DNA from: Ruania alkalisoli
Lineage (GTDB): Bacteria > Actinomycetota > Actinomycetes > Actinomycetales > Beutenbergiaceae
Reading direction: 5' to 3'
Assembly: GCF_014960965.1 (NCBI RefSeq)
Contig: NZ_CP063169.1
Span: 2,823,581-2,887,580 of the forward strand
DNA length: 64,000 bases
The translations under genes were made by a program, and so were the position numbers. Below are positions 1 through 64,000 of this stretch, piece by piece; the first letter of the stretch is position 1; every line of letters begins with the position of its first letter. The notes below the pieces were generated by a model. The model was not told the DNA's origin, made no database searches, and worked only from the letters and a program-made list of their open reading frames with translations.

Positions 1-466
1 GCGCCCGGGCGAACTCACACCGCGCCGTCTCCACCTGCCCAAGGCTGCCGAGAACCTCCCGCAACGAGGCCAGGTGGCGGTAGTAGCGCCGCGACTGGGA
101 GATCATCAGCAGCTGCCCGGCACGCGCGGCCGCGTCGATCATCGGCAGGCACCCGGCCACCGACTCCGCCATCGGCTTCTCGCACAGCACCGGCAACCCG
201 AGCCCGAGGGCCTCGAGGTTCACCGGCAGGTGCGCGGCCGGCACCGTCACATTCACGACGGCGTCCGGCGCCTGGGCAGCAGCCAGCTCCGTCAGCGAGG
301 TACTCACCGGGGCGTCAAGGTCCGTGGCACGTAATGCAGCGGCAGCGGCTTCGGTGTCCAGGTCCACGAGTCCGACCAGCTGGACATCTGGGTTCGCGGC
401 GATCGTGTGCAGCCACGCGCGGCCCATGCTGCCAGCGCCGACCTGAATGAGGCGCAGGGCCTTCAC
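1..466 (-). CDS. Gfo/Idh/MocA family NAD(P)-dependent oxidoreductase (C-terminus beyond window)
   Basis: Only the N-terminal ~155 residues lie in the window. They form a Rossmann fold: a dinucleotide loop GAGSMG near residue 10, an acidic strand end in GLVDLD, and the family's EKP motif (LCEKPMAES, near residue 97) whose lysine is catalytic in the family. Such enzymes oxidise or reduce sugars, inositols or keto-sugars in the cytoplasm. The start is a GTG whose last two bases are shared with the TGA of the ThuA-like gene upstream (GTGA overlap), so the two are translationally coupled. It is the last visible gene of the ABC importer operon, which suggests it acts on the imported sugar. The substrate cannot be read from the sequence. 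Confidence 0.9.
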
Positions 467-1242
467 TCGGACTCCTTGATGGCACCCGTGTACCCATGGC
501 CGGTGAAGAACTCGCCGGACTCGTAGCGCAGCAAGGTAGGTGTGGTGCGCTCCGGCCGCACCGTGCGGGCCCAGGCGACGCCGTTCGCGATCACCTTGCG
601 GACGTGCTCGTGGTGGTAGACGGGGAAGTCCTGGTCGCCCGGGGAGAAGAAGAAGATCTTGCCGTGGCCGCGCTTGAAGGTGCAGCCGGAACGGAACACC
701 TCTCCCCCGGTGAAAGAGGAGATGAAGATCAACTCGTCGGGCGCCGGGATGTCGAAGAACTCCCCGTACATCTCCTGCTGATCGATGATGATCGGGTTCG
801 GCACGCCCTGGGCGATCGGGTGCGTCGGGTCGACGGTCCAGACGAGCTCGCGGTCCTCCTCGCTGCGCCAGCGCAGCGTGCAGCTGGTGCCCATCAGCTT
901 GCCGAAGATCTTCGACCAATGGCCCGAGTGGAGCACCAGCAGCCCCATCCCATCGAGCACATGCCGGTGCACCCGCTCCACGACGTCGTCGCGCACCTCC
1001 CCGTGGGCGGCGTGCCCCCACCAGACCAGGACGTCGGTGGCGGCCAGGACCTCCTCGGTGAGACCGTGCTCGGGGTCGTCGAGAGTCACCGTGGAGACCT
1101 GCGCCGCAGGCAGGTTCTCCCGGATCCCTGCAGCGATGGCCCCGTGCATACCGTCCGGGTAGATCTCCGCCACGTGCGGCTCGATCTGCTCATGCCGGTT
1201 CTCGCCCCAGACGAGGACGTTGAGGGACTGCGCGTCGGTCAT
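463..1242 (-). CDS. ThuA-like domain protein
   Basis: A 259-residue protein of the ThuA (trehalose utilisation) family, a class-I amidotransferase-like fold without an evident glutamine amidotransferase triad. Recognisable parts are the N-terminal [11 protein letters not shown] strand, the [14 protein letters not shown] segment and the [14 protein letters not shown] segment near residue 110. The family has been tied to trehalose/keto-sugar handling and is often encoded beside Gfo/Idh oxidoreductases and ABC importers, as here. I place the start at the ATG with GAAGGA about 9 nt upstream. An ATG 30 nt further up (1272) overlaps the stop of the permease gene as ATGA and is a possible coupled start. 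Exact reaction unknown. Confidence 0.85.
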
Positions 1243-1268
1243 GGTTGTGTTTCCTTCGGTAGTAGTTC

Positions 1269-2129
1269 TCATTTGACCGCACCGCCGGTGGCTCCGGCGG
1301 CGATGTACTTCTGGGCAGCCACGAGCAGCACGATGGCCGGAGTGGCCGAGAGCACCGCCGTGGCCATCACGGCACCCCAGTTCTGCACCTGCGTGCCCAG
1401 GTACTGATAGATGCCGAGCGTCACGGGCCGGATCTCGTCGGTGGTGGTGAGGGTGAGCGCGAACAGGAAGTCACTCCAGGCGAACAGGAACGTGAACAGC
1501 CCGGCGGTGATGATCGCGTTACGGCTCACGGGAACCACGATCCACAGGAACGATCGCACCAGCCCTGCACCGTCCACCCGGGCAGCCTCGATGATCGCCG
1601 ACGGTACTCCCAGCATGAACGAACGCATGATCAGGATCGCGAACGGGATCGCACTGGTGGAGTTGGCGAGAATCAGCCCGGGGATCGAGTTCAGCAGCCC
1701 GAGTCCTTCGTAGGCACTGTAGAGCGCGTTGGCGATCACGATGCCCGGGATCATCTGCGAGATCAGGATCGCCAGCAACGCCAGGCCCACCCACCGGAAG
1801 CGGAACTGCGCCAGGGCGAAGGACGCCGGCGCGGCCAGTGCCAGGCTGAAGACCACGGTTCCGAGCGCGATGATGAGGCTCGTGACCAGGTTGGCGCCCT
1901 GCTCGCTGATGGCGCGGGCGTAGTTGTCGAGGCTGGGTTGCAGCGGGATCAGGTCTGCGTTGAGGGTGTTGCCCGAGGGCTGCAGCGAGGCGTTGATCAT
2001 CCAGTAGACCGGGAAGAGCATCACCGCGAGGATCAGCACACCGGCCGCCGTCAGCAACACCTTGCGCAGGTCGATGTCGTCGCCGGTACGACGGTTCTGT
2101 TCCGCCGGAGCGGAGGTCGTGGTTGTCAT
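1269..2129 (-). CDS. Carbohydrate ABC transporter permease, MalG type
   Basis: A 286-residue inner-membrane permease with six predicted membrane segments, the first at about residues 27-47 ([20 protein letters not shown]). The EAA loop that contacts the ATPase is visible as [20 protein letters not shown] (about 180-200). The WMINASLQP start of the periplasmic region and the MalG-type C-terminus place it in the CUT1 sugar importer family. It pairs with the MalF-type permease 10 bp upstream and the binding protein before that. No ATPase gene is present, so the importer must use a shared MsmK/MsiK-type ATPase encoded elsewhere, as is usual in actinobacteria. Confidence 0.95.
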
Positions 2130-2139
2130 ACCTGCCTCC

Positions 2140-3087
2140 TCATTCGTCCGCCGCGTGGCGCCCGCGGCGCAGGTACACCACCGCGAACACCATCGAGATC
2201 ACGATCAAGATGTTGCTGAGCGCGGCACCGTGACCGAACTCGAAGTCCACGAACGAGCGTTGGTAGGACTGCGTGGCCAGTGTCTGGGTGGCGTTCGCCG
2301 GTCCCCCGCCGGTCAGGCCGAGGATGATGTCGAGGACCTTCAGCGTGTAGACGACGCCGAGGATCAGCACCACCGAGACCACTGGCCGCAGACTGGGCCA
2401 CGTGATGTACCGGAAGGCCTTCCAGTGCGTGGCGCCGTCGAGGGACCCGGCCTCGTAGAGCTCGTCCGGGATGGCCTGCACGCCGCTGTAGAGCAGGGTG
2501 GTGTTGAACGGGATCCCGATCCAGATGTTGACGCCGATCACGGCGATCAGCGCGATCGAGGGCGAGACGAGCCAGCCGATCGGTTCCACACCGAACACCC
2601 CGAGGAATCGGTTGAGGATCCCGGAGTCCTGTTCGAGAATCGCACGCCACGTCGCCGAGGAGACGATCAGCGGCAACAACCACGGCAGGAGCAACAACCC
2701 GCGCAACGTCGCCGAGAGCGGGAAGTGCTGCTTGAAGAACAGGGCCAGCGCCAGGCCGATGACGAACTGGAACAGGATCGAGCCGGCGGTGAACAGGCCG
2801 GTGTTGAGCATGGCCTGCCCGAAGATCGGATCGGTGACCACATCCACGTAGTTGGCCAGTCCCACCCAGGGCGCTTCCCCGGTGAAGAAGGTCTGCAGGC
2901 TGTAGTCCTGCAGGCTCATGGTCAGGTTCTTCACCACCGGGTAGCCGAACAGCAGCGCCATGGCGATACCTGCGGGAAGCACGAAGAGGATCTTCCCGAT
3001 CTCGTCCCCGCGGAGCTTGCGGCGCCGGCGGGGCGGGGCAGGCGATACCTGCCCAGCCCGCGCCGGGGCGTGCGTGAGGGAGCTCAT
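2140..3087 (-). CDS. Carbohydrate ABC transporter permease, MalF type
   Basis: A 315-residue permease with a cytoplasmic basic N-terminus (RRRRKLRGDE) and six predicted membrane segments beginning near residue 32 (ILFVLPAGIAMALLFGYPVV). The EAA motif is seen as YEAGSLDGATHWKAFRYITWP (about 232-252). It is the partner of the MalG-type permease downstream and lies 10 bp behind the binding-protein gene, in the canonical order binding protein, MalF, MalG. It forms the transmembrane channel of a CUT1-type oligosaccharide importer; the sugar is not identifiable from sequence. Confidence 0.95.
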   Translation of the reverse strand: MSSLTHAPARAGQVSPAPPRRRRKLRGDEIGKILFVLPAGIAMALLFGYPVVKNLTMSLQDYSLQTFFTGEAPWVGLANYVDVVTDPIFGQAMLNTGLFTAGSILFQFVIGLALALFFKQHFPLSATLRGLLLLPWLLPLIVSSATWRAILEQDSGILNRFLGVFGVEPIGWLVSPSIALIAVIGVNIWIGIPFNTTLLYSGVQAIPDELYEAGSLDGATHWKAFRYITWPSLRPVVSVVLILGVVYTLKVLDIILGLTGGGPANATQTLATQSYQRSFVDFEFGHGAALSNILIVISMVFAVVYLRRGRHAADE

Positions 3088-3097
3088 GGCGTCAGCC

Positions 3098-4318
3098 TCA
3101 GCGTGCGGAGGCCTGCGCGAAGGCCTCGTCGGCGCTCGCCTGCCCAGTCAGCGCCAGCTGGATCGCCTCGTAGATCACGGTCGCAGCGTCGGGCCACTCC
3201 GGTCCGAGCTGGCCGGTCCGCGAACGGGCGTTGGCCACCTGCTCGGCGAACGCCGCCATCTCCGGACGTTCGGCGAGGAAGTCCTCGGCGAGGTCGGTCC
3301 GGGTGGGGATCGTGTACCGCGACACCGCCCAGTCGAGTTGCTGTTCCGGCGTGTTCAGGCACTCGACGAAGTCCACAGCCACCGCCTGGCTGGCTTCATC
3401 CCCGGTCACCGGCACGGTCCACGCCTCGCCGCCGAGCGGTGCGACCGGGGTCTGGCTCGGGTCGTTGACGGGGAACTGCACCACGTCCCAGTTCACGTCT
3501 GGCATCTCGTTCATCGACGGGATGTTCCACGGGCCGTTCACCATCATCGCGGCGCGACCGGCCATGAACTGATCCTTGGCATCTCCCTGCGACCAGTTGA
3601 TCACGCTCTCCGATGCTGAACCCGACTCCACCAGGTCCACCCACAACTGCAGCGCCTCGGCCACCTCGGGGCTGGTCAGCTCGGTCTCGTCGCCACCGTT
3701 GGTCCACATCGGCGGGAGGAACTGCCAGGAGCCCTCATAGGTGTTGATTGCGCTGAACGAGATCCCGTACTGGTCGCCCTCGGTGAGGGCGGCAGCGGCC
3801 TCGCGCAGCTCGTCCCAGGTGGTCGGCGGTTCGACGCCCTCGTCAGCCAGGATGTCGGTGTTGTAGAACAGGGCCAGGGTGTTGGCCACTGGCTGCAACC
3901 CGTAGACGTGCCCGTCAAAGGTGGAGGCATCGATCACGCCTTGGGCGAATCCTTCGGTGGAGACGCCGTTCTCGTCGAGCGGGACGAGCGCCCCGGTCTC
4001 CGCGATCTGCTGCACGTCCGGGTTGTCGAGCATGAGCACATCGGGCAGTGTCTGCGAGGACGCCTGCTGCAGGACCGTCTGAATGAGGTCGCCACCGGGC
4101 ACGGTTTCCCGCTCGAGGGTGACCCCCAGCTCTTCGGCGCACCTATCGAGGCCGGCCTGGATGAGCGAGTTGTCCGGATCGTTGTTGTAGTAGTCCAGGA
4201 CCGAAAGGCTGCTCACCTCGCCCGTGTCCGCATCGGTACCGTCGCCGCCACCCGAACAGGCGGCCAGTACCAGAGCGGCACTCATTCCCCCGGCCGCCAT
4301 CACCATGTGTCGCTTCAC
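3098..4318 (-). CDS. Sugar ABC transporter substrate-binding lipoprotein
   Basis: A 406-residue family-1 extracellular solute-binding protein. The N-terminus is a lipoprotein signal: basic MKRH, a hydrophobic core and the lipobox LAAC with Cys at residue 21, followed by a flexible Gly/Asp-rich linker. The mature part shows typical elements such as VLMLDNPDVQQIAETGALVPLD and GRAAMMVNGPWNIPSM. It sits on the outer face of the membrane and hands a sugar to the two permeases encoded next. The GTG start is preceded by AGGGAG at 7 nt. It is transcribed divergently from a LacI regulator with a palindromic operator between them, so it is probably induced by its own substrate. Confidence 0.95.
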   Translation of the reverse strand: MKRHMVMAAGGMSAALVLAACSGGGDGTDADTGEVSSLSVLDYYNNDPDNSLIQAGLDRCAEELGVTLERETVPGGDLIQTVLQQASSQTLPDVLMLDNPDVQQIAETGALVPLDENGVSTEGFAQGVIDASTFDGHVYGLQPVANTLALFYNTDILADEGVEPPTTWDELREAAAALTEGDQYGISFSAINTYEGSWQFLPPMWTNGGDETELTSPEVAEALQLWVDLVESGSASESVINWSQGDAKDQFMAGRAAMMVNGPWNIPSMNEMPDVNWDVVQFPVNDPSQTPVAPLGGEAWTVPVTGDEASQAVAVDFVECLNTPEQQLDWAVSRYTIPTRTDLAEDFLAERPEMAAFAEQVANARSRTGQLGPEWPDAATVIYEAIQLALTGQASADEAFAQASAR

Positions 4319-4397
4319 GATCAGCTCCCTTGCTGTTGTCGTTGGTCATCTTCGATCGCGCTTCGGATCGACGACCTTCATGTCGACGACTCGGCGG

Positions 4398-4409
4398 TTA
4401 AGCGCTTAA
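4398..4409. promoter_or_regulatory. LacI-type operator palindrome
   Basis: A perfect 12-bp palindrome TTAAGCGCTTAA with the central CG pair typical of LacI-family operators. It lies between the divergent binding-protein gene (80 bp away) and the LacI gene (83 bp away), so it could control both. I could not assign convincing -35/-10 elements around it. Confidence 0.75.
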
Positions 4410-4491
4410 ATGACGTGATGACGATTGTGGAGCGTACGCTCGGGCGCTGTCAAGCAGTTCCCGCGAACCGTCGAACGGAAGCGAGGCCATC

Positions 4492-5508
4492 GTGGTCACG
4501 ATGAAGGATGTCGCCGACCACGCAGGCGTCTCGATCGCCACGGTCTCCTTCGTGGTGAACGACACCAAACCCGTCACACCGGCCACCCGGGAACGCATCG
4601 AGACCTCGATGGCCGAGCTGGGATACCGCCGCAATGCGGTGGCCCGGGCGCTGGCGAGCCGTCGCACCCGGATTCTGGCGCTCGCCTACCCGGTGCTCGA
4701 ACGGCCACTGAGCACGGCGTCGGTCGAGTTCTTCACCAGCGCTGCGGCCGCGGCGAGTGCCCGGGGCTACCACTTGGTGATCTGGCCGGTCAGCAATGAC
4801 GGCCGCGAGCTCGCCGAGCTTGTCGGACAACGGCTCGTGGACGGGGTGCTCCTGATGGAGGTCCAGCTCGACGATCCACGTGTGGAAGTCCTGGAGCGAT
4901 CGGCCACTCCATTCGCCCTCATCGGACGCACCCGAGACGTCACCGGCATCTGCCACGTCGACATCGATTTCGAGGCGACGCTCCACCATGCGATCGACCA
5001 CTTGACCGACCTCGGCCACCGTCATCTCGCCCTCGTGCTCGGAGGCAAGGGCGAGCGCGGTTACCGGACCTATGGACCCTTCGTGCGCACAGCGGCTGCA
5101 TTCGAGCAAGCCCAGATCGAGCGCGACATCCACGGCCGCACGGTCGAAGTCACCTGGTCCGACGATCCCGAATCGCTGGCTCGTCAGGTGTTCGGCGAAG
5201 AAGGCACCGACGGCCCCACCGCGGCGCTCGTGCTGAACGACCACACTGCCCTGCGGTTGGTCACCGGCGCCCGCCGGACAGGTCGGCGCGTGCCCGGCGA
5301 CGTCTCGATCCTCGGCCTGTCCGCAGCACCCGAGACCGGGAGCCTGAGCGACCCCCCACTCACCCTGATGCGCGCGCCCGGTCCCGAACTCGGCCACCTG
5401 GGCGCCGAGGCCCTCATCCGCATGCTCGAGGCTGAGGACCCCCTGCCACCCCGGCTGGTGCCGTGCACGTTCGAAGCAGGCGGCACCACGGCACCGCCGC
5501 CCCGCTGA
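4492..5508 (+). CDS. LacI-family transcriptional regulator
   Basis: A 338-residue repressor. Residues about 4-60 form the LacI helix-turn-helix (MKDVADHAGVSIATVSFVVN) and hinge helix (RRNAVARALASRRTR); the rest is a periplasmic-binding-protein-like sensor domain. The GTG start has GCGAGG 5-6 nt upstream; an ATG three codons later (4501) is the alternative. It is divergent from the ABC importer, and the palindrome at 4398-4409 is its likely operator. The C-terminal part is less conserved than that of sugar-phosphate-type LacI proteins, and the effector is unknown. Confidence 0.93.
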   Translation: MVTMKDVADHAGVSIATVSFVVNDTKPVTPATRERIETSMAELGYRRNAVARALASRRTRILALAYPVLERPLSTASVEFFTSAAAAASARGYHLVIWPVSNDGRELAELVGQRLVDGVLLMEVQLDDPRVEVLERSATPFALIGRTRDVTGICHVDIDFEATLHHAIDHLTDLGHRHLALVLGGKGERGYRTYGPFVRTAAAFEQAQIERDIHGRTVEVTWSDDPESLARQVFGEEGTDGPTAALVLNDHTALRLVTGARRTGRRVPGDVSILGLSAAPETGSLSDPPLTLMRAPGPELGHLGAEALIRMLEAEDPLPPRLVPCTFEAGGTTAPPPR

Positions 5509-5523
5509 GCTCCACTCTCAGCG
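5503..5523. terminator. Stop-to-stop hairpin, candidate bidirectional terminator
   Basis: An inverted repeat CGCTGAG / CTCAGCG with a 7-nt loop spans the facing stop codons of the convergent LacI and FAH-family genes, each stop lying in an arm. It has no clear U-tract on either strand, so termination is inferred. Confidence 0.45.
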
Positions 5524-6282
5524 CCGCAGCACCGGATTCCCGAGCGTCCCGATCCCGTCGATCTCCACCTCGACCCGCTGGCCGGCCTCGATCGGGCCCA
5601 CCCCGGCGGGAGTGCCAGTGAGCAGCACATCACCGGGCAGCAGCGTGAAGATGCTTGAGGCGTACGCGATCAGGTCCGCCGCCGAGCGGATCATCTGGGA
5701 GGTGCGTCCGTCCTGACGCATCTCACCGTCGACGCTGGCGCTGATCCGCAGGTCGGCCGGGTCGAGGTCGGTCACCAGGTAGGGACCCAGCGGGCAGGAG
5801 GTGTCGAACATCTTCCCGCGCGTCCACGTCTTGTCCTCGGACTGCACGTCCCGGGCGGTGACGTCGTTGGCGGCGGTGTAGCCGAGGATGACCTGCCCTG
5901 CCTGCTCGGCCGAGATGTCCTTGCAGATGCGCGAGATCACCACGGCGAGCTCGGCCTCGTGGTGCACCTCCTGCGACCACGGGGGCAGCACGATCGGGTC
6001 ATCCGGACCGACCACCGTGGTGTTCGGCTTGATGAACAGCAGCGGCCGCTCCGGCACGTCGTTGCCCAGCTCGGCGGCGTGCTCGGCGTAGTTGCGCCCC
6101 ACGCACACCACCTTCGAACGTGGGATCACCGGTGCGAGCAATCGGACCGAGTCCACCGGCACGCGCTGCCCCGTCGGGGTGGGCGGGGTATAGAGCGGGT
6201 CACCGGTGAGCACCACCAGGTCTTCGCCGTCGAGCACGCCGTACCGGGGGTCCTCACCTGTGGTGAATCGCGCAATCTTCAT
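5518..6282 (-). CDS. Fumarylacetoacetate hydrolase (FAH) family protein
   Basis: A 254-residue FAH-family enzyme. Core motifs are VVCVGRNYAEHAAELG (about 59-74), PLLFIKPNTTVVGP, the metal ligands in EVHHEAELAVV (about 106-116) and NDVTARDVQ (about 139), and LLTGTPAGVGP near residue 225. Members cleave C-C bonds in or isomerise acylpyruvate-like compounds; many are acylpyruvases or 2,4-diketo-sugar-acid hydrolases, which would fit the sugar-acid setting here. The ATG start is 7 nt from a TAGGCT hexamer, so the transcript may be leaderless. It diverges from the LacI gene at 6331, which may regulate it. The exact substrate is unknown. Confidence 0.9.
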   Translation of the reverse strand: MKIARFTTGEDPRYGVLDGEDLVVLTGDPLYTPPTPTGQRVPVDSVRLLAPVIPRSKVVCVGRNYAEHAAELGNDVPERPLLFIKPNTTVVGPDDPIVLPPWSQEVHHEAELAVVISRICKDISAEQAGQVILGYTAANDVTARDVQSEDKTWTRGKMFDTSCPLGPYLVTDLDPADLRISASVDGEMRQDGRTSQMIRSAADLIAYASSIFTLLPGDVLLTGTPAGVGPIEAGQRVEVEIDGIGTLGNPVLRR

Positions 6283-6289
6283 ACCTCAG

Positions 6290-6308
6290 AGCCTACGGCC
6301 AGTAGGGT
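6290..6308. promoter_or_regulatory. Back-to-back -10 elements for the divergent FAH and LacI genes
   Basis: TAGGCT on the minus strand (6290-6295) lies 7 nt from the FAH start, and TAGGGT on the plus strand (6303-6308) lies 22 nt before the LacI GTG. Only 7 bp separate the two hexamers, so RNA polymerase could probably not occupy both at once. Confidence 0.5.
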
Positions 6309-6330
6309 GCGGAGACTGAAGGAGGTGCGG

Positions 6331-7416
6331 GTGGCCACGAACAACGAGCGTCCGGCGACGATGGCCGATGTGGCCCGCCGGGCCGGTGTCTCGGTGAAGA
6401 CCGTCTCGAACGTCGTCAACGGCTACCCCCACATCCGCCCGGCAACGAAGGAGAAGGTCGAGACCGCCCTCACCGAGCTGGGCTACCGGATGAACGTCTC
6501 CGCGCGTCACTTGCGCATCCGCCGCACGGGCCTGATCACCCTGGCTGTTCCCGAACTGTCGTTGCCGTACTTCGCCGAGCTGGCTGACGCCGTCATCCGG
6601 GAGGCTGACACCCATGGCCTGACCGTCCTGATCGAGCAGACCGGCGGCCGTCGCGACCGCGAACTGGCCGTGCTGTCCGGGTCCAGGCGCCAGCTCACCG
6701 ACGGGGTGATCCTCTCCCCGCTCGGCCTCGGCCAGGCCGACCGTGCAGCGTTCGAGGTCGACTTCCCGCTGGTCCTGCTGGGCGAGCGGGTCTTCGGAGC
6801 GGCTGCGGATCACGTCACCATGAACAACGTCGCCGCCGCCCGCGCCGCCACCTCCTACCTCCTGGAGCTGGGGCGTCGCCGCATCGCGGTGCTAGGACCG
6901 GATCCTGCCGATGCCGCCACCGGCTCGGCTGGCCTGCGGCTCGACGGCTACCGCGAGGCGCTCGATTCAGCCGGCGTCCCGTTCGATCCGGCACTCGTGG
7001 TGCCCGCCACGCCGTGGCACCGCTCGGCGGGCTCGGACTCCCTCGGCGCCTTCCTGGACGGCGGCACGCCGGTGGACGCCGTGTTCGCGATGAACGACGC
7101 CCTCGCCCTCGGTGCGCTCTATGCACTGCACGCACGCGGTGTGGATGTGCCGGCCGATGTGGCCCTGGTCGGTTTCGACGACGTCGACGACGTCCGGTAC
7201 GCGACCCCCACCCTCAGTTCCGTAGCACCCGGCCGGGATGAGATCGCCCGCACGGCCGTCGCCCTGCTGCGCTCACGTCTGGCCGGCGACGGCGGCCCGT
7301 ACGTCCGTGTGATCAGCGAGGCCCGGGTGGTGGCTCGCCAGTCCACCGGGTCGGCCGTCGAGCAGGTGATCTCGGTACAGCCGGGCTCACAGGTACCGGC
7401 TGACGCGCCGGTCTGA
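6331..7416 (+). CDS. LacI-family transcriptional regulator
   Basis: A 361-residue repressor with an N-terminal helix-turn-helix (MADVARRAGVSVKTVSNVVN, about residues 11-30), the hinge helix MNVSARHLRIRRTG, and a sugar-binding sensor domain containing the conserved AVFAMNDALALGAL and VALVGFDDVDDV segments. The GTG start is fixed by a strong GAAGGAGGT ribosome site 4 nt upstream; the open frame extends further up but is non-coding there. It precedes the two glycosidase genes and is the natural candidate for the repressor that binds the palindrome at 7526-7537. Confidence 0.95.
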   Translation: MATNNERPATMADVARRAGVSVKTVSNVVNGYPHIRPATKEKVETALTELGYRMNVSARHLRIRRTGLITLAVPELSLPYFAELADAVIREADTHGLTVLIEQTGGRRDRELAVLSGSRRQLTDGVILSPLGLGQADRAAFEVDFPLVLLGERVFGAAADHVTMNNVAAARAATSYLLELGRRRIAVLGPDPADAATGSAGLRLDGYREALDSAGVPFDPALVVPATPWHRSAGSDSLGAFLDGGTPVDAVFAMNDALALGALYALHARGVDVPADVALVGFDDVDDVRYATPTLSSVAPGRDEIARTAVALLRSRLAGDGGPYVRVISEARVVARQSTGSAVEQVISVQPGSQVPADAPV

Positions 7417-7490
7417 GCGCCATCGCCGGTCGAGCGCGGGGGCCGGGATACACGCGGACCTCGGCGGCCGTGGTCTCATCGCACCAGTGC

Positions 7491-7519
7491 TTGACCCCCG
7501 CCCGCTCACCGTGCACACT
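7491..7519 (+). promoter_or_regulatory. Sigma-A-type promoter of the glycosidase genes
   Basis: TTGACC (7491-7496), a 17-bp spacer and CACACT (7514-7519) form a good housekeeping promoter. The predicted transcript start, about 7526, coincides with the palindrome downstream. Confidence 0.65.
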
Positions 7520-7525
7520 GTTTTC

Positions 7526-7537
7526 TACATCGATGTA
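7526..7537. promoter_or_regulatory. LacI-type operator at the transcription start of the glycosidase genes
   Basis: A perfect 12-bp palindrome TACATCGATGTA centred on CG, immediately after the -10 element. A repressor bound here would block initiation. The LacI protein encoded just upstream is the likely ligand. Confidence 0.75.
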
Positions 7538-7559
7538 AAGCACTCGCGAAAGGTCCTGC

Positions 7560-8882
7560 GTGCACCGCACCGCCTCCCTCACCCCGCCGATGGGGTGGAA
7601 CTCCTGGGACTGCTACGGCACCACTGTCACCGAAGACGAGGTCCTCACCAACGCCGCCGTGATGGCCGAGCGCATGCTCCCCTCCGGCTGGGACACCCTG
7701 GTCGTCGACATCCAGTGGTACGAACCCACCGCCCGCGCCGGCGGATACAACGACGACGCCCCGCTACTGCTCGACTCCGACGGCGTGCAGATGCCCGTCG
7801 AGGCCCGGTTCCCCTCGTCTTCGGGGGGCCGAGGATTCGGCCCCCTGGCAGCACAGGTCCACGAACTGGGTCTGCGGTTCGGTGTTCACCTGATGCGCGG
7901 TGTCCCCCGCCGCGCGGTCACCGACCCACGGCCCGTCCCCGGAACCGACGCCACGACGGCGGACATCGCCCTACCCGCCGACCACCCAGCCGCCCGCTGC
8001 CCCTGGAACGGGGACAACCTCGGGCTCGACTTCTCCCACCCGGCGGCCCAGACCTGGTTGGACACCCAGATCGACCGGGTCGTCGGCTGGGGCGTCGACT
8101 TCCTCAAAGTCGACGACATGCTCTTCCCCTACCACCACGACGCGATCGAGGCCCTGTGCACGGCCGTCTCCCGTGCCGAGGAGCGCCACAGCCGCGACGT
8201 CACCCTCTCCCTCTCCCCCGGCACCGACCTCTCCGTCGCTCACGTGACCCACCTGCGCGAGAACGCCGACATGTGGCGCATCTCCGACGATCTGTGGGAC
8301 CGGTGGGAGGACGTCGCCGACCAGTTCACCCGCTTGGCGCGCTGGGCACCGCACCAGCGTGCCCACGGCTGGGCCGACGCCGACATGCTCCCGCTGGGAC
8401 GAATCGGCCTCCGTGCCGAACGGGGCGAGCCGCGCGATAGCCGGCTCAGCACCGCCGAGCGCCGCACCATGCTCTCGCTGTGGAACCTCGGCCGTTCACC
8501 CCTGTTCATGGGCGGCGACCTGCCCACCACCGACGCGGCCACCCTCGCCGACCTGACCCACGCCGACGTGCTCGCGATCGGCAGGCACTCGGCCGACAAC
8601 GGCGAACTTCTCCGCGAACGCGACCTGATCGTATGGGGCGCGCGTGGCACGGGCCCGCAGGGTGGCACCCGCTGGGCGGGCGTGTTCAACACCGCCGACG
8701 GCGCACGCACCGTCCGCGTGCCGCTCACCTCCACGGGGCTCACCTCACCGAAACTTCCGACCCCGACCACTGTCACCGAACTGTGGACCGGCCGCCGCAT
8801 CGAGATCGACCAGGCCGATCCCTATGCCGTGCTCGACCTGCAGCTGGACGCCCATGGCGTCGCCTTGCTGTGCGCGACCTGA
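7560..8882 (+). CDS. Glycoside hydrolase family 27 protein (alpha-galactosidase-like)
   Basis: A 440-residue GH27 enzyme with no signal peptide, so probably cytoplasmic. The family start MGWNSWDCYG is at residues 11-20. The nucleophile Asp is in FLKVDDM (about 184-187) and the acid/base Asp in WRISDDLW (about 242). A beta-sandwich C-terminal domain follows. GH27 also contains beta-L-arabinopyranosidases; since the next gene is an arabinofuranosidase, that activity is a reasonable alternative to alpha-galactosidase. The GTG start is preceded by GAAAGG. It is first in a two-gene operon behind a promoter and LacI operator. Confidence 0.9.
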   Translation: MHRTASLTPPMGWNSWDCYGTTVTEDEVLTNAAVMAERMLPSGWDTLVVDIQWYEPTARAGGYNDDAPLLLDSDGVQMPVEARFPSSSGGRGFGPLAAQVHELGLRFGVHLMRGVPRRAVTDPRPVPGTDATTADIALPADHPAARCPWNGDNLGLDFSHPAAQTWLDTQIDRVVGWGVDFLKVDDMLFPYHHDAIEALCTAVSRAEERHSRDVTLSLSPGTDLSVAHVTHLRENADMWRISDDLWDRWEDVADQFTRLARWAPHQRAHGWADADMLPLGRIGLRAERGEPRDSRLSTAERRTMLSLWNLGRSPLFMGGDLPTTDAATLADLTHADVLAIGRHSADNGELLRERDLIVWGARGTGPQGGTRWAGVFNTADGARTVRVPLTSTGLTSPKLPTPTTVTELWTGRRIEIDQADPYAVLDLQLDAHGVALLCAT

Positions 8883-8921
8883 CCTGACCGACCCCACCCC
8901 TGCACCCTGGAGAAAGAAGTC

Positions 8922-10433
8922 ATGACCAACGCACGCATCACTCTCGACCCGGCCTTCGCCGTCGGGCCGGTGCGCCGACGCACCTTCGGCTCCTTCGTGG
9001 AGCACCTCGGCCGCGCCGTCTACACCGGTATCCACGAACCGGACCACCCGACCGCGGACGAGAACGGCTTCCGGCAGGACGTCATCGACCTCACCCGCGA
9101 GCTCGGCGTCTCCACCGTCCGCTACCCGGGCGGCAACTTCGTCTCTGGCTACCGCTGGGAGGACGGCATCGGCCCCGTGGACCAGCGCCCCACCCGCCTC
9201 GACCTTGCGTGGCACTCCTCCGACCCCAACCACGTGGGCGTGGACGAGTTCCTGAAGTGGTCGAAGGCCTCGGGCACCGAGCCGATGATGGCCGTCAACC
9301 TCGGTACCCGCGGCGTGCAGGAGGCACTCGACATCCTCGAGTACTGCAACGTCCCCGGTGGCACCCACTACTCGGACCTACGGCGCAAGAACGGCGCCGA
9401 GGAGCCGTACCGCATCAAGATGTGGTGCCTGGGCAACGAGATGGACGGACCGTGGCAGATCGGGCACAAGACCGCCGAAGAGTACGCGCGCCTGGCCACC
9501 GAGACCGCCCGTGCGATGCGGATGATCGACCCGGCCATCGAGCTGGTGGCCTGCGGGTCCTCCGGCTCCGGGATGCCGACCTTCGGTGAGTGGGAACGGA
9601 TCGTGCTCACCGAGGCGTACGAGGACGTCGACTACATCTCGGCGCACGCCTACTACTACGAGGAGGACGGCGACCTCGCCTCCTTCCTCGCATCCGCCGT
9701 CGATATGGACCACTTCATCGACTCGGTGGCTGCCACCGCGGACGCGGTACGCGCCGCACGCAAGCTCACGAAGACGATCCACATCTCCTTCGACGAGTGG
9801 AACGTCTGGTACCAGAAGCGTGCCGAGTCCCGCCCGCCGACCGGGGACGACTGGCCGGTGGCCCCCGTCCTGCTGGAGGACCATTACAACGTCGCCGACG
9901 CCGTGGTGGTGGGGAACCTGCTCATCTCGCTGCTGCGCCACACCGACCGGGTGCACGCGGCCTCGCAGGCGCAGCTGGTCAACGTGATCGCCCCGATGAT
10001 GACCGAGCCGGGCGGCCGGGCGTGGAAGCAGACCATCTTCCACCCCTTCGCCCTGACCTCCCAGCACGCCGCCGGCCAGGTGCTTCAGCTGGCGATCGAC
10101 TCCCCGGGGCACGAGACCGCGAAGTTCGGTGAGGTCGCGGCGCTGGACGCGGTCGCCACCCACGACGCCGAGACCGGCGAGGTCGTCGTGTTCGCCGTGA
10201 ACCGCTCCACCACCGACGAGCTCACGCTTGCCGTGGACACCTCCGCCTTCGGTGACCTGCGCGTGGTCGAGGCCGTCACGTTGTCCAACCCGGACCACAC
10301 GTGGCAGGCCTCCGCCGACGACGACTCCTCCGTGGCGCCGCGGCCGAACGAGTCCGCCGCGGTCACCGGCGGTCAGCTCACCGCCGCCCTGGCGCCGGTC
10401 TCCTGGTCGATGCTGCGCCTCGCGAAGGCCTGA
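8922..10433 (+). CDS. Alpha-L-arabinofuranosidase, GH51
   Basis: A 503-residue intracellular GH51 enzyme that releases terminal arabinofuranose from arabino-oligosaccharides. The start of the TIM barrel is marked by FGSFVEHLGRAVYTGI; STVRYPGGNFVSGYRWEDGI follows at about 66-85. The acid/base Glu is in WCLGNEMDGPW (about 174) and the nucleophile Glu in SFDEWNVWY (about 290). The C-terminal beta domain is intact, and length matches the family. The ATG has GGAGAAAG 8-10 nt upstream, 39 nt after the GH27 stop. Without an adjacent importer, it must act on oligosaccharides brought in by a system such as the one at 1.3-4.3 kb or one outside the window. Confidence 0.96.
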   Translation: MTNARITLDPAFAVGPVRRRTFGSFVEHLGRAVYTGIHEPDHPTADENGFRQDVIDLTRELGVSTVRYPGGNFVSGYRWEDGIGPVDQRPTRLDLAWHSSDPNHVGVDEFLKWSKASGTEPMMAVNLGTRGVQEALDILEYCNVPGGTHYSDLRRKNGAEEPYRIKMWCLGNEMDGPWQIGHKTAEEYARLATETARAMRMIDPAIELVACGSSGSGMPTFGEWERIVLTEAYEDVDYISAHAYYYEEDGDLASFLASAVDMDHFIDSVAATADAVRAARKLTKTIHISFDEWNVWYQKRAESRPPTGDDWPVAPVLLEDHYNVADAVVVGNLLISLLRHTDRVHAASQAQLVNVIAPMMTEPGGRAWKQTIFHPFALTSQHAAGQVLQLAIDSPGHETAKFGEVAALDAVATHDAETGEVVVFAVNRSTTDELTLAVDTSAFGDLRVVEAVTLSNPDHTWQASADDDSSVAPRPNESAAVTGGQLTAALAPVSWSMLRLAKA

Positions 10434-10456
10434 CCCGTACACAAGTGACGGTCCAC

Positions 10457-10490
10457 ACCGCCTCCGTGCCACATATGGCACGGAGGCGGT
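10457..10490. terminator. Hairpin terminator after the glycosidase operon
   Basis: A perfect 14-bp inverted repeat, ACCGCCTCCGTGCC and its complement, with a 6-nt loop ACATAT. It stands between the convergent GH51 and methyltransferase genes and can serve both strands. It lacks a long U-tract, which is common for actinobacterial terminators. Confidence 0.8.
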
Positions 10491-10513
10491 CAGGGACGTC
10501 GACTCGATACTGG

Positions 10514-11320
10514 CTACACCCGGATGAGCAACTCACCGTGCGTGACGGAGAACCAGCCGTCCTCGTGCTCACCCCAGGCCCGCCACGCCTCGGCCATCTC
10601 ATCCAGCTCGTCGGCGGTCGCGAAGCCTTCCTCGAGGGCGTGGGTGGCGAAGGCGGAGCGCGTGATGCGCTCGGCCCACGAGTGGGACCACCAGAGCCGG
10701 TCGTCCTCGCCCGCATAGCACCAGATCCCGGCGCTCGGACTGACGTCCTCGAAGCCTGCCTGGTGCGCCCAGGCAAGTAGACGTCGTCCGGCATCCGCCT
10801 CGGCGCCGTGCGCCCGGGTGACCTTGTGATAGACCTCCCGCCAGCGGTCCAGGCCCGGGAACTCCGGGTACCAGCACATGGCGGCATAGTCGGCGTCCCG
10901 CACGGCGATGACGCCCCCGTGCCGGGTGACGCGCGCCATCTCCTTCAGCGCCGCCACCGGGTCCGAGAGGTGCTGCAGCACTTGATGCGCATGGACCACG
11001 TCGAAGGTGCCCTTGCTGTGGGGCAGTTCGTACACGTCACCCTGCTCGAACTCGATGTTCTCCACCCCGCGCACCTCGGCGAGTTCGGAGGCCTTGAGCA
11101 ACACATCCTGCGACCGGTCGAGCCCGAGCACCCGACCCGGGTTGACCCGCTCGGCAAGCCCGACGGTGATCGTGCCGGGACCGCACCCGACGTCGAGCAC
11201 GTCCTGCCCGCGCTCGAGCAGGGGCAGCAGATAGGCAGCCGAGTTCTCGGCTGTCCGCCAGCCGTGGGAGGCGAGCACACTTTCGTGATGCCCGTGCGTG
11301 TAAGTGTCGACGCTGCCCAT
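10514..11320 (-). CDS. Class I SAM-dependent methyltransferase
   Basis: A 268-residue methyltransferase. The SAM-binding motif I is DVLDVGCGPGTITVGLAERV (about residues 42-60), motif II includes VLGLDRSQDV, and the acidic/aromatic post-motif FDVVHAHQVLQHLSDP follows. The N-terminal YTHGHHESVL and WRTAENSAAYLLPLL are typical of a conserved actinobacterial subgroup of unknown substrate. I choose the ATG at 11320 because TACACT lies exactly 6 nt before it, giving a leaderless mRNA; an in-frame GTG at 11353 has no ribosome site. It is a single gene. Confidence 0.88.
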   Translation of the reverse strand: MGSVDTYTHGHHESVLASHGWRTAENSAAYLLPLLERGQDVLDVGCGPGTITVGLAERVNPGRVLGLDRSQDVLLKASELAEVRGVENIEFEQGDVYELPHSKGTFDVVHAHQVLQHLSDPVAALKEMARVTRHGGVIAVRDADYAAMCWYPEFPGLDRWREVYHKVTRAHGAEADAGRRLLAWAHQAGFEDVSPSAGIWCYAGEDDRLWWSHSWAERITRSAFATHALEEGFATADELDEMAEAWRAWGEHEDGWFSVTHGELLIRV

Positions 11321-11326
11321 GTCGAG

Positions 11327-11332
11327 AGTGTA
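11327..11332 (-). promoter_or_regulatory. -10 element of a leaderless methyltransferase transcript
   Basis: TACACT on the minus strand, 6 nt from the ATG, with no Shine-Dalgarno sequence between. Assigned by position and sequence only. Confidence 0.5.
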
Positions 11333-11415
11333 GACCGGTACGTTCGCGCTCACCTGGCGAGGAGGACGGTGAGAACTCCCCTCCCGGCCCGGGCCGAACC
11401 GTCAGCAGCACTCGG

Positions 11416-11421
11416 TAGCCT
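11416..11421 (+). promoter_or_regulatory. -10 element of a leaderless transcript
   Basis: TAGCCT, 6 nt before the GTG of the membrane acyltransferase-like gene, with no ribosome site between. Confidence 0.5.
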
Positions 11422-11427
11422 GGGCCG

Positions 11428-12600
11428 GTGAGCGATCAACGCACCCGCATCGTCGGGGTCGACACCGCCCGGGGCCTGGCCGTGCTCGGCATGTTCGTCG
11501 CCCACCTCGGTCTGGAGCGGGAGGTCGGGCTGATCACCCCGACCGGCTGGTTCTTCGTGGCCGACGGGCGCCCCTCAGCCCTGTTCGCGATGCTCGCCGG
11601 GGTCGGGCTGGCATTCATGACCCGCCGCGCCGCCGCCTCCGGCGACCCAGTGGAGTGGAGTCGGCAACGCACCCGTATCCTCAAACGATCCGGCATCCTC
11701 TACGCCTTCGGGTGGGTGCTGACGTTCCTGCTCACTCCGGTGGCGGTGATCCTGCCGTCCTATGCGGTGATGTTCGTGCTCGCGCTGCCGTTCCTGCGCC
11801 TGCGCACGCCAGCCCTCCTCGGCTGGGCGGCTGCGGTGCTGACGATCGCGCCGCTGCCGGTGCTGGCCGTGCGGCAGGCGATCGGCGAAGGGTCCGGCTT
11901 GCGGGCGGTGCCGATCGCCGGGGAGCTGCTCACCGGCTACTACCCGGCGATCGTGTGGCTCGCGTACTTGCTCATCGGGATCGCCGTCGGGCGAGCCAAC
12001 CTGCGCTCGGTCACGGTGCAGATCAGCCTCGTGCTGCTCGGCACGGCCGCCGCCCTCGCCGGCTACGGTGCCGGCGCCTTCCTCACCTCCCTCACCAACG
12101 ATCCGGACTCGCTAGCCGCGATGCTGGTGAGCATCGACCCGCACGCCGACTCCGGGGTGGAGATGCTCGGCAACGTCGGGGTCGCCGTCGCGGTGACGGG
12201 TCTGATGCTGCTGATCACACGCCCGGGGGCGCTGCGCATCTTGCTCACCCCGGTCAGCGCCACCGGAGCGATGTCGCTGACCGTATACAGCCTCCACATC
12301 ATCTACATCCGCATCCTCGGCAACGACGCCGTCTGGTACCCGGAGTCGAACTGGCCGCTGATCTGGCTGATCGTCGGGACGTTCGTGTTCGCGACCGCAT
12401 GGCAGCTCACCCTCGGTAAGGGGCCGTTCGAGCGGGCGATGAGCGCCTTGATCCGCACCGAGCGTGCGCCGAGGCAGCCTCCCCCGCCTCACCCGTACCC
12501 ACCAGTCCAGCAGCACCCGCCAGTCCAGCACCACACTGCGCCCCAGTACCTCCCGCCCACGCCACCCCAGTACCGCCCGCCTCCGCCACCCCACCCATGA
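11428..12600 (+). CDS. DUF1624/DUF418-type multi-pass membrane protein (acyltransferase-like)
   Basis: A 390-residue polytopic protein with roughly nine membrane segments. It opens with RIVGVDTARGLAVLGMFVAHLG, the signature of the DUF1624 (heparan-alpha-glucosaminide N-acetyltransferase-like)/DUF418 group, and carries the late motif MSLTVYSLHIIYI. Members are thought to transfer acyl groups across the membrane, but the substrate here is unknown. The last ~45 residues form a cytoplasmic or external tail rich in Pro, His and Gln, probably disordered. The GTG is 6 nt from TAGCCT. Its TGA overlaps the ATG of the next gene, so the two are coupled. Confidence 0.85.
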   Translation: MSDQRTRIVGVDTARGLAVLGMFVAHLGLEREVGLITPTGWFFVADGRPSALFAMLAGVGLAFMTRRAAASGDPVEWSRQRTRILKRSGILYAFGWVLTFLLTPVAVILPSYAVMFVLALPFLRLRTPALLGWAAAVLTIAPLPVLAVRQAIGEGSGLRAVPIAGELLTGYYPAIVWLAYLLIGIAVGRANLRSVTVQISLVLLGTAAALAGYGAGAFLTSLTNDPDSLAAMLVSIDPHADSGVEMLGNVGVAVAVTGLMLLITRPGALRILLTPVSATGAMSLTVYSLHIIYIRILGNDAVWYPESNWPLIWLIVGTFVFATAWQLTLGKGPFERAMSALIRTERAPRQPPPPHPYPPVQQHPPVQHHTAPQYLPPTPPQYRPPPPPHP

Positions 12601-13472
12601 CGACCGTCCTCACCCCCACCCAGTGGCACCCGCTCGCCGAGGCGCACGCCGAACGGGCCGATGCCCTCACCCGCGACTACCGCGAGCGCCGCCAGGCCCA
12701 GCAACGCCATCCGGTCGAGGACTTCCTGTTCACCTACTACCCCACCAAACCGGCCCAACTGCGGATCTGGCACCCGGGCGCCGGCCGCGCCCTGGCCGAG
12801 GCTCCCGAGCACGCTCGACGGCGCTGGTACTCCTCCCGTGACGGTGCGGTGACCCTGAACGAGCGAGCGTTCCTCGCCGAGCGAGGTGACGCTGTCCGGT
12901 TCGTGCACGACCTGGTCAGCCGCACCCGCGCCCGGCCGGCCCGGCTGAGCTGTTTCGGCCTGCACGAGTGGGCGATGGTGTACCGCACCGAGGAGGTGCG
13001 GCATGCGCAGGTGCCGCTGCGGCTGGGCGCTGCGGGCACCGATGAGGTGGTGCGATCGCACTCGCTGCGGTGCACCCATTTCGACGCCTTCCGGTTCTTC
13101 ACCGTCCCGGCGATCCCACGCAACGAACGTAGACTCACCCGCACCGACCAGGCGGCGCTGGAGCAGCCGGGATGCCTGCACGCGAACATGGACGTCTACA
13201 AGTGGGCGATGAAGCTCGGGCCCGCCGTTCCAGGTGAGCTGCTGCTGGACGCCTTCGCGCTGGCCCGGGACATCCGCGCTCTGGATATGCGCGCCTCGCC
13301 CTATGATCTGCGGGACTGGGGCTATGAACCGGTCCCGATCGAGACGGCGGACGGGAAGGCGACCTACGTCGCGGCCCAGCGGGAGTTCGCGGAGCGGGCG
13401 AACCGCCTGCGGGACAGAGTGCTGGAGGTCACGTCGTCGCTCCTGCGCACAGCGGCGACGACTCCTGGGTAG
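12597..13472 (+). CDS. Conserved hypothetical protein, often named 3-methyladenine DNA glycosylase in actinobacteria
   Basis: A 291-residue soluble protein with conserved blocks HPVEDFLFTYY (about 40-50), WHPGAGRALA, FGLHEWAMVYR (about 121) and RCTHFDAFRFFTVPA (about 157). Homologues across actinobacteria carry the name 3-methyladenine DNA glycosylase, but I see no helix-hairpin-helix Gly/Pro-Asp motif of the AlkA type, so that name should be held loosely. Its start is coupled to the upstream membrane protein by an ATGA overlap, and nothing in the context points to DNA repair. Confidence 0.75.
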   Translation: MTTVLTPTQWHPLAEAHAERADALTRDYRERRQAQQRHPVEDFLFTYYPTKPAQLRIWHPGAGRALAEAPEHARRRWYSSRDGAVTLNERAFLAERGDAVRFVHDLVSRTRARPARLSCFGLHEWAMVYRTEEVRHAQVPLRLGAAGTDEVVRSHSLRCTHFDAFRFFTVPAIPRNERRLTRTDQAALEQPGCLHANMDVYKWAMKLGPAVPGELLLDAFALARDIRALDMRASPYDLRDWGYEPVPIETADGKATYVAAQREFAERANRLRDRVLEVTSSLLRTAATTPG

Positions 13473-13520
13473 AGTGACGGCACCCCAGTGAGGGGCCCGA
13501 GGGGAAGGGGAACCGGGGCG

Positions 13521-16500
13521 GTGCGGAGCGGATCGTGGCGGTGGCCTCGTACGCGCGCCCAGCTGCCATTGATCGCGCTCCTGGCCGCGATGTCCATGCT
13601 CGTCACCCTCACCGTGGCGGGGACGCTGACCTACCTGACGATCGCCTCCACCGCCGCGGTCAGGCAGGTGATGGAGCAGGCATCACCCGAGGCCGCCGGT
13701 GTGACGCTGCAAACCCGCCTCGCCGACGACGCCACGGGACAGGACGAGCTGCTGCACGAGACGGTGACCGGTCTGCTGCCGGCGGCCGTGGTGTACCGCT
13801 CGGTGTCGACGCCGGAGCTGGACGTTCAGGATGCCGGCTCGGGGACGGCCGTAGTGCTGGCTACGGATCAGCACGCCCGTGAAGGTGGTGAGCTGACGGC
13901 CGGCGCGTGGCCCGCCACACCCGGCGAGGGGGTACTTCACGCCGATGCTGCGCGAGCCGCCGGGTTGGAGGTCGGCGATACGTTCGCCGTCGGTGCGCAG
14001 GCGCTCCCGATTCGCATCACGGGGCTGTGGCAACCGGACGATCCAGCCGCGGCACGCTGGGCAGGTGACGTACTCACGGCCGAGGGTCTCGACCCGGTTC
14101 GCCCGCACACCGTCGGGCCGGTGTTCCTGCCAAGTCTGGATCTCGTCGACGTCACTCCCCTGGTGCGCTGGGTGATCACGCCGGCGCCCGACCTCGAGCC
14201 GGCCGATCTCGACGGGTGGCAGTCCGGTCTCGCCGAGCTGCGCGAGGTCGTCGACGAGACCGAGGTGCCCGTCCGCGGGCTCATCGTCGAGGGCTCGCTG
14301 GCCCAGACTGTGACCGACACCGCGAACGGTCTGATCGCGGTGCGCACGGCCGCCGCCGTCCCGTTGGTGATCGTGGGGGCGGTCTCCCTGGTGGCGCTCT
14401 GGCAGCTCGCCGGGCTGCTGGGACTGCTGCGTGCGCCGGAAAGTCGGCTGCTGCTGACCCGGGGCGCCTCCCGGCGCCAGTTGCGGACCGCCGCTCTCAT
14501 CGAGTCCGCCGGGGTCACCGGTCTCGGCGCGGCCATCGGCACCGGGGTGACGCTCGCGCTCGCAGGAGATCGTGGCGATGACGCAACCGCAGTGGTGCTG
14601 CTGGTGGCAGCGGGGGTCTGCCTCGTGGTGACCGCGGTGCTCGTCACTGTGCAGCTGAGCGCCCTGACCATCCATGACGATGCGGCTGTCGTGAGTGGAC
14701 GGCGCCGCCCGGTGCTGGCCGGCAGCGCTGTCATTTTGCTCATTGGAGCCGCGACGTTCAGCATGTGGCGGTTCGCGCGGAACGGGTCGGCGCTGGTTCC
14801 GGGGACGTCCCGGGTCGATCCCCTGGCCGTGAGCGCCCCTGCCTTGATGTTGCTGGCGGCCGCCTTGCTGGCACTCGCGCTGGCCGCCCCGCTCACCCGG
14901 GGGTGGGCGCGCTGGGCGAGCCGGCGCCCGGGATACTCCCCGGTCAGTGAAGCGCGCCAGGTGGCCCGTCACCTCCCGGTGCTCGCCGCGCCGGTGGTGC
15001 TGGTGATCCTGGCGAGCGCGGTCGCCACGATGGCGGCGGCGTACTCGGGCACCTCCGAGACGTTGCGCACAGTCTCGGCCGGGGTCGCCAGTGGTGCGGA
15101 CGTCCGGGTCCGCCTCGCCGACAGTTCCGGAGACGAGACCGTCGGGGTGAGCCGGTACGCCGACCTCGACGGGGTCACCCAGGCCAGCGGGGTTCTCACC
15201 ACCGCAGTGCGGCAGGAGGATTCGCCGGGCACGCTCACAGCCCTACCGGTCGCGCAGAGCAGTGTCATCGCGGCACCTGAAGCGCTCGTGAACCCGGTGG
15301 AGATCGCTGAGTCCCTCGCACCCCATCCGGATACTCTCGCCGGGCCGGAGGTCGCAGGCATCGTCGAGGGCAACCTGACCGTCTCGACGACCACGACCGG
15401 ACCGGACATGTCGATGTTCGCCTACCCGTCGGCCCGTCAGGTCTGGCTCGAGCTCGTCCTCTGGAACGGTACGGAGGCGGTGACGGTGCGTTCCGAACGT
15501 GTCAGTGACACCCCTGATGACGGTGCCACGTCCACGGGTTCGGTCGGTATCGAGGTGCCCGACGGCGCGTGGCAGGTGGTGGCGCTTGACGTCCAGTTGG
15601 CGGCGCAGTTCGCGCAGACGCGGTACGAAGTCGAGGTGGCCGAGCTGCGCTCCGGTGATGTCGATCTCGGCGCGGCGCTCTCCTCGTGGGACCCGGCGAC
15701 GCTCCCACTGGCCGGCGAGGGATCGATGCTCGCCGCGGACGCGCGGCCGTTGACGCTCACCGCCGAGGTCGGGCTCCTCTACAGCGGCGATTTCGTCCGC
15801 CCCGGCACGGTGACCGTCCGCGCGATGCCGCCACCGCCATCGGGCACCGGTGACGGCCTGCCTGTGCTGGTGACCCCCGGCTGGTCGCAGGCCATCCTCC
15901 CCTCCGGCGCGGACGTGACGATCGCGGGCACGCAGCTGCGGTTGCGCGCTGCCGGCGAGATCGCCGTGCTCCCGGGCTCCGTCAGCCATCCACGCGGCGT
16001 CCTTGCGGATCTGGCCGGTTTGCAGGAGGCACTGCTGCGCGGTGGCGGGTCGGCGCAACCGGTGAGCGAGGTCTGGCTGGCAGCGGGCGCCCCGGCGGAG
16101 GTCAAGGCTCCGGCGGCTGCACTGGCCGGCCCCCGCGCCGAGGTGACGACGGCGGATACGGCACGGGGGACGGACCCTGTCGCGGCCCCCGCACGCATCG
16201 TGTTCTGGCTGGCCGCTGCGGGGGCCTTGCTGCTGATGGTTCCCGCGGTGGCAGCGGTCGCCACAGCGCAGGCCACCGCCCGCCGCGGGGAGGTTGTGGT
16301 GCTGCGCGCCGTCGGGGTGGGTTCGGCACAGCAGGCCGCCTCCCGCCGCAGGGAGCTGCTGGCGGCTCAGCTGAGCGCTATCGCCGCCGGTGCGGTGGCC
16401 GGGCTGGGGACGGCAGCGCTGATGATGCCTGACTTGGTGCGCGCGACCACCCCGCAAGTCACCGCGGCCCTTCCGTTGCCGGTACGGCTGGACATGGCCG

Positions 16501-16616
16501 GTGGGGCGATCCTGCTGGCCGTCATCACGTCGGTGGTGGTCGCCGTCTCGTTCTGGTACGGACACCGGGTGCGCGCTCAGGTGCTCGACACCACGTGGCG
16601 GGAGGAGGTGCGATGA
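13521..16616 (+). CDS. FtsX-like ABC transporter permease (large, double-module)
   Basis: A permease of about 1031 residues with around ten predicted membrane segments. An N-terminal anchor is followed by a large extracytoplasmic domain (~50-280), a block of six helices containing the FtsX-type LLLTRGASRRQLRTAALIES segment, a second extracytoplasmic domain (~530-880) and three C-terminal helices. This is a duplicated MacB/LolC-like plan. GGGGAAGGGG upstream supports the GTG at 13521; an in-frame GTG at 13488 is the alternative. Its TGA overlaps the ATG of the next permease. With the two ATPases downstream it should form a mechanotransmission-type exporter or lipoprotein/peptide extruder; cargo unknown. 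Confidence 0.88.
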   Translation: MRSGSWRWPRTRAQLPLIALLAAMSMLVTLTVAGTLTYLTIASTAAVRQVMEQASPEAAGVTLQTRLADDATGQDELLHETVTGLLPAAVVYRSVSTPELDVQDAGSGTAVVLATDQHAREGGELTAGAWPATPGEGVLHADAARAAGLEVGDTFAVGAQALPIRITGLWQPDDPAAARWAGDVLTAEGLDPVRPHTVGPVFLPSLDLVDVTPLVRWVITPAPDLEPADLDGWQSGLAELREVVDETEVPVRGLIVEGSLAQTVTDTANGLIAVRTAAAVPLVIVGAVSLVALWQLAGLLGLLRAPESRLLLTRGASRRQLRTAALIESAGVTGLGAAIGTGVTLALAGDRGDDATAVVLLVAAGVCLVVTAVLVTVQLSALTIHDDAAVVSGRRRPVLAGSAVILLIGAATFSMWRFARNGSALVPGTSRVDPLAVSAPALMLLAAALLALALAAPLTRGWARWASRRPGYSPVSEARQVARHLPVLAAPVVLVILASAVATMAAAYSGTSETLRTVSAGVASGADVRVRLADSSGDETVGVSRYADLDGVTQASGVLTTAVRQEDSPGTLTALPVAQSSVIAAPEALVNPVEIAESLAPHPDTLAGPEVAGIVEGNLTVSTTTTGPDMSMFAYPSARQVWLELVLWNGTEAVTVRSERVSDTPDDGATSTGSVGIEVPDGAWQVVALDVQLAAQFAQTRYEVEVAELRSGDVDLGAALSSWDPATLPLAGEGSMLAADARPLTLTAEVGLLYSGDFVRPGTVTVRAMPPPPSGTGDGLPVLVTPGWSQAILPSGADVTIAGTQLRLRAAGEIAVLPGSVSHPRGVLADLAGLQEALLRGGGSAQPVSEVWLAAGAPAEVKAPAAALAGPRAEVTTADTARGTDPVAAPARIVFWLAAAGALLLMVPAVAAVATAQATARRGEVVVLRAVGVGSAQQAASRRRELLAAQLSAIAAGAVAGLGTAALMMPDLVRATTPQVTAALPLPVRLDMAGGAILLAVITSVVVAVSFWYGHRVRAQVLDTTWREEVR

Positions 16617-19300
16617 GGTCCCGTCTCCTTACACGGACGATCCGCAGTTCACTGGGCGCGACTCTGGCGCTGGCGCTGCTCGTCAGCCTGGTGACTGCAT
16701 TGCTGACTGCCTGGCCACGCCTGGAACGGCAGACCTTCACCGCGGAGGTGAACCACTCCATCACCCAGACCCCGCCGACGGTACGGGCGCTGACCGCACA
16801 GGTTCCGAACTACCCGTTGACGGCGCAGGCCGGCCTGGCCGAGCTGCAACCGGCCGTGGAACGCACGCTGACCGAAGCCGGACCCGAACTGCGTTCGGCC
16901 GCCGGTGGTCCCCGCGTCTCCCTCACCACCGGCCCGGTGCCGATGACGATCCCTGGTGGCGGCACGGACGCCTTCTACGCGATGTCGGTGCGACTGCGCG
17001 TCGACCACGGCATCGACCCTTTCATCACCCTGGTGGAGGGAACCTCACCGGCACCGTCGGCCTGGGCGAGTATGGGCACACCGGAGGCGCCGGTGGAGGT
17101 GATGGTCGCCGTCGGGACGGCGGAGCGGATGGAGCTCGCCGTCGGCGACACCTTCACCGTTCCGGTGGGCTCAGACGGGTACGTCACCTCCCCCGAGGCG
17201 CGGACCGAGTTCGTGATCACGGGTCTCTTCGACGCTGTCGACCCTGATGCGGAGCAGTGGCAGCACCAGCTGAGCACGCTCAGCCCGCGCATCGACGCCG
17301 ACCCCAACCAGGGCGAGGCCGCGACAGCCATCGTGTACCTGAATCCGGACTTCACGGGGCACATCCCGATGTTCGCGGACGCGGAGCTGTGGGTGCCCAT
17401 CCATCCGGTGGCCGAGCGCGCGGCGGGGCTCCTGTCCGATCTGCGCGCGTTCACCGCCATCGACCGGCCGCTCGAGGTACGCGGACCCTATGACCAGCCG
17501 CGGGTCCGGTTCACCACCGAGCTCGACGAGGTGCTCGAAAGTGCGACCGGGCGGTGGCAGAGCACGTCGACGGTGCTGGCGATGGTCGCGGCGGGGCCGG
17601 TGGGCGTGGCGTTCGCGGTCCTGGCGCTGGGCGTACGGCTCCTGGTCGCCCGCCGCTCGACCGCTCTCGCTCTGGCTGCCGCCCGCGGTGGCGCCCCGCA
17701 CCAGCTGCGGGCCGTGATGGCTGCCGAGGGGTTCGCGTTCAGTGTGCCGGCAGCGGCGATCGGGGCGGGTGCAGCCATCGCCGCCGTACCCGCACCACCG
17801 CTGACGACGGTGGAGCTGGCGAGCGACCTGCTGTTGCCGGCCGCCGTCGCACTGGCCCCACCGGTGCTGCTGGCGCTCCTGCCGCTGCCCCGGCTGCGTC
17901 CGCACCGGGCCGATCAGCGCCGTGGACGACGGTGGCGGTGGGTGGTCGAGGCGGTGGTGGTGGCCCTGACCGCCGCGGCGCTGTGGCTGGTCCTGGACCG
18001 CGGCACCGCGAGCACGGACAGTGGCAGCGGGACCGACCCGTTGGCCGTGACGGCACCGCTGCTGCTGGCGGTCACCGTCAGCATGGTGACCCTGCGGATC
18101 TTCCCGCTGGCGGCCAGGGCCGTGCACCGCACCGCCCGGCGAGGGCGTGGCCTGACGGCGTTCCTGGGGTCGGCACGCCTGGTGCGCTCGGGAGGGGCCG
18201 GCCTGGTGCCGCTGGTCGCGCTGGCGATCGGGGTGGCCATCGCAGTGCTGGCGACCACCATGCTCACCACCCTACGCGGCGGCGTGGACGACGGTGCCCG
18301 CGCAGCCGCGGGTGCCGATCTGCGCCTGACCGGCCCGCCGTTCACCGATGCCGATCTCGCCGCGGTCGCGGACCTGGCAGGGGTTGAGGCCCTGAGCGCC
18401 GTGACGACGATCTCCAGCGTTCCCCTGGTCGAGGATGACTCCAGCCGGCGGGTCACGGTCTACGCGGTCGACTCTGCCACGCTGGCACAGGTCCAGGACC
18501 AGGTGCCCGGCGCCGTCGAGCTCCCGGAGGGCTTCGACCGGGCCACCGCCGCGGGGGTGCCGGCGCTCGTGTGGTCCGGTCACGACGTGGACACCGGCGG
18601 CGAGGTGCGGCTGGCGATGAGCTCCTCGGTGGTGCTGGACGTGCGCGGTGAACCGGCCGCGGCATCCGGGATCGCGAACGCGCACCCGTGGGTGATGGTC
18701 GACCTGCACCTGCTGCGGGAGGCCACGGGCGAGAACCTCGTGCCACGGGACGTGCTGATCCAGCTGGCACCGGGCGCGGGACCGGGCGCGACCGACGCGG
18801 TGGAGCAATGGCTGGACGGCCGCGGCACGATCGCCTCACCCACTGAGGCGACTGCGGAGTTCCTCGCCTCACCCAGCGCGCGGTCCTTGCAGGCCGGCTT
18901 TCTCATCGCGCTGCTGGTCAGCCTGGTGCTGGCGTGCCTGGCCATCGTGCTGGGCCTTCTGCTCGCAGCGCCGGAGCGCCGCCACTTGCTCGGCGTGCTG
19001 CGCACCCTCGGAGTCAGCCGTCGCACGGAGGGCCGCCTGGTGGCATGGGAGAGCGTGCCACTGGTCGGCGCCGCGGTGCTGGCCGGAGCCGGCCTCGGGC
19101 TGGTGCTCCCGCACCTGGTGGCCGCCGCCGTGGACCTGCGCCCGTTCACCGGGTCAGCGACCCAGCCGGTGTTGCGCACCGACGTGCTGATGGTGCTCGG
19201 TGTCCTCGCCATCCTGACGATCGTGTTGACCCTCTGTGTGCTTCTAGCCGGCGCGATGGCGCGCCGGTTGTCGGTATCCGTGCTACGGATCGGAGAATGA
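16613..19300 (+). CDS. FtsX-like ABC transporter permease (second subunit)
   Basis: An 895-residue partner of the preceding permease with the same plan: N-terminal anchor at about 10-32, an extracytoplasmic domain, a central helical block (VLALGVRLLVARRSTALALAAARGG marks the FtsX-type coupling region), a second external domain, and three helices at the C-terminus. The start is the ATG behind GGAGGAGGTG, overlapping the upstream stop (ATGA). Similar size and layout suggest that the two permeases form a heterodimer. The stop overlaps the start of the first ATPase, so all four genes are translationally coupled. Confidence 0.88.
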   Translation: MRSRLLTRTIRSSLGATLALALLVSLVTALLTAWPRLERQTFTAEVNHSITQTPPTVRALTAQVPNYPLTAQAGLAELQPAVERTLTEAGPELRSAAGGPRVSLTTGPVPMTIPGGGTDAFYAMSVRLRVDHGIDPFITLVEGTSPAPSAWASMGTPEAPVEVMVAVGTAERMELAVGDTFTVPVGSDGYVTSPEARTEFVITGLFDAVDPDAEQWQHQLSTLSPRIDADPNQGEAATAIVYLNPDFTGHIPMFADAELWVPIHPVAERAAGLLSDLRAFTAIDRPLEVRGPYDQPRVRFTTELDEVLESATGRWQSTSTVLAMVAAGPVGVAFAVLALGVRLLVARRSTALALAAARGGAPHQLRAVMAAEGFAFSVPAAAIGAGAAIAAVPAPPLTTVELASDLLLPAAVALAPPVLLALLPLPRLRPHRADQRRGRRWRWVVEAVVVALTAAALWLVLDRGTASTDSGSGTDPLAVTAPLLLAVTVSMVTLRIFPLAARAVHRTARRGRGLTAFLGSARLVRSGGAGLVPLVALAIGVAIAVLATTMLTTLRGGVDDGARAAAGADLRLTGPPFTDADLAAVADLAGVEALSAVTTISSVPLVEDDSSRRVTVYAVDSATLAQVQDQVPGAVELPEGFDRATAAGVPALVWSGHDVDTGGEVRLAMSSSVVLDVRGEPAAASGIANAHPWVMVDLHLLREATGENLVPRDVLIQLAPGAGPGATDAVEQWLDGRGTIASPTEATAEFLASPSARSLQAGFLIALLVSLVLACLAIVLGLLLAAPERRHLLGVLRTLGVSRRTEGRLVAWESVPLVGAAVLAGAGLGLVLPHLVAAAVDLRPFTGSATQPVLRTDVLMVLGVLAILTIVLTLCVLLAGAMARRLSVSVLRIGE

Positions 19301-20208
19301 TGACTGCCCCACGCGCTGACGGCGCCACCATCGAATGCGAGGATCTCGTGCGGATCTATTCCGCCGAGGGTGTCGAGGTGCAGGCCCTGCAGGGTCTGAC
19401 GCTGCACGTCGCCGCCGGCGACCTGGTCGCGCTCGTGGGCGCCTCCGGATCGGGCAAGTCCACGCTGCTGACGATCCTGTCTGGCCTGGACACCCCGACG
19501 GCGGGACGCGCCCGGGTCGGTGGGACCGACCTGCTGACGATGGGCCGGGCCGAGCGGGTCCGCTACCAACGGCACACCGTGGGCTTCGTCTGGCAGCAGA
19601 CCTCCCGCAACCTGCTGCCCTATCTGAACGGGCTCGAGAATGTGTGTATGCCGATGGCGCTGGCCGGCGCCGTGGACGAGGCCCATGCCGGCCGGCTGCT
19701 GGAGCTGCTGGGGGTCGCCCACTGCGCTGGGAAGCGGCCTGAGCAGATGTCCGGTGGCGAACAGCAACGGGTCGCGATCGCGGTTGCATCGGCGAACTCC
19801 CCGGCCGTGCTGCTCGCGGACGAGCCGACCGGGGAGCTGGACGAGCACACCAGCGCCGAGGTGCTCGAGGCCTTCCGCCACGTCAACGCCGAGCTCGGGG
19901 TGACGGTGCTGATCGTCACCCACGATCCGACGGTCTCCGAGCACGTGCGGCGCACGGTGCAGATCCGTGATGGCCGGACCTCGACCGAGGTGCTGCGCCG
20001 CCGGGAGACGGACCACACCGGCACCGAACGGCATGTGGCGGAAGAGTTCGCTGTGCTCGACCGGGTCGGCCGGATGCAGCTGCCGCAGGACTTCGTGGCC
20101 GCGCTGGACCTCAAGGACCGGGTGCGGCTCGCCCTGGAGACCGATCACGTCGGTGTCTGGCGCGACGGAGTGCGACCCATTCCACACGAGGAGACGGAGG
20201 AGCGATGA
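19297..20208 (+). CDS. ABC transporter ATP-binding protein, MacB/LolD type with C-terminal extension
   Basis: A 303-residue ATPase. Walker A GASGSGKST is at residues 48-56, the signature MSGGEQQR at 151-158, Walker B VLLADEPTGEL at 171-181, and the H-loop THD near 208. The domain is complete by about residue 232; the remaining ~70 residues (from RRRETDHTGTERHVAEEF onward) are an extension absent from typical LolD/MacB ATPases and rich in charged residues. It may bind its permease or the second ATPase. Starts by ATGA overlap and ends by another with the next gene. Confidence 0.93.
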   Translation: MMTAPRADGATIECEDLVRIYSAEGVEVQALQGLTLHVAAGDLVALVGASGSGKSTLLTILSGLDTPTAGRARVGGTDLLTMGRAERVRYQRHTVGFVWQQTSRNLLPYLNGLENVCMPMALAGAVDEAHAGRLLELLGVAHCAGKRPEQMSGGEQQRVAIAVASANSPAVLLADEPTGELDEHTSAEVLEAFRHVNAELGVTVLIVTHDPTVSEHVRRTVQIRDGRTSTEVLRRRETDHTGTERHVAEEFAVLDRVGRMQLPQDFVAALDLKDRVRLALETDHVGVWRDGVRPIPHEETEER

Positions 20209-20894
20209 CGACTCTGGCCGCGCGCGCACTGACCCGCACCTACAGCTCGGCGTCGGGCGATGTTCATGCCCTCGTCGATGCCGATCTCGCGGTGCACGAC
20301 GGAGAGCTTCTGGTGGTGACCGGACCTTCCGGGTCGGGCAAGACCACCCTGCTGAACCTGCTCGGCGGACTGGACCGGCCGACGTCGGGCGCGGTGTTCC
20401 TGGACGAGACCGAGCTCAGCGCTCTCGCGGAGAAGGAGGCCCTGCGACTGCGGCAGGAAACCCTGGCGTTCGTGTTCCAGTCCTTCGGGCTGGTCCCGGT
20501 GCTCTCGGCGGCTGAGAATGTGGAGGTTCCGTTGCGGGTGCAGCGCATCGCAGCCGCCGAGCGCGACGAGCGAGTGGCCGCCGCACTCGAGGCGGTCGGG
20601 CTGACGCCGCACGCCAACCAGCGCCCGCACGAACTCTCCGGAGGGCAACAGCAGCGAGTGGGGATCGCCCGCGCCCTGGTCACCGACCCTCAGGTGCTCA
20701 TCGCCGATGAGCCGACCGGGCAGCTCGACTCCGCGACGGCCGGGACGATCATGGACCTGCTGGCCGAGCTGACCGGCCAGCGCGGGATCGCCGCCATCGT
20801 CTCCACGCACGACCCGCTGCTGATAGACCGTGCAGACCGGGTGGTGCAGCTGCACGACGGTCACCTCACCGCCGCGTCAACGGTGCGAGGGTAA
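20205..20894 (+). CDS. ABC transporter ATP-binding protein, MacB/LolD type
   Basis: A 229-residue ATPase of standard LolD/MacB length. Walker A GPSGSGKTT is at about 40-48, the signature LSGGQQQR at about 145, Walker B VLIADEPTGQL just after, and the H-loop STHD near 206. It is the last of the four-gene exporter operon, coupled by ATGA overlap. Two distinct ATPases with two distinct permeases suggest a fully asymmetric complex. Its TAA stop is reused as part of a TAACGT hexamer for the next gene. Confidence 0.94.
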   Translation: MTTLAARALTRTYSSASGDVHALVDADLAVHDGELLVVTGPSGSGKTTLLNLLGGLDRPTSGAVFLDETELSALAEKEALRLRQETLAFVFQSFGLVPVLSAAENVEVPLRVQRIAAAERDERVAAALEAVGLTPHANQRPHELSGGQQQRVGIARALVTDPQVLIADEPTGQLDSATAGTIMDLLAELTGQRGIAAIVSTHDPLLIDRADRVVQLHDGHLTAASTVRG

Positions 20895-20897
20895 CGT
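20892..20897 (+). promoter_or_regulatory. -10 element of a leaderless NUDIX transcript, embedded in the upstream stop codon
   Basis: TAACGT, whose TAA is the stop of the ABC ATPase gene, ends 6 nt before the NUDIX GTG. No ribosome site lies between. Confidence 0.45.
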
Positions 20898-20903
20898 CGG
20901 GGC

Positions 20904-21329
20904 GTGACTGTACGCCCCGACACCACCGTCCTGACGATCGCCGCTGTGTGCTTCGTCCGCCCCCACCCCGATGCAGACGGCCGCGAGCTGCTGACCGTCC
21001 GCAAGCAGGGAACCCGCCGGTTCATGCTCCCGGGTGGCAAGGTCGACCCTGGCGAGACTGCTGCCCAGGCGGCCGTCCGGGAGGTGGCCGAGGAGCTGGG
21101 CCTGACGCTGCCCGAGTCGGCGCTGACGTTGCTCGGCACCTACGACGAGGCCGCAGCGAACGAGGCCGACACCCGGGTGGCAGCCTCGGTGTACACCGCG
21201 GCACTGCCCGGGGAGCCGGCGGCGGCTGCGGAGATCGCCGAGCTGCGGTGGACGTCGCTGGCTGATCCGCCCGCCGATCTGGCGCCGCTGCTGGCGCGGC
21301 ACGTCCTTCCCGCTCTCATCCGGGGCTGA
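20904..21329 (+). CDS. NUDIX hydrolase
   Basis: A 141-residue single-domain NUDIX protein. The NUDIX box is intact: G at the start of GGKVDPGET, then REVAEELGL with its paired glutamates (about residues 45-67). It cleaves a nucleoside diphosphate linked to another group, probably a (deoxy)nucleotide in a house-cleaning role; the substrate is not predictable. The GTG start follows a TAACGT hexamer by 6 nt, suggesting its own leaderless transcript rather than reliance on the ABC operon upstream. Confidence 0.9.
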
Positions 21330-21350
21330 GCGCTCGCGCGGAACACCTGC

Positions 21351-21413
21351 TGCAACTTGTGGGTTGCATGCCGGACGTCACACCGCTACGGTGGGTGCAA
21401 CCCTATAGTTGCA
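21351..21413. promoter_or_regulatory. Twin ArsR-type operators upstream of the SRPBCC-arsR pair
   Basis: Two copies of TGCAAC-N6-GTTGCA occur at 21351-21368 and 21396-21413 with identical arms and identical 6-bp spacers but different spacer bases, centres 45 bp apart. The second overlaps a TATAGT hexamer (21404-21409) that could be the -10 element. The nearest regulator, an ArsR-family protein encoded in the same operon, is the obvious candidate ligand (autoregulation). Confidence 0.75.
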
Positions 21414-21435
21414 ATCATAGTTCACAGGAGCTCTC

Positions 21436-21942
21436 ATGCCCGACCAGTCACGGACGACCGAACCGGCCGATGCCGCTGTCGCCGACCTCGACGCCGGCAC
21501 CATCACCCGGACCATCACCATCGCCGCCCCACGCGATCGCGTCTGGGAGGCTCTGGCCACGCCCGAGCACATCGAGACCTGGTGGGGACACCCCTCGACG
21601 TTCCCGGACGGGTGGCGCGCCGGGTCCGTCGGCTCGTTCTCCTGGCAGGGCACGCCCTACCCCGTACGCCTGGACGTCCTCGACCCGCCGGCCGAGTTGG
21701 TCCTCACCTGGGGAGACCTGAACGGTGAGCTCGATGAGACATCCACGACCGTGCACTTCACGTTGGAGGCCCACGACGGCGGAACGCGCCTGACCGTGCT
21801 CGAGTCCGGTTTCCTCAACAAGCCCGCCGCAGCCCGCCGAGCCGCGATGGAGGAGAACACGAGCGGCTGGAACGCCGTGCTGGACTGGCTGGCAGAGTTC
21901 GTCACCACGGGGCAGGCACCCCAGCACGAGGGTCAGCCGTGA
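21436..21942 (+). CDS. SRPBCC (AHSA1-like) domain protein
   Basis: A 168-residue protein of the START/Bet v1-like SRPBCC fold, AHSA1 subgroup: ITRTITIAAPRDRVWEALATPEHIETWWG (about 24-52) and a C-terminal helix WNAVLDWLAEFV. Proteins of this kind bind hydrophobic ligands; many are encoded with ArsR regulators, as here, where the ligand may be the signal. The ATG is preceded by ACAGGAG at 6-7 nt. The TGA overlaps the GTG start of the ArsR gene. Confidence 0.9.
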   Translation: MPDQSRTTEPADAAVADLDAGTITRTITIAAPRDRVWEALATPEHIETWWGHPSTFPDGWRAGSVGSFSWQGTPYPVRLDVLDPPAELVLTWGDLNGELDETSTTVHFTLEAHDGGTRLTVLESGFLNKPAAARRAAMEENTSGWNAVLDWLAEFVTTGQAPQHEGQP

Positions 21943-22280
21943 CGGTGAACAACGTCCCCACGGAAATCACGACGTTGTGCGCCGCACTCGCCGAGGGGAC
22001 TCGCTGGGAGATCCTCACCGCATTGGGGTCGGAGGACCTCTCGGCCAGTGATCTCGCCCGCGCGCTGCCGGTGAGCCGGCAGGCGATCGCCAAGCACCTG
22101 CAGGTGCTGGAGTCGGTCGGCCTCGTCGAGAGAACCAGCCCGGTCCCCGAATCGACGTCGGGATCCGTGCGCTATCACGCCGTGGGCGCCCCGCTCGCCC
22201 GCCTGGCCGCCCAACTCGAGACGATCGGCCGAGGGTGGGACCGTCGTCTGGCGACGATCAAACAGATCGCGGAGTCCTAA
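21939..22280 (+). CDS. ArsR-family transcriptional regulator
   Basis: A 113-residue winged-helix regulator: LCAALAEGTRWEILTAL (about 9-25), recognition region SASDLARALPVSRQAIAKHLQVLESVGLV (about 33-61), and the wing with SGSVRYHAVG. It lacks the metal-binding Cys box of ArsR/SmtB metal sensors, so it probably senses something else. Translationally coupled (GTGA) to the SRPBCC gene. The twin TGCAAC-N6-GTTGCA sites upstream are its likely operators. Its stop overlaps the stop of the convergent membrane-protein gene by 4 bp. Confidence 0.93.
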   Translation: MTVNNVPTEITTLCAALAEGTRWEILTALGSEDLSASDLARALPVSRQAIAKHLQVLESVGLVERTSPVPESTSGSVRYHAVGAPLARLAAQLETIGRGWDRRLATIKQIAES

Positions 22281-22699
22281 GAGGTCGCCCGGAATCGCAT
22301 CACGGCGACCACGGCAGCGATCGCGGCAGCCGGGACGTAGAACATCCCGATCGAGAAGAGCGAGATCATCACAAGCCCCGCCAGCACAGCGGCGCAGCCG
22401 ATCGACACCGCCCCGGCGTGTGGCCCCCGAACGACGGCGATCACTCCGGTGAGCAGCACCGGAACCGTCAGGTGGACCAGGGTGACCGGCCCGTTGACTT
22501 CCAGCAGCGTCGCCACCGTCTGCCTGGTGCCATCAGTGCCCGTGACCAGACCGCCGTGAACCGGGCGGACGAGCAGTGCGACGGAGGAGATCAGGGCCAG
22601 CAGCACGGGCACCGCCCGGAAGGCGTGCAGCCATCGCACCTGGCCCGAACGCCTCGCATGGCCGGCCGGAAACTGTGGATCGTGCGCTACGGCGCCCAT
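22277..22699 (-). CDS. Small multi-pass membrane protein, unknown function
   Basis: A 140-residue protein with about four hydrophobic segments (AVPVLLALISSVALLV, LVHLTVPVLLTGVIAVV, AVSIGCAAVLAGLVMISLFSIGMF, VPAAAIAAVVAVM). I do not recognise a family. The frame is open further upstream, but that part overlaps the next gene and reads as low-complexity; the ATG at 22699 gives a protein beginning just before the first hydrophobic stretch. It lies 56 bp behind the 709-aa surface protein and could be in its operon. Confidence 0.6.
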   Translation of the reverse strand: MGAVAHDPQFPAGHARRSGQVRWLHAFRAVPVLLALISSVALLVRPVHGGLVTGTDGTRQTVATLLEVNGPVTLVHLTVPVLLTGVIAVVRGPHAGAVSIGCAAVLAGLVMISLFSIGMFYVPAAAIAAVVAVMRFRATS

Positions 22700-22755
22700 G
22701 GTCCCATCATCACCCTGACACCGGCCGCGCGCGAGTGCGCAGCCAACCAGTGCCT

Positions 22756-24885
22756 CTACCTCGCACGCACTGATGGTGTCGACTTCGACCTGGCGGACGA
22801 GCTCTGACCTCGATACCGGAACCACGCCCAGACCGCCACCGAGGCCAACCCGAAGGCACCGAACGCCGCGCACCACACCAGCGCTGCACCGGTCGCCTCC
22901 TGCCACGAGCCCGGTAGCGGTGCCACCGCGAGGAGGAACACGACGATGACCGCTGCGTACAGGCCCACCCATACCCGGCGGGACCATCGCACGATCCGTT
23001 GCCCGTCGAGGAAGGTCATCGGTAGGAGCGCCACCACGCAATAGCCGATCACCCCGGTGAGCAGGGTGGTCAGGTACTCACGCAGCAACTCCGTCCCGAA
23101 CCCTGTGGATGCTGAGGCGATCATGCCGTACCCGAGCCAGGCCAGTGCGCCGACGGCGATGAAGGTGCCACAGACGGCAGCGGACAGCTTGCCGCGCTGC
23201 TGCCTGGTCAGCGAACCGGCGAATGTCGTCATGATCAGCACGCCGAAGATGATCGCCGGCTGGAGGCCGAACAGTCGTGAGACCAGTGCGCTTGCGGCAG
23301 TCAGCAGAATGAAGCCGGGCATCAGAGTGAGCCGCGGGTGCGCCTCGTACCGCGTGCCGAGCCACCAGCCGAGCGCGACGCCGAGGCCGTTCGTCGTGGC
23401 AAAGGCGAGGAACATGGCCAGCCAGAGCCGGGCCATGACCCCCGCACCACCGGAGTCTCCCTTCGCGAGTACGGCCACCAGTGCGCCCGCAGCGAGTACC
23501 GCGCCCGCAACCGCCCACCCCGGGAGGGTGACCCTGTCGAGCCACCGAGCTCCTCTCCGGCGCCACCCGGCGAGGAAGGCGAACGCCTGGGTGTAGTTGC
23601 TGCGGAGCGTCGCGTGCAGGAGCTCCGAGGGCAGGGCCCCCAGCAGGAGGAACCCGGCGGCGGTCAGGGCCGCCCCACCGAGGACGACTGGCTCAGTCAC
23701 AACCTCCGACGCGGTGGTCAACGCGTGACCGTAGGTGGACGGCGGAGGCGGGCCGGCACCAGGAGGTCCGGTAGCGGTCGTCTGCCCCGCAGCCATCCCC
23801 GCCGCACCGCCACTATCGGGCGGCGGCGGAGCTGACTCATCGTCACCGGGATCCTGCGACGGCTGTGGGTCCGGGACGGCGTCGGGAGTCGGCGTGGGGG
23901 TGGGCGCGGGCGGTGACTCCGGCACGGCCACAGGCGGTGCCACGGGGCCCGCAGGCGATGGTGGAGGCGAGGGCGCCGGTGAGGTACTGGGCTGTGGGGA
24001 GGGCGAGGGCTGTGGGCCGGGACTGGGATCAGGTGAGGGACTGGGATCGGGCGAAGGGTCCGCCGTCGGCTCTGGATCAGGAGTGGGCTCAGGCTCGGGC
24101 TCCGGTTCCGACTGTTCGACGAAGATCCACCTGAATCCCGAGGCGATCGGGTACTCGGTCCCTGCCGGGTCTCCGTCGATCGGGACGTGCCGGACGCTGT
24201 AGACGTGTGCGCCGGCATCGAGACTGCTGGTGTCGACGTCGCACGACCACTGTGGCTGCGACCAGGCGAGGTCGGTGCAGACCGGCTCGGCACCGTCCGG
24301 AACCGTTGCGGACACCAACTGGTCGTCGTAGACCTCGACCCCCATCCCCTCGAATCGTGTGCCGCCGAGCGCGACCCGCTCACCGTCGGAGTCGACGTTG
24401 CGGGAGTCGACCTCGGGTGAGCCCAGCGTGCGCAGGATGCCGAGCGACGCCATCGCCTCAGTGTCACTCGCGCCCGGGACGACCATCTCGGCCATCAACC
24501 CGTACAACGTCGGCATCGGTCCCTGATCCCGGGCGTCGTACCGGCACGTCCATCGGTCCTGGTCCGGCTCGTACGTCCAGGACTCGCAGATCGTCACCGT
24601 GCTCCCGTCGAGCGCGATGCCCGAGACGCGGACGAAGAACTCCTGCACCGCGCTGGCATCACCGGTGAATGAGTACGTGGGGCGTGAGCCCGGGTCCGAG
24701 GGCAGCACGAAGTAGTCGCCCCACGGCCCTTGGACCGCATAGTCAGGGACATCCGCTGTCAGCGACGGCTCGTCCGGTGTCTGGGCCTGCGCGGGGACGG
24801 TCGACGAGACAGCCACCGTGGTTCCCAGCACCAGGCAGGCGATGGCGAGCAGTGCCACACGGCACACCTGCGCCCATCGTTCCAT
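22756..24885 (-). CDS. Large secreted/membrane protein with Pro-rich stalk and polytopic C-terminus
   Basis: A 709-residue protein of unrecognised family. Residues 1-35 are a signal peptide (hydrophobic core then AQAQ). An external domain of about 220 residues carries paired cysteines (ICESWTY...WTCRY, and PVCTDLAW...WSCDV). Residues ~258-360 are a low-complexity stalk of EP, DP, SP and TP repeats. From ~385 on there are about eight hydrophobic segments, forming an integral membrane domain. The ATG is set by GGGGGAGG 5 nt upstream; the longer open frame has no ribosome site. A regulator gene diverges from it. Confidence 0.8.
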   Translation of the reverse strand: MERWAQVCRVALLAIACLVLGTTVAVSSTVPAQAQTPDEPSLTADVPDYAVQGPWGDYFVLPSDPGSRPTYSFTGDASAVQEFFVRVSGIALDGSTVTICESWTYEPDQDRWTCRYDARDQGPMPTLYGLMAEMVVPGASDTEAMASLGILRTLGSPEVDSRNVDSDGERVALGGTRFEGMGVEVYDDQLVSATVPDGAEPVCTDLAWSQPQWSCDVDTSSLDAGAHVYSVRHVPIDGDPAGTEYPIASGFRWIFVEQSEPEPEPEPTPDPEPTADPSPDPSPSPDPSPGPQPSPSPQPSTSPAPSPPPSPAGPVAPPVAVPESPPAPTPTPTPDAVPDPQPSQDPGDDESAPPPPDSGGAAGMAAGQTTATGPPGAGPPPPSTYGHALTTASEVVTEPVVLGGAALTAAGFLLLGALPSELLHATLRSNYTQAFAFLAGWRRRGARWLDRVTLPGWAVAGAVLAAGALVAVLAKGDSGGAGVMARLWLAMFLAFATTNGLGVALGWWLGTRYEAHPRLTLMPGFILLTAASALVSRLFGLQPAIIFGVLIMTTFAGSLTRQQRGKLSAAVCGTFIAVGALAWLGYGMIASASTGFGTELLREYLTTLLTGVIGYCVVALLPMTFLDGQRIVRWSRRVWVGLYAAVIVVFLLAVAPLPGSWQEATGAALVWCAAFGAFGLASVAVWAWFRYRGQSSSARSKSTPSVRAR

Positions 24886-25011
24886 CAGCGCCTCCCCCGA
24901 GGTCCGGACCAGTCCACACGACGGTACCGGCCACCTCATGGACGCAATCGGCCGATGGCCTACAGTGGCCACACATGGGCCGGCGACCAGCGTTCAACGA
25001 TGGGGGGCCAC

Positions 25012-25986
25012 ATGGCGCTCTCTGAAGAACTGACCCGCCTGTTGGCAGCGGCGTTATCGATCCGAGCCCCTGACGCCGCGCACCTGGCTGAGGTGACCGG
25101 GCAGAAGCTGGAGGACGTCTCGGCGTGTCTGGATGCCCTCCGCCGGCGGGGTTTCCTCGATCTCGCCGACGGGTCGGTCACCTATCGTCGGCCCGAAGTG
25201 CCGGTCAGCCAGGAGGTCGGCCAGGATCTGCAGTCGATGATCAGAACGCTCCAGCAGACCACTGCGGGACTGAATACGACCCTCGGCACGCTCCCGCAGC
25301 TCATGCAGGCGTGGGAGGTCGGCGGTGCCGATGAGCGCACGATCGCCGCTGACGTCGCCCGCGGCCCGGATGCGGCGGCAGAGGCGTGGCTCCTCCACTT
25401 CACACGAGACACGCCCACCTGGTGTGATCTGTGTCTGCCGGACGTCGCCCGTGTCCTGGCACAGCGCCCCACCGAGCGTCCCGTGGCGGACTGGACCAGC
25501 ATCGCCATGGCCGACCTGCGCATCCGGCTGGTGGTGAGCCGGGCAGACACCAACGACAAGCGGATACGCCCCGCGCTCGAGCGGATGCTCGAACAGGGCG
25601 CCGAGGTCCGCTCCCACCCGGATCCGCCCAGCATGTTCTGGGTGTCCGACCACGCCGTGGCGGGCTTGCCGGCGACGTGGGGTGAGCCCTGGCCGTCACG
25701 GGTGGTGACGGTGCGCTCGGCTCCTGTCGCCGAGAGTGTGGCGGCGCTGTTCGCGACAACCTGGCACGCCGCCACTCCCCTCTCACGAGAGCAACGATCC
25801 TGGGATCCGATGCTCGCACTGATGAACCAGGGAATGACGATGGAGGCAGCGGCCGCGCGGTTGGGGATGGCGCAGCGGACCGCTCGCCGCCGCGTGGCCG
25901 ATGCCATGGCGTACTTCGGCGTCTCCAGCCACTTCGCCCTCGGCGCCGCCTGGGGTCGGGCGCGGGCGGAGGACGACCGGGAGTAG
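25012..25986 (+). CDS. Two-headed HTH regulator (TrmB-like N-terminus, LuxR-like C-terminus)
   Basis: A 324-residue protein with a winged-helix-like N-terminus (LAEVTGQKLEDVSACLDALRRRGFLD, about 20-45), a predicted coiled-coil/linker at ~60-90, a central domain resembling phospholipase-D-like sensor regions of TrmB regulators, and a C-terminal LuxR-like helix-turn-helix (MTMEAAAARLGMAQRTARRRVADAM, about 272-296). I take the ATG with GGGGGG directly upstream; an ATG 12 nt earlier (25000) is possible. A TACAGT at 24961-24966 may be its -10. It is divergent from the 709-aa surface protein and may control it. Confidence 0.75.
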   Translation: MALSEELTRLLAAALSIRAPDAAHLAEVTGQKLEDVSACLDALRRRGFLDLADGSVTYRRPEVPVSQEVGQDLQSMIRTLQQTTAGLNTTLGTLPQLMQAWEVGGADERTIAADVARGPDAAAEAWLLHFTRDTPTWCDLCLPDVARVLAQRPTERPVADWTSIAMADLRIRLVVSRADTNDKRIRPALERMLEQGAEVRSHPDPPSMFWVSDHAVAGLPATWGEPWPSRVVTVRSAPVAESVAALFATTWHAATPLSREQRSWDPMLALMNQGMTMEAAAARLGMAQRTARRRVADAMAYFGVSSHFALGAAWGRARAEDDRE

Positions 25987-25996
25987 CGCGCGATTC

Positions 25997-27307
25997 TCAG
26001 GCCGGCGGCTGTGCCTCCGCCGCTGCTGTGGCCGCGGCCGGGAGCGCGTCGAGAATGCGCTGCACCGCCACGTCGTCGTGCGCTGCCGAGACGAACCACG
26101 CCTCGAAGGCCGAGGGCGGAAGGCTCACCCCGGCCTCGAGCATCGCGCGGAAGAACGGCGGATAGCGCCAGGACTGGGACGCCTGCACCTCGGCGTAGTT
26201 CCTGGGGCCCGCGCCCGCCCACCCGCAGTCGGCGGCAGATCCGAAGGCGAACGAGAACAGCGTCCCGGCTCGTTGCACGGCCACGGGCACACCTACGGCC
26301 GCGAGCGCCTGCTCCACCGCTGCCGACACCACATCGGCCACGTGCTGCACCCGGGCGTAGACGGCCTCATCGGCGAGCCGCAGTGTGGCGAGCCCGGCGG
26401 CCACGGCCACCGGGTTGCCGGAGAGAGTCCCCGCCTGATACACGGGCCCGGTGGGGGCCAGCGCCCGCATCACCTCGGCCCGTCCGGCCAGGGCAGCGAC
26501 CGGCATCCCGCCGCCGATGACCTTGCCGAAGGCGAGCAGGTCCGGCGTCCAGTCGCCCTCGACGCCCCACCAGCCGGCAGATCCGGCCCGGAACCCGGTG
26601 AGCACCTCATCGGCGATGAACAGCGCACCGTTCGCGCGTGCATACTCCGCCACCGCGGCGTTGAACCCCGGCTCGGGTGCCACCACTCCCATGTTCGCGG
26701 CGGCGGCCTCGGTGATCACGGCCGCGATCTGCCCCGGGTGGGCAGCGAATGCGGCACGCACAGCGTCGAGGTCGTTGTAGGGCAGCACGATGGTCTGCGC
26801 GGCGAACGCGGCCGGCACGCCGGCCGAGCCTGGTAGGGAGAGGGTCGCGACGCCGGAGCCTGCGTCGGCGAGCAGGCCGTCGGAGTGCCCGTGGTAGTGC
26901 CCGGCGAACTTGATGACCAGGTCCCGGCCGGTCACCCCACGAGCCAGGCGCAGCGCCGTCATGGTCGCCTCGGTACCTGTGGAGACCAGCCGGACCAGTT
27001 CCGCGACCGGCACCCGGTCCCGGATGGTCTCGGCCAGCTCGACCTCGGCGAGGGTCGGTGCCCCGAACGACAACCCGCGTGCGGCAGCCTCCTGCACGGC
27101 GGCCACCACCTGCGGGTGGGCGTGCCCGAGGATCGCCGGCCCCCAGGAGCCCACCAGGTCGACGTACTCGCTCTCGCCGGAGTAGACGTAAGGCCCGGCG
27201 GCGCGGTCGAGGAAGACCGGGTCACCGCCGACGCTCGCGAACGCCCGCACCGGTGAGTTCACGCCACCGGGGATCACACCGGCGGCACGGTCAAACACGG
27301 ACGTCAT
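25997..27307 (-). CDS. hemL: Glutamate-1-semialdehyde 2,1-aminomutase
   Basis: A 436-residue PLP enzyme that converts glutamate-1-semialdehyde into 5-aminolevulinate. The PLP lysine lies in [19 protein letters not shown] (about residue 262), the cofactor Asp in [12 protein letters not shown], and NSPVRAF and [13 protein letters not shown] in the N-terminal part are typical. The ATG at 27307 has GGAGG 7 nt upstream; a GTG directly before it is also possible. It is the last gene of the heme operon, 18 bp after hemB. Confidence 0.98.
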
Positions 27308-27325
27308 CACAGGTCCTCCTGGTCT

Positions 27326-28300
27326 TCACAGTTCCTCGTTGCGCAGTCGCTGAGCGAGTTCCATCGCCCAGTAGGTCAGCACCGCCTCAGCGCCCGCGCG
27401 CCGGATCGCCAGCACGCTCTCGGCGATCACGGCATCCCGGTCGAGCCAGCCCTGCGCGGCAGCGGCCTCCACCATCGCGTACTCCCCGGAGACCTGATAA
27501 GCCCACACCGGCACCTCACTGACGGCGGCGACGTCGGCGAGCACGTCCAGATAGGAGGAGGCGGGCTTGACCATCACCACGTCCGCACCTTCGGCGATGT
27601 CGAGTTCGGCCTCGCGCAGGCCTTCGCGGCGATTCCCGGCGTCGAGTTGATACGTGCGCCGGTCGCCGGTGAGCTGGGAGTCGACTGCGTCACGGAACGG
27701 TCCGTAGTAGGCAGAGGCGTACTTGGCGGCGTAGCCAAGCAGCGCCACGTCGGTGAACCCCTCGCCGTCGAGAGCGTCCCGCACGTGGGCGACCTGGCCG
27801 TCCATCATGCCGCTCAGGCCCAGCAGCGCCGATCCTGCCCGTGCCTGGGCGAGTGCCATCTCGGCGTACCGGGCGAGCGTGGCGTCGTTGTCGACCCTGC
27901 CGCGGTCATCCAGCACACCGCAGTGCCCGTGGTTGGTGAACTCGTCCAGGCACAGGTCGGTCTGCACCACCAGCGCGTCACCGACTTCGGCCACGGCCAC
28001 CTCGGTAGCGGCGTTGAGGATGCCGGCGGGGTCGGTCGCGCCACTGCCCACCGCGTCCCGCTGGGCGGGCACCCCGAAGAGCATCACTCCACCGACTCCG
28101 GCGCCGGCGGCCTCCACGAGGGCGCCGCGGAAGGAGTCCATCGAGTGCTGGGCTACCCCGGGCATCGAGTCGATCGGGCGTGGATCACCTCCCTCGCGCA
28201 CGAACATCGGCAGTACCAGCTCGCTGGGGTGCAGCCGGGTCTGGCGTACCAGCCGGCGCATCGCCGGGCTCTGGCGCAGCCGGCGGGGGCGGGTTCTCAT
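27326..28300 (-). CDS. hemB: Delta-aminolevulinic acid dehydratase (porphobilinogen synthase)
   Basis: A 324-residue enzyme that joins two 5-aminolevulinates to porphobilinogen. The Schiff-base lysines are in GYAAKYASAYYGPFRDA (about 195) and VMVKPASSYLDVLAD (about 247). The segment TDLCLDEFTNHGHCGVL (about 116-132) keeps only one of the three zinc cysteines, with Asp in their place, so this is a magnesium-type rather than a zinc-type enzyme. The ATG overlaps the stop of hemD (ATGA). Confidence 0.98.
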   Translation of the reverse strand: MRTRPRRLRQSPAMRRLVRQTRLHPSELVLPMFVREGGDPRPIDSMPGVAQHSMDSFRGALVEAAGAGVGGVMLFGVPAQRDAVGSGATDPAGILNAATEVAVAEVGDALVVQTDLCLDEFTNHGHCGVLDDRGRVDNDATLARYAEMALAQARAGSALLGLSGMMDGQVAHVRDALDGEGFTDVALLGYAAKYASAYYGPFRDAVDSQLTGDRRTYQLDAGNRREGLREAELDIAEGADVVMVKPASSYLDVLADVAAVSEVPVWAYQVSGEYAMVEAAAAQGWLDRDAVIAESVLAIRRAGAEAVLTYWAMELAQRLRNEEL

Positions 28301-29025
28301 GACTTCTCCTCCTGTGCTGCGGCCAGGGCGTCGAGCATCGCGGCCAGCGTACGTTCGCCGGCCTCGGCCGTCACCGTCAGCCCGACCTCACGGGCCTCAC
28401 CGGTGGTCACCGGCCCGATGCTCACAACCACCGTACTCGCCGGGGGGTTGAGCGCCGCGAGCGCCCGCGCCACGGACCCGCTCGTGACCAGCACGGCATC
28501 GGCGCGCCCCGACTGCACGGCCGACACATCGCCTTCGCTCACCGGGGCCGCTGTGGTCCGATAGCCGACGACGTCCCTCACCTCGCACCCTCGCCCCGCC
28601 AGACCGTCGGCGAGGGTGGCACGGGCCAGGTCCGAGCGCAGGAGCAGCACCCGCTCTCCGGGTCGATCAGGCCAGACCTGCAGCAGTCCGGTGGCCGAGT
28701 ACGTGTGCTCGGGCACGAGGTCGACGGCGATCCCCGCCTCCCGCAGCGTGCTCGCCGTGGCGGGGCCCACGGCCGCGACCTTGGCCCGGATGCGCCAGTC
28801 CCGCACGAGGTCCACGGTGGCGGCGGACGTCACCACGAGCCAGTCCATCTCACCGGCGGCCAATGCCGAACGGGCAGCCTCGACCTCGGGGCTGTCCACC
28901 GGCGTGGTGTGCAGCAGCGGCACCACCCAGGGTGTCCCACCGCGTGCTTGCACAGCGGACGACGCGCGATCGCCCCAGGCACCGCCACGTGGCAGCAGCA
29001 CCGTTCCTGACACAGGCTCAGTCAT
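28297..29025 (-). CDS. hemD: Uroporphyrinogen-III synthase
   Basis: A 242-residue HemD-family protein that closes and inverts hydroxymethylbilane to uroporphyrinogen III. As usual, the sequence is divergent, but the two-lobed pattern and segments such as MDWLVVTSAATVDLVRDW, KVAAVGPATASTLREAGI and ADAVLVTSGSVARALAAL are recognisable. The ATG at 29025 lies inside the last codons of hemC (8-nt overlap); a longer in-frame start at 29076 exists but overlaps hemC more. Position between hemC and hemB supports the call. Confidence 0.93.
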   Translation of the reverse strand: MTEPVSGTVLLPRGGAWGDRASSAVQARGGTPWVVPLLHTTPVDSPEVEAARSALAAGEMDWLVVTSAATVDLVRDWRIRAKVAAVGPATASTLREAGIAVDLVPEHTYSATGLLQVWPDRPGERVLLLRSDLARATLADGLAGRGCEVRDVVGYRTTAAPVSEGDVSAVQSGRADAVLVTSGSVARALAALNPPASTVVVSIGPVTTGEAREVGLTVTAEAGERTLAAMLDALAAAQEEKS

Positions 29026-29938
29026 GAATCCAGTCGGCCGCACCGTCGGCGAGCAGCCGTCGCGCGACGTCGGCACCGGCCGTGACCGCCTCGGCGGGTT
29101 CCACCTCGGCTGAGGCCTCGAGTACCTCTCCCCCGCCCGGGCGGTAGGCGAGGGCCCGGACGGTCAGGCGCGGGCCCGGGGTACCTACGCCGTCGGAGAT
29201 CGAGGCATGTGCGGCCACGGGCGCCGCACAGCCGGCCTCCAAGGTGGCCAAGACGGAACGTTCCGCCTGCGCGCAGGCCCAGGTGCCGCCGTCGTGGATC
29301 TGCGCCAGCGCGTCCCGCAACGGCGCATCTTGCGACGATCGGATCTCGACGGCCAGCACGCCCTGGCCGGGTGCGGTCGGCCAGTCGAGGGTCTCGGTGA
29401 TCACCTCGTCCAGCCCGAGGCGGCGCAGCCCGGCGGCGGCCAGCACGACCGCGTCCAACTCCCCCGAGCTGACGAAGGCGAGTCGTGTACCCACGTTCCC
29501 GCGGATGTCGACGACCTCCAGGTCGGGGCGCACAGTACGCAGCTGCGCGGCCCGGCGTGGTGAGCCGGTGCCCACCCGGGCCCCGGCCGGCAGCTCGGCC
29601 AGCGCGAGGCCGTCGCGGCCGCAGAGAGCGTCACGGTGATCCTCGCGCACTGGGCTGGCCACCACCTCCAGGCCCGGGTGCGGCGCCGTGGGGAGGTCCT
29701 TGTAGGAGTGCACCACCAGGTCGCACTCCTCGGCGAGCAGCGCCGTGCGCAGCCGGGCGGCGAACACACCGGTGCCGCCGAGGCTGGCGAGGGAGGCACG
29801 GGTGACATCGCCGTCGCTGGTCATCGGCACCAGCTCACAGTTCACCCCGACGCCGGCCAACGCATCCGCCACGGTGCCGGCCTGGGTGCGAGCCAGGTCG
29901 GAGGCGCGGGTGCCGAGCCTGAGCGTCCCGTGTGTCAT
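29018..29938 (-). CDS. hemC: Porphobilinogen deaminase (hydroxymethylbilane synthase)
   Basis: A 306-residue enzyme that polymerises four porphobilinogens. The N-terminal LRLGTRASDLARTQ, the substrate-binding SYKDLP (about 76-81), GTGSPRRAAQL (about 122-132) and the dipyrromethane cofactor cysteine in TLEAGCAAPVAAHA (about 231) are all present. The ATG shares bases with the TGA of hemH (ATGA); the open frame extends upstream but only into hemH. Confidence 0.98.
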   Translation of the reverse strand: MTHGTLRLGTRASDLARTQAGTVADALAGVGVNCELVPMTSDGDVTRASLASLGGTGVFAARLRTALLAEECDLVVHSYKDLPTAPHPGLEVVASPVREDHRDALCGRDGLALAELPAGARVGTGSPRRAAQLRTVRPDLEVVDIRGNVGTRLAFVSSGELDAVVLAAAGLRRLGLDEVITETLDWPTAPGQGVLAVEIRSSQDAPLRDALAQIHDGGTWACAQAERSVLATLEAGCAAPVAAHASISDGVGTPGPRLTVRALAYRPGGGEVLEASAEVEPAEAVTAGADVARRLLADGAADWIHD

Positions 29939-31143
29939 GGCTGCAGCCCTGCCACCGCGGGCCGGAACCCGCGGCGCACGTTCTCGCAGCATCCGGGCCG
30001 GCACACGTCGTACCAGGGGCCCAGTGCGGTCTTCGCCGGCCGCTGCTCGACCGGGGTGCCCTGCAACCGTTCGACCACCAGGTCCACCAGGCCGGCCACG
30101 AACGCCGGATGCACGCCTGGAGTGGCCACACGCACCGCGGCCAGGCCGTGCTCACCGGCGGTCTCCATCGCCTCGTTGTCGAGGTCCCAGAGGACTTCCA
30201 TGTGGTCGGAGAGGAAGCCCAGCGGCACGATCACCACACCGTCCCTCCCGTCGCCCGGGAGCGCGGCAATGGCGTCGTTGACGTCGGGCTCGAGCCACGG
30301 CTGGCTCGGTGGCCCGGAGCGGGACTGGTAGACCAGCTGCCACGGCACGTCCTGGGCGCCAACCGCCTCCATGACCACCTCGGCGACGGCCTGGTGCTGG
30401 GCCGCGTACGCCCCACCCTCACCGAGACCGAGGTGAGCGGGCCCGGAACGCTGAGCATCCGCCGTCGGGATGGAGTGCGTGGCGAAAAGCACCTCGACGT
30501 TCCCGGCGCCCTGCTCGCGCAACTGAGCGAGACCGCTGGCGACCGCGTCGCAGAACGGGGTGACGAAACCGGGGTGGTCGAAGAACTGGCGCACCTTGTC
30601 GACCTCGAGCTCGCCGCCCAGGCCGGTGGCCTCGAGGGCGTCGGCGATGTCCTCGCGGTACTGGCGGCAGCTGGAGTAGGAGGAGTAGGCGCTGGTGGCG
30701 ATCGCGAGCAGGCGGCGGTGGCCGGCGGCGTGCGCCTCGCGGAGTGCGTCGGGCAGGTAGGGGTCCCAGTTGCGGTTGCCCCAGTAGACCGGCAGGTCAA
30801 TGCCGCGGGCAGTCAGTTCAGCAGCGAGGGCCGCCCGGAGCTGGCGATTGTGCTCGTTGATGGGACTCACGCCGCCGAAGTGGCGGTAGTGGTGGGCCAC
30901 CTCTTCGAGGCGTTCGTCCGGGATGCCGCGACCGGCGGTCACATTGCGCAGGAACGGGATGACGTCGTCCTGCCCCTCGGGTCCCCCGAATCCCGCGAGG
31001 AGGATGGCGTCGTAGCCGACCGGCTCGCTCACGTACTCGGGGCCTTGCTGGGCTGCCGGTGAGGCGGCCGCGACCAGCGCGCCCGGCGCGAGGTAGGCAC
31101 CGGTGGCCGGTGGTGGTTTGATCCCCGTGCCTGGGATGCTCAC
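29935..31143 (-). CDS. hemH: Coproporphyrin ferrochelatase
   Basis: A 402-residue ferrochelatase that inserts iron into coproporphyrin III in this gram-positive pathway (also called cpfC). YDAILLAGFGGPEGQDDVIPFLRNV starts the conserved domain at about residue 44; the catalytic His lies in VLFATHSIPTAD (about 205) and the second metal-side Glu in the C-terminal half. Residues 1-40 are a variable, Ala/Pro-rich extension. The C-terminus carries CRPGCCENVRRG with several cysteines, like the [2Fe-2S]-binding tails of actinobacterial ferrochelatases. The GTG start overlaps the hemQ stop. Confidence 0.97.
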   Translation of the reverse strand: MSIPGTGIKPPPATGAYLAPGALVAAASPAAQQGPEYVSEPVGYDAILLAGFGGPEGQDDVIPFLRNVTAGRGIPDERLEEVAHHYRHFGGVSPINEHNRQLRAALAAELTARGIDLPVYWGNRNWDPYLPDALREAHAAGHRRLLAIATSAYSSYSSCRQYREDIADALEATGLGGELEVDKVRQFFDHPGFVTPFCDAVASGLAQLREQGAGNVEVLFATHSIPTADAQRSGPAHLGLGEGGAYAAQHQAVAEVVMEAVGAQDVPWQLVYQSRSGPPSQPWLEPDVNDAIAALPGDGRDGVVIVPLGFLSDHMEVLWDLDNEAMETAGEHGLAAVRVATPGVHPAFVAGLVDLVVERLQGTPVEQRPAKTALGPWYDVCRPGCCENVRRGFRPAVAGLQP

Positions 31144-31856
31144 GAGAGCACCTCCACCAGCTCGGCCGCGCTCACCCGGCGTCCGGTGTAGAACGGCACT
31201 TCCTCGCGCACGTGCATCCTGGCCTCGGTGTAGCGCAGGTCGCGCATGAGGTCCACCAGCTCGGTCAGCTCATCGGCCTCGAGCGCCAGGACCCACTCGT
31301 AGTCACCGAGCGAGAAGGCAGCGACGGTGTTGGCGAGCACGCCACGGAAGGCGGCGCCGCGACGGCCGTGATCGGCAAGCATGGCGCGCCGCTCGTCCTC
31401 GGGCAGCAGGTACCACTCGTAGGAGCGCACGAACGGGTAGATCGTGAGCCACTCCTTCGGCTCCTTGCCGCGCAGGAACGCCGGCACGTGCCGGGCGTTG
31501 AACTCCGCCTCGCGGTGGATGCCCATGAGGTTGAAGGTGGGTAGCAGGGCGCCGAGCACGCGGGTGCGGCGCAGCGTGCGCCAGGCCGCCTGCAGGTCCT
31601 CGGCACGGTCGCCGTGCAGCCAGACCATTGCGTCGGAGTCGGCCTTGAAACCGGAGACGTCGTACAGCCCGCGCACGGTCACCCCGTCGGTGGCGGTCAG
31701 GGCGTTCTCGAGCTCGGTGACGGCCTCGTTCCCTGCGCCCTCCCCGGCCTGCCGGTGCGGGGCCTGCCGGTGCGGGTCCTGCCGGTGCGGGTCCTGCCGG
31801 AGCACGGTCCAGAGTGTGTAGCCGTGCGGTTGCGCCTCAGTCTGTGCCTCATCCAC
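31140..31856 (-). CDS. hemQ: Coproheme decarboxylase (chlorite-dismutase fold)
   Basis: A 238-residue HemQ/ChdC that turns coproheme into heme b. Conserved parts are YTLWTVL at the N-terminus, LYDVSGFKADSDAMVWLHG, the catalytic-Tyr region WLTIYPFVRSYEWYLLP and the heme-ligand His in MLADHGRRG. Near residues 28-42 there are three to four HRQ(D/A)P repeats, an insertion encoded by 15-bp direct repeats. The GTG at 31856 is 6 nt from TACGCT and fits a leaderless start; a GTG at 31877 is also in frame. Such an internal promoter would let the distal heme genes be expressed separately from hemE and hemY. Confidence 0.96.
   Translation of the reverse strand: MDEAQTEAQPHGYTLWTVLRQDPHRQDPHRQAPHRQAGEGAGNEAVTELENALTATDGVTVRGLYDVSGFKADSDAMVWLHGDRAEDLQAAWRTLRRTRVLGALLPTFNLMGIHREAEFNARHVPAFLRGKEPKEWLTIYPFVRSYEWYLLPEDERRAMLADHGRRGAAFRGVLANTVAAFSLGDYEWVLALEADELTELVDLMRDLRYTEARMHVREEVPFYTGRRVSAAELVEVLS
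31748..31800. repeat. 15-bp in-frame tandem repeat within hemQ
   Basis: About 3.5 copies of CCTGCCGGTGCGGGT start at 31748, 31763, 31778 and 31793 with single-base differences. Being a multiple of three, the repeat adds HRQDP/HRQAP units to the protein without a frameshift and is liable to change copy number. Confidence 0.85.
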
Positions 31857-31862
31857 CCGATC

Positions 31863-31868
31863 AGCGTA
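31863..31868 (-). promoter_or_regulatory. -10 element of a leaderless hemQ transcript
   Basis: TACGCT on the minus strand, 6 nt before the hemQ GTG, in the 67-bp gap behind hemY. Position and sequence match the other leaderless starts in this window. Confidence 0.45.
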
Positions 31869-31923
31869 AACCGGCACGGTGGTGACGATTTGCGACTAGG
31901 TGTCAGTTAGCGGCGAGGGAACC

Positions 31924-33333
31924 TCAGGGGGCCGCGGCAGTACCGGCCGCCTGCGCATGCGGTACCACCGACGCCAGGCCGGATCCGCAGATCCATGCGC
32001 CTGTCAGGTGCAGATTCCCGACGGCGTCGCTCGCCTCCCGCAGTGGCCCGACCCGTTGTGATGTCTCCCACCCCAGCACGGGAGCGGGCGGGGTCAGGCG
32101 GGTGTGGGCGACTGCCTCGAGCGCGTGGCCGGGCCAGGCCTCCGCGGTCCCGGTCAGCCGCGCAGCGTCGCGCAGGGCAAGGCGGTGCTGGGCGAGGGGG
32201 TGCTGGGAATCCGGCTCCGCGGCAGGCACGATCGGAGCCCCGTCGGGGTCGGTCCCGTATGAGAGACGCACGACGGCACGGTCGGGCCCGGCCTCGCGCT
32301 GCACCCACTCCCACTTGGCGCTGGCATAGGTGAGTGCCTTGGCGCCCTGCCCGGGGTCGGCGACGAGCGTGCCGGCTCGCTCGTGCGGTGGGAGGTCACC
32401 GGCGCGCAGCACGAGGGTGAGCAGATCGATCTGCTGCGGCGGGGGCCAATCGGCACCCAGCCGGGTGAGGTCATCAGGTAGCGCAGGCCACGTGTGGGGG
32501 GCGGTCGCCAGCACGAGGGAGGTCGCCTGGAGGTGGCGAGCTGCGCCGTCGGGAGCGGTGACGGTCATCGACCATCCGCCCGGCGTGCGATGTGCTGCCA
32601 GGGCGCGGGACGCCGTCATGAGGGTCACGCCATGGGCGGTGAGGTCGTCGGCGAGCGCTCCGGTGAGGCGATGCACACCCCCGTCGATGCCGGCGACGGC
32701 GCTTCCGGCCGGGGAGGCGGCACGGATGTCGGCGAGGGCACCGGCCAGCGATCCGTGCGTGGCGAGACGGTCACCGATGCCGGGCAGCAGTACCTCCGCG
32801 CGCAACTCCTCCGGCTCCACGGAGTGCACGCCACGCACGATGGGCCGCACGAGCCGGTCCAGCACGGCTGTCCCCATGCGCGATCGAACCAGGGCGGCGA
32901 GAGAGGCGCGGGCGGTGTCGCGGCCATGGGTGACGGGGAGGGTGAGGTCCTCGCGGGCGCGCGCCAGGCCGTCGGCACCCAGCACCTCGGCGAGTCCTGC
33001 GGCGTCGAGGTCGGTGGGGATACCGAGGATTCCGGCGCGCGGCAAGGGGTGGAGGGTGCCGTCGAAGAGTACGCGGGCGGGCACGGGTGTGGGCGTGACC
33101 TCGTCGAGTCCGAGCTCGCGGGCGAGGGAGGCGACGTGTCCGCCGCGGGTGGCGAAGCTCTCGGCACCGGAGTCGAGGGTGAGGCCCGCGAGGCGGTGGT
33201 GACCGACGAGACCGCCGAAGTGGTCGGCCGCTTCCAGCAGCGTGACCGTGGCGCCGGCAGCGGCGGCGGCGCGGGCGGCGACGAGGCCGGCCACTCCCCC
33301 GCCGATCACGGCGACATCGACGGCGCTGGTCAT
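31924..33333 (-). CDS. hemY: Coproporphyrinogen III oxidase, HemY/CgoX type
   Basis: A 469-residue FAD enzyme that oxidises coproporphyrinogen III to coproporphyrin III in the coproporphyrin-dependent pathway (older name protoporphyrinogen oxidase, hemG/hemY). The dinucleotide loop VAVIGGGVAGLVAARAAA is at residues 6-23 with the acidic LLEAADHFGG end, and the C-terminal FAD contact LHLTGAWICGSGLASVVPHA at about 440. The ATG overlaps the hemE stop (ATGA); the open frame continues upstream only as an antisense-like reading of hemE. Confidence 0.96.
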   Translation of the reverse strand: MTSAVDVAVIGGGVAGLVAARAAAAAGATVTLLEAADHFGGLVGHHRLAGLTLDSGAESFATRGGHVASLARELGLDEVTPTPVPARVLFDGTLHPLPRAGILGIPTDLDAAGLAEVLGADGLARAREDLTLPVTHGRDTARASLAALVRSRMGTAVLDRLVRPIVRGVHSVEPEELRAEVLLPGIGDRLATHGSLAGALADIRAASPAGSAVAGIDGGVHRLTGALADDLTAHGVTLMTASRALAAHRTPGGWSMTVTAPDGAARHLQATSLVLATAPHTWPALPDDLTRLGADWPPPQQIDLLTLVLRAGDLPPHERAGTLVADPGQGAKALTYASAKWEWVQREAGPDRAVVRLSYGTDPDGAPIVPAAEPDSQHPLAQHRLALRDAARLTGTAEAWPGHALEAVAHTRLTPPAPVLGWETSQRVGPLREASDAVGNLHLTGAWICGSGLASVVPHAQAAGTAAAP

Positions 33334-34379
33334 TGCTGATGGACCCAGGCGACGAGGCGGGTGAGCACGTCCGGGTCGGTCGTGGGCGGGACGCCGTGAC
33401 CGAGGTTGAGCACGTGGGCGGGGGCGGCGCGACCGGCGGCGAGCACGTCGGCGGTGTGTGCGGTGAGCGCCTCCCACGGTGCGGCGAGGAGCGCGGGGTC
33501 GATGTTGCCCTGCAGCGGTACCCCGGGGATCGCGGCGGCTGCCTGGTCGAGCGGGGTGCGCCAGTCCACGCCGACGACGTCGACGCCAACCTCGTGCATG
33601 GCGCCGAGCAGGTGGCCGGTTCCGACGCCGAAGTGGACGGTGGGCACGTCCAGGCCCCGGACCTGGCGCAGCGCGCGGGCAGAGTACGGGGCGACGTGGG
33701 CCTGGTAGTCGGCCAGGGAGAGGCCACCGGCCCAGGAGTCGAAGAGCTGCGCGGCCGAGGCACCGGCCATCACCTGTGCGTGCAGGAACTCCCCGGTCAG
33801 GTCGGCGAGCCAGGTCATCAGGTCCGCCCAGACCTCGGGCTGGGCGTGCATGAGGGTGCGGGCAGCGAGCTGGTCCTTGGACGGGCCGCCCTCGACGAGG
33901 TAGGCCGCGAGGGTGAAGGGGGCCCCGGCGAACCCGATCAGCGGGGTGGACCCGAGCTCGGCGGTCAGTCGCTGCACGGCGGTGGTGATCGGGGTGAGGT
34001 CGTCGAGCGTGCGTTCCCGCAGGGCGGCGACATCGGCGGCGGTGCGGATCGGGTGCTCGATCACCGGGCCTTTGCCGGGCACGATGTCGACATCGACGCC
34101 GGCAACCTTCAGCGGCACCACGATGTCGCTGAAGAAAATGGCTGCGTCCACGCCGTGGCGGCGGACGGGCTGCAGGGTGATCTCGGTGACGAGGTCGGGA
34201 TCGAGGCAGGCATCCAGCATCCGGGTGCCGGTACGCAGGTCGCGGTATTCGGGCAGGGAGCGCCCGGCCTGACGTTGGAACCAGACCGGGGTGGTCGCCG
34301 GGCGCTGGCCTCGGTAGGCACGGATGAGAGGCGCGTCGGCCGTACGGCCGTGGAGCGGGTGCTGCTCAGGAAGGGTCAC
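33330..34379 (-). CDS. hemE: Uroporphyrinogen decarboxylase
   Basis: A 349-residue enzyme that decarboxylates uroporphyrinogen III to coproporphyrinogen III. The substrate-binding N-terminus TPVWFQRQAGRSLPEYRDLR is at about 29-48, FFSDIVVPLKVAGVDVDIVPGKGPV at about 82-106, and FAGAPFTLAAYLVEGGPSK (about 144-162) follows. It is the first gene of the heme operon. I choose the GTG at 34379 because it gives the family length and follows a CAGAAT hexamer by 7 nt; a GTG at 34442 adds 21 unconserved residues. Confidence 0.97.
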   Translation of the reverse strand: MTLPEQHPLHGRTADAPLIRAYRGQRPATTPVWFQRQAGRSLPEYRDLRTGTRMLDACLDPDLVTEITLQPVRRHGVDAAIFFSDIVVPLKVAGVDVDIVPGKGPVIEHPIRTAADVAALRERTLDDLTPITTAVQRLTAELGSTPLIGFAGAPFTLAAYLVEGGPSKDQLAARTLMHAQPEVWADLMTWLADLTGEFLHAQVMAGASAAQLFDSWAGGLSLADYQAHVAPYSARALRQVRGLDVPTVHFGVGTGHLLGAMHEVGVDVVGVDWRTPLDQAAAAIPGVPLQGNIDPALLAAPWEALTAHTADVLAAGRAAPAHVLNLGHGVPPTTDPDVLTRLVAWVHQQ

Positions 34380-34496
34380 GCGCTCGATTCTGACATCGTC
34401 GGGCGGACCGTCTGCACAGCGTGCGCTCCGGGTGACGACCACGGCATGCCGATATCCCCGTCGATGGTGGGGTCGGCGGGGTTCGGGGCGGGGTGG

Positions 34497-36125
34497 TCAG
34501 AAGGGTGGCGGGTCGGTGCTACTGGAACTGGGGTGTAGCTCTGCCGCTGGTCGCACCTGGTGGCGGCGGGTAGGCATAGCCCGGGCATTGGCTCTCATCG
34601 ACGCGATAGCGATACGGCGGGTCTTGATCACCGGCTGACCCGGGGTACTGATGACACCGGGGAGTACGAACGTGCCCGCCGGGCTCACCAGATACGCCAC
34701 CCGATCGGGCCCGGTCCAGTAATACGTGCCCGGGCTCAACAACTCATACGTCCAGTCGGTGTGAGTCTTCACCCGGTGATGACGCCGACACAACACCGCC
34801 AGATTCCGTGAACTGGTGGGACCACCCTGCTCGTGCGGGGTGATGTGATCCACATCCCCCGTGCGAGCACTGCGCGGGCAGAACGGGAACCTACACCGCT
34901 GGTCGCGCAGGATCACCTGTTCACGCAACCTGGGACTGGCCTCATACGTGGTGGCCGAGTACTGGTCGTTCAGATCGATCACCGGCCGCACCAGCACCCG
35001 CCCCGCGCTCCCACACCAGGAACGGACCTGCTCAACCGTGACCGGGGACCGAGTGTTCTCACACCGGCCCACCACACCCCGACCGTGCTGGTCGAGGGCA
35101 TCGGCCCGCAGGTGCAGGTACAGCATCACCGTGCGCCCCGTGGCTTCCGGACCAGTGGTGCCGGTGGCGGTCGGGTCCCCGGTCGTCTCGGCCGGGCCAG
35201 TGGGGGCACCAGCCCTGGCGGGCTCGGTGACGCACGCCCTGGTCGAGTCACCCGGAACGGCTGAGCCACCCGGAGCATCCGCGGTCGCGGCCGGCGGCAA
35301 GGTGGCCTTCCCACGGGCGAGGTCACCCAATGCGATCGAACGGCGTACATCCTCACTCGCATCCGGCATGAGGGTCTTCAACGCGGCGGCGCGGGCTGCC
35401 ACGGCCGCCTCCAGGTCCAACGCGTCTGCCAGGTCCAGTCCGCCCTCGAAGTTCACAACCGCGGTCGAACCGGGCACGTGCGGGTCACCAGCATCCCCGA
35501 GGTGGATCTCGACCCGGCGCGCTTCCAACGCGGCCTGCGCTTCAGCACGCGCCTGCTCAGGATCGTAATGGTCCATCGCGGCCGCCACCGCCCGCTCGAT
35601 CTGCGCCCTACTACAGGACCCGATCGACCAGGCAACCTGCCGATCCACCCACCCCGCACCCTCGAACGGAAGCTTCCTCGTCAACCGGGCCACCGCCCGC
35701 GCCCGGTGGAAACTGACCTGCCCCGCCCGCACCCGACCCCACAGGGCCGGCAGCCGGTACGCGACCTCGACCACAGCCCCGACATAGGACAGCGCGGCCT
35801 CGTTCGACTGCCCCAACGTGGCCGCCAACCGGGCAAACCCCAAATCCGAGACCCACGGGGCACCCTGCCCCGCAAGACGCATCGGTTCTTCCATGCCAGG
35901 CACCGTCGACCCCGGCAGATCGATGTCCACCTCAGGGTCGTACACGCCCACAGCACCCGCACCGTCCTCGCCGGGCTCGACCGCTCGCTCCGCGACCCAG
36001 GAGACCACCAACTCGGCACACTCGATCTCCACCGCGCGGGCCGCAGCCCGGTTCTCCCGCACAGCCGCCAGCACATCACGCTCAGCCGAAGCCGAGAACG
36101 CGGAACCAGTAGCTGTCGAGGTCAT
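34497..36125 (-). CDS. DUF222 / HNH endonuclease domain protein (13E12-repeat family)
   Basis: A 542-residue protein with an N-terminal DUF222 region (helical, about 20-290), a Pro/Thr/Gly-rich linker, and a C-terminal HNH nuclease: LREQVILRDQRCRFPFC supplies a possible zinc pair, DVDHITPHEQGGPTSSRNLAVLCRRHH the HNH core with the second Cys/His pair. This family is abundant and often multicopy in actinobacteria; a role in mobile DNA or conflict has been suggested but not established. The ATG has GGAGGG upstream. It stands between the heme operon and hemA, apparently as an inserted gene. I see no flanking repeats. Confidence 0.9.
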   Translation of the reverse strand: MTSTATGSAFSASAERDVLAAVRENRAAARAVEIECAELVVSWVAERAVEPGEDGAGAVGVYDPEVDIDLPGSTVPGMEEPMRLAGQGAPWVSDLGFARLAATLGQSNEAALSYVGAVVEVAYRLPALWGRVRAGQVSFHRARAVARLTRKLPFEGAGWVDRQVAWSIGSCSRAQIERAVAAAMDHYDPEQARAEAQAALEARRVEIHLGDAGDPHVPGSTAVVNFEGGLDLADALDLEAAVAARAAALKTLMPDASEDVRRSIALGDLARGKATLPPAATADAPGGSAVPGDSTRACVTEPARAGAPTGPAETTGDPTATGTTGPEATGRTVMLYLHLRADALDQHGRGVVGRCENTRSPVTVEQVRSWCGSAGRVLVRPVIDLNDQYSATTYEASPRLREQVILRDQRCRFPFCPRSARTGDVDHITPHEQGGPTSSRNLAVLCRRHHRVKTHTDWTYELLSPGTYYWTGPDRVAYLVSPAGTFVLPGVISTPGQPVIKTRRIAIASMRANARAMPTRRHQVRPAAELHPSSSSTDPPPF

Positions 36126-36220
36126 GACTTCACCCTCCCACCCACCACCGACATCGCCCCGTGAGCCCAGGTCAGAGGACAGATCACTGCGACTGCTGGT
36201 CGATCGAAACGACCTCGCAG

Positions 36221-36226
36221 TAGCCT
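36221..36226 (+). promoter_or_regulatory. -10 element of a leaderless alpha/beta-hydrolase transcript
   Basis: TAGCCT, 5 nt before the ATG of the alpha/beta-hydrolase gene, without a ribosome site. Confidence 0.4.
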
Positions 36227-36231
36227 GCCTC

Positions 36232-36948
36232 ATGGTCAAATCGCCGACACCCGCAGACACGGACCGTCCTCACGCGCTCCTCATCCCTGGCGCCGGCTCC
36301 GACCCCGGCTACTGGGACGCACTCCGTGCACGGCTGACTGCTTCAGGTCGCTCGAGCACTGCGGTCGATCTCCCCTGCGCGGACGAGTCCGCGTCTCTGG
36401 AGGACTACGCGAGAACCGTGGTGGACGCCGCCGAGCGGGACGGGGCCGCCGGTGAGCCCGTCCACGTCGTCGCACACTCCTTCGGCGCCTTCACCGCCGG
36501 GCTCGTGCCCGACCTGCTCCCCGTGGCGCGCCTGACTCTGCTGAGTCCGATGATCCCGGCACCGGGCGAGTCCGGCGCACAGTGGTGGGCCGCGACGGAC
36601 CAGGCCGGCGCTCACCAGCGGGCCGCCGAACGCGACGGGCTCCAGCTGCCGCTCGACATGGACGAGCTCTTCTACACCGGCTTCAGTGCCGAACAGCGCG
36701 AGAACGCCGACCGGTGGGAGCGCGATCAGTCCGACCGCGCATTCTCCCAACCGTGGCCCAGGGCCGGCTGGCCCGAGGTCCCGACGACGGTACTCGCCTT
36801 TGCCTCCGACCGTCTCTTCCCACCGGAGTTCACCGAGCGCCTGGCAACGGAGCGTATCGGCCCGCACATCTTCGGCGAGGTGCCTGGAGGTCACATGGGG
36901 ATGGTCAGCCACCCGGACGAGCTCGCCGATGCGATCACCCGCGCGTAG
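36232..36948 (+). CDS. Alpha/beta hydrolase
   Basis: A 238-residue alpha/beta hydrolase of the esterase/salicylate-esterase-like group: LLIPGAGSDPGYWDAL (oxyanion region, about 16-31), the nucleophile elbow VAHSFGAFTAG with Ser near residue 82, a late Asp in FASDRLFPPEF and the His in GGHMGMVSHPDELADAI. All three catalytic residues are seen. The ATG follows TAGCCT by 5 nt; the frame is open upstream through the antisense of the HNH gene, which I exclude. It converges with the CPBP protease gene with one base between stops. Confidence 0.9.
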   Translation: MVKSPTPADTDRPHALLIPGAGSDPGYWDALRARLTASGRSSTAVDLPCADESASLEDYARTVVDAAERDGAAGEPVHVVAHSFGAFTAGLVPDLLPVARLTLLSPMIPAPGESGAQWWAATDQAGAHQRAAERDGLQLPLDMDELFYTGFSAEQRENADRWERDQSDRAFSQPWPRAGWPEVPTTVLAFASDRLFPPEFTERLATERIGPHIFGEVPGGHMGMVSHPDELADAITRA

Positions 36949-36949
36949 G

Positions 36950-38044
36950 TCACGCCTCGTGGCCCGGCTTCCACGACACGCCGGGTTCGGCCTGCTTCCG
37001 GAACTGCCCGAGGGCGACGATCAGCAGCACCACGGCCGCCATGAGAATCCATCCCGGCATCCCAAGGAACGTGCCCAGCGACGCCTGCTGCACATCCTGG
37101 GCGGCATCCACGTGCAGTAGCAACAACGTCGTGCCGGTAGCGGCGTTCACAGCACCGTGTCCCACGACGGCCGGCCAGACCGACGCAGTCCGCAGGCGCA
37201 GCCATCCCAGGAGGACCCCCAGGGGCACACAGAACCCGATCATGAGCGCCAGACCGCGGGCATCGGAGTAGCCGAAGTTGTACCCGAGCAGGATGATCGG
37301 TGCGTGCCACAGCGCCCAGATCACACCGGAGATCAGCAGTGCCGGCCACCGGCCGAGCGGCAGCAGGTTCGGCACCAGCCACCCCCGCCAGCCCAGCTCC
37401 TCCCCGAACGCCGCCGCCGAGCTCACCAACGCGTTGATGGGCACGGCTGCGATACTCACCAGGAGCAGCATTTGCGGCGTCATGCCCGCGGTGCCGCCTG
37501 GCCCGGCCTGTGCCTCGATCTGCTGCAGCTGAGCCTGTGCTGCGGAGAGGTGTTCCAGGTCGAGCTGGATCATGCCGAGCGCCGCCCCGAGGAACACGGC
37601 AGCGAACGGCAGCACGGCGAAGGCGAATAGGGTCGCCGCGCTCATCCCGATCGTGCGACCGAAGGGGCGCAACGGCCCCAGGCCGAGGCGCCGCGGGATG
37701 CTCGCCGGACGATCCACGCCGAAGATCACCACTGCGGCAGCGATGGTGGGGGTGTACATCATCAGCAGGGCGAAGATCTGGAACAGCGGATGCCCCAGGC
37801 CTTCGCCGGAAAGCCACAGCGGCAAGCACGCCACCCAGGCCAGGCCCATCGCCACGACGACGAAGATCACCACCGCTCGCCATCGCACCCGTTCCGGCAG
37901 GATCGGCGCATAGCGCGCGTTCCGTTCCGCTTGCTCTCTCACCCAGTCCCTCGTCGGCGCCGGTTCCGTTGATACTGTCGGCGCCACCGGGGCCGTGGAG
38001 ATCCCGCCCGCGGCTCGCTGGCCCTCCTCGTGCTGCTCGGGCAT
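36950..38044 (-). CDS. CPBP-family intramembrane metalloprotease (CAAX/Abi type)
   Basis: A 364-residue multi-pass membrane protein. The two CPBP motifs are clear: EELGWRGWLVPNLLP (about 219-233, the EExxxR motif) and the HxxI-type ALWHAPIILLGYNF (about 253-266), with a third polar site FCVPLGVLLGWLRLRT. Such proteins cleave or bind prenylated or peptide substrates in the membrane; bacterial members serve in bacteriocin self-protection or unknown roles. The ATG has AGAGGAAAGG upstream. No bacteriocin-like gene is adjacent. Confidence 0.92.
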   Translation of the reverse strand: MPEQHEEGQRAAGGISTAPVAPTVSTEPAPTRDWVREQAERNARYAPILPERVRWRAVVIFVVVAMGLAWVACLPLWLSGEGLGHPLFQIFALLMMYTPTIAAAVVIFGVDRPASIPRRLGLGPLRPFGRTIGMSAATLFAFAVLPFAAVFLGAALGMIQLDLEHLSAAQAQLQQIEAQAGPGGTAGMTPQMLLLVSIAAVPINALVSSAAAFGEELGWRGWLVPNLLPLGRWPALLISGVIWALWHAPIILLGYNFGYSDARGLALMIGFCVPLGVLLGWLRLRTASVWPAVVGHGAVNAATGTTLLLLHVDAAQDVQQASLGTFLGMPGWILMAAVVLLIVALGQFRKQAEPGVSWKPGHEA

Positions 38045-38208
38045 GACCTTTCCTCTCTCGCTCGCTCACCATCGACGGTAGAAGGCACGGATCGCCCTGG
38101 GCCTCCCCCACGCGATCGATTCGCCGATCTCCCCCTCGGGGAGGAGCTCGGTGGTACGGGAATGCTGTACCCGATCCGATCGTTGGGCACGGCATGGGGT
38201 ACGCACCG

Positions 38209-38634
38209 ATGACCGAGAACGAGATCCAGGCGTTCATCCGCGCCACCCCCGCCCGGACCGTGGCGGCAGCGACCACCCGCAAGGACGGTCGCCCACACGT
38301 GGTGCCCGTCTGGGTGGCCTTCGACGACGAGAGCGGGCAGATCGTATTCAACACGGGCGACGAGACCGTGAAGGCTCGATCACTACGGCGCACCGGGCAA
38401 GTGGCCCTGAGCTTCCATGACGACATTCCGCCGTTCAACTTCGTGACGATCGAAGGCACCGTGGAGCTGATCGACGACCTCGACCAAGTGCGCACCTGGG
38501 CCACCCGGATCGCCGCACGTTACATGGGCGCCGAGCGCGCCGAGGAGTTCGGGGCACGCAACGGGGTGCCCGGTGAGCTGCTGGTCCGCGTCACCCCGAC
38601 GAAAGTGATCGCGGCACGCGACCTCGCCGACTGA
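38209..38634 (+). CDS. Pyridoxamine 5'-phosphate oxidase-like, PPOX-class flavin/F420 protein
   Basis: A 141-residue split-barrel protein. The pattern TVAAATTRKDGRPHVVPVWVAFDD (about 17-40), KARSLRRTGQVALSF and FNFVTIEGTVELIDD matches PPOX-class F420- or FMN-dependent enzymes of actinobacteria. Probably a small reductase or cofactor carrier. I prefer the ATG at 38209 (MTENEI), where homologues usually begin; an ATG at 38194 is in frame. Confidence 0.88.
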   Translation: MTENEIQAFIRATPARTVAAATTRKDGRPHVVPVWVAFDDESGQIVFNTGDETVKARSLRRTGQVALSFHDDIPPFNFVTIEGTVELIDDLDQVRTWATRIAARYMGAERAEEFGARNGVPGELLVRVTPTKVIAARDLAD

Positions 38635-38743
38635 GTGGGATCGCCCACACCCGCCGGTGGGTTGATCGGCAGCAGCACGCCGCGGAGCCGGTCCGCACGC
38701 TGGGATGTGACAGACCGTCCCGATCTGCGCCCGCCGCCGCTTC

Positions 38744-38749
38744 TACCAT
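38744..38749 (+). promoter_or_regulatory. -10 element of a leaderless hemA transcript
   Basis: TACCAT, 6 nt before the hemA GTG with no Shine-Dalgarno sequence. Confidence 0.5.
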
Positions 38750-38755
38750 GGACGT

Positions 38756-40024
38756 GTGCTGGTATGCGTGAGTGCAAGTCATCGAACAGCTGACTTCACC
38801 CTCCTGGAACGACTCGCCGCCTCCGGTGGCGGCTCAGCCCTGCACCTGGACGATCCCGAGGTGCGAGGTGCGGTGGTCGTGGCCACCTGCAATCGGTATG
38901 AGTCCTACCTGGACGTCGACACCGGCACCGGCACGGACACGGATGCAGCGGCCGAGTCCGTCATCGCACGCGCCCTCGACCGGATCGCCACGCGCGCCGG
39001 CATCGATCCGACCGAACTGCGCACCCGCACCCGCACGATGAGGGCCAGTCGCGTCGCGGCACACCTGTTCGCCGTGGCGAGCGGGCTGGACTCGGTGGTG
39101 CTTGGGGAGGACGAGATCGCCGGGCAGGTACGCCGGTCTCTGGCGGAGGCCCGCCAGGGCGGTACCACCACCCCGAGCCTGGAGCGGCTGTTCCAGATGG
39201 CCTCGACCACCTCGCGTGGAGTGAAGAACACCACCAAGATCAACGCGGCCGGCCGTTCGATGGTCCGCCTCGCGCTCGACCTGGCCGAGACGCGCCTCCC
39301 GGCCTGGCAGGAAGCGAAAGTGCTGATCATCGGCACCGGCGCCTATGCCCGGACCACGCTCGCCGCCCTCCGTGACCGCGGTGTCGGTGTGGTGGATGTG
39401 GCCTCCCCCTCAGGCCGTGAGCAGCGGTTCGCACTGCGTGAAGGCGTCCGGGCTGTACCGACGTCCGAGCGGACCGAGGCGCTGCGGCGGGCCGACCTGG
39501 TGATCACCTCCACGAATGTCCTCACACTCACCGCCCCCGATCTGACCGAAGCCCAGCGGCTGCCAGGTCATCCGATGCTGGTGGTGGACCTGGGGCTGCC
39601 GGCGAACGTCAGCAAGGATGTCGCCCACCTGCATGGCGTGGACCTGCTGGACCTGGAAACCATCAGCCTGCACGCGCCTGTCCAGGAGCTCAACGCGAGT
39701 GCCGAGGCGCTGGACCTCGTTGACCAGGCGGCGCAGGAGTTCGAGCAGCGTTCCGCCGAGGACGCCGCCGCACCGGCGATCGTGGCCTACCGCACGCATG
39801 TGGAGCAGGTGCTGGAGGCAGAGCTCGCACGCGCCCGCGCACGCGGCGACGCCGACGATGAGACCGAGCGGGCGCTCCGGCACTTCGCGAGCGTGCTGAT
39901 CCACACCCCCACCACCCGGGCGCGGGAGCATGCAGCCGAGGGCCGCCTGGACGACGTGGTCGCGGCGATGCGCACCCTGTACGGGATCGAGACCTTCGGC
40001 ACCCAGGGCACGGCCGACATCTGA
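38756..40024 (+). CDS. hemA: Glutamyl-tRNA reductase
   Basis: A 422-residue NADPH enzyme that makes glutamate-1-semialdehyde, the first committed step of heme synthesis; hemL in this window performs the next. The catalytic Cys is in VVVATCNRYESYLDV (about residue 47), the substrate-binding GLDSVVLGEDEIAGQVR is at about 111-127, the NADPH loop VLIIGTGAYARTTLAALRDRG at about 189-209, and the dimerisation helix is C-terminal. Leaderless start: TACCAT 6 nt before the GTG. It is separated from the rest of the heme genes by about 4 kb and lies on the other strand. Confidence 0.98.
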   Translation: MLVCVSASHRTADFTLLERLAASGGGSALHLDDPEVRGAVVVATCNRYESYLDVDTGTGTDTDAAAESVIARALDRIATRAGIDPTELRTRTRTMRASRVAAHLFAVASGLDSVVLGEDEIAGQVRRSLAEARQGGTTTPSLERLFQMASTTSRGVKNTTKINAAGRSMVRLALDLAETRLPAWQEAKVLIIGTGAYARTTLAALRDRGVGVVDVASPSGREQRFALREGVRAVPTSERTEALRRADLVITSTNVLTLTAPDLTEAQRLPGHPMLVVDLGLPANVSKDVAHLHGVDLLDLETISLHAPVQELNASAEALDLVDQAAQEFEQRSAEDAAAPAIVAYRTHVEQVLEAELARARARGDADDETERALRHFASVLIHTPTTRAREHAAEGRLDDVVAAMRTLYGIETFGTQGTADI

Positions 40025-40036
40025 GACGCTAGCGGG

Positions 40037-40846
40037 GTGAGCACCTACCCCACGCTGGATGCGTTCGACTTCCCGGTCAGCCTCGCCGTCTCCTCCGACA
40101 CCGAGGTCCTCAGTCTCGACGGTGATGTCGAAGCGGTCCGTCCGTGGAAGTCCGTCACCAAGCCTCTGGCTGCCCTGGCCACGCTGATCGCGATCGACCG
40201 CGGCTACCTCCAGCTCGACGACCCAGCCGGTCCGGAAGGCGCCACGGTGCGTCACCTGCTCGCCCACGCCTCCGGGCTGCCGTTCGAGGACGGCGGCCCG
40301 GTTCAGCGCCCCGGTCAGCGCCGGGTGTACTCAAACATCGGCTTCGAAACGCTCGCCGGGCACGTCTCCGATGCCGTGGACACCGACTTCCCGGTGTGGG
40401 TGCGCGAGGTGATCCTCAAACCGCTGGAGATGACGTCAGTGGAGTTCCACGGCAGTGCCGCGTACGCGGCCGGCGGCTCCACCCTGGACGTGCTGGCGCT
40501 CGGCCTGGAGTTGCTGACGCCCACCCTGCTCGACGCGGACCTGGCCGAACAGGCCCGGACCGTGCAGTTCCCCGGGCTCGCTGGGGTGCTACCGGGGTTC
40601 GGCAACCAGAGCCGCAACGACTGGGGCCTGGGCTATGAGATCCGCGGTGAGAAGTCGCCACACTGGACCGCACCCACGGCCAATCCGGCGACCTTCGGGC
40701 ACTTCGGTCAGTCGGGCAGCTACGTGTGGGTGGATCCGGACGCGCGCCTGACCGCGGCGTTCCTGGGCGCCGAGCCCTTCAGCGTCGAGGTGCACGGGGC
40801 GTTGTGGCCGCGGCTGCACGAGGAGATCCTCGCCGCGCACGGGTGA
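40037..40846 (+). CDS. Serine hydrolase of the beta-lactamase/esterase family
   Basis: A 269-residue class-C-like serine hydrolase without a signal peptide. The active-site triad of the family is visible: SVTK (nucleophile Ser and Lys, about 39-42), YSN (about 97-99) and the HFGQSG motif near residue 228. HLLAHASGLPFEDGG is also typical. It is more probably an esterase/peptidase than an antibiotic-resistance enzyme because it is cytoplasmic. The GTG is 6 nt behind GACGCT and 12 bp behind hemA. Confidence 0.9.
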   Translation: MSTYPTLDAFDFPVSLAVSSDTEVLSLDGDVEAVRPWKSVTKPLAALATLIAIDRGYLQLDDPAGPEGATVRHLLAHASGLPFEDGGPVQRPGQRRVYSNIGFETLAGHVSDAVDTDFPVWVREVILKPLEMTSVEFHGSAAYAAGGSTLDVLALGLELLTPTLLDADLAEQARTVQFPGLAGVLPGFGNQSRNDWGLGYEIRGEKSPHWTAPTANPATFGHFGQSGSYVWVDPDARLTAAFLGAEPFSVEVHGALWPRLHEEILAAHG

Positions 40847-40851
40847 GTGCG

Positions 40852-41661
40852 TCAGCCGGCGGGATGAAACTGACGGGAATACTGCCAACCGTTGTCGATA
40901 CGAGCCTGGTTGGCAGCGTGACCGTCGATTTCATCCGCGCACAACCCGGCGAAGGTCGCCAGCAGCCGATGCGCGGCCGAAACGTCAGCCCTCCCGGTCC
41001 GTTCGATCACCTCGGCCACGGCGTCGGGGGCGAAGTAGCCGGCGCCCGCGTAGATCTCGATGCGCAGCTTCACCGCCGCAGCGTCCATCTCCGGGTGGAA
41101 CTGAGTGACGTACTGGCAGGGTCCGAACCGGTACATCTGCACCGGGCAGGCAGGTGAACTAGCCAGCACGACGGCGCCCGGCGGCAAAGTGGTGCACGCT
41201 TCCTTGTGGCCCACGTACGCGTGGAAGGTGTCCGGAAGTCCCGCCAGCAGGGGATCGTTACGCCCCGTCTCGGTGAGGGTGATCTCGACCGCGTCGGTGT
41301 TCTCCGCGTAGGTCGAGTCGACCTCGCCCCCGGCCCAGCGACCGACGACTCCGACGCCGTAGCACAGGCCCAGGAACGGGATCCGATGGCGGGAGATCTC
41401 ATCGAGAACGTCGAGCAGGGTGGCCTCGACAGCGCGCTGCACCGGTGACTTGTCCGTCTCCGGAGTGCTCGACGTGAACGGGCTACCACCGAGGATCACG
41501 CCGGAGAAGCGGCGCACGTCCCCCACCGCCTCACCCCGGTCGAGCCGGATCCGCACAAGCTCCTGCTCGCTGAGTCCGGTGTGCTGCAGCACGCTCGCGT
41601 ACTCGGCATCCGCTGCCACCTCTTCGGCGCGGGATGCCAGGAAGCAAAGCGGACGGGTCAT
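40852..41661 (-). CDS. Type 1 glutamine amidotransferase (GMP-synthase-like)
   Basis: A 269-residue stand-alone class-I glutamine amidotransferase. The nucleophile Cys is in FLGLCYGVGVVG (about residue 99) and the His-Glu pair in VTQFHPEMD (about 189). The synthetase partner is not fused, so the ammonia acceptor is unknown; similar proteins are simply called GMP synthase-like or gamma-glutamyl hydrolase-like. The ATG follows GATACT by 6 nt. The frame is open upstream to 42066 but runs antisense to the helicase gene, so I exclude that part. Confidence 0.9.
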   Translation of the reverse strand: MTRPLCFLASRAEEVAADAEYASVLQHTGLSEQELVRIRLDRGEAVGDVRRFSGVILGGSPFTSSTPETDKSPVQRAVEATLLDVLDEISRHRIPFLGLCYGVGVVGRWAGGEVDSTYAENTDAVEITLTETGRNDPLLAGLPDTFHAYVGHKEACTTLPPGAVVLASSPACPVQMYRFGPCQYVTQFHPEMDAAAVKLRIEIYAGAGYFAPDAVAEVIERTGRADVSAAHRLLATFAGLCADEIDGHAANQARIDNGWQYSRQFHPAG

Positions 41662-41810
41662 CCGTCCAGTATCGCCTAGGGCCAGGCCGCGAGCGGGCGC
41701 TTCGATGCGATGTTCAGCACCCGGACACGAGCTCGGCAGCCGCCCGATCAGCGCGCCAGCTGCGTTCAGGGGTCTGAAGTTCAGGGTGAAACCCGAGATG
41801 GGGTCGATCT

Positions 41811-41832
41811 TTCGGCCCATGAGCGGGCCGAA
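41811..41832. other. Inverted repeat upstream of the DUF3516 helicase gene
   Basis: Perfect 8-bp arms TTCGGCCC / GGGCCGAA with a 6-nt loop, about 50 bp before the helicase start in the 220-bp gap between divergent genes. It may be an operator or a transcript hairpin; nothing decides between these. Confidence 0.4.
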
Positions 41833-41881
41833 GCGCAACGCGGCGCAGGCCAGCGACCACCGTGCTGAGACAATCAAGTCG

Positions 41882-44434
41882 ATGACACTCTCCCTGCCCC
41901 CGGACCCCACCGACGACGATGCGCTCGTCGAGACCTTCACCGACTGGGCCCAGGAGAGAGGTCTGAGCCTGTACCCGCACCAGGAGGAGGCGCTCCTGGA
42001 GCTGGTGACCGGCTCGCACGTGATCTGCTCCACCCCGACCGGGTCGGGGAAGTCGCTCATCGCCATCGCCGCCCATTACGTCGCACTGGCCCGTGGTCTG
42101 CGCACGGTCTACACCGCACCCCTCAAGGCGCTGGTGAGTGAGAAGTTCTTCGACCTGGTGGAGATCTTCGGCGCCGATCAGGTCGGTATGGTCACTGGCG
42201 ATTCCTCCATCAACGCCGATGCTCCGATCCTGTGCTGCACCGCCGAGATCCTCGCCAACCGCGCCTTGCGCGCCGGGAACGAGACGGACGCCGGCCAGGT
42301 GGTGATGGACGAGTTCCACTTCTACGCCGACCCCCAACGCGGGTGGGCCTGGCAGGTGCCGCTGCTGGAGCTCACCGGCACCCAGTTCCTGCTGATGAGC
42401 GCCACCCTCGGCGACGTGAGCTACTTCGCCGAAGACCTCACCCGCCGTACGAACCTCCCCGTGGCGGTGATCACGAACACCGAACGCCCGGTGCCGCTGA
42501 CCTACACCTACTCCACCGAGCCGATCACCGAGATCATCACCGAACTGCTCGGCACGCACCGCACGCCCGCCTATCTCGTCCACTTCACTCAGGCTGCCGC
42601 CGTGGCACAGGCGCAGGCCCTGACGTCGGTGCAGGTGGCCACCAAGGAACAGAAGGCGCGCATCGCCGAGGCTCTCGGAGACGTGAGCTTCGCGAAGGGG
42701 TTCGGGTCGACGCTCTCCCGGCTGCTGCGCAGCGGTATCGGGGTCCACCACGCGGGAATGCTGCCCCGCTACCGCCGACTGGTCGAGCGCCTGGCTCAGG
42801 CTGGACTCCTGCGCGTGATCTGCGGCACCGACACCCTCGGCGTGGGCATCAATGTACCCATCCGCACCGTGGTGCTGACCGGTCTGACGAAGTTCGACGG
42901 TGTGAAGTCCCGCCACCTGAGCGCCCGGGAGCTGCATCAGATCGCCGGGCGGGCAGGACGTGCCGGGTACGACACGGTCGGCGAGGTGATCGTGCAGGCC
43001 CCCGAGCATGTGATCGAGAACGCCAAGGCGCTCAAGAAGGCCGGCGACGACGAACGCAAGAAGCGCAAGATCGTCCGCAAGAAGGCCCCCACCGGGGTGG
43101 TCAACTGGACCGATAAGACCTTCGAACGCCTCCGCGACTCCGAACCGGAGCCGTTGACATCCCAGTTCTCTGTCTCGCACGCGATGGTGCTCGGGGTGCT
43201 CGCCCGGCCGGGCGACCCACTGCCGGCGATGCGCCGGCTGCTCACTGACAATCACGACTCCCCCACCGACCGCAACCCGCACGTGCGGCGCGCGATCTCG
43301 ATCTACCGCACCCTGCGTCAGGCGGGTCTGGTAGAGCGTCTGCCCGAGCCCGACAGCGAAGGGCGGACGGTCCGGTTGGTCGGTGAGGTACCGGACGATT
43401 TCGCGCTGAACGCCCCGCTCTCCCCGTTCGCGTTGGCGGCGCTGGAGCTCCTCGATCCCGAGCATCCGGACTTCGCTCTCGACGCCGTCTCGGTGATCGA
43501 GTCGACCCTGGAGGATCCGCGGCCGTTGCTCATCGCGCAGGAGAAGGCAGCCCGTGGTGAAGCGGTCGCCGCGATGAAGGCGGAGGGGATGGACTACACC
43601 GAGCGGATGGATGCGCTCGAGGAGATCACCTATCCGCGCCCGCTCGCCGAGCTACTCACCGCCGCGCTGGCAGAGTTCCGCACCACCAACCCGTGGGTGG
43701 ACGACTACCAGCTGAAGCCGAAGTCAGTGGTGCGGGAGATGGTCGAGCATGCGATGACCTTCTCGGAGCTGGTCTCGCGCTACCAGCTGGCCCGCAGCGA
43801 GGGCGTGGTGCTGCGCTACCTCACCGACGCCTACAAGGCGTTGCGGCAGGTCGTGCCCACGGCAATGCGCACCGAGGAGCTCGCCGAGCTGATCGAGTGG
43901 CTGGGCACGGCCGTGCGGCAGATCGACTCCTCCCTGCTGGCCGAATGGGAGGCGTTGCAGGCGGGGCATGCGCTCGAGGAGAACCAGGGGGCCCCCGACG
44001 GCGGAGCTTCCGAGGACGAAGCACGTTTCGGTCCCGGACCGGACGCCCCGATCACCGCGAACCCGCGCACGTTCCGTGCGCTGGTGCGCAACGCCGTCTT
44101 CCACCGGGTGGAGCTGGCCGCACGGCACGCACATGACTCCCTGGGCGCTCTCGACGCCGGGATCGGCTGGGACGCCGATACCTGGGCAGAGGCGATGGAC
44201 GGGTACTGGGACGAGTACGACCACCTCGGTATCGGTCCGGAAGCACGTTCCGGCGGTATGGTCACGATCACGACGGGGCGGGATCACTGGCAGGTCGAGC
44301 AGGTGCTCGATGATCCGGAGGGTGACCGTGACTGGCGGCTGCGGGTGACCGTGGACCTGGCCGCAAGCGCCGAGACGGGACGGGTCGTCCTCTCCGGGAT
44401 CGATGTCGGCCCGGCCCGTACGATGGCCGGGTGA
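41882..44434 (+). CDS. DEAD/DEAH-box helicase with DUF3516 domain
   Basis: An 850-residue Ski2-like superfamily-2 helicase. Visible motifs are Q-like YPHQEEALLELV, motif I TPTGSGKS (about 54-61), Ia TAPLKALVSEKFF, II MDEFHFYADP (DExH), III LLMSATLGD, V CGTDTLGVGINVPIRTVVLTG and VI HQIAGRAGRAGYD (about 355-367). The C-terminal half is DUF3516, with lengthy acidic helices. Probably acts on RNA, as the related HelY/Ski2 proteins do; direct function is not known. The ATG is 7 nt from GACAAT. Its TGA overlaps the GTG of the DUF2510 gene. Confidence 0.92.
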   Translation: MTLSLPPDPTDDDALVETFTDWAQERGLSLYPHQEEALLELVTGSHVICSTPTGSGKSLIAIAAHYVALARGLRTVYTAPLKALVSEKFFDLVEIFGADQVGMVTGDSSINADAPILCCTAEILANRALRAGNETDAGQVVMDEFHFYADPQRGWAWQVPLLELTGTQFLLMSATLGDVSYFAEDLTRRTNLPVAVITNTERPVPLTYTYSTEPITEIITELLGTHRTPAYLVHFTQAAAVAQAQALTSVQVATKEQKARIAEALGDVSFAKGFGSTLSRLLRSGIGVHHAGMLPRYRRLVERLAQAGLLRVICGTDTLGVGINVPIRTVVLTGLTKFDGVKSRHLSARELHQIAGRAGRAGYDTVGEVIVQAPEHVIENAKALKKAGDDERKKRKIVRKKAPTGVVNWTDKTFERLRDSEPEPLTSQFSVSHAMVLGVLARPGDPLPAMRRLLTDNHDSPTDRNPHVRRAISIYRTLRQAGLVERLPEPDSEGRTVRLVGEVPDDFALNAPLSPFALAALELLDPEHPDFALDAVSVIESTLEDPRPLLIAQEKAARGEAVAAMKAEGMDYTERMDALEEITYPRPLAELLTAALAEFRTTNPWVDDYQLKPKSVVREMVEHAMTFSELVSRYQLARSEGVVLRYLTDAYKALRQVVPTAMRTEELAELIEWLGTAVRQIDSSLLAEWEALQAGHALEENQGAPDGGASEDEARFGPGPDAPITANPRTFRALVRNAVFHRVELAARHAHDSLGALDAGIGWDADTWAEAMDGYWDEYDHLGIGPEARSGGMVTITTGRDHWQVEQVLDDPEGDRDWRLRVTVDLAASAETGRVVLSGIDVGPARTMAG

Positions 44435-45519
44435 ACGAGCAGGCACCAGGCTGGTACCCCGATCCGGCTGGCGAGAACCAGCAGCGGTACTGGGACGGGG
44501 ATTCGTGGACCGAGTACTACCGGCCGCTGCTGCCCTCGCAGACAGAACCGAGCGGTCCTCAGTCCGCCTACGAGGACTATCCGTACCTGGAGTCGGTGAC
44601 GCACCGCCGTCCGGATGTGATGGTGACGCCAGGAACGCCGGGTGGCTGGCAGTCCTCGTCGGCGTGGGGAACGCCGGACGAGGGCCGTGAGTCCGGAGGG
44701 ACGAAGGTCTTCGGCAGCGGGGTGCGCAGCACGCCTGGTGGCGTGGCGGCGGTGGCATCTCTGGTGGTGCTCGCGCTGTTGCTCGTCACGGGGATCACCT
44801 GGTGGGCACTCTCGGGGAGCCGGGAGCCCGACACTCCGGGTCCCACATCGGGTCCAACCGGCGGCTCGGGATCGGTGACCACAGGCACGGTCGCGCTCGG
44901 TGAGGAGACGCCGGCGCAGGTCGGGGCCGGGGGTGTGTGGGAGGGCGCACTCTCCGTGGACGAGCCGGTGGTGCTGATCGTCGACGTGCGCTCGGATACC
45001 GGTGCTGAGGATCTCGAGATGACAGTCGAGGATGCGGCCGGGAACCAGGTCACGGCTGGAGACGACCGTGGCCGCGAGCTGGCCGAAGAGCTGGATGGTT
45101 CGTCACTGGACCCTCTGGTCGCCGTCTCGCTAGAGGCCGGTGAGTACACAGTGGTGGTCAGCGAACTCGATGGGTTCGCGAGCGAGTTCAGCGTGCGTAC
45201 GACCGAAGTCGCCGACCAGGTGGCCATGCGTGAGCCCACCCGGGCCGCAGTGCCAAGCGGTGGCTACTGGGCCGGCTCGATCGAGCTGCCGGACGCCGGC
45301 GAGTACGTGGTGGACGTGGAGGACTCCTCCTCCGGAGACCCGGTGCTGCTGACGCTCGACGCGGACGGGCGCGTGCGCGGCAACGATGACCGCGACCCGG
45401 ACAACGAGGACCGCAACCCGCTGCTGGAGTCCGATTTCCCGGCCGGAACCCTGGTAGTGATCGTCACCGAGTGGTCCGGTGACGCGACCGACGTGACCGT
45501 GACTGTCAGCGAATCCTGA
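44431..45519 (+). CDS. DUF2510 membrane protein with extracytoplasmic C-terminal domain
   Basis: A 362-residue protein. The N-terminal DUF2510 motif APGWYPDPAGENQQRYWDG (about 5-23) is a cytoplasmic module common in actinobacteria. A single membrane segment is at about 106-128 (GGVAAVASLVVLALLLVTGITWWAL), a Pro/Ser/Gly linker follows, and the outer part holds two similar halves of about 95 residues (GGVWEGALSVDEPVVLIVDV and GGYWAGSIELPDAGEYVVDV) that look like beta-sandwich (bacterial pre-peptidase-like) domains. Coupled to the helicase by GTGA overlap and to the ybaK gene by one shared base (TGATG). Confidence 0.88.
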   Translation: MNEQAPGWYPDPAGENQQRYWDGDSWTEYYRPLLPSQTEPSGPQSAYEDYPYLESVTHRRPDVMVTPGTPGGWQSSSAWGTPDEGRESGGTKVFGSGVRSTPGGVAAVASLVVLALLLVTGITWWALSGSREPDTPGPTSGPTGGSGSVTTGTVALGEETPAQVGAGGVWEGALSVDEPVVLIVDVRSDTGAEDLEMTVEDAAGNQVTAGDDRGRELAEELDGSSLDPLVAVSLEAGEYTVVVSELDGFASEFSVRTTEVADQVAMREPTRAAVPSGGYWAGSIELPDAGEYVVDVEDSSSGDPVLLTLDADGRVRGNDDRDPDNEDRNPLLESDFPAGTLVVIVTEWSGDATDVTVTVSES

Positions 45520-46052
45520 TGGGCAAGAAGAAGAACGCATCTGAGGGTGGCCCGGCCACTCCGGCAACCGTGGCCCTGGACCGAGCGGGTCTGACTTACC
45601 AGGCGCACCCCTACACCCACGATCCAGCGAGCGACCTCAGTTACGGCCTGGAAGCGGCCGCGGCGCTCGGCGTGCCGCCGGAGGTCGTGTTCAAGACGCT
45701 GGTCGCCAAGGTTGACGGGCTGCGCGCGGCACAGGGGTTGGCGGTGGCCGTGCTCCCGGTCACCGCCACCCTGGACCTGAAGGCACTCGCACAGGCGCTG
45801 GGCTGCAAGAAGGCCGCGATGGCCGAGCCCGCGGCGGCGGAACGCTCCAGCGGATACGTCACCGGCGGGATCTCCCCCATCGGCCAGCGGACAGCCCTGC
45901 CCACGGTCATCGACTCCTCGGCCGAGCAACTCGAACGGGTCTACGTCTCGGGCGGGCGACGGGGCTTCGACATCTCGCTCGCGCCGACGGATCTGATCGT
46001 GGTCGCGGACGCGCAGGTAGCACCCATCGCCCGGCCTGGATGCTGCCGGTGA
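45519..46052 (+). CDS. ybaK: Cys-tRNA(Pro) deacylase, YbaK/EbsC family
   Basis: A 177-residue YbaK-type editing protein that hydrolyses mischarged Cys-tRNA(Pro). Key regions are YTHDPASDLSYGLEAAAALG, the active-site lysine in VFKTLVAKVD (about 57-66), CKKAAMAEPAAAERSSGYVTGGISPIG (about 95-122) and VYVSGGRRGFDISLAPTDL. The length matches the family. Third gene of the helicase-DUF2510 operon; followed by a strong bidirectional hairpin. Confidence 0.94.
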   Translation: MGKKKNASEGGPATPATVALDRAGLTYQAHPYTHDPASDLSYGLEAAAALGVPPEVVFKTLVAKVDGLRAAQGLAVAVLPVTATLDLKALAQALGCKKAAMAEPAAAERSSGYVTGGISPIGQRTALPTVIDSSAEQLERVYVSGGRRGFDISLAPTDLIVVADAQVAPIARPGCCR

Positions 46053-46094
46053 GTGTCGAGAGTGCCGCCATCTAGCCGCCGGCACTCTCGACAC
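46053..46094. terminator. Strong bidirectional terminator hairpin
   Basis: Perfect 15-bp arms GTGTCGAGAGTGCCG and complement, with a 12-nt loop that contains the TAG of the convergent membrane-protein gene; the right arm is coding for that gene's last residues. It starts one base after the ybaK stop. No U-tract, but stem strength and place between convergent genes make termination likely in both directions. Confidence 0.8.
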
Positions 46095-47373
46095 CGCGGC
46101 CCCAGAGGAGAAGTGCCGCAGCCAACACAAGGAATAGGGCGACAGTGACGATCGACAAGAGGATCGTCAGCATCAGGCGACCGAGACTGATCCGGTCCCC
46201 GGAATCAAAGCCGTAGTACCTGAGCCATCCCCACACCCCACCGCAGATCGCTCCGAGCGCTCCGAGACGCATCAAGGTGTCGGCAGTCGCAAGTGCCCGA
46301 AAGGCTGGCTCACCAACGTCCGCCGAAGTCAGGCCGAACACGCTCATGCCATCAACGATCAGCAACTCTGCCACCCACGCAGCAATCGCTGCGAGGGCTG
46401 CGAGTGCGGGCAGCGACAGTAGCTTCGTCCACCGTGAGTTCAGACGGAATAGGTGAACCCATCCCATGACCGTCGCGATGGCCGCGGCCAGCCAGGGCAG
46501 GATGCGGACCAGGATCGACCAGCGGTTCGTATCGAGCGCACCGGGGTCGCTGCGCGACGCTTCGGTGAACAGCACGTCGAGGCACAGTCCGAGGACGGCG
46601 GCCACCGCTATCCAGCACAGTGCATATCCCGCACGCAACAACCGGCTCCGTCTGTCCCACGTCGTCCAGAGCACCATCGCCACCACCCCAGCGGCCGCGA
46701 TGGAAACACCAGGTACCTTCATCCACCATGCGAGGTCGAGCCACGGCAGAACAAAGCCCGCAACGATCAGCAGAGTGGCTGTCACGAAAGACAGCACGAA
46801 TCCGATCGACCTCCAGGGGTGCTCCCACGGATCACGAACAACCTTCCGCGGTTCGGTCTGGGGTGTTGTTGTCACCATGACCGCAGGGTCGAAGGGCCCA
46901 CCAGGCAGCTCACTCGCTGCCAGGCTCCTGTGCGCACGGCGGTCGATCACATCGCGCCGATTGCCCGCATCGTCGCTGTCGTTCCGTTTGACCCACACAT
47001 GCCATTGAGCCGGGTCCCAGGCAACATCGCCGGACTCACGCCAGCGCCTTGGAATGAGATTGACCCACGTTCGTCTGGTGTGGGCTACCGCGACCCGTCG
47101 GCGCCGATCCTGACCGGGTTCGACCAGGCGGATCTCGTCGACAATGACTGGCGCACGTTGCGCCGAGAACTCGTCGAGTTCTGATCGTGCCACGCTCATG
47201 GCAGCCGACCTTGCACAGTACAATGGAAGCGCCACGGTGCGCTCTCTATTATGAGAGACGAAGGTCCAACCGCGCTCGGCCAGAGCCACATCGGTGTGCT
47301 CAATCATGGTGCTCTCGGGAACACGGATCTTCGCGTAGACCACTCGGTTGGATCGTCTGTCTTGCACGGTCAA
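46072..47373 (-). CDS. Hypothetical multi-pass membrane protein
   Basis: A protein of about 433 residues of no family I recognise. The first ~165 residues are soluble and basic (for example WTFVSHNRERTVALPLYCARS and RRTWVNLIPRRWRES). From about residue 175 there are around seven hydrophobic segments, ending in a helix pair at the C-terminus. The start is uncertain: a TTG at 47373 has GAGGAG at optimal 7-nt spacing, and a GTG at 47367 is close. Its GC content appears lower than that of neighbours. It is divergent from the Fic gene and may belong with it to a small acquired block. Confidence 0.75.
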   Translation of the reverse strand: MTVQDRRSNRVVYAKIRVPESTMIEHTDVALAERGWTFVSHNRERTVALPLYCARSAAMSVARSELDEFSAQRAPVIVDEIRLVEPGQDRRRRVAVAHTRRTWVNLIPRRWRESGDVAWDPAQWHVWVKRNDSDDAGNRRDVIDRRAHRSLAASELPGGPFDPAVMVTTTPQTEPRKVVRDPWEHPWRSIGFVLSFVTATLLIVAGFVLPWLDLAWWMKVPGVSIAAAGVVAMVLWTTWDRRSRLLRAGYALCWIAVAAVLGLCLDVLFTEASRSDPGALDTNRWSILVRILPWLAAAIATVMGWVHLFRLNSRWTKLLSLPALAALAAIAAWVAELLIVDGMSVFGLTSADVGEPAFRALATADTLMRLGALGAICGGVWGWLRYYGFDSGDRISLGRLMLTILLSIVTVALFLVLAAALLLWGRGVESAGG

Positions 47374-47514
47374 CTGGTCTCTCCTCAAGCGTCGAAGCGG
47401 GGATAGCGCGGCTCACCTCGCCGAGCGCGACGATGCTAACGGCCGGCACCCACACTGACCTCGACCTCATGCCGGCCTTCAGCACCACGACGCAGAGTGG
47501 CCAACGAGAGCGTC

Positions 47515-47567
47515 GACATGTAAAGTTTCAGCCGTGATCTTTACATGTCAGTGCGTCATGCAAAGTT
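47515..47567. promoter_or_regulatory. Inverted repeat plus extra half-site at the Fic promoter
   Basis: Arms GACATGTAAAG (47515-47525) and CTTTACATGTC (47539-47549) are perfect 11-bp complements around a 13-bp spacer. A third, near-identical half-site CATGCAAAGTT lies at 47557-47567, directly before the Fic start. The arrangement resembles an operator for a dimeric winged-helix protein; the Fic protein itself carries a C-terminal winged helix. Confidence 0.7.
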
Positions 47568-47574
47568 CTGTGTC

Positions 47575-48669
47575 ATGACGAATTGGCAGGCAGACCGCCC
47601 GTACAACGAGTTGCCTCCACCGCCGGGCGCCGACGCCCTCGAGACCCGACGCGTACTCAAGGCGACGATCGGCGCACGAACTGCCCTCGCTCAGCTCGAC
47701 CAAGCCGGGCGCTCGATGCCGAACCCCGCCGTTCTGATCAACACGATTCCGTTGCTGGAGGCGCAAGCCAGTTCGGAGATCGAGAACATCGTCACCACGA
47801 CGGATGAGCTCTTTCGACAGGTCAACGCGACAGATGTCACGGGCGACGCAGCCACACGCGAAACGCTCCGTTACCGCACCGCGCTACGAGTCGGCTCGGA
47901 GCACGTTCAGGAACGGGGCCTGACAGTCGGCGCGGCCGAACAGATCTGCACCGTGATTCAGGGCCACGACGTAGGAATCCGGTCGATGCCCGGGACTCGC
48001 ACCGCCAACCCAGCCACTCGCGAGATCATCTATTCACCACCGGAAGGACGCGAAACTCTCAGGAACAAGCTGGCAGAGTGGGAGACATTCATACACGCCG
48101 ATGACGGCATGGATCCGCTGGTGCGCATGGCGGCCGCGCACTACCAGTTCGAGGCGATCCACCCGTTCACCGACGGCAACGGTCGCACGGGGCGCATCCT
48201 CAATGTCCTGATGCTCGTGGAGTCGGGATTGCTGCATCAACCGCTGCTCTACCTCTCCCGGTACCTCATCGGCACCAAGCAGGACTACTATCGACTCCTG
48301 CTCGACGTGACCACGGAGGGTCGATGGGAAGAGTGGATCACCTACATTCTCACCGGCATCGAGCGAACGTCACTCGCCACCACACGTCAGATCGCCGCGA
48401 TACAGGAGCTCCAGGCGAGTTTCGCGGCCCAGGCGCGCAACGCATCGAGAGGCGGTACCGACGCCGAACTACTGGCCGTCCTGTTCGAGCAGCCCTACAG
48501 TCGGATCGCTGTCGTCATGGACCGATGCGGAGTCTCTCGGCCCACAGCAACGCGTTGGTTGACCGACCTGGCGGAGGCAGGACTGATTCACGACGTCCGC
48601 GTCGGTCGCGAGCGCCTCTTCGTCAACACGCAGTTCTTGCGGCTGCTGACGCATGGCCCCTGGGAGTGA
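47575..48669 (+). CDS. Fic family protein with N-terminal inhibitory motif and C-terminal winged helix
   Basis: A 364-residue Fic protein, predicted to transfer AMP (or another nucleotide group) to target hydroxyls. The inhibitory alpha motif SSEIEN is at residues 66-71 (S/T-x-x-x-E-N/G, so class II), the Fic_N region begins MTNWQADRPYNELPPPP, the catalytic loop HPFTDGNGRTGR is at 196-207 with His196 as base, and a winged-helix domain lies at about 300-364 (RIAVVMDRCGVSRPTATRWLTDLAEAGLI). No antitoxin gene is next to it, as expected when inhibition is intramolecular. The inverted repeat upstream suggests autoregulation. Confidence 0.94.
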   Translation: MTNWQADRPYNELPPPPGADALETRRVLKATIGARTALAQLDQAGRSMPNPAVLINTIPLLEAQASSEIENIVTTTDELFRQVNATDVTGDAATRETLRYRTALRVGSEHVQERGLTVGAAEQICTVIQGHDVGIRSMPGTRTANPATREIIYSPPEGRETLRNKLAEWETFIHADDGMDPLVRMAAAHYQFEAIHPFTDGNGRTGRILNVLMLVESGLLHQPLLYLSRYLIGTKQDYYRLLLDVTTEGRWEEWITYILTGIERTSLATTRQIAAIQELQASFAAQARNASRGGTDAELLAVLFEQPYSRIAVVMDRCGVSRPTATRWLTDLAEAGLIHDVRVGRERLFVNTQFLRLLTHGPWE

Positions 48670-48681
48670 CCGGCTTGCCGC

Positions 48682-49071
48682 TCAGCTCGCGAACGGCCGG
48701 TGCGTCTCGACGATCTCTCGCCCGAACGGGGTGAGCGAGATCGGGATCAGTTTCAGGTTCGCCCAGCCCATCGGGATCCCGATGATCGAGACGAACAGCG
48801 GGATCGCGGTGACGATGTGCTCGATCACGAGCCACCAGCCGGCCACGATGAACCAGATGATGTTCCCGATCGTCGATCCGGCGCCGGCATCGGGCCGGCG
48901 CACCACCTCCCGCCCGAACGGCCACAGCACGTAGTTCGCCATCCGGAACGAGGCGATGCCGAACGGGATGGTGATGATCAGGATGCAGCAGATCACCCCG
49001 GCCAGGGCGTAGCCGACCGCCAGCCAGAAACCGGCGAAGACCAGCCAGATGATGTTCAGTAGCGTGCGCAC
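48682..49071 (-). CDS. YccF domain membrane protein
   Basis: A 129-residue membrane protein with two repeats of the YccF (DUF307) unit: LNIIWLVFAGFWLAVGYALAG...PFGIASFRMANYVLWPFGREVV and GNIIWFIVAGWWLVIEHIVTAI...PMGWANLKLIPISLTPFGREIV. Function of the family is unknown. The GTG at 49071 is 6 nt from TACAGT (minus strand), making a leaderless transcript; the upstream frame is not used. Its promoter overlaps that of the divergent pentapeptide-like gene. Confidence 0.92.
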   Translation of the reverse strand: MRTLLNIIWLVFAGFWLAVGYALAGVICCILIITIPFGIASFRMANYVLWPFGREVVRRPDAGAGSTIGNIIWFIVAGWWLVIEHIVTAIPLFVSIIGIPMGWANLKLIPISLTPFGREIVETHRPFAS

Positions 49072-49077
49072 GCTTCC

Positions 49078-49097
49078 ACTGTATGCGCGTCTACGCT
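49078..49097. promoter_or_regulatory. Overlapping divergent leaderless promoters
   Basis: TACAGT on the minus strand (49078-49083) is 6 nt from the YccF GTG; TACGCT on the plus strand (49092-49097) is 6 nt from the GTG at 49104. The hexamers are 8 bp apart and the start codons only 32 bp apart, so each promoter's -35 region lies at or inside the other gene's coding sequence. Confidence 0.6.
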
Positions 49098-49103
49098 GGA
49101 GCG

Positions 49104-49703
49104 GTGGAACCGGATGAGCTCTGTGGCGCGACATTGACCAGGCAGAACCTCGACGGCGAGGTGTGGATCGGCGCGCAGATCGACGAGCTGGAGCTCGACG
49201 ACTCCTCGCTTCAGCGGCTGCGGGCCGCCGAGGGCACCTGGGAGCGCTGCACCTTCACCGACTGCGATCTCACCGGTGCCGACCTGGCCGGGCTCACCAC
49301 CCGGGACGTCGGGCTCGTCCGCACCACCCTCGACGGCGCCCGGCTGACCGGCTCGTCGTGGTTACGTTCGCGCTGGCGCGACGTGGAGGCGACCGACGTG
49401 GTGGCCGACCTGCTCTCCGCTCACAGCGCCACGTGGACGGCGGTCACGCTCACCGGTGCGAACCTGCGCCAGGCCGACTTCTCCGGCGCAGCCCTGCAGC
49501 GCGTGCGCTTCGTCGATTGCGACCTCACCGAAGCACGTTTCGCGGGAATGCGCGCCCAGCAGGTGACGATGTCCGGCTGCCGGCTGGAGGGCATCGCGGG
49601 AGTGGATGCTCTGCGCGGGGTCACCATGACCACCGAGGATGCCGTCGGCGCGCTCGGATCCTTCGCCGCCCACCTGGGCATCACCCTGAAGGAGGGCCGA
49701 TGA
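49104..49703 (+). CDS. Pentapeptide-repeat-like protein
   Basis: A 199-residue protein with degenerate pentapeptide repeats of the A(D/N)Lxx type: LTGADLAGLTTRDVGLVRTT, LTGANLRQADFSGAALQRVRF and DLTEARFAGMRAQQVTMSGC. These should form a right-handed quadrilateral beta-helix. Some such proteins mimic DNA and protect gyrase, but the repeat here is short and function is unknown. The start is the GTG 6 nt behind TACGCT. The last codons overlap the YggS start (ATGA). Confidence 0.85.
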   Translation: MEPDELCGATLTRQNLDGEVWIGAQIDELELDDSSLQRLRAAEGTWERCTFTDCDLTGADLAGLTTRDVGLVRTTLDGARLTGSSWLRSRWRDVEATDVVADLLSAHSATWTAVTLTGANLRQADFSGAALQRVRFVDCDLTEARFAGMRAQQVTMSGCRLEGIAGVDALRGVTMTTEDAVGALGSFAAHLGITLKEGR

Positions 49704-50392
49704 CGGCGGTCGCTGCCTCGATCGAACAAGTCCGCTCCCGTATCGCCACCGCCGCCCAGGCCGCGGGCCGGAACCCGGCCGAGGTGCGCCTACTGCTGGC
49801 GGTGAAGCGGGTGGAATCCACGCGAATCCGGGAGGCCCTCGCAGCCGGTGCCACGCTGATCGGGCAGAACCGTGCCCAGGAGCTCGTGTCCACCGAACCT
49901 GACCTCGACGACGTCCCACACGAGACACACTTCATCGGGCACCTGCAGTCGAACAAGGTCAATCAGGTGATGCGCTGGGCCGATTGCGTGCAGAGCATCG
50001 ACTCAGCCAAGATCGCACAGCGCCTCGACCGTGCGGCCGCCACCCGCGGCCGCGACCTGGACGTGTTCGTCCAGGTCAACACCTCCGGCGAGGAGACCAA
50101 AGCAGGAGTGCCGCCAGAGAGCGCGGGCGAGCTGGCCGCCGTCGTGGGCTCGCTGGAGCACCTGCGCCTGCGCGGCCTGATGACCATCGGGGCGAACTCC
50201 CCCGACCCTGGTGAGGTGCGCGCCAGCTACACCGCCCTCGCGCAGGCGAGAGACGCCGTCGTGGGCTCGGGTGAACCGGGCACGAGCGAAGCGCACGAGC
50301 TCTCCATGGGGATGTCCGGGGACCTGGAACTGGCGATCGCGGCCGGGGCGACCATGGTGCGCGTGGGGACCGGGGTGTTCGGAGCGCGCTGA
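49700..50392 (+). CDS. YggS-family pyridoxal-5'-phosphate homeostasis protein
   Basis: A 230-residue single-domain PLP-binding protein (PLPBP). The Schiff-base lysine is in LLLAVKRVES (about residue 37), IGQNRAQELVS and HFIGHLQSNKVNQVM (about 74-89) are family hallmarks, LRGLMTIGANSPDPG follows at about 158, and the phosphate-binding SMGMSGDLELAIAAGATMVRVGTGVFG is at the C-terminus. It buffers PLP and affects amino/keto acid balance. Its ATG overlaps the upstream stop. In many gram-positives yggS lies near cell-division genes; here it does not. Confidence 0.95.
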   Translation: MTAVAASIEQVRSRIATAAQAAGRNPAEVRLLLAVKRVESTRIREALAAGATLIGQNRAQELVSTEPDLDDVPHETHFIGHLQSNKVNQVMRWADCVQSIDSAKIAQRLDRAAATRGRDLDVFVQVNTSGEETKAGVPPESAGELAAVVGSLEHLRLRGLMTIGANSPDPGEVRASYTALAQARDAVVGSGEPGTSEAHELSMGMSGDLELAIAAGATMVRVGTGVFGAR

Positions 50393-50403
50393 CACTCCTT
50401 GCC

Positions 50404-50457
50404 AGGTGTACGGCGTACACCTTAGGCTGCCTGACGAAAGGTGTACGTCGTACACCT
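50404..50457. promoter_or_regulatory. Twin TetR-type operators flanking a -10 element
   Basis: Two 19-bp palindromes, AGGTGTACGGCGTACACCT (50404-50422) and AGGTGTACGTCGTACACCT (50439-50457), differ only in the 3-bp centre, with centres 35 bp apart. A TAGGCT hexamer (50423-50428) lies directly between them. The TetR-family protein encoded one gene downstream is the obvious ligand and would repress its own operon. Confidence 0.8.
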
Positions 50458-50477
50458 CGGATGGGAGGGACCATGCC

Positions 50478-51137
50478 ATGTACATCATCACCACCACGCT
50501 GAGCCGGGCCGCCGGCATCTGCGCGATCATCACCGGCCTCATCTTCGGCGGCATCCAGTTCATCCACCCGGTCGACGAGGCTGCGAGCGTGCCCACCACG
50601 ATGTGGGCCGTGACCGGATATCTCACCTTCACCATGGCCGTCTGCGGGATGGTCGCTGTGACCGGCCTGTACCTGCGGCAGGTGCAGGCGTCGGGCATCC
50701 TCGGCCTTGTGGGTGCCCTCATGCTCGGCATCTTCTACCTACTAACCAGCGCCTTCACCTTCGCCGAGACACTGATCCTGCCGGCGGTGGCCGATGAGGC
50801 GCCGCGATTCGTGGAGAACTTCCTCGGGATCTTCAACGGCGCGGGCACCGACGGCACGCTCGGCGCCCTGGAGGTGATCAGCCCGGTCGCCGGCGGCCTG
50901 TACCTGCTCGGCGGCGTGGTCTTCGGGCTGGCGTCCCTGCGAGCTGGGATCTTCCCGCGGTGGGCCTCGATCCTGCTGGCCCTGGGAGCCATCGTGCCGG
51001 TGCTGACCGCCTTCCTCCCACATGCGGTGAACCGGTTCGCCGCCCTTCCGGTGGGGATCGCGCTCATTGGACTGGGACTGTTCCTGTGGGCGCAGCGTGC
51101 GCCGGCGCCGGCCGAGTCCGAGCCGCGGCTAGGCTGA
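50478..51137 (+). CDS. Multi-pass membrane protein controlled with a TetR regulator
   Basis: A 219-residue protein with about six hydrophobic segments (AAGICAIITGLIFGGIQFI, YLTFTMAVCGMVAVTGLYL, ILGLVGALMLGIFYLLTSAF, SPVAGGLYLLGGVVFGLASL, WASILLALGAIVPVLTAFLP, ALPVGIALIGLGLFLWA). No family recognised with confidence. The ATG at 50478 follows GGGAGGG by about 9 nt. It is the first gene of a two-gene unit with the TetR-family regulator 20 bp downstream and sits behind twin operators, so it is probably an inducible membrane function such as export or stress response. Confidence 0.8.
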   Translation: MYIITTTLSRAAGICAIITGLIFGGIQFIHPVDEAASVPTTMWAVTGYLTFTMAVCGMVAVTGLYLRQVQASGILGLVGALMLGIFYLLTSAFTFAETLILPAVADEAPRFVENFLGIFNGAGTDGTLGALEVISPVAGGLYLLGGVVFGLASLRAGIFPRWASILLALGAIVPVLTAFLPHAVNRFAALPVGIALIGLGLFLWAQRAPAPAESEPRLG

Positions 51138-51157
51138 TCGGACCGTCAGGAGGAGAG

Positions 51158-51865
51158 GTGCCATTGGCCACGCAGGAACGCACGCCGGTCAGCCGTAGCC
51201 GGGCGCTGCGCGCGGCCGTCGAACTCGCTGACGCCGAGGGAATCGACGCGGTCAGCATGCGCAACCTCGCCGGCCGGCTGGGTGTGGTGCCGATGGCTCT
51301 CTACAAGCACGTGGCCAATAAGGAGGATCTGCTCGACGGGATGGTCGATACGCTCGTCGCCGACCTGCCCCGCCCCGAACCGGGCCCCGGGTGGAAGCCT
51401 GCGGTGCGGGCCACGATCCTCGCCGCGCGGGAGATGATCGTGGCCCATCCGTGGCTGCGCCGGGTGATCGAGTCCCGCACCCGACGCACCCCGACGGTGC
51501 TGACCCACATGGACTCCCTCGCAGGGGCCTTCATCGCCGGCGGGCTCAGCGCCGACCTCACCCACCATGTGATGCACACGCTCGGCCACCGTATCTGGGG
51601 GTTCAGCCCCGAGGCGTTCGATGCACCCGAGGAGCCTGACGACGCCACACCGCCCACCGATCCGCAGGAGGTCGCGGCGATGGTCGAGCGCATGTCCGCC
51701 ACCTACCCCGCCATCACGGCAGTCACCCTCGCCGCGATCGACGGCGATCTTGCCCGGCTCGGCGAGACGTGCGACGAACAGAGGGAGTTCGAATTCGCCC
51801 TCGACCTCCTCCTGGACGCCTTCGAACGCCTGCACACAGGGTCGCGTGGGTCACGGAATACCTGA
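51158..51865 (+). CDS. TetR-family transcriptional regulator
   Basis: A 235-residue regulator: TetR helix-turn-helix SRSRALRAAVELADAEGIDAVSMRNLAGRLGVVPMALYKHVANKEDL at about 12-57 and a C-terminal ligand domain of the TetR_C_1 kind (VRATILAAREMIVAHPWLRRVIESR). The GTG is preceded by AGGAGG; a TTG two codons on is the alternative. It should bind the two 19-bp palindromes upstream of the membrane-protein gene; the ligand is unknown. Confidence 0.93.
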   Translation: MPLATQERTPVSRSRALRAAVELADAEGIDAVSMRNLAGRLGVVPMALYKHVANKEDLLDGMVDTLVADLPRPEPGPGWKPAVRATILAAREMIVAHPWLRRVIESRTRRTPTVLTHMDSLAGAFIAGGLSADLTHHVMHTLGHRIWGFSPEAFDAPEEPDDATPPTDPQEVAAMVERMSATYPAITAVTLAAIDGDLARLGETCDEQREFEFALDLLLDAFERLHTGSRGSRNT

Positions 51866-51914
51866 CCGCGACTGGTGTTGGCACTGGTAGGACATACCCG
51901 ATCAAGGAGAAGTA

Positions 51915-52292
51915 GTGCCCACCATCGACATCACCACCGAGACCTTCGAGCAGACGGTCAGCGACAACGACATCGTGCTCGTGGACTTCTGGGCCGAGTG
52001 GTGCGGACCCTGTAAGCAGTTCGCCCCCATCTATGAGCAGGTCTCGGCCAAGCACCCCGACGTGACCTTCGCGAAGGTCGACACCGAGGCCGAGCAGGAG
52101 ATCGCCAGCCAGGCGGGGATCCAGGCGATCCCTACGCTGATGGCCTTCCGGGACGGGATCCTGCTGTTCAACCAGGCTGGCGCCCTGCCTGCCAAGCAGC
52201 TCGAGCAGCTGATCACCCAGGTCAAGGACCTCGACATGGACGAGGTCAAGGCCAAGGTCGCCGAGCAGCAGGCCGCCGCTCAGGCCGAGTAA
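51915..52292 (+). CDS. trxA: Thioredoxin
   Basis: A 125-residue thioredoxin. The redox motif WCGPC is in VDFWAEWCGPCKQFAPIY (about 23-40), the cis-proline in QAIPTLMAFRDG (about 71-82). The C-terminal ~18 residues are an Ala/Gln/Glu-rich extension beyond the core fold. The GTG has AAGGAG 5 nt upstream. A single-gene unit that converges with the sulfatase gene; the two coding regions overlap by 13 bp at their ends. Confidence 0.97.
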   Translation: MPTIDITTETFEQTVSDNDIVLVDFWAEWCGPCKQFAPIYEQVSAKHPDVTFAKVDTEAEQEIASQAGIQAIPTLMAFRDGILLFNQAGALPAKQLEQLITQVKDLDMDEVKAKVAEQQAAAQAE

Positions 52293-53704
52293 CTCGGCTG
52301 GTGGGCGTACCGGGTCGGCACCCACTCGCCCGTGTAGACCGTCGTTTCGGGCTGCACGTGCGACTCCCGCGCCGGTGCTGACTCGATCACCGGGGCCGGC
52401 TCCCCTGCCGCTTCCATGCGGGCGATGAGCCGGTCCCGGAGTCCCTCAGCCACCTCAGCGAACGCCGGAACACCGGCGACGTTACGTAGCTCGTGCGGAT
52501 CGTTGGCCAGATCGTACAGCTCGGCCTCCACGTAGCGGTCGGCGCTATGCTCGATCCACGGATCAGCGTCCGGGGCCACCACGTGGTACTTCCACCGGTC
52601 GGTGCGCAGCGTCCGGCCCAGTTCGGACTCGCTGACCTGCACAAACGCCTCCTGTGGGAAGTCGGCGCCCGGGTCACGGACGAGGGGCAGGATCGAATGC
52701 CCCTGCATCTGTTCCGGCACGTCGATCCCGGCGGCGTTCAACAGTGTCGGCGGAAGGTCGATCGTGCTGACCGGGCGGTCCACGCGGCCACCGCCCTCGA
52801 AGCCTGGGCCCCTCATCGCGAAGGGCACGCGGATCGAGCTGTCGTGGCAGGAACGTTTGTACTCGGAGTTTCGGGTGCGGAAGTGGTTGCCGTGGTCTGA
52901 GGTGAACGCGATGATCGTGTTCTCGAGCTGACCGGTGCTGCGCAGCGCGTCGATCAACCGGCCCAGCCCTTCATCGATCCGGCGGATCTGACCGAGGTAG
53001 CCGCCCATGTGCTCGGCCGCCGTGGAGCCGGTCGAGTCCGTCGCGGCCAGGTCCGGCGGCATCCACTGGCCCGTGTACCGCTCGGCGTATCCCACCGGTG
53101 CCGGGTAGGTATCCACCTCGTTCTGGTGGTGCGGCTCGATGAGGGAACAGAACAGGTAGAACGGCCGCTCCTGCTCGGCGGGCGCGGGCCCTACTGGTGG
53201 CGTGCTGTGGTCGGCCACGAACCTGATCGCAGCGTCAAAGATCGCGTCCGACCGGTAGCCGGGGAGCATGACCGGCTCGCCGTCGCCGTCGAACATCACA
53301 GTCCGGTACGCATCGGAGGTGAACTCCAGCAGGTTCGCCCCAAGCCAGGACTCATAGCCCCCACGCTGCTCGGGCGGCACCGGCTCGGTGTCGGCCAGGT
53401 GCCACTTGCCGATGTATCCGGTGGCATAGCCGGCGTCGGCGAAGTAGTGGGCGAGCGTGCGTGTCTGCCCGTGCGTGGTGCCGTTGCGGAAGCACCCCGA
53501 CGACGTCCCGTACTGTCCCGTCTGGATGGCCGCCCGGGCGGGCGCACAGACCGGGTTCGCGGTAAACGCCTGCGCCATGTACGTCCCGGAGGCCGCGATG
53601 GCGTCGAACTCCGGGGTCAGGCCGAGCGGGTTGCCACCGGCTCCCGTGGTGTCCCAGCGCTGCTGGTCGGTGAAGACGACGATGACGTTCGGGCGGGTGG
53701 GCAC
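52280..53704 (-). CDS. Sulfatase (arylsulfatase-type, formylglycine-dependent)
   Basis: A 474-residue sulfatase. N-terminal metal-site Asp in [16 protein letters not shown] (about 6-21), the formylglycine site CAPAR with Cys at about residue 53 (C-x-P/A-x-R), [10 protein letters not shown] (about 106-115), and the second metal site in FTSDHGNHF. There is no signal peptide, so it is predicted to be cytoplasmic and to remove sulfate from imported sugars. It requires a formylglycine-generating enzyme, not seen in the window. The GTG has GGAAGG upstream, 31 bp behind the permease genes, so it is the last gene of the importer operon. Confidence 0.95.
52284..52298. terminator. Short hairpin over the trxA stop codon
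   Basis: GCCGAG / CTCGGC with the loop TAA, which is the trxA stop codon, next to the facing sulfatase stop. A small candidate bidirectional terminator within the 13-bp overlap region. Confidence 0.4.
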
Positions 53705-53735
53705 AGGGGCTTCCTTCCGGGTGAGGGTCGACGAA

Positions 53736-54662
53736 CTACTGCTTGACGGCACCGGCCACACCTTCGACGAAGTACCGCTGCAGGAACAGGAACGCAATGA
53801 TGATCGGCATCAGACTGATCGTCGAGGCGGCGGCCATACCTACCCAGTCGGTGAAGTACTCCCCCTGGAAGTGGTAGATGCCCACCGCCAGGGTGCGCAG
53901 CTCAGGCTGATTCAACGTCAGCACGAGAGGCAACAGGAAGTCGTTCCAGGAATGCATGAACTGCAGCACGACCGCCGTGGCGGTCACCGGCTTGGCCAAC
54001 GGTAGGTACACCTTCCAGAAGACCCGTAGGAACCCGGCTCCGTCGATCACTGCCGCCTCCTCGAGTTCTTTGGGCAACTGACTGAAGAACCCGGCGAACA
54101 ACAGAATCGCGATCACATGGGCTCCGCCGGCCTCGGCGAGGGTGATACCCCACAGGGAGTCAGCGAGGCCGAGAGCGTGAATGAGATCGAAGATCGGGAT
54201 GATCGTGTAGCCCTCGGGAAGGAAGACGGCGAACGCGAGCAGTGCCACGACGACGTACCGGCCAGGAAACCGGTACCGGCCCAGAACGTAGCCGATCATC
54301 GCCGTGGAGACCACGCTGATCACGATCGACCCCGCCGTGATGAGCACGGTGTTCACGAAGTAGCGCGCGATGTTGGCCTCACTCCACACCCTGATGTAGT
54401 TGCCCAGCTGAAGAGTCTCCGGTACCAGTCCGAGACCGGAGAATGCCTCCGCATTCGTCTTCAGGGAGGTCGAGATCATCCAGATGAACGGATAGATCCA
54501 GACGATGCAGATGGGAAGGAGGATGAGCGAGATGATCGTCGCTCGAAGCACGGCCTTCGACCGCCGCTGAGGCGGTGACGTCGGCTCACCGGGGCCCTGG
54601 GAACGTGCATCCTGCGCAGCGAACGAGCCGGCCGTCGACGTAGACGTGGTGATCTTGGTCAT
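53736..54662 (-). CDS. Carbohydrate ABC transporter permease, MalG type
   Basis: A 308-residue permease with a ~35-residue cytoplasmic N-terminus and six predicted membrane segments starting at about residue 40 (ATIISLILLPICIVWIYPFIWM). The EAA loop is EEAAVIDGAGFLRVFWKVYLP (about 200-220). It is the second permease of the sulfated-sugar importer. Its ATG overlaps the stop of the MalF-type gene (ATGA). No ATPase gene is in the locus. Confidence 0.95.
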   Translation of the reverse strand: MTKITTSTSTAGSFAAQDARSQGPGEPTSPPQRRSKAVLRATIISLILLPICIVWIYPFIWMISTSLKTNAEAFSGLGLVPETLQLGNYIRVWSEANIARYFVNTVLITAGSIVISVVSTAMIGYVLGRYRFPGRYVVVALLAFAVFLPEGYTIIPIFDLIHALGLADSLWGITLAEAGGAHVIAILLFAGFFSQLPKELEEAAVIDGAGFLRVFWKVYLPLAKPVTATAVVLQFMHSWNDFLLPLVLTLNQPELRTLAVGIYHFQGEYFTDWVGMAAASTISLMPIIIAFLFLQRYFVEGVAGAVKQ

Positions 54663-55621
54663 CGCTCGCTCCCCATCGCCGCGCGCATCGACTGTGCCTT
54701 CTTGGCCACCCAGATCTGCAGTAGGGCGACCACCATGACCGCTAGTCCGAAGAAGACACCGGCCGCCGAGGCATATCCGAGTTCGGGTAGGCCACCGTCA
54801 CCGACGAAGGCCTCCCGGTAGATGTAGACCTCCATCACCTCGCTCGCGCGGGCCGGGCCACCTTGCGTCATGGCCTGGACGATCGCGAAGACGTGCAGGG
54901 TCTGGTTGGCGGTGAGCAGCGTGATGATCGCCGCGAACGGCGCCAGGATCGGGACTGTGATGTGCCGCAGTAAGTGCCACCGGCCCGCACCGTCGATCCG
55001 CGCAGCCTCGTAGTACGTGGCGGGGACGGTCTGCAGGGCCGCGAGCCAGTAGACCATCGTGATCCCCATGTTCTTCCATATCTCGACGCCCATCACGGTC
55101 CACAGAGCAGTGTCCTTGTCGCCCCTGAAGTCGATCGCCTGGTCAACGAGTCCGGTACCGGTGAGGACCTCGTTCACCGGTCCGTTGAAGGGGTCGAGGA
55201 CGAACGTCATGATGATGCCGACGATCGCCGCCGTCGTGACCACAGGGAGGAAGAACATCGTGCGGAACACCGGGGAGAGTTTCATTGACTCGTTGTTCAG
55301 CAGGATGGCCAGCAGCAGGGACAGTGCCAACTTGATCGGCACAGCCACCAGCACGAAGAGGAACGAACGACCGAAAGCACCCCAGAAGGCTGCGTCGTGG
55401 ATGAGGCGAGCGTAGTTGTCCAACCCCACCCACGTCCGCTCGCTCGTGTAGCCGCTCCACTCCAGGAATGAGAAGTACCAGGACATGAAGATCGGGTAGA
55501 AGGTGAACAGTGCCGACAGCACCAGGGTGGGCACCATGAAGACGTAGCACCATCGATGCTTCAGCACCTGGGCCCAGAGGCCGCGGTTATGACGAGTGCC
55601 AGGCGTACTCACTGCAGTCAT
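54659..55621 (-). CDS. Carbohydrate ABC transporter permease, MalF type
   Basis: A 320-residue permease: first membrane segment at about 25-47 (WCYVFMVPTLVLSALFTFYPIFM), six in all, and the EAA loop YEAARIDGAGRWHLLRHITVP (about 207-227). The ATG overlaps the TGA of the binding-protein gene, so the whole importer is translationally coupled. Together with the MalG-type partner it forms the channel of a CUT1-type importer whose cargo is probably sulfated, judging from the co-encoded sulfatase. Confidence 0.95.
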   Translation of the reverse strand: MTAVSTPGTRHNRGLWAQVLKHRWCYVFMVPTLVLSALFTFYPIFMSWYFSFLEWSGYTSERTWVGLDNYARLIHDAAFWGAFGRSFLFVLVAVPIKLALSLLLAILLNNESMKLSPVFRTMFFLPVVTTAAIVGIIMTFVLDPFNGPVNEVLTGTGLVDQAIDFRGDKDTALWTVMGVEIWKNMGITMVYWLAALQTVPATYYEAARIDGAGRWHLLRHITVPILAPFAAIITLLTANQTLHVFAIVQAMTQGGPARASEVMEVYIYREAFVGDGGLPELGYASAAGVFFGLAVMVVALLQIWVAKKAQSMRAAMGSER

Positions 55622-57177
55622 GAGTTCGTGTATTGGCCCGCGGTGAAGTCGTCAGCGGGGTTCCAGTCAGGGAACACCCAATCTGCGCGCGAGACGTTCG
55701 CCCCGGCGTCCCGGGCGGCAATGATCGCGTCGTCGAGTGCCCGATTGCACTCATCTTCGAGTTGCTGCAGTGACTGCCGCAGTTCACCCTGCCCGCTGAA
55801 GATCGCTTGGCCCAGATCTGCGAACGTGGTGCTCGGTGGCCGGTGCCGCAGGATCACCTCGGAGTTGTCGGCGTTGCGCAGGCGCGGGTCCGGAGCCAGT
55901 CGCATGAGGTCTCCGGCTACGTTGACGGCGGCCACCGCGCGCGCGTCGAGGTCCGTGCTCTGGGCCGAGAGCTCATTGGCCGCCGGCATGACCGAGGACA
56001 GGTTGCCCTGCGAGGCCACGATGATGTTCGCCTGCCCGTTCACTGATCCGAGATAGTGGAACATGTCACCGACCACCTCCGGATAGCGCGCCCCGGCGAA
56101 GAGGTAGAGGTCGTTGGCTCCCTCCTCCCAGAACGGGTATGAGGCTGACGCTCCGCCGTCGGCACTCGGGGGTGCCCCGACGGCGAAGTCGAAGTCCGGG
56201 AAGTCCCGCTGATACGCCGGGATCGCCCACGGCCCGTCGAACAGGACTCCCGCCACGCCCTGGGGGAACCGAGACCGTGCTGTGGCGTCGTCGAGGCTGA
56301 TGTAACCGGGGAAGATGCTGCCGTCGTCATCGATCGCTAGCAGCATCTCGAACGCTTCGACGACCTCCGGCGCGGTGAGGTCGTACTCACCGGTACGCAG
56401 GTCCAGTCCTCGATATGTGCCTGAGTTGATGACCGAGTGCCCGATCATCTGAGCGAACATGAGCGCTACCTGCGCGATCCTGGTGCCGTCGATCATCAAT
56501 CCATACGCATCACCCGCGCCGTTGTCGGTGATCACCCGGCACGCCTCGCGCAGTTGTTCGAGGCTCAGGCGCGCGGTCGGATCGAATCCGGCGTCGGTCA
56601 TCAGCGTGCTGTTCGTCAGCTGGAGGTACTCGAACCGCTTGCTGGAGTTCATCGGCCAGGTGTACGTGAGGCCATCGAAGACGTGCACACCGGGGATGAA
56701 CGCGCCCTCGGGGAAACCCGCCCGCCACTCCTCGAAGTCCGGGATGACATCATCGAGCGGACTGATCCATCCCTCACTGATCGCCGACTGCGTCGGCATG
56801 CTCGCCGGTCGGGCGAAGACGTCAGGGGCGCTCTCATTCCGTACTGCGACCGGGATGGCCTCGTTGATCGTGTCCCATGAGCTCGGCTGATAGTCGACCG
56901 TGATGTGCTCGTGCTTGTCCATGTAGGAGGCGAAGAACGGCTCCAGGAACATCGCCTTCAGGTCGCCCGAGTCCATCCAGCCGATCGTGACGTCTTCGGT
57001 CGGCAACTCGGCTCCCGAGTCCGGGATCTCCTCGAAGCCGAATTCCGGGTCCTCGGTACCGGTTCCCGAGCCGGTGTCGGTGCTCACGTCGCACGCCGCC
57101 AGCGCGCCGAGGCCGAGCGCGCCAAGTCCCAGGGCGCTCCGTCGGGTGAATGGTGTGGTGCTGAGTTGTCGTTTCAT
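55618..57177 (-). CDS. Substrate-binding lipoprotein of a CUT1 importer, twin-arginine signal
   Basis: A 519-residue extracellular solute-binding protein, longer than most CUT1 binding proteins. The signal has a twin-arginine motif (FTRRSALGLGALGLG) and a lipobox LAAC with Cys at about residue 28, so it is probably exported folded through Tat and lipid-anchored. The mature region contains VTIGWMDSGDLKAMFLEPFF and GVAGVLFDGPWAIPAY, typical of the family. The ATG has GAGGAG 8-9 nt upstream. It stands 62 bp behind the LacI gene in the same direction. Confidence 0.94.
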   Translation of the reverse strand: MKRQLSTTPFTRRSALGLGALGLGALAACDVSTDTGSGTGTEDPEFGFEEIPDSGAELPTEDVTIGWMDSGDLKAMFLEPFFASYMDKHEHITVDYQPSSWDTINEAIPVAVRNESAPDVFARPASMPTQSAISEGWISPLDDVIPDFEEWRAGFPEGAFIPGVHVFDGLTYTWPMNSSKRFEYLQLTNSTLMTDAGFDPTARLSLEQLREACRVITDNGAGDAYGLMIDGTRIAQVALMFAQMIGHSVINSGTYRGLDLRTGEYDLTAPEVVEAFEMLLAIDDDGSIFPGYISLDDATARSRFPQGVAGVLFDGPWAIPAYQRDFPDFDFAVGAPPSADGGASASYPFWEEGANDLYLFAGARYPEVVGDMFHYLGSVNGQANIIVASQGNLSSVMPAANELSAQSTDLDARAVAAVNVAGDLMRLAPDPRLRNADNSEVILRHRPPSTTFADLGQAIFSGQGELRQSLQQLEDECNRALDDAIIAARDAGANVSRADWVFPDWNPADDFTAGQYTNS

Positions 57178-57220
57178 GGCAATCACTCCTCGTTGATGTG
57201 ATGGCATTCGTGTTCGTAGT

Positions 57221-57235
57221 GGCGCGTAATGCGCC
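57221..57235. other. Short inverted repeat between the LacI and binding-protein genes
   Basis: GGCGC-GTAAT-GCGCC, 5-bp arms, in the 62-bp gap. It could form a small hairpin in the transcript that separates regulator and importer expression, or be an operator. Confidence 0.35.
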
Positions 57236-57239
57236 CGGC

Positions 57240-58274
57240 TCAGGTCGAACCGCGTGCGGTGAAGGTCCACGGCCGACTGATTTCTCGCCAGTCACCGTGG
57301 CGCGGGTGCAGGATCCGGTCGAAGAGCATCTCGGCCGCATCGGAGAAGTCGGCACCGTCATCCGGACCCATCGTGCTGAGGGTGGGGCGGGTGACCTGAG
57401 CCTCAGGAATGGTGCCGGCACCCACGACTGCGACATCGCTGGGCACGGTCAGTCCCAGATCTCTCGCCGCCCAGATGGCGCTGACCGCAGCGCGCGAGGA
57501 CGCCGAGATGATCGCGTCTGGAGGCTCAGGGAGGCCCAGCACGGCTGCGGCTGCACGGTAGCCCTCCGCTCGGCCATCGGCGCCGGGAACCACCAGATCG
57601 GGGCGGACAGGAAGCCCGTGCGATTCCAGCGCGTCGACGAAACCTGCGAACCGATCGCTGTCCACGGGACGACCCGCATGGAACTCTGCGACTTCTCGCT
57701 CGTGGCCGAGGTACGCGATGGAACGACGACCGGTTCTCACGAGGTGGTCGACGGCGTCCCGGACAGCGTCCGTCTCAGGCTCGCGGTAGACGTCGAAACC
57801 GTCGGCCGGTGCCGAGTTGCTCAGCACCATCATCGGAATGTCGGCGCTGACCAGATCGTCGAGGCCGGCAGCGCCCACGTGATGGAGTCCACCCGCGAGG
57901 ACCACACCATCCGCCACTCGTTCGCGCAGCCGATCGATGCCCCGACGGGCCGAGGAAGGTGAGTTGACCACCATCGTGATCAGGCCGAACCCGTGCCGGT
58001 CCCCCACCTCGTGCAGGCTGGCGGCCATCTGATCCAGCACCGGCACACCGAAGCCGCCGATCACCAGGCACACCTGCTCGGTAGACCGGCGTCGCAACAT
58101 CCTCGCCGATCGGTCCGGAACGTAGCCAAGCTTGTGCGCAGCCTCAAGGACCCGGTCGCGGGTGATGTCGGGGATTCGGCGGTCCGTCCGGCCGTTCATC
58201 ACGTAGGAGACCGTCGCCACAGAGACGTCCGCTGCCGCGGCAACGTCACGAGAGGTCGGTCGCGTGGTTCGCAC
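57240..58274 (-). CDS. LacI-family transcriptional regulator
   Basis: A 344-residue repressor with the helix-turn-helix TSRDVAAAADVSVATVSYVMNG (about 6-27), a hinge helix VPDRSARMLRRRST and a periplasmic-binding-like sensor with DGVVLAGGLHHVG and DAIISASSRAAVSAIWAA. I place the start at a GTG with AGGAGG 9 nt upstream; an ATG at 58292 lacks a ribosome site. It is encoded upstream of and in line with the sulfated-sugar importer and probably regulates it and itself through the paired TTANNCGNNTAA sites upstream. Confidence 0.93.
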   Translation of the reverse strand: MRTTRPTSRDVAAAADVSVATVSYVMNGRTDRRIPDITRDRVLEAAHKLGYVPDRSARMLRRRSTEQVCLVIGGFGVPVLDQMAASLHEVGDRHGFGLITMVVNSPSSARRGIDRLRERVADGVVLAGGLHHVGAAGLDDLVSADIPMMVLSNSAPADGFDVYREPETDAVRDAVDHLVRTGRRSIAYLGHEREVAEFHAGRPVDSDRFAGFVDALESHGLPVRPDLVVPGADGRAEGYRAAAAVLGLPEPPDAIISASSRAAVSAIWAARDLGLTVPSDVAVVGAGTIPEAQVTRPTLSTMGPDDGADFSDAAEMLFDRILHPRHGDWREISRPWTFTARGST

Positions 58275-58305
58275 CGGAGCTTGCCTCCTCATCCAACTGA
58301 TCTGC

Positions 58306-58342
58306 TTATTCGTTTAACCGGATGTCAGGCTTATACGATTAA
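58306..58342. promoter_or_regulatory. Paired LacI-type operators
   Basis: TTATTCGTTTAA (58306-58317) and TTATACGATTAA (58331-58342) share TTANNCGNNTAA with a central CG and start 25 bp apart, upstream of the third LacI gene. The operator at 4398-4409 fits the same outer and central pattern, but with different inner bases. Confidence 0.65.
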
Positions 58343-58402
58343 CTACCGGAGGTGCGGTTGTCAAGCGACAGTGCGCATCGCACGACGCCAAGGCAGGCCT
58401 AC

Positions 58403-59452
58403 TCAGGGAACGCGCCCGATCCAGGCCGGATCAGAGAACTTGCCCACTGCGAGTTCCCCAGCCCGGGCGATCTCCTCTGAGTGCAGCTCGCCCTCGCTGG
58501 TGCGGTATCGGGCCCGGAAGTGGTCCTTCATGGAATCGATGATCGCCTCGCGTGCCATTCCGGTCTGACGACGCATGGGGTCCACGCGCTTGTTCGCGCT
58601 GGCAGTCCCCTTGTCGGAGAGCTTCTCCCGCCCGATGCGCAGTACCTGCAGCATCTTGTCCGCGTCGATGTCGTAGGACATCGTCACGTGGTGCAGCACC
58701 GTGCCGTTCGCGAGCCGCTTCTGGGCCGCTCCCCCGATCTTTCCCTCCGGGGAGGAGATGTCGTTGAGTGGCACGTAGGAGGCATCGATCCCCAGCTCGC
58801 GCAGCGCGCCGATCACCCAGTCATCGAGGAAGGCGTAGGACTGCTCGAAGCTCAGGCCCTCCACCAGAGATCCAGGGACGTACAGCGAGTAGGTGATCGC
58901 GTTCCCCGGCTCGACGAACATCGCCCCGCCGCCGGAGATTCGGCGGACCACCTGGACGCCCAGTTCCTCGGCGGCAACGCTGTCGATCTCGTTGCGCAAG
59001 GACTGGAACGAACCGAGGATCACGCAGCGCCCGGACCACTCCCAGATCCGCAACGTCGGGCCGCGCCGGCCGGCTCCGACCTCCTCCAGCAGCACCTGGT
59101 CCAGCGCCAGGTTCATCGTCGGCTCCGAGGGACCGGGGTGGACGATCTCGAAGGTGTGATCGTGCCAGCCGGTGGCCCGTCCGAGGGCACGCCGGACGGC
59201 GATCGCCACCGCTTGCGGGGTGAAACCGACCAGATGAGCATCCGCCGTCGCCCGCTTGACCAGTGTGGCCATCCGTTCGACGGTGACGTCCTTGGGCAGA
59301 TCTGTCAGCGCCGCGTCGATCTTCTCCAGAGCGTCGTCCGGCTCGAGGAAGAAGTCACCACTGATGTGCACGCTCGCCAGGCGCTCGTCCACGACCTCCA
59401 CCTCGGCCGCGACCAGCTTTCCCCCGGGAACCTTGTATTCGCCTCTGCTCAC
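58403..59452 (-). CDS. lplA: Lipoate-protein ligase A family protein
   Basis: A 349-residue lipoate ligase that attaches lipoate to E2/H-protein lysines. The catalytic (biotin/lipoate A/B protein ligase) domain occupies about 105-345: PTMNLALDQVLLEEVG, RCVILGSFQS, the lipoyl-AMP loop VVRRISGGGAMFVEPGNAI (about 168-186) and GKIGGAAQKRLANGTVLHHV. The first ~90 residues (EYKVPGGKLVAAEVEV...FFLEPDDALEKIDAAL) resemble the accessory LplB/C-terminal domain of E. coli LplA, here placed at the N-terminus. The GTG is 6 nt from TAGGGT (59459-59464), so it has its own leaderless promoter inside the end of cimA. Confidence 0.93.
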   Translation of the reverse strand: MSRGEYKVPGGKLVAAEVEVVDERLASVHISGDFFLEPDDALEKIDAALTDLPKDVTVERMATLVKRATADAHLVGFTPQAVAIAVRRALGRATGWHDHTFEIVHPGPSEPTMNLALDQVLLEEVGAGRRGPTLRIWEWSGRCVILGSFQSLRNEIDSVAAEELGVQVVRRISGGGAMFVEPGNAITYSLYVPGSLVEGLSFEQSYAFLDDWVIGALRELGIDASYVPLNDISSPEGKIGGAAQKRLANGTVLHHVTMSYDIDADKMLQVLRIGREKLSDKGTASANKRVDPMRRQTGMAREAIIDSMKDHFRARYRTSEGELHSEEIARAGELAVGKFSDPAWIGRVP

Positions 59453-59456
59453 GCCC

Positions 59457-61091
59457 TCACCCTAGTGGCGCCACGTCGGCATGAAGGAGGCCGTAGACCA
59501 AGCCGTCCACGAGCGCCTCCCACGAGGCCTCGAGCAGGTTCGCCCCGACGCCCACGGTGCTCCAGGAGTGCTGGCCGTCGGTGAGTTCGATCAGCACCCG
59601 GGTGATCGCATCGGTGCCGTGTGCGGAGTCGAGCAGGCGAACCTTGTAGTCGATCAGCTCGATGTCCTCGATCTGCGGGTATGCCCTCGCGAGCGCCTGG
59701 CGCAGGGCGTGGTCGAGGGCGTTCACCGGACCGTTCCCCTCGCCGGTGGAGACCACCCGCTGGTTCCCGGCGTGGAGCTTCACCGTCGCTTCGGCCACGT
59801 CCCGCATCACCCCGTCGGGTCCGGCGGAGTGATCCACGATGGCTCGCCAGGATTCGGTGCGGAAGTACGCCGGGCGCTCACCGGTGATCTCTTCGCGCAG
59901 CAGCAGCTCGAAGGAGGCATCGGCGGCGTCGTAGGTGTACCCATTCGCCTCGGCGTCCTTGACGCGGGTGGTGACCCGCCCGAGCAGGTCCGACTGCCCC
60001 GTGAGGTCGAACCCGAGCTCGCGGCCCTTGAGCTCGATGCTGGCACGACCGGCCATGTCCGAGACCAGCATCCGCATGTCGTTGCCGACCTTGCGGGGGT
60101 CGATGTGCTGGTAGAGGTCGGGGTCGATGCGGATGGCGCTGGCGTGCAGTCCGGCCTTGTGGGCGAAGGCACTGGCGCCGATATAGGGCTGGCGGGCGAA
60201 GGGGGCGATGTTGGTGACCTCGCTGATCGCGTGCGCGATCCGGGTCACCTCCTCCAGTCCGCCCTCGGCGAGGGTACGCAGGCCGAGCTTGAGGTCGAGG
60301 TTGGCGACGACGGCCAGCAGGTCCGCGTTGCCGGTGCGCTCCCCGTAGCCGTTCACCGTGCCCTGCACGTGCCGGGCACCGGCGCTGACGGCGGCCATCG
60401 AGTTGGCCACGGCGCAGCCGGAGTCGTTGTGGGCGTGCATCCCCAGGATGTGGCGCGAAGGGTCGGTCCCAGCGCGCACCTCGGTGACGATCTCGTGCAC
60501 CCATTCGGGCAGCATGCCGCCATTGGTGTCGCACAGCGCCACCACCTCGGCCCCGGCCTCGAACGCCGCGGTGACGGCCCGCATCGCATAACCGGGGTCG
60601 AAGCGGTAGCCGTCGAAGAAGTGCTCGGCGTCGAGTACCACCCGGCGGCCCTCGCCCACCAGGTAGGAGACGGTGTCTGCGATCATGGCGAGGTTCTCCT
60701 CGGCGGTCGTGCGCAGCGCACGCTCGACGTGCCGGATGTCGCTCTTGGCAACGAGCGTGATCGTGGGGGCCTCGGAGTCGAGCAGCGCACGCACCTGAGT
60801 GTCGCGGTGCGCCGTCGTGCCCGGCTTGCGCGTCGATCCGAACGCGGCGAGCTCGGCATTCGTCAGATCCAGGTCCTTGGTGGCGCGTGCGAAGAACTCG
60901 GTGTCCTTCGGGATCGCTCCCGGCCAGCCGCCCTCGATGAACGTCACCCCGAGTTCGTCCAGCATCGGTGCGATGGCGAGCTTGTCAGCGACAGTGAGGT
61001 TCATGCCCTCCTGCTGTGCGCCGTCGCGCAGCGTGGTGTCGTAGACGTGCACGACGTCGTGCTCGACAGTGGGCGTGGTTGGGGTGCTCAT
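59457..61091 (-). CDS. cimA: (R)-citramalate synthase
   Basis: A 544-residue CimA that condenses pyruvate and acetyl-CoA to citramalate, the threonine-independent route to isoleucine. The HMGL-like TIM barrel starts VHVYDTTLRDGAQQEGMNLTV (about 15-35) with the RDG catalytic signature, FIEGGWPGAIPKD follows, and the metal-binding HxH is in GMHAHNDSGCAVANS (about 212). The C-terminal ~120 residues form the LeuA-type regulatory dimer domain. I choose the ATG with AGGAAG at 9 nt; an ATG two codons up is possible. A leader peptide and attenuator precede it. Confidence 0.96.
   Translation of the reverse strand: MSTPTTPTVEHDVVHVYDTTLRDGAQQEGMNLTVADKLAIAPMLDELGVTFIEGGWPGAIPKDTEFFARATKDLDLTNAELAAFGSTRKPGTTAHRDTQVRALLDSEAPTITLVAKSDIRHVERALRTTAEENLAMIADTVSYLVGEGRRVVLDAEHFFDGYRFDPGYAMRAVTAAFEAGAEVVALCDTNGGMLPEWVHEIVTEVRAGTDPSRHILGMHAHNDSGCAVANSMAAVSAGARHVQGTVNGYGERTGNADLLAVVANLDLKLGLRTLAEGGLEEVTRIAHAISEVTNIAPFARQPYIGASAFAHKAGLHASAIRIDPDLYQHIDPRKVGNDMRMLVSDMAGRASIELKGRELGFDLTGQSDLLGRVTTRVKDAEANGYTYDAADASFELLLREEITGERPAYFRTESWRAIVDHSAGPDGVMRDVAEATVKLHAGNQRVVSTGEGNGPVNALDHALRQALARAYPQIEDIELIDYKVRLLDSAHGTDAITRVLIELTDGQHSWSTVGVGANLLEASWEALVDGLVYGLLHADVAPLG
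59459..59464 (-). promoter_or_regulatory. -10 element of a leaderless lplA transcript
   Basis: TAGGGT on the minus strand, 6 nt from the lplA GTG and overlapping the cimA stop codon. Confidence 0.45.
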
Positions 61092-61120
61092 GGTCATGAC
61101 TTCCTGCGGGTGGGTCCAGC

Positions 61121-61150
61121 AACAAAAAGACCCCCCGGGTGCGGGAGGTC
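61121..61150 (-). terminator. Attenuator (intrinsic terminator) upstream of cimA
   Basis: On the minus strand, arms GACCTCCCG and CGGGGGGTC (one G-U pair) enclose a CACC loop and are followed by TTTTTGTT: a textbook intrinsic terminator, placed about 30-60 nt before cimA with the leader peptide upstream. Confidence 0.88.
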
Positions 61151-61151
61151 T

Positions 61152-61179
61152 GCGCGTTCACCGGGTGTGGCGAACGCGC
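61152..61179 (-). promoter_or_regulatory. Leader hairpin (pause/1:2-type) of the cimA attenuator
   Basis: On the minus strand, GCGCGTTCGCC and GGTGAACGCGC pair over 11 bp (one G-U) around an ACACCC loop. It begins at the last base of the leader-peptide stop codon and ends 1 nt before the terminator stem. A ribosome stalled on the Ile codons or finishing the peptide would affect it differently. Confidence 0.7.
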
Positions 61180-61211
61180 TAGGCGATAATCAGGGCGCTG
61201 GTGGGCGTCAT
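61179..61211 (-). CDS. Branched-chain leader peptide MTPTSALIIA
   Basis: A ten-residue reading frame, ATG to TAG, with tandem Leu-Ile-Ile codons (CTG ATT ATC) just before the stop, followed by the two hairpins. Since cimA makes the isoleucine precursor, Ile codons are the expected sensors for ribosome-mediated attenuation. No ribosome site is visible; GATGAT lies 6 nt before the ATG, so the leader mRNA itself may be leaderless. Confidence 0.8.
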   Translation of the reverse strand: MTPTSALIIA

Positions 61212-61253
61212 GTGCTCATCATCGCACATCGCACCGGTGTCACCCCCTCACCG

Positions 61254-61259
61254 TAGGCT
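61254..61259 (+). promoter_or_regulatory. -10 element of a leaderless transcript for the PolA-like gene
   Basis: TAGGCT, 7 nt before the GTG at 61267, without a ribosome site. Confidence 0.5.
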
Positions 61260-61266
61260 CGCACCC

Positions 61267-62943
61267 GTGGAGATCCTGGTGCACCCCGCGGGCGATGGCG
61301 CCACCGTGCACCTGGTCGAGCTGGGCACCGAGGCCCGCACGACGGCGCAGCGCACCTGTGCACGCGAAGAGCTGGCACAGGTGGTTGGTCACCGAGAGCG
61401 ACAGGATGCACCCCGGTGGGTCTGGGCCGATACCGCGACGCTTGCACCGGACCTGATCGGTGCCGGCGTCCGCGTGAGCCGGTGCCTGGATCTACGGCTG
61501 TGCCGGGTGATCCTGCAGCACGCTCTCCCGGACCGGGACTGGCCGGAGCTGGGCTGGCGATCGACGCACCCGGCGGCTCCGGGCGAAGCCTCCCCACCCA
61601 CCCTCTGGGACGAGGCGCTCACCGTGGCCCTGGGCCTGGACGACGTGCTCGCCGAACGCGCTCGTCAGCACGACGCGATCACGGCCTGCCCGCAGCCGGA
61701 GCGGATGCGACTGCTCCTGGCCGCCGAATCCGCCGGCGCGCTCATCGCAGCCGAGATCGCGGCCGACGGGCTCCCCTGGGACCGGACTGCCCATGAGCAG
61801 ATCCTCAGCCGGATGCTCGGTCCCCGGCCCGCGACCGGGGCCCGCCCGGCACGGTTGGAGGCACTCGCCGCCCAGATACGGGCACACCTCGCCGCCCCAG
61901 CGCTGAACCCCGACTCCCAGCCTGACCTGCTGCGTGCGCTGCGACGTGCCGGACTCGATGTGTCCACGACCTCCAAGTGGGAGGTCGGCCGGCTCGATCA
62001 CCCGGTCGTCGAGCCGCTGCTGGAGTACAAGAAGCTTGCCCGGCTGCTCAGCGCGAACGGCTGGGTGTGGCTCGACCAATGGATCCGCCCGGGCCCGAGC
62101 GAGCATCAGCAGCACCGCTTCCGGCCGGACTACGTCCCCGGCGGTGTGGTCACCGGACGGTGGGCGACCAGCGGCGGCGGCGCGCTGCAACTTCCCAAGT
62201 CGCTCCGGCGGGCTGTCCGGGCTGATGCTGGCTGGCGGTTAGTGGTCGCCGACGCTGCACAGATCGAGCCCCGCGTCTTGGCTGCAATAGCCGGCGATGA
62301 CGCGCTCGCCCAGGCAGGCCGCGCGGGCGATCTGTATCAAGGACTGGTCGACCGGGGCATCATGGCCACCCGCGCCGACGCCAAGATCGCCATGCTCGGC
62401 GCCCTGTACGGGGCCACCACCGGCGAGGCAGGGCTGCTGATGCCGCGGCTGATGCGCGCCTACCCGCGCGCCACCGGCGTGGTGGAGCAGGCCGCCCGCA
62501 CCGGCGAGGCGGGCGGAACCGTGCGCACCTGGCTCGGCCGCACTTCTCCCCCGCCCCCGGCGGCCTGGCACGAACGCCAGGCCGCCGCCAGCCAGCCCGA
62601 CGCAACGGACGCCGTCGAGAGACGTGCGCGCCAGAGCGCGCGGGACTGGGGACGATTCACCCGCAACTTCGTCGTGCAAGGCACGGCTGCGGAGTGGGCG
62701 TTGTGCTGGATGGCCGAGATCCGCCGTCGACTGGCTGCCCTGGCACCCCTGCCCGGCCGTGCGCACCTGGTGTTCTTCCTGCACGACGAGGTGATCGTGC
62801 ACGCACCAGCCGAGGCGGCCGAGGAAGTCGCCGATCAGATTCGCGCCAGCGCCACCGAGGCAGGGCGGCTGCTGTTCGGGCGCACCGCCGTGGCCTTCCC
62901 GCTCGACGTGGCGATCGTGGAGAACTACGGCGACGCCGAGTAG
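61267..62943 (+). CDS. PolA-like bifunctional 3'-5' exonuclease/DNA polymerase (family A)
   Basis: A 558-residue family-A polymerase-like protein without a 5'-nuclease domain. Residues ~1-170 correspond to the exonuclease-like region, largely degenerate. The polymerase part shows motif A ADAAQIEPR with Asp329 (usual form DYSQIELR), motif B AKIAMLGALYG with Lys373 and Tyr381, and motif C HDEV with His506-Asp507-Glu508, so metal-binding and nucleotide-binding residues are kept. It is shorter and more divergent than PolA and is likely a second, accessory enzyme. The GTG is 7 nt from TAGGCT. It lies between cimA and ilvE but faces the other way. Confidence 0.88.
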   Translation: MEILVHPAGDGATVHLVELGTEARTTAQRTCAREELAQVVGHRERQDAPRWVWADTATLAPDLIGAGVRVSRCLDLRLCRVILQHALPDRDWPELGWRSTHPAAPGEASPPTLWDEALTVALGLDDVLAERARQHDAITACPQPERMRLLLAAESAGALIAAEIAADGLPWDRTAHEQILSRMLGPRPATGARPARLEALAAQIRAHLAAPALNPDSQPDLLRALRRAGLDVSTTSKWEVGRLDHPVVEPLLEYKKLARLLSANGWVWLDQWIRPGPSEHQQHRFRPDYVPGGVVTGRWATSGGGALQLPKSLRRAVRADAGWRLVVADAAQIEPRVLAAIAGDDALAQAGRAGDLYQGLVDRGIMATRADAKIAMLGALYGATTGEAGLLMPRLMRAYPRATGVVEQAARTGEAGGTVRTWLGRTSPPPPAAWHERQAAASQPDATDAVERRARQSARDWGRFTRNFVVQGTAAEWALCWMAEIRRRLAALAPLPGRAHLVFFLHDEVIVHAPAEAAEEVADQIRASATEAGRLLFGRTAVAFPLDVAIVENYGDAE

Positions 62944-62944
62944 C

Positions 62945-64000
62945 TCAGGCCAGGCGGCGCATCCATCCGTACGGGTCCTCGACGCGCCCGTACTGCAGAT
63001 CGGTCAGATGCTGGTACAGCCATTGCGTCACGGCACCTGCCACACCGTCGCCAACGGTCAGGTCGAAGCCGGTGCTCTTCAATGCCCCGACAGGGGTGAC
63101 CACGGCAGCCGTGCCGCAGGCGAAGACCTCGGTGATGCGGCCCGAGGCGATCTGCTCGGTGATCTCCGCCAGACTGATCTGACGTTCGTTCACCCGGCGG
63201 CCGTCATCGGCCAGCAGCTGCAGGATCGAACGACGCGTGACACCCTCCAGGATCGTCCCGGTCAGAGCCGGCGTGTGCACCTCACCGTCATCGGTGACGA
63301 TGAAGACGTTCATCCCCCCGAGCTCTTCGAGATAGGTGTTGGTGGCGGCGTCGAGGAAGCACACCTGAGCGCACCCGTTCTCGATCGCCTGCTGCTGCGG
63401 GAGCAAACTGGCGGCGTAGTTGCCGCCGCACTTGGCCGCACCCGTCCCGCCTGGCCCCGCCCGGTGGTAGTCCTCAGCCACCCAGATCGAGACCGGCTGG
63501 AAGCCGGAGGTGAAGTACGGACCCGACGGTGAGGCGATCAGCAGGTAGTCGACCTGCTTGGAGGGGCGCACCCCGAGGAACGGCTCGGATGCGAACATGA
63601 ACGGTCGCAGATACAGACTCGACCCCGCCGAGCCAGGCACCCACTCCAGATCGGTGGCCACGAGCGCCTCGATGGACCCGAGGAACTGCGCTGCCGGCAA
63701 CTCCGGGAGGGCCAGCCGGTGGGCACTGGCCGCGAACCGGGCCGCATTCGCCTCGGGCCGGAACGCCCACACCGAGCCGTCGGCGTGGCGGTAGGCCTTG
63801 AGACCCTCGAAGATCTCCTGCGCGTAGTGCAGCACCGCAGCGGCCGGGTCCAGGCTGATCGGCGCGTAGGCCTCCACCCGCTGGTCGTGCCAGCCGGCAT
63901 CCGGGGTCCAGACGGCGTGGGCCATGTGGTCGGAGAACACGGTGCCGAACGCGAGGTGCTCCAACGCAGCCGTGCGCTCGGCCAAGGTGCGCGGGTGCGA
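62945..64000 (-). CDS. ilvE: Branched-chain amino acid aminotransferase (N-terminus beyond window)
   Basis: About 351 residues are in the window; the frame is open to the edge and the expected ~365-residue family length implies the start lies just outside. It is a fold-IV PLP enzyme that interconverts Leu/Ile/Val and their 2-oxo acids. Visible are HYAQEIFEGLKAYR (about 55-68 of the visible part), LYLRPFMFASEPFLGV, the PLP lysine in AKCGGNYAAS, YLEELGGMNVF, and TEVFACGTAAVVTPVG. It shares the branched-chain pathway with cimA. It converges with the PolA-like gene with one base between stops. Confidence 0.96.
   Translation of the reverse strand, partial: SHPRTLAERTAALEHLAFGTVFSDHMAHAVWTPDAGWHDQRVEAYAPISLDPAAAVLHYAQEIFEGLKAYRHADGSVWAFRPEANAARFAASAHRLALPELPAAQFLGSIEALVATDLEWVPGSAGSSLYLRPFMFASEPFLGVRPSKQVDYLLIASPSGPYFTSGFQPVSIWVAEDYHRAGPGGTGAAKCGGNYAASLLPQQQAIENGCAQVCFLDAATNTYLEELGGMNVFIVTDDGEVHTPALTGTILEGVTRRSILQLLADDGRRVNERQISLAEITEQIASGRITEVFACGTAAVVTPVGALKSTGFDLTVGDGVAGAVTQWLYQHLTDLQYGRVEDPYGWMRRLA

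Follow-up and report, generated by a model that had tools for sequence, protein, structure and literature searches.

Is the short leader in front of cimA in Ruania alkalisoli a genetic switch and, if so, how does it work? Citramalate synthase catalyses an early step of isoleucine synthesis. The window, by which we mean the whole stretch of 64,000 nucleotides that was analysed, carries on its minus strand a ten-codon reading frame containing two consecutive isoleucine codons, followed by two hairpins, a U-tract and then the cimA gene. A first-pass annotation had read this arrangement as ribosome-mediated attenuation, and the comparative evidence presented here supports that reading, in that the codons of the leader switch with the gene behind it. 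We consider it probable that the element is an isoleucine-sensing, ribosome-mediated transcription attenuator of cimA, and very likely that it would switch cimA on when isoleucine is short.

In E. coli, the trp, ilv and leu attenuators and pyrBI all couple translation of a leader to termination. The trp type requires overlapping 1:2, 2:3 and 3:4 pairings. pyrBI has no paired antiterminator, and it senses UTP, not charged tRNA.

The cimA leader and its locus

In 5' to 3' order on the minus strand, the locus consists of a -10-like hexamer, the reading frame MTPTSALIIA*, a first hairpin (P1), a terminator hairpin (T), TTTTTGTT and cimA. The features are as follows.

61218-61223, minus strand: -10-like hexamer GATGAT, within TGTGCGATGAT, 6 nt ahead of the leader ATG (read from the sequence)
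61179-61211, minus strand: leader peptide reading frame MTPTSALIIA*, 10 codons (ATG 61211-61209, TAG 61181-61179)
61185-61190, minus strand: putative sensing codons Ile-Ile (ATT 61190-61188, ATC 61187-61185), starting 11 and 8 nt ahead of P1
61152-61179, minus strand: hairpin P1, 11 bp with one G-U, base GCGCG/CGCGC, the proposed anti-terminating switch
61128-61151, minus strand: intrinsic terminator hairpin T, 10 pairs including the closing A-U, flush with P1 (gap 0 nt)
61121-61128, minus strand: U-tract TTTTTGTT, with 61128 also supplying the U that closes T
59457-61097, minus strand: cimA, citramalate synthase (TIGR00977, 624.6 bits, cut-off 450)

The arms of P1 are GCGCGTTCGCC (61179-61169) and GGTGAACGCGC (61162-61152), separated by a loop at 61168-61163, and its first base is the last base (G) of the leader stop codon TAG. 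The reading frame, the 11-bp hairpin beginning at its stop, the second GC-rich hairpin with its U-tract, and the identity of the gene behind them are all as the first-pass annotation had described them. Judging from the sequence, the true start of cimA is probably ATG 61091 rather than 61097, because AGGAAG (61105-61100) is spaced 8 nt from ATG 61091 and 2 nt from 61097. Upstream, cimA is flanked by ilvE and a divergent exonuclease/polymerase gene; a lipoate ligase gene lies on its downstream side.

The leader is predicted to fold with a minimum energy of -46.7 kcal/mol, and none of 200 dinucleotide shuffles was as stable (z -4.9). Alignment with related genomes had been proposed as a check for covariation in both hairpins, and the check succeeds: in an alignment of 31 cimA leaders, P1 and T together contain 59 cells with changes on both sides of a pair, compared with 18.6 +/- 3.4 in shuffles (0 of 500). 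The upper five pairs of P1 have such two-sided changes in 4-13 of the 31 sequences, and the five pairs at its base are invariant in the 31. The sequence GCGCG at the base of P1 is found in 148 of the 155 cimA-scored leaders and 32 of the 34 ilvB leaders of the larger set described below. The loop of P1 ranges from short to long among the relatives, with no conserved unpaired core, and TTTTTGTT or a close form of it is present in the 31 aligned relatives. The 5' arm of T opens with AGACCTC in 71 of 155 cimA-scored leaders, and with ACCCCTC in 11 of 34 ilvB leaders.

Distribution and downstream genes

A covariance model was built from the 31 cimA leaders and used to search genomes. At least one match, ahead of any downstream gene, was obtained in 259 of 394 genomes of the class (E <= 0.01) and in 57 of 296 genomes of the phylum (E <= 0.001); many of the matches are mutual relatives, so that the counts are not independent, and the model is trained on cimA leaders. 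Within the family, all 24 genomes, that of the window included, have the element ahead of cimA. It is also carried by 33 of 80 cimA loci from named genome contigs, including those of Cellulomonas, Isoptericola, Demequina, Pedococcus, Nocardioides, Nonomuraea, Amycolatopsis, Kutzneria, Lentzea and Pseudonocardia. A match to the model is absent at the other 47, many of which are records from uncultured actinobacteria or other phyla. Some of the non-matching genes (L011 and L036, by eye) begin directly behind an ilvE-like gene.

The genes behind 210 matches were read, and were first scored as 156 cimA, 34 ilvB, 16 leuS and 4 that are none of these. One of the cimA-scored genes (L171) is leuA according to NCBIfam; it is 33% identical to cimA, and its leader peptide is MTNLLLT. 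The remaining 155 are at least 48% identical to cimA. Geometry was measured on a set of 203, this being the 210 minus L214, L223, L224 and L226, which were left out, and L040, L222 and L256, which do not have two separate hairpins.

The phylum-level matches supplied 32 further loci, all but one (L324) outside the class, of which 20 are ilvB, 7 cimA-scored, 1 leuS and 4 none of these. Four of the 7 cimA-scored genes are 50-54% identical to cimA and have isoleucine leaders; the other three, at 29-33%, are leuA, encoding 2-isopropylmalate synthase, and have leucine leaders. Leu-Leu-Leu is present in all four leaders that were found before leuA (L171, L298, L314 and L323). Three single matches outside the class precede other genes. 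L307 lies before a 3-isopropylmalate dehydrogenase gene and has three isoleucine codons. L322 precedes an isocitrate lyase gene and L297 is found about 200 nt before a prephenate dehydratase gene; these two may be chance matches.

Within the genome of R. alkalisoli itself, the three strongest matches precede cimA, leuS (MQQVLLLIEPRR; TIGR00396) and ilvB (MFTDSLVVVLTGRARAAV; TIGR00118). The leuS leader (L113, 2504477-2504553) and the ilvB leader (L114, 2894835-2894940) are both on the minus strand, and contain Leu and Val/Leu codons, respectively. A fourth, weak match, inside what by eye is a transporter-like gene, is probably due to chance. Two side observations concern ilvB. The genome contains a second acetolactate synthase-like gene (1075160-1076434), 60% identical to ilvB. 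In the ilvB leader L114 (1501-1606, minus strand), the P1 loop contains ACGACGACGA, the complement of the codon run CTCGTCGTCGT, and the sequence suggests that this leader could adopt a different fold through that pairing when it carries no ribosome.

Sensing codons and leader start

Counted in a fixed frame from the first base of P1, isoleucine is encoded at -11 in 125 and at -8 in 129 of 154 cimA-scored leaders. The sensing codons had at first been given as Leu-Ile-Ile; the Ile-Ile part of this stands, and the leucine does not, position -14 being mixed (54 Leu, 48 Ile and 16 Val of 154). Those fixed-frame misses that were inspected are mostly one-base shifts, with the isoleucine run still there. 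If the frame richest in Ile, Leu and Val is taken, a choice that favours the result, 153 of 155 cimA-scored leaders contain isoleucine and 134 contain Ile-Ile, and the last isoleucine is at -8 in 127. The two leaders without isoleucine are L171, which precedes leuA and has leucine codons, and L244, which has another frame with one isoleucine. Under permissive rules, a start-to-stop frame runs across the leader position in 203 of 203 two-hairpin matches. The expectation that homologous cimA genes should keep a leader frame with branched-chain amino acid codons is thus borne out among the leaders that were found, and does not extend to the 47 of 80 cimA loci that have no match.

The same positions are occupied by different codons ahead of other genes. 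In the fixed frame, ilvB leaders have valine at -11 in 34 of 34 cases, and leuS leaders have leucine at both -11 and -8 in 14 of 14. The codon set therefore tracks the downstream gene: isoleucine for cimA, valine and leucine for ilvB, and leucine for leuS and leuA.

The codons vary synonymously, isoleucine in the leaders being encoded by ATT 175 times, by ATC 160 times and by ATA not at all. ATT thus makes up 52% of the leader isoleucine codons (175/335), compared with 6% (111/1797) in the cimA genes that these leaders precede. Similarly, GTA is found at -11 before ilvB in 33 of 34 leaders, compared with 54 of the 981 valine codons of the ilvB genes, and CTT at -8 before leuS in 13 of 14, compared with 2 of 363 in the leuS genes (gene usage being taken from the longest forward open frame, at 201 of 203 loci). 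The sensing positions, in other words, lie at a fixed distance from P1 and are filled by rare synonyms.

These observations bear on the possibility that T is a constitutive premature terminator behind a non-regulatory peptide, or that it responds to some other signal such as a protein or a riboswitch. Changes to the codons of the ilvB leader of S. coelicolor were reportedly without effect, as summarised in PMC1262725, which favours a constitutive terminator and, by analogy, would count against the attenuation reading. A constitutive terminator is at odds with a codon identity that tracks the gene product and with rare synonyms that are kept at fixed positions. As to other signals, a search of Rfam 15 gave no family at the gathering threshold, either in the window or in 15 loci (the best sub-threshold match was Phe_leader, with 26.3 bits against 55 needed and E 0.013), and a riboswitch or known RNA family was dropped as a reading on these grounds; the varying length of the P1 loop and its lack of a conserved unpaired core also speak against one. 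We regard this whole group of explanations as very unlikely.

The leader transcripts appear to be leaderless, because a -10-like sequence is found at a spacing of 6-7 nt and a Shine-Dalgarno-like motif is rare. Of 220 matches to the motif [TCG]ANNNT among the relatives, 142 have their end 6-7 nt ahead of the closest permitted start codon of the leader, and a Shine-Dalgarno-like motif is present in 5 of 203 leaders. The leader transcript of the window is likewise expected from its sequence to be leaderless. Several leaders of S. lividans are reported as leaderless, from their transcript starts, in PMC8079986. One of the motifs TGTGGCA, TGTGCCA or TGTGACA is found ahead of 81 of 155 cimA-scored leaders, 1 of 34 ilvB leaders and 0 of 14 leuS leaders; it is perhaps an extended -10 element.

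Geometry of the two hairpins

P1 and T are almost always adjacent, the gap between them being 0-1 nt in 198 of 203 matches. For cimA-scored leaders it is 0 nt in 131 of 154, 1 nt in 20 and more in 3 (the 155th locus, L165, which has an isoleucine leader, has a gap of 0). The corresponding numbers are 30 of 34, 3 and 1 for ilvB, and 8 of 14, 5 and 1 for leuS. When distance is counted between G-C pairs only, it is 0-5 nt, and mostly 1-2.

Since these matches come from a model trained on cimA leaders, the junction was measured again at 30 ilvB loci that were found by protein. With P1 required to start downstream of the GTA codon, the gap is 0-1 nt in 25 of 28 evaluable loci (0 in 20 and 1 in 5, with 5, 7 and 19 nt once each). 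Another measurement independent of the model gave a gap of 0 in 10, and of at most 2 in 15, of 17 strong P1 hairpins; it found no terminator in 12 of the 30 loci, which is attributed to the stretch searched having ended too early. A third variant, which took whichever upstream hairpin had the lowest energy, gave a gap of 0 in only 8 of 29 loci. The 32 phylum-level loci (31 of them outside the class) have a looser junction, with a gap of 0-1 nt in 23.

Both ends of P1 are fixed in position, and its span is 22-77 nt for cimA leaders, 25-68 nt for ilvB leaders and 26-51 nt for leuS leaders. The leader stop codon of cimA-scored leaders is mostly at -2 (87 of 155) or +10 (39 of 155). A later stop goes with a longer P1, with Spearman coefficients, uncorrected for kinship, of 0.64 for cimA, 0.65 for ilvB and 0 for leuS; as a result, T starts at least 18 nt after the first base of the stop in 203 of 203 matches.

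The search for an antiterminator

In a classical trp-type attenuator, part of P1 would pair with an arm of T when the ribosome stalls, and would thereby act as a competing antiterminator. This is the general rule for amino-acid leaders, and a CCCGG in the P1 loop of the window is able to pair with a CCGGG in T, as the first-pass annotation had pointed out. The ilvB-II motif of Corynebacterium has been modelled with the P1 loop pairing to the right shoulder of the terminator P2, according to the text of PMC10272879, and mutually exclusive hairpins are named in that of PMC13236596.

The complementarity of P1 and T was therefore compared between natural pairs and pairs swapped between species, using duplex energies for 138 cimA, 34 ilvB and 14 leuS distinct sequences, with 40 swaps each, plus shuffles. 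No competing antiterminator was found by this comparison, the natural duplexes being weaker than those of the swapped partners in most swaps. For P1 against the 5' arm and loop of T, swaps were as strong or stronger in 40/40 for cimA, 40/40 for ilvB and 36/40 for leuS; for P1 against the 3' arm, the numbers are 27/40, 40/40 and 30/40. When the first five bases of P1 were removed, the cimA energies against the T 3' arm were -11.13 kcal/mol for natural pairs, -11.21 for swaps and -11.41 for shuffles. The CCCGG/CCGGG pairing is thus present as letters, and cross-pairing of P1 and T is not kept by the relatives. The original remark that no convincing full antiterminator could be seen agrees with this result.

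Transcripts ending before the T 3' arm were also considered. With the RNA exposed from the start of P1, the bases of the T 5' arm pair with P1 with a mean probability of 0.001-0.006. With five bases of P1 hidden the mean is 0.16-0.29, and 9 of 187 sequences exceed 0.5, which is a point in favour of the trp type. The leader region showed no consistent excess of pairing with P1 or T, the nearest case being the cimA leader against the T 3' arm, where 9 of 40 swaps were as strong. An antiterminator formed by P1-T pairing was also sought by folding with a ribosome-sized mask, which gave no consistent excess among those shown of 35 sequences.

An antiterminator that shares sequence with the terminator was accordingly found neither by the duplex comparison, nor in the truncated transcripts, nor in the leader region, and cimA leaders do not keep the P1 loop complementary to the 3' shoulder of the terminator that characterises ilvB-II. 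The predicted minimum-energy fold contains both P1 and T, so that thermodynamics alone does not make the two hairpins exclusive, a point against the role proposed for P1 below. We conclude that a trp-type switch is unlikely here, and that it is more likely that the first hairpin is itself the anti-terminating element.

A proposed mechanism

We infer a leaderless start, ribosome stalling and a role for P1 as the switch from the arrangement of the sequence, and hypothesise that they work together in the following way. Transcription would probably start at the leader ATG, so that a ribosome would load at once. When Ile-tRNA is scarce, the ribosome would stall at ATT/ATC with its leading edge at the base of P1, and P1 would stay folded. 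The stalled ribosome, the folded P1 and RNA polymerase would then crowd one junction, where T could not zip fully, and there would be readthrough into cimA. With ample Ile-tRNA, the ribosome would move on to the stop codon, cover the 5' arm of P1 and open it, leaving a single-stranded spacer before T, which would then terminate transcription.

Counted from the first base of the P-site codon, the front edge of a ribosome is approximately 12-16 nt further downstream. With the A site on the codon at -8, the P site would be at -11, and the front edge would then reach the base of P1. If instead the A site holds the stop codon, the ribosome would cover much or all of the P1 5' arm. A stalled ribosome would thus spare P1 and one at the stop would not, and P1 would therefore report stalling. 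With both hairpins folded and the ribosome stalled, the RNA between the P site and the active site of the polymerase would be reduced to around 11 nt before the hairpins and the 7-8 nt of the U-tract behind them. To our knowledge, this separation is shorter than in any known coupled complex, and T should therefore fail to close unless P1 melts. Such a steric role of P1 would explain why the distances from codon to P1 and from P1 to T are fixed while the length and loop of P1 are free. Taken by itself, the step in which P1 sterically blocks T is plausible, although we would stop short of calling it probable.

P1 could alternatively be a pause hairpin that keeps the polymerase in step, with the proximity of the ribosome alone acting as the switch, as in pyrBI. 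P1 does sit just before T, and both its base GCGCG and the T 5' arm are conserved in sequence beyond the needs of pairing, which may reflect a pause signal. However, a pure proximity device does not need product-specific sensing codons, and the distance from P1 to the possible pause (a C-G step) differs, by eye, between the T arms of cimA and ilvB. For these reasons we think a pause hairpin quite improbable, and retain the reading in which P1 is the anti-terminating element.

By analogy, outside support for the functional logic comes from the ilvB1 leader of M. tuberculosis, where, as reported in the text of PMC13236596, a change of LVVI to AAAA gave low, inhibitor-independent reporter expression. 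The model given there has an anti-terminator that forms on stalling at LVVI and is masked when the ribosome is on the stop. An ilvB leader with LVVI in our own set (L283) has the same flush P1-T layout.

Relation to known leaders

The cimA leader has several features of amino-acid attenuators in general: the codons for the end product come before the stop, a terminator lies between the reading frame and the gene, and the codons change with the gene. It is an instance, at cimA, and a variant of ribosome-mediated attenuation. We file it as a variant, and not as a member of the trp type, because an antiterminator sharing sequence with the terminator was looked for and not found.

The closest relative is the ilvB leader of Actinobacteria, described as IlvL MRTRILVLGKRVG in S. 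lividans, as the ilvB1 upstream reading frame with LVVI in M. tuberculosis, and by Seliverstov et al. (2005). As far as these accounts describe it, it has, like the cimA leader, a short peptide with branched-chain amino acid codons (leaderless in S. lividans), one or more hairpins and a terminator. The ilvB leaders found here with the cimA model share with the cimA leaders both the spacing between sensing codons and P1 and the flush junction. The cimA leader differs in its gene and its amino acid, with Ile-Ile in place of LV/VL. The published ilvB accounts, in the text available to us, either invoke a mutually exclusive anti-terminator or do not settle the mode, and the fixed codon-P1-T geometry does not appear there.

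The ilvB-II motif, as set out in the text of PMC10272879, similarly has an upstream reading frame with branched-chain amino acid codons, P1 and a terminator P2, and its reporter expression is high in minimal and low in rich medium. It differs in that it is described for Corynebacterium ilvB only, its reading frame spans most of P1, and its antiterminator consists of the P1 loop with P2, a pairing that is not kept in cimA leaders. The Streptomyces leuS attenuator (Seliverstov et al., 2005; LeuL2 MRAVRLLLSEPR in PMC8079986) is described with the same layout, and the identical peptide was recovered here at L205; it differs in sensing leucine for leucyl-tRNA synthetase, and it was predicted to be classical, with an antiterminator (Seliverstov et al., 2005). 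The LEU element before leuA in Actinobacteria also has a leader peptide with leucine codons, but is described as a pseudoknot of the leucine codons with the leuA Shine-Dalgarno sequence (Seliverstov et al., 2005), with no typical terminator in S. lividans (PMC8079986), whereas the cimA leader has a terminator.

No treatment of a cimA leader or of cimA attenuation was found in the literature searched, judged by titles and the beginnings of abstracts, and the word citramalate is absent from the running text of PMC1262725 and PMC8079986.

Implications

The leader design recurs widely in the class, and brings cimA, ilvB, leuS and some leuA genes under one layout. We tentatively suggest, as an idea that may well not hold in full, that a single generic amino-acid attenuator, operating without alternative base pairing, is common to the Actinobacteria. 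Rare codons for the end product would be placed one ribosome front upstream of a hairpin that directly adjoins the terminator; a stall would keep this hairpin folded and jam T sterically, a ribosome at the stop would open it, and the codons alone would retune the device to isoleucine (cimA), valine and leucine (ilvB) or leucine (leuS and leuA).

This offers a testable answer to an old puzzle, that of leaders in Actinobacteria which have a peptide and a terminator but in which no antiterminator convinces and mutational results conflict. Should the flush hairpin indeed be the switch, geometry alone can couple translation to termination. For the production of isoleucine and related compounds, the leader would be a possible removable brake on cimA.
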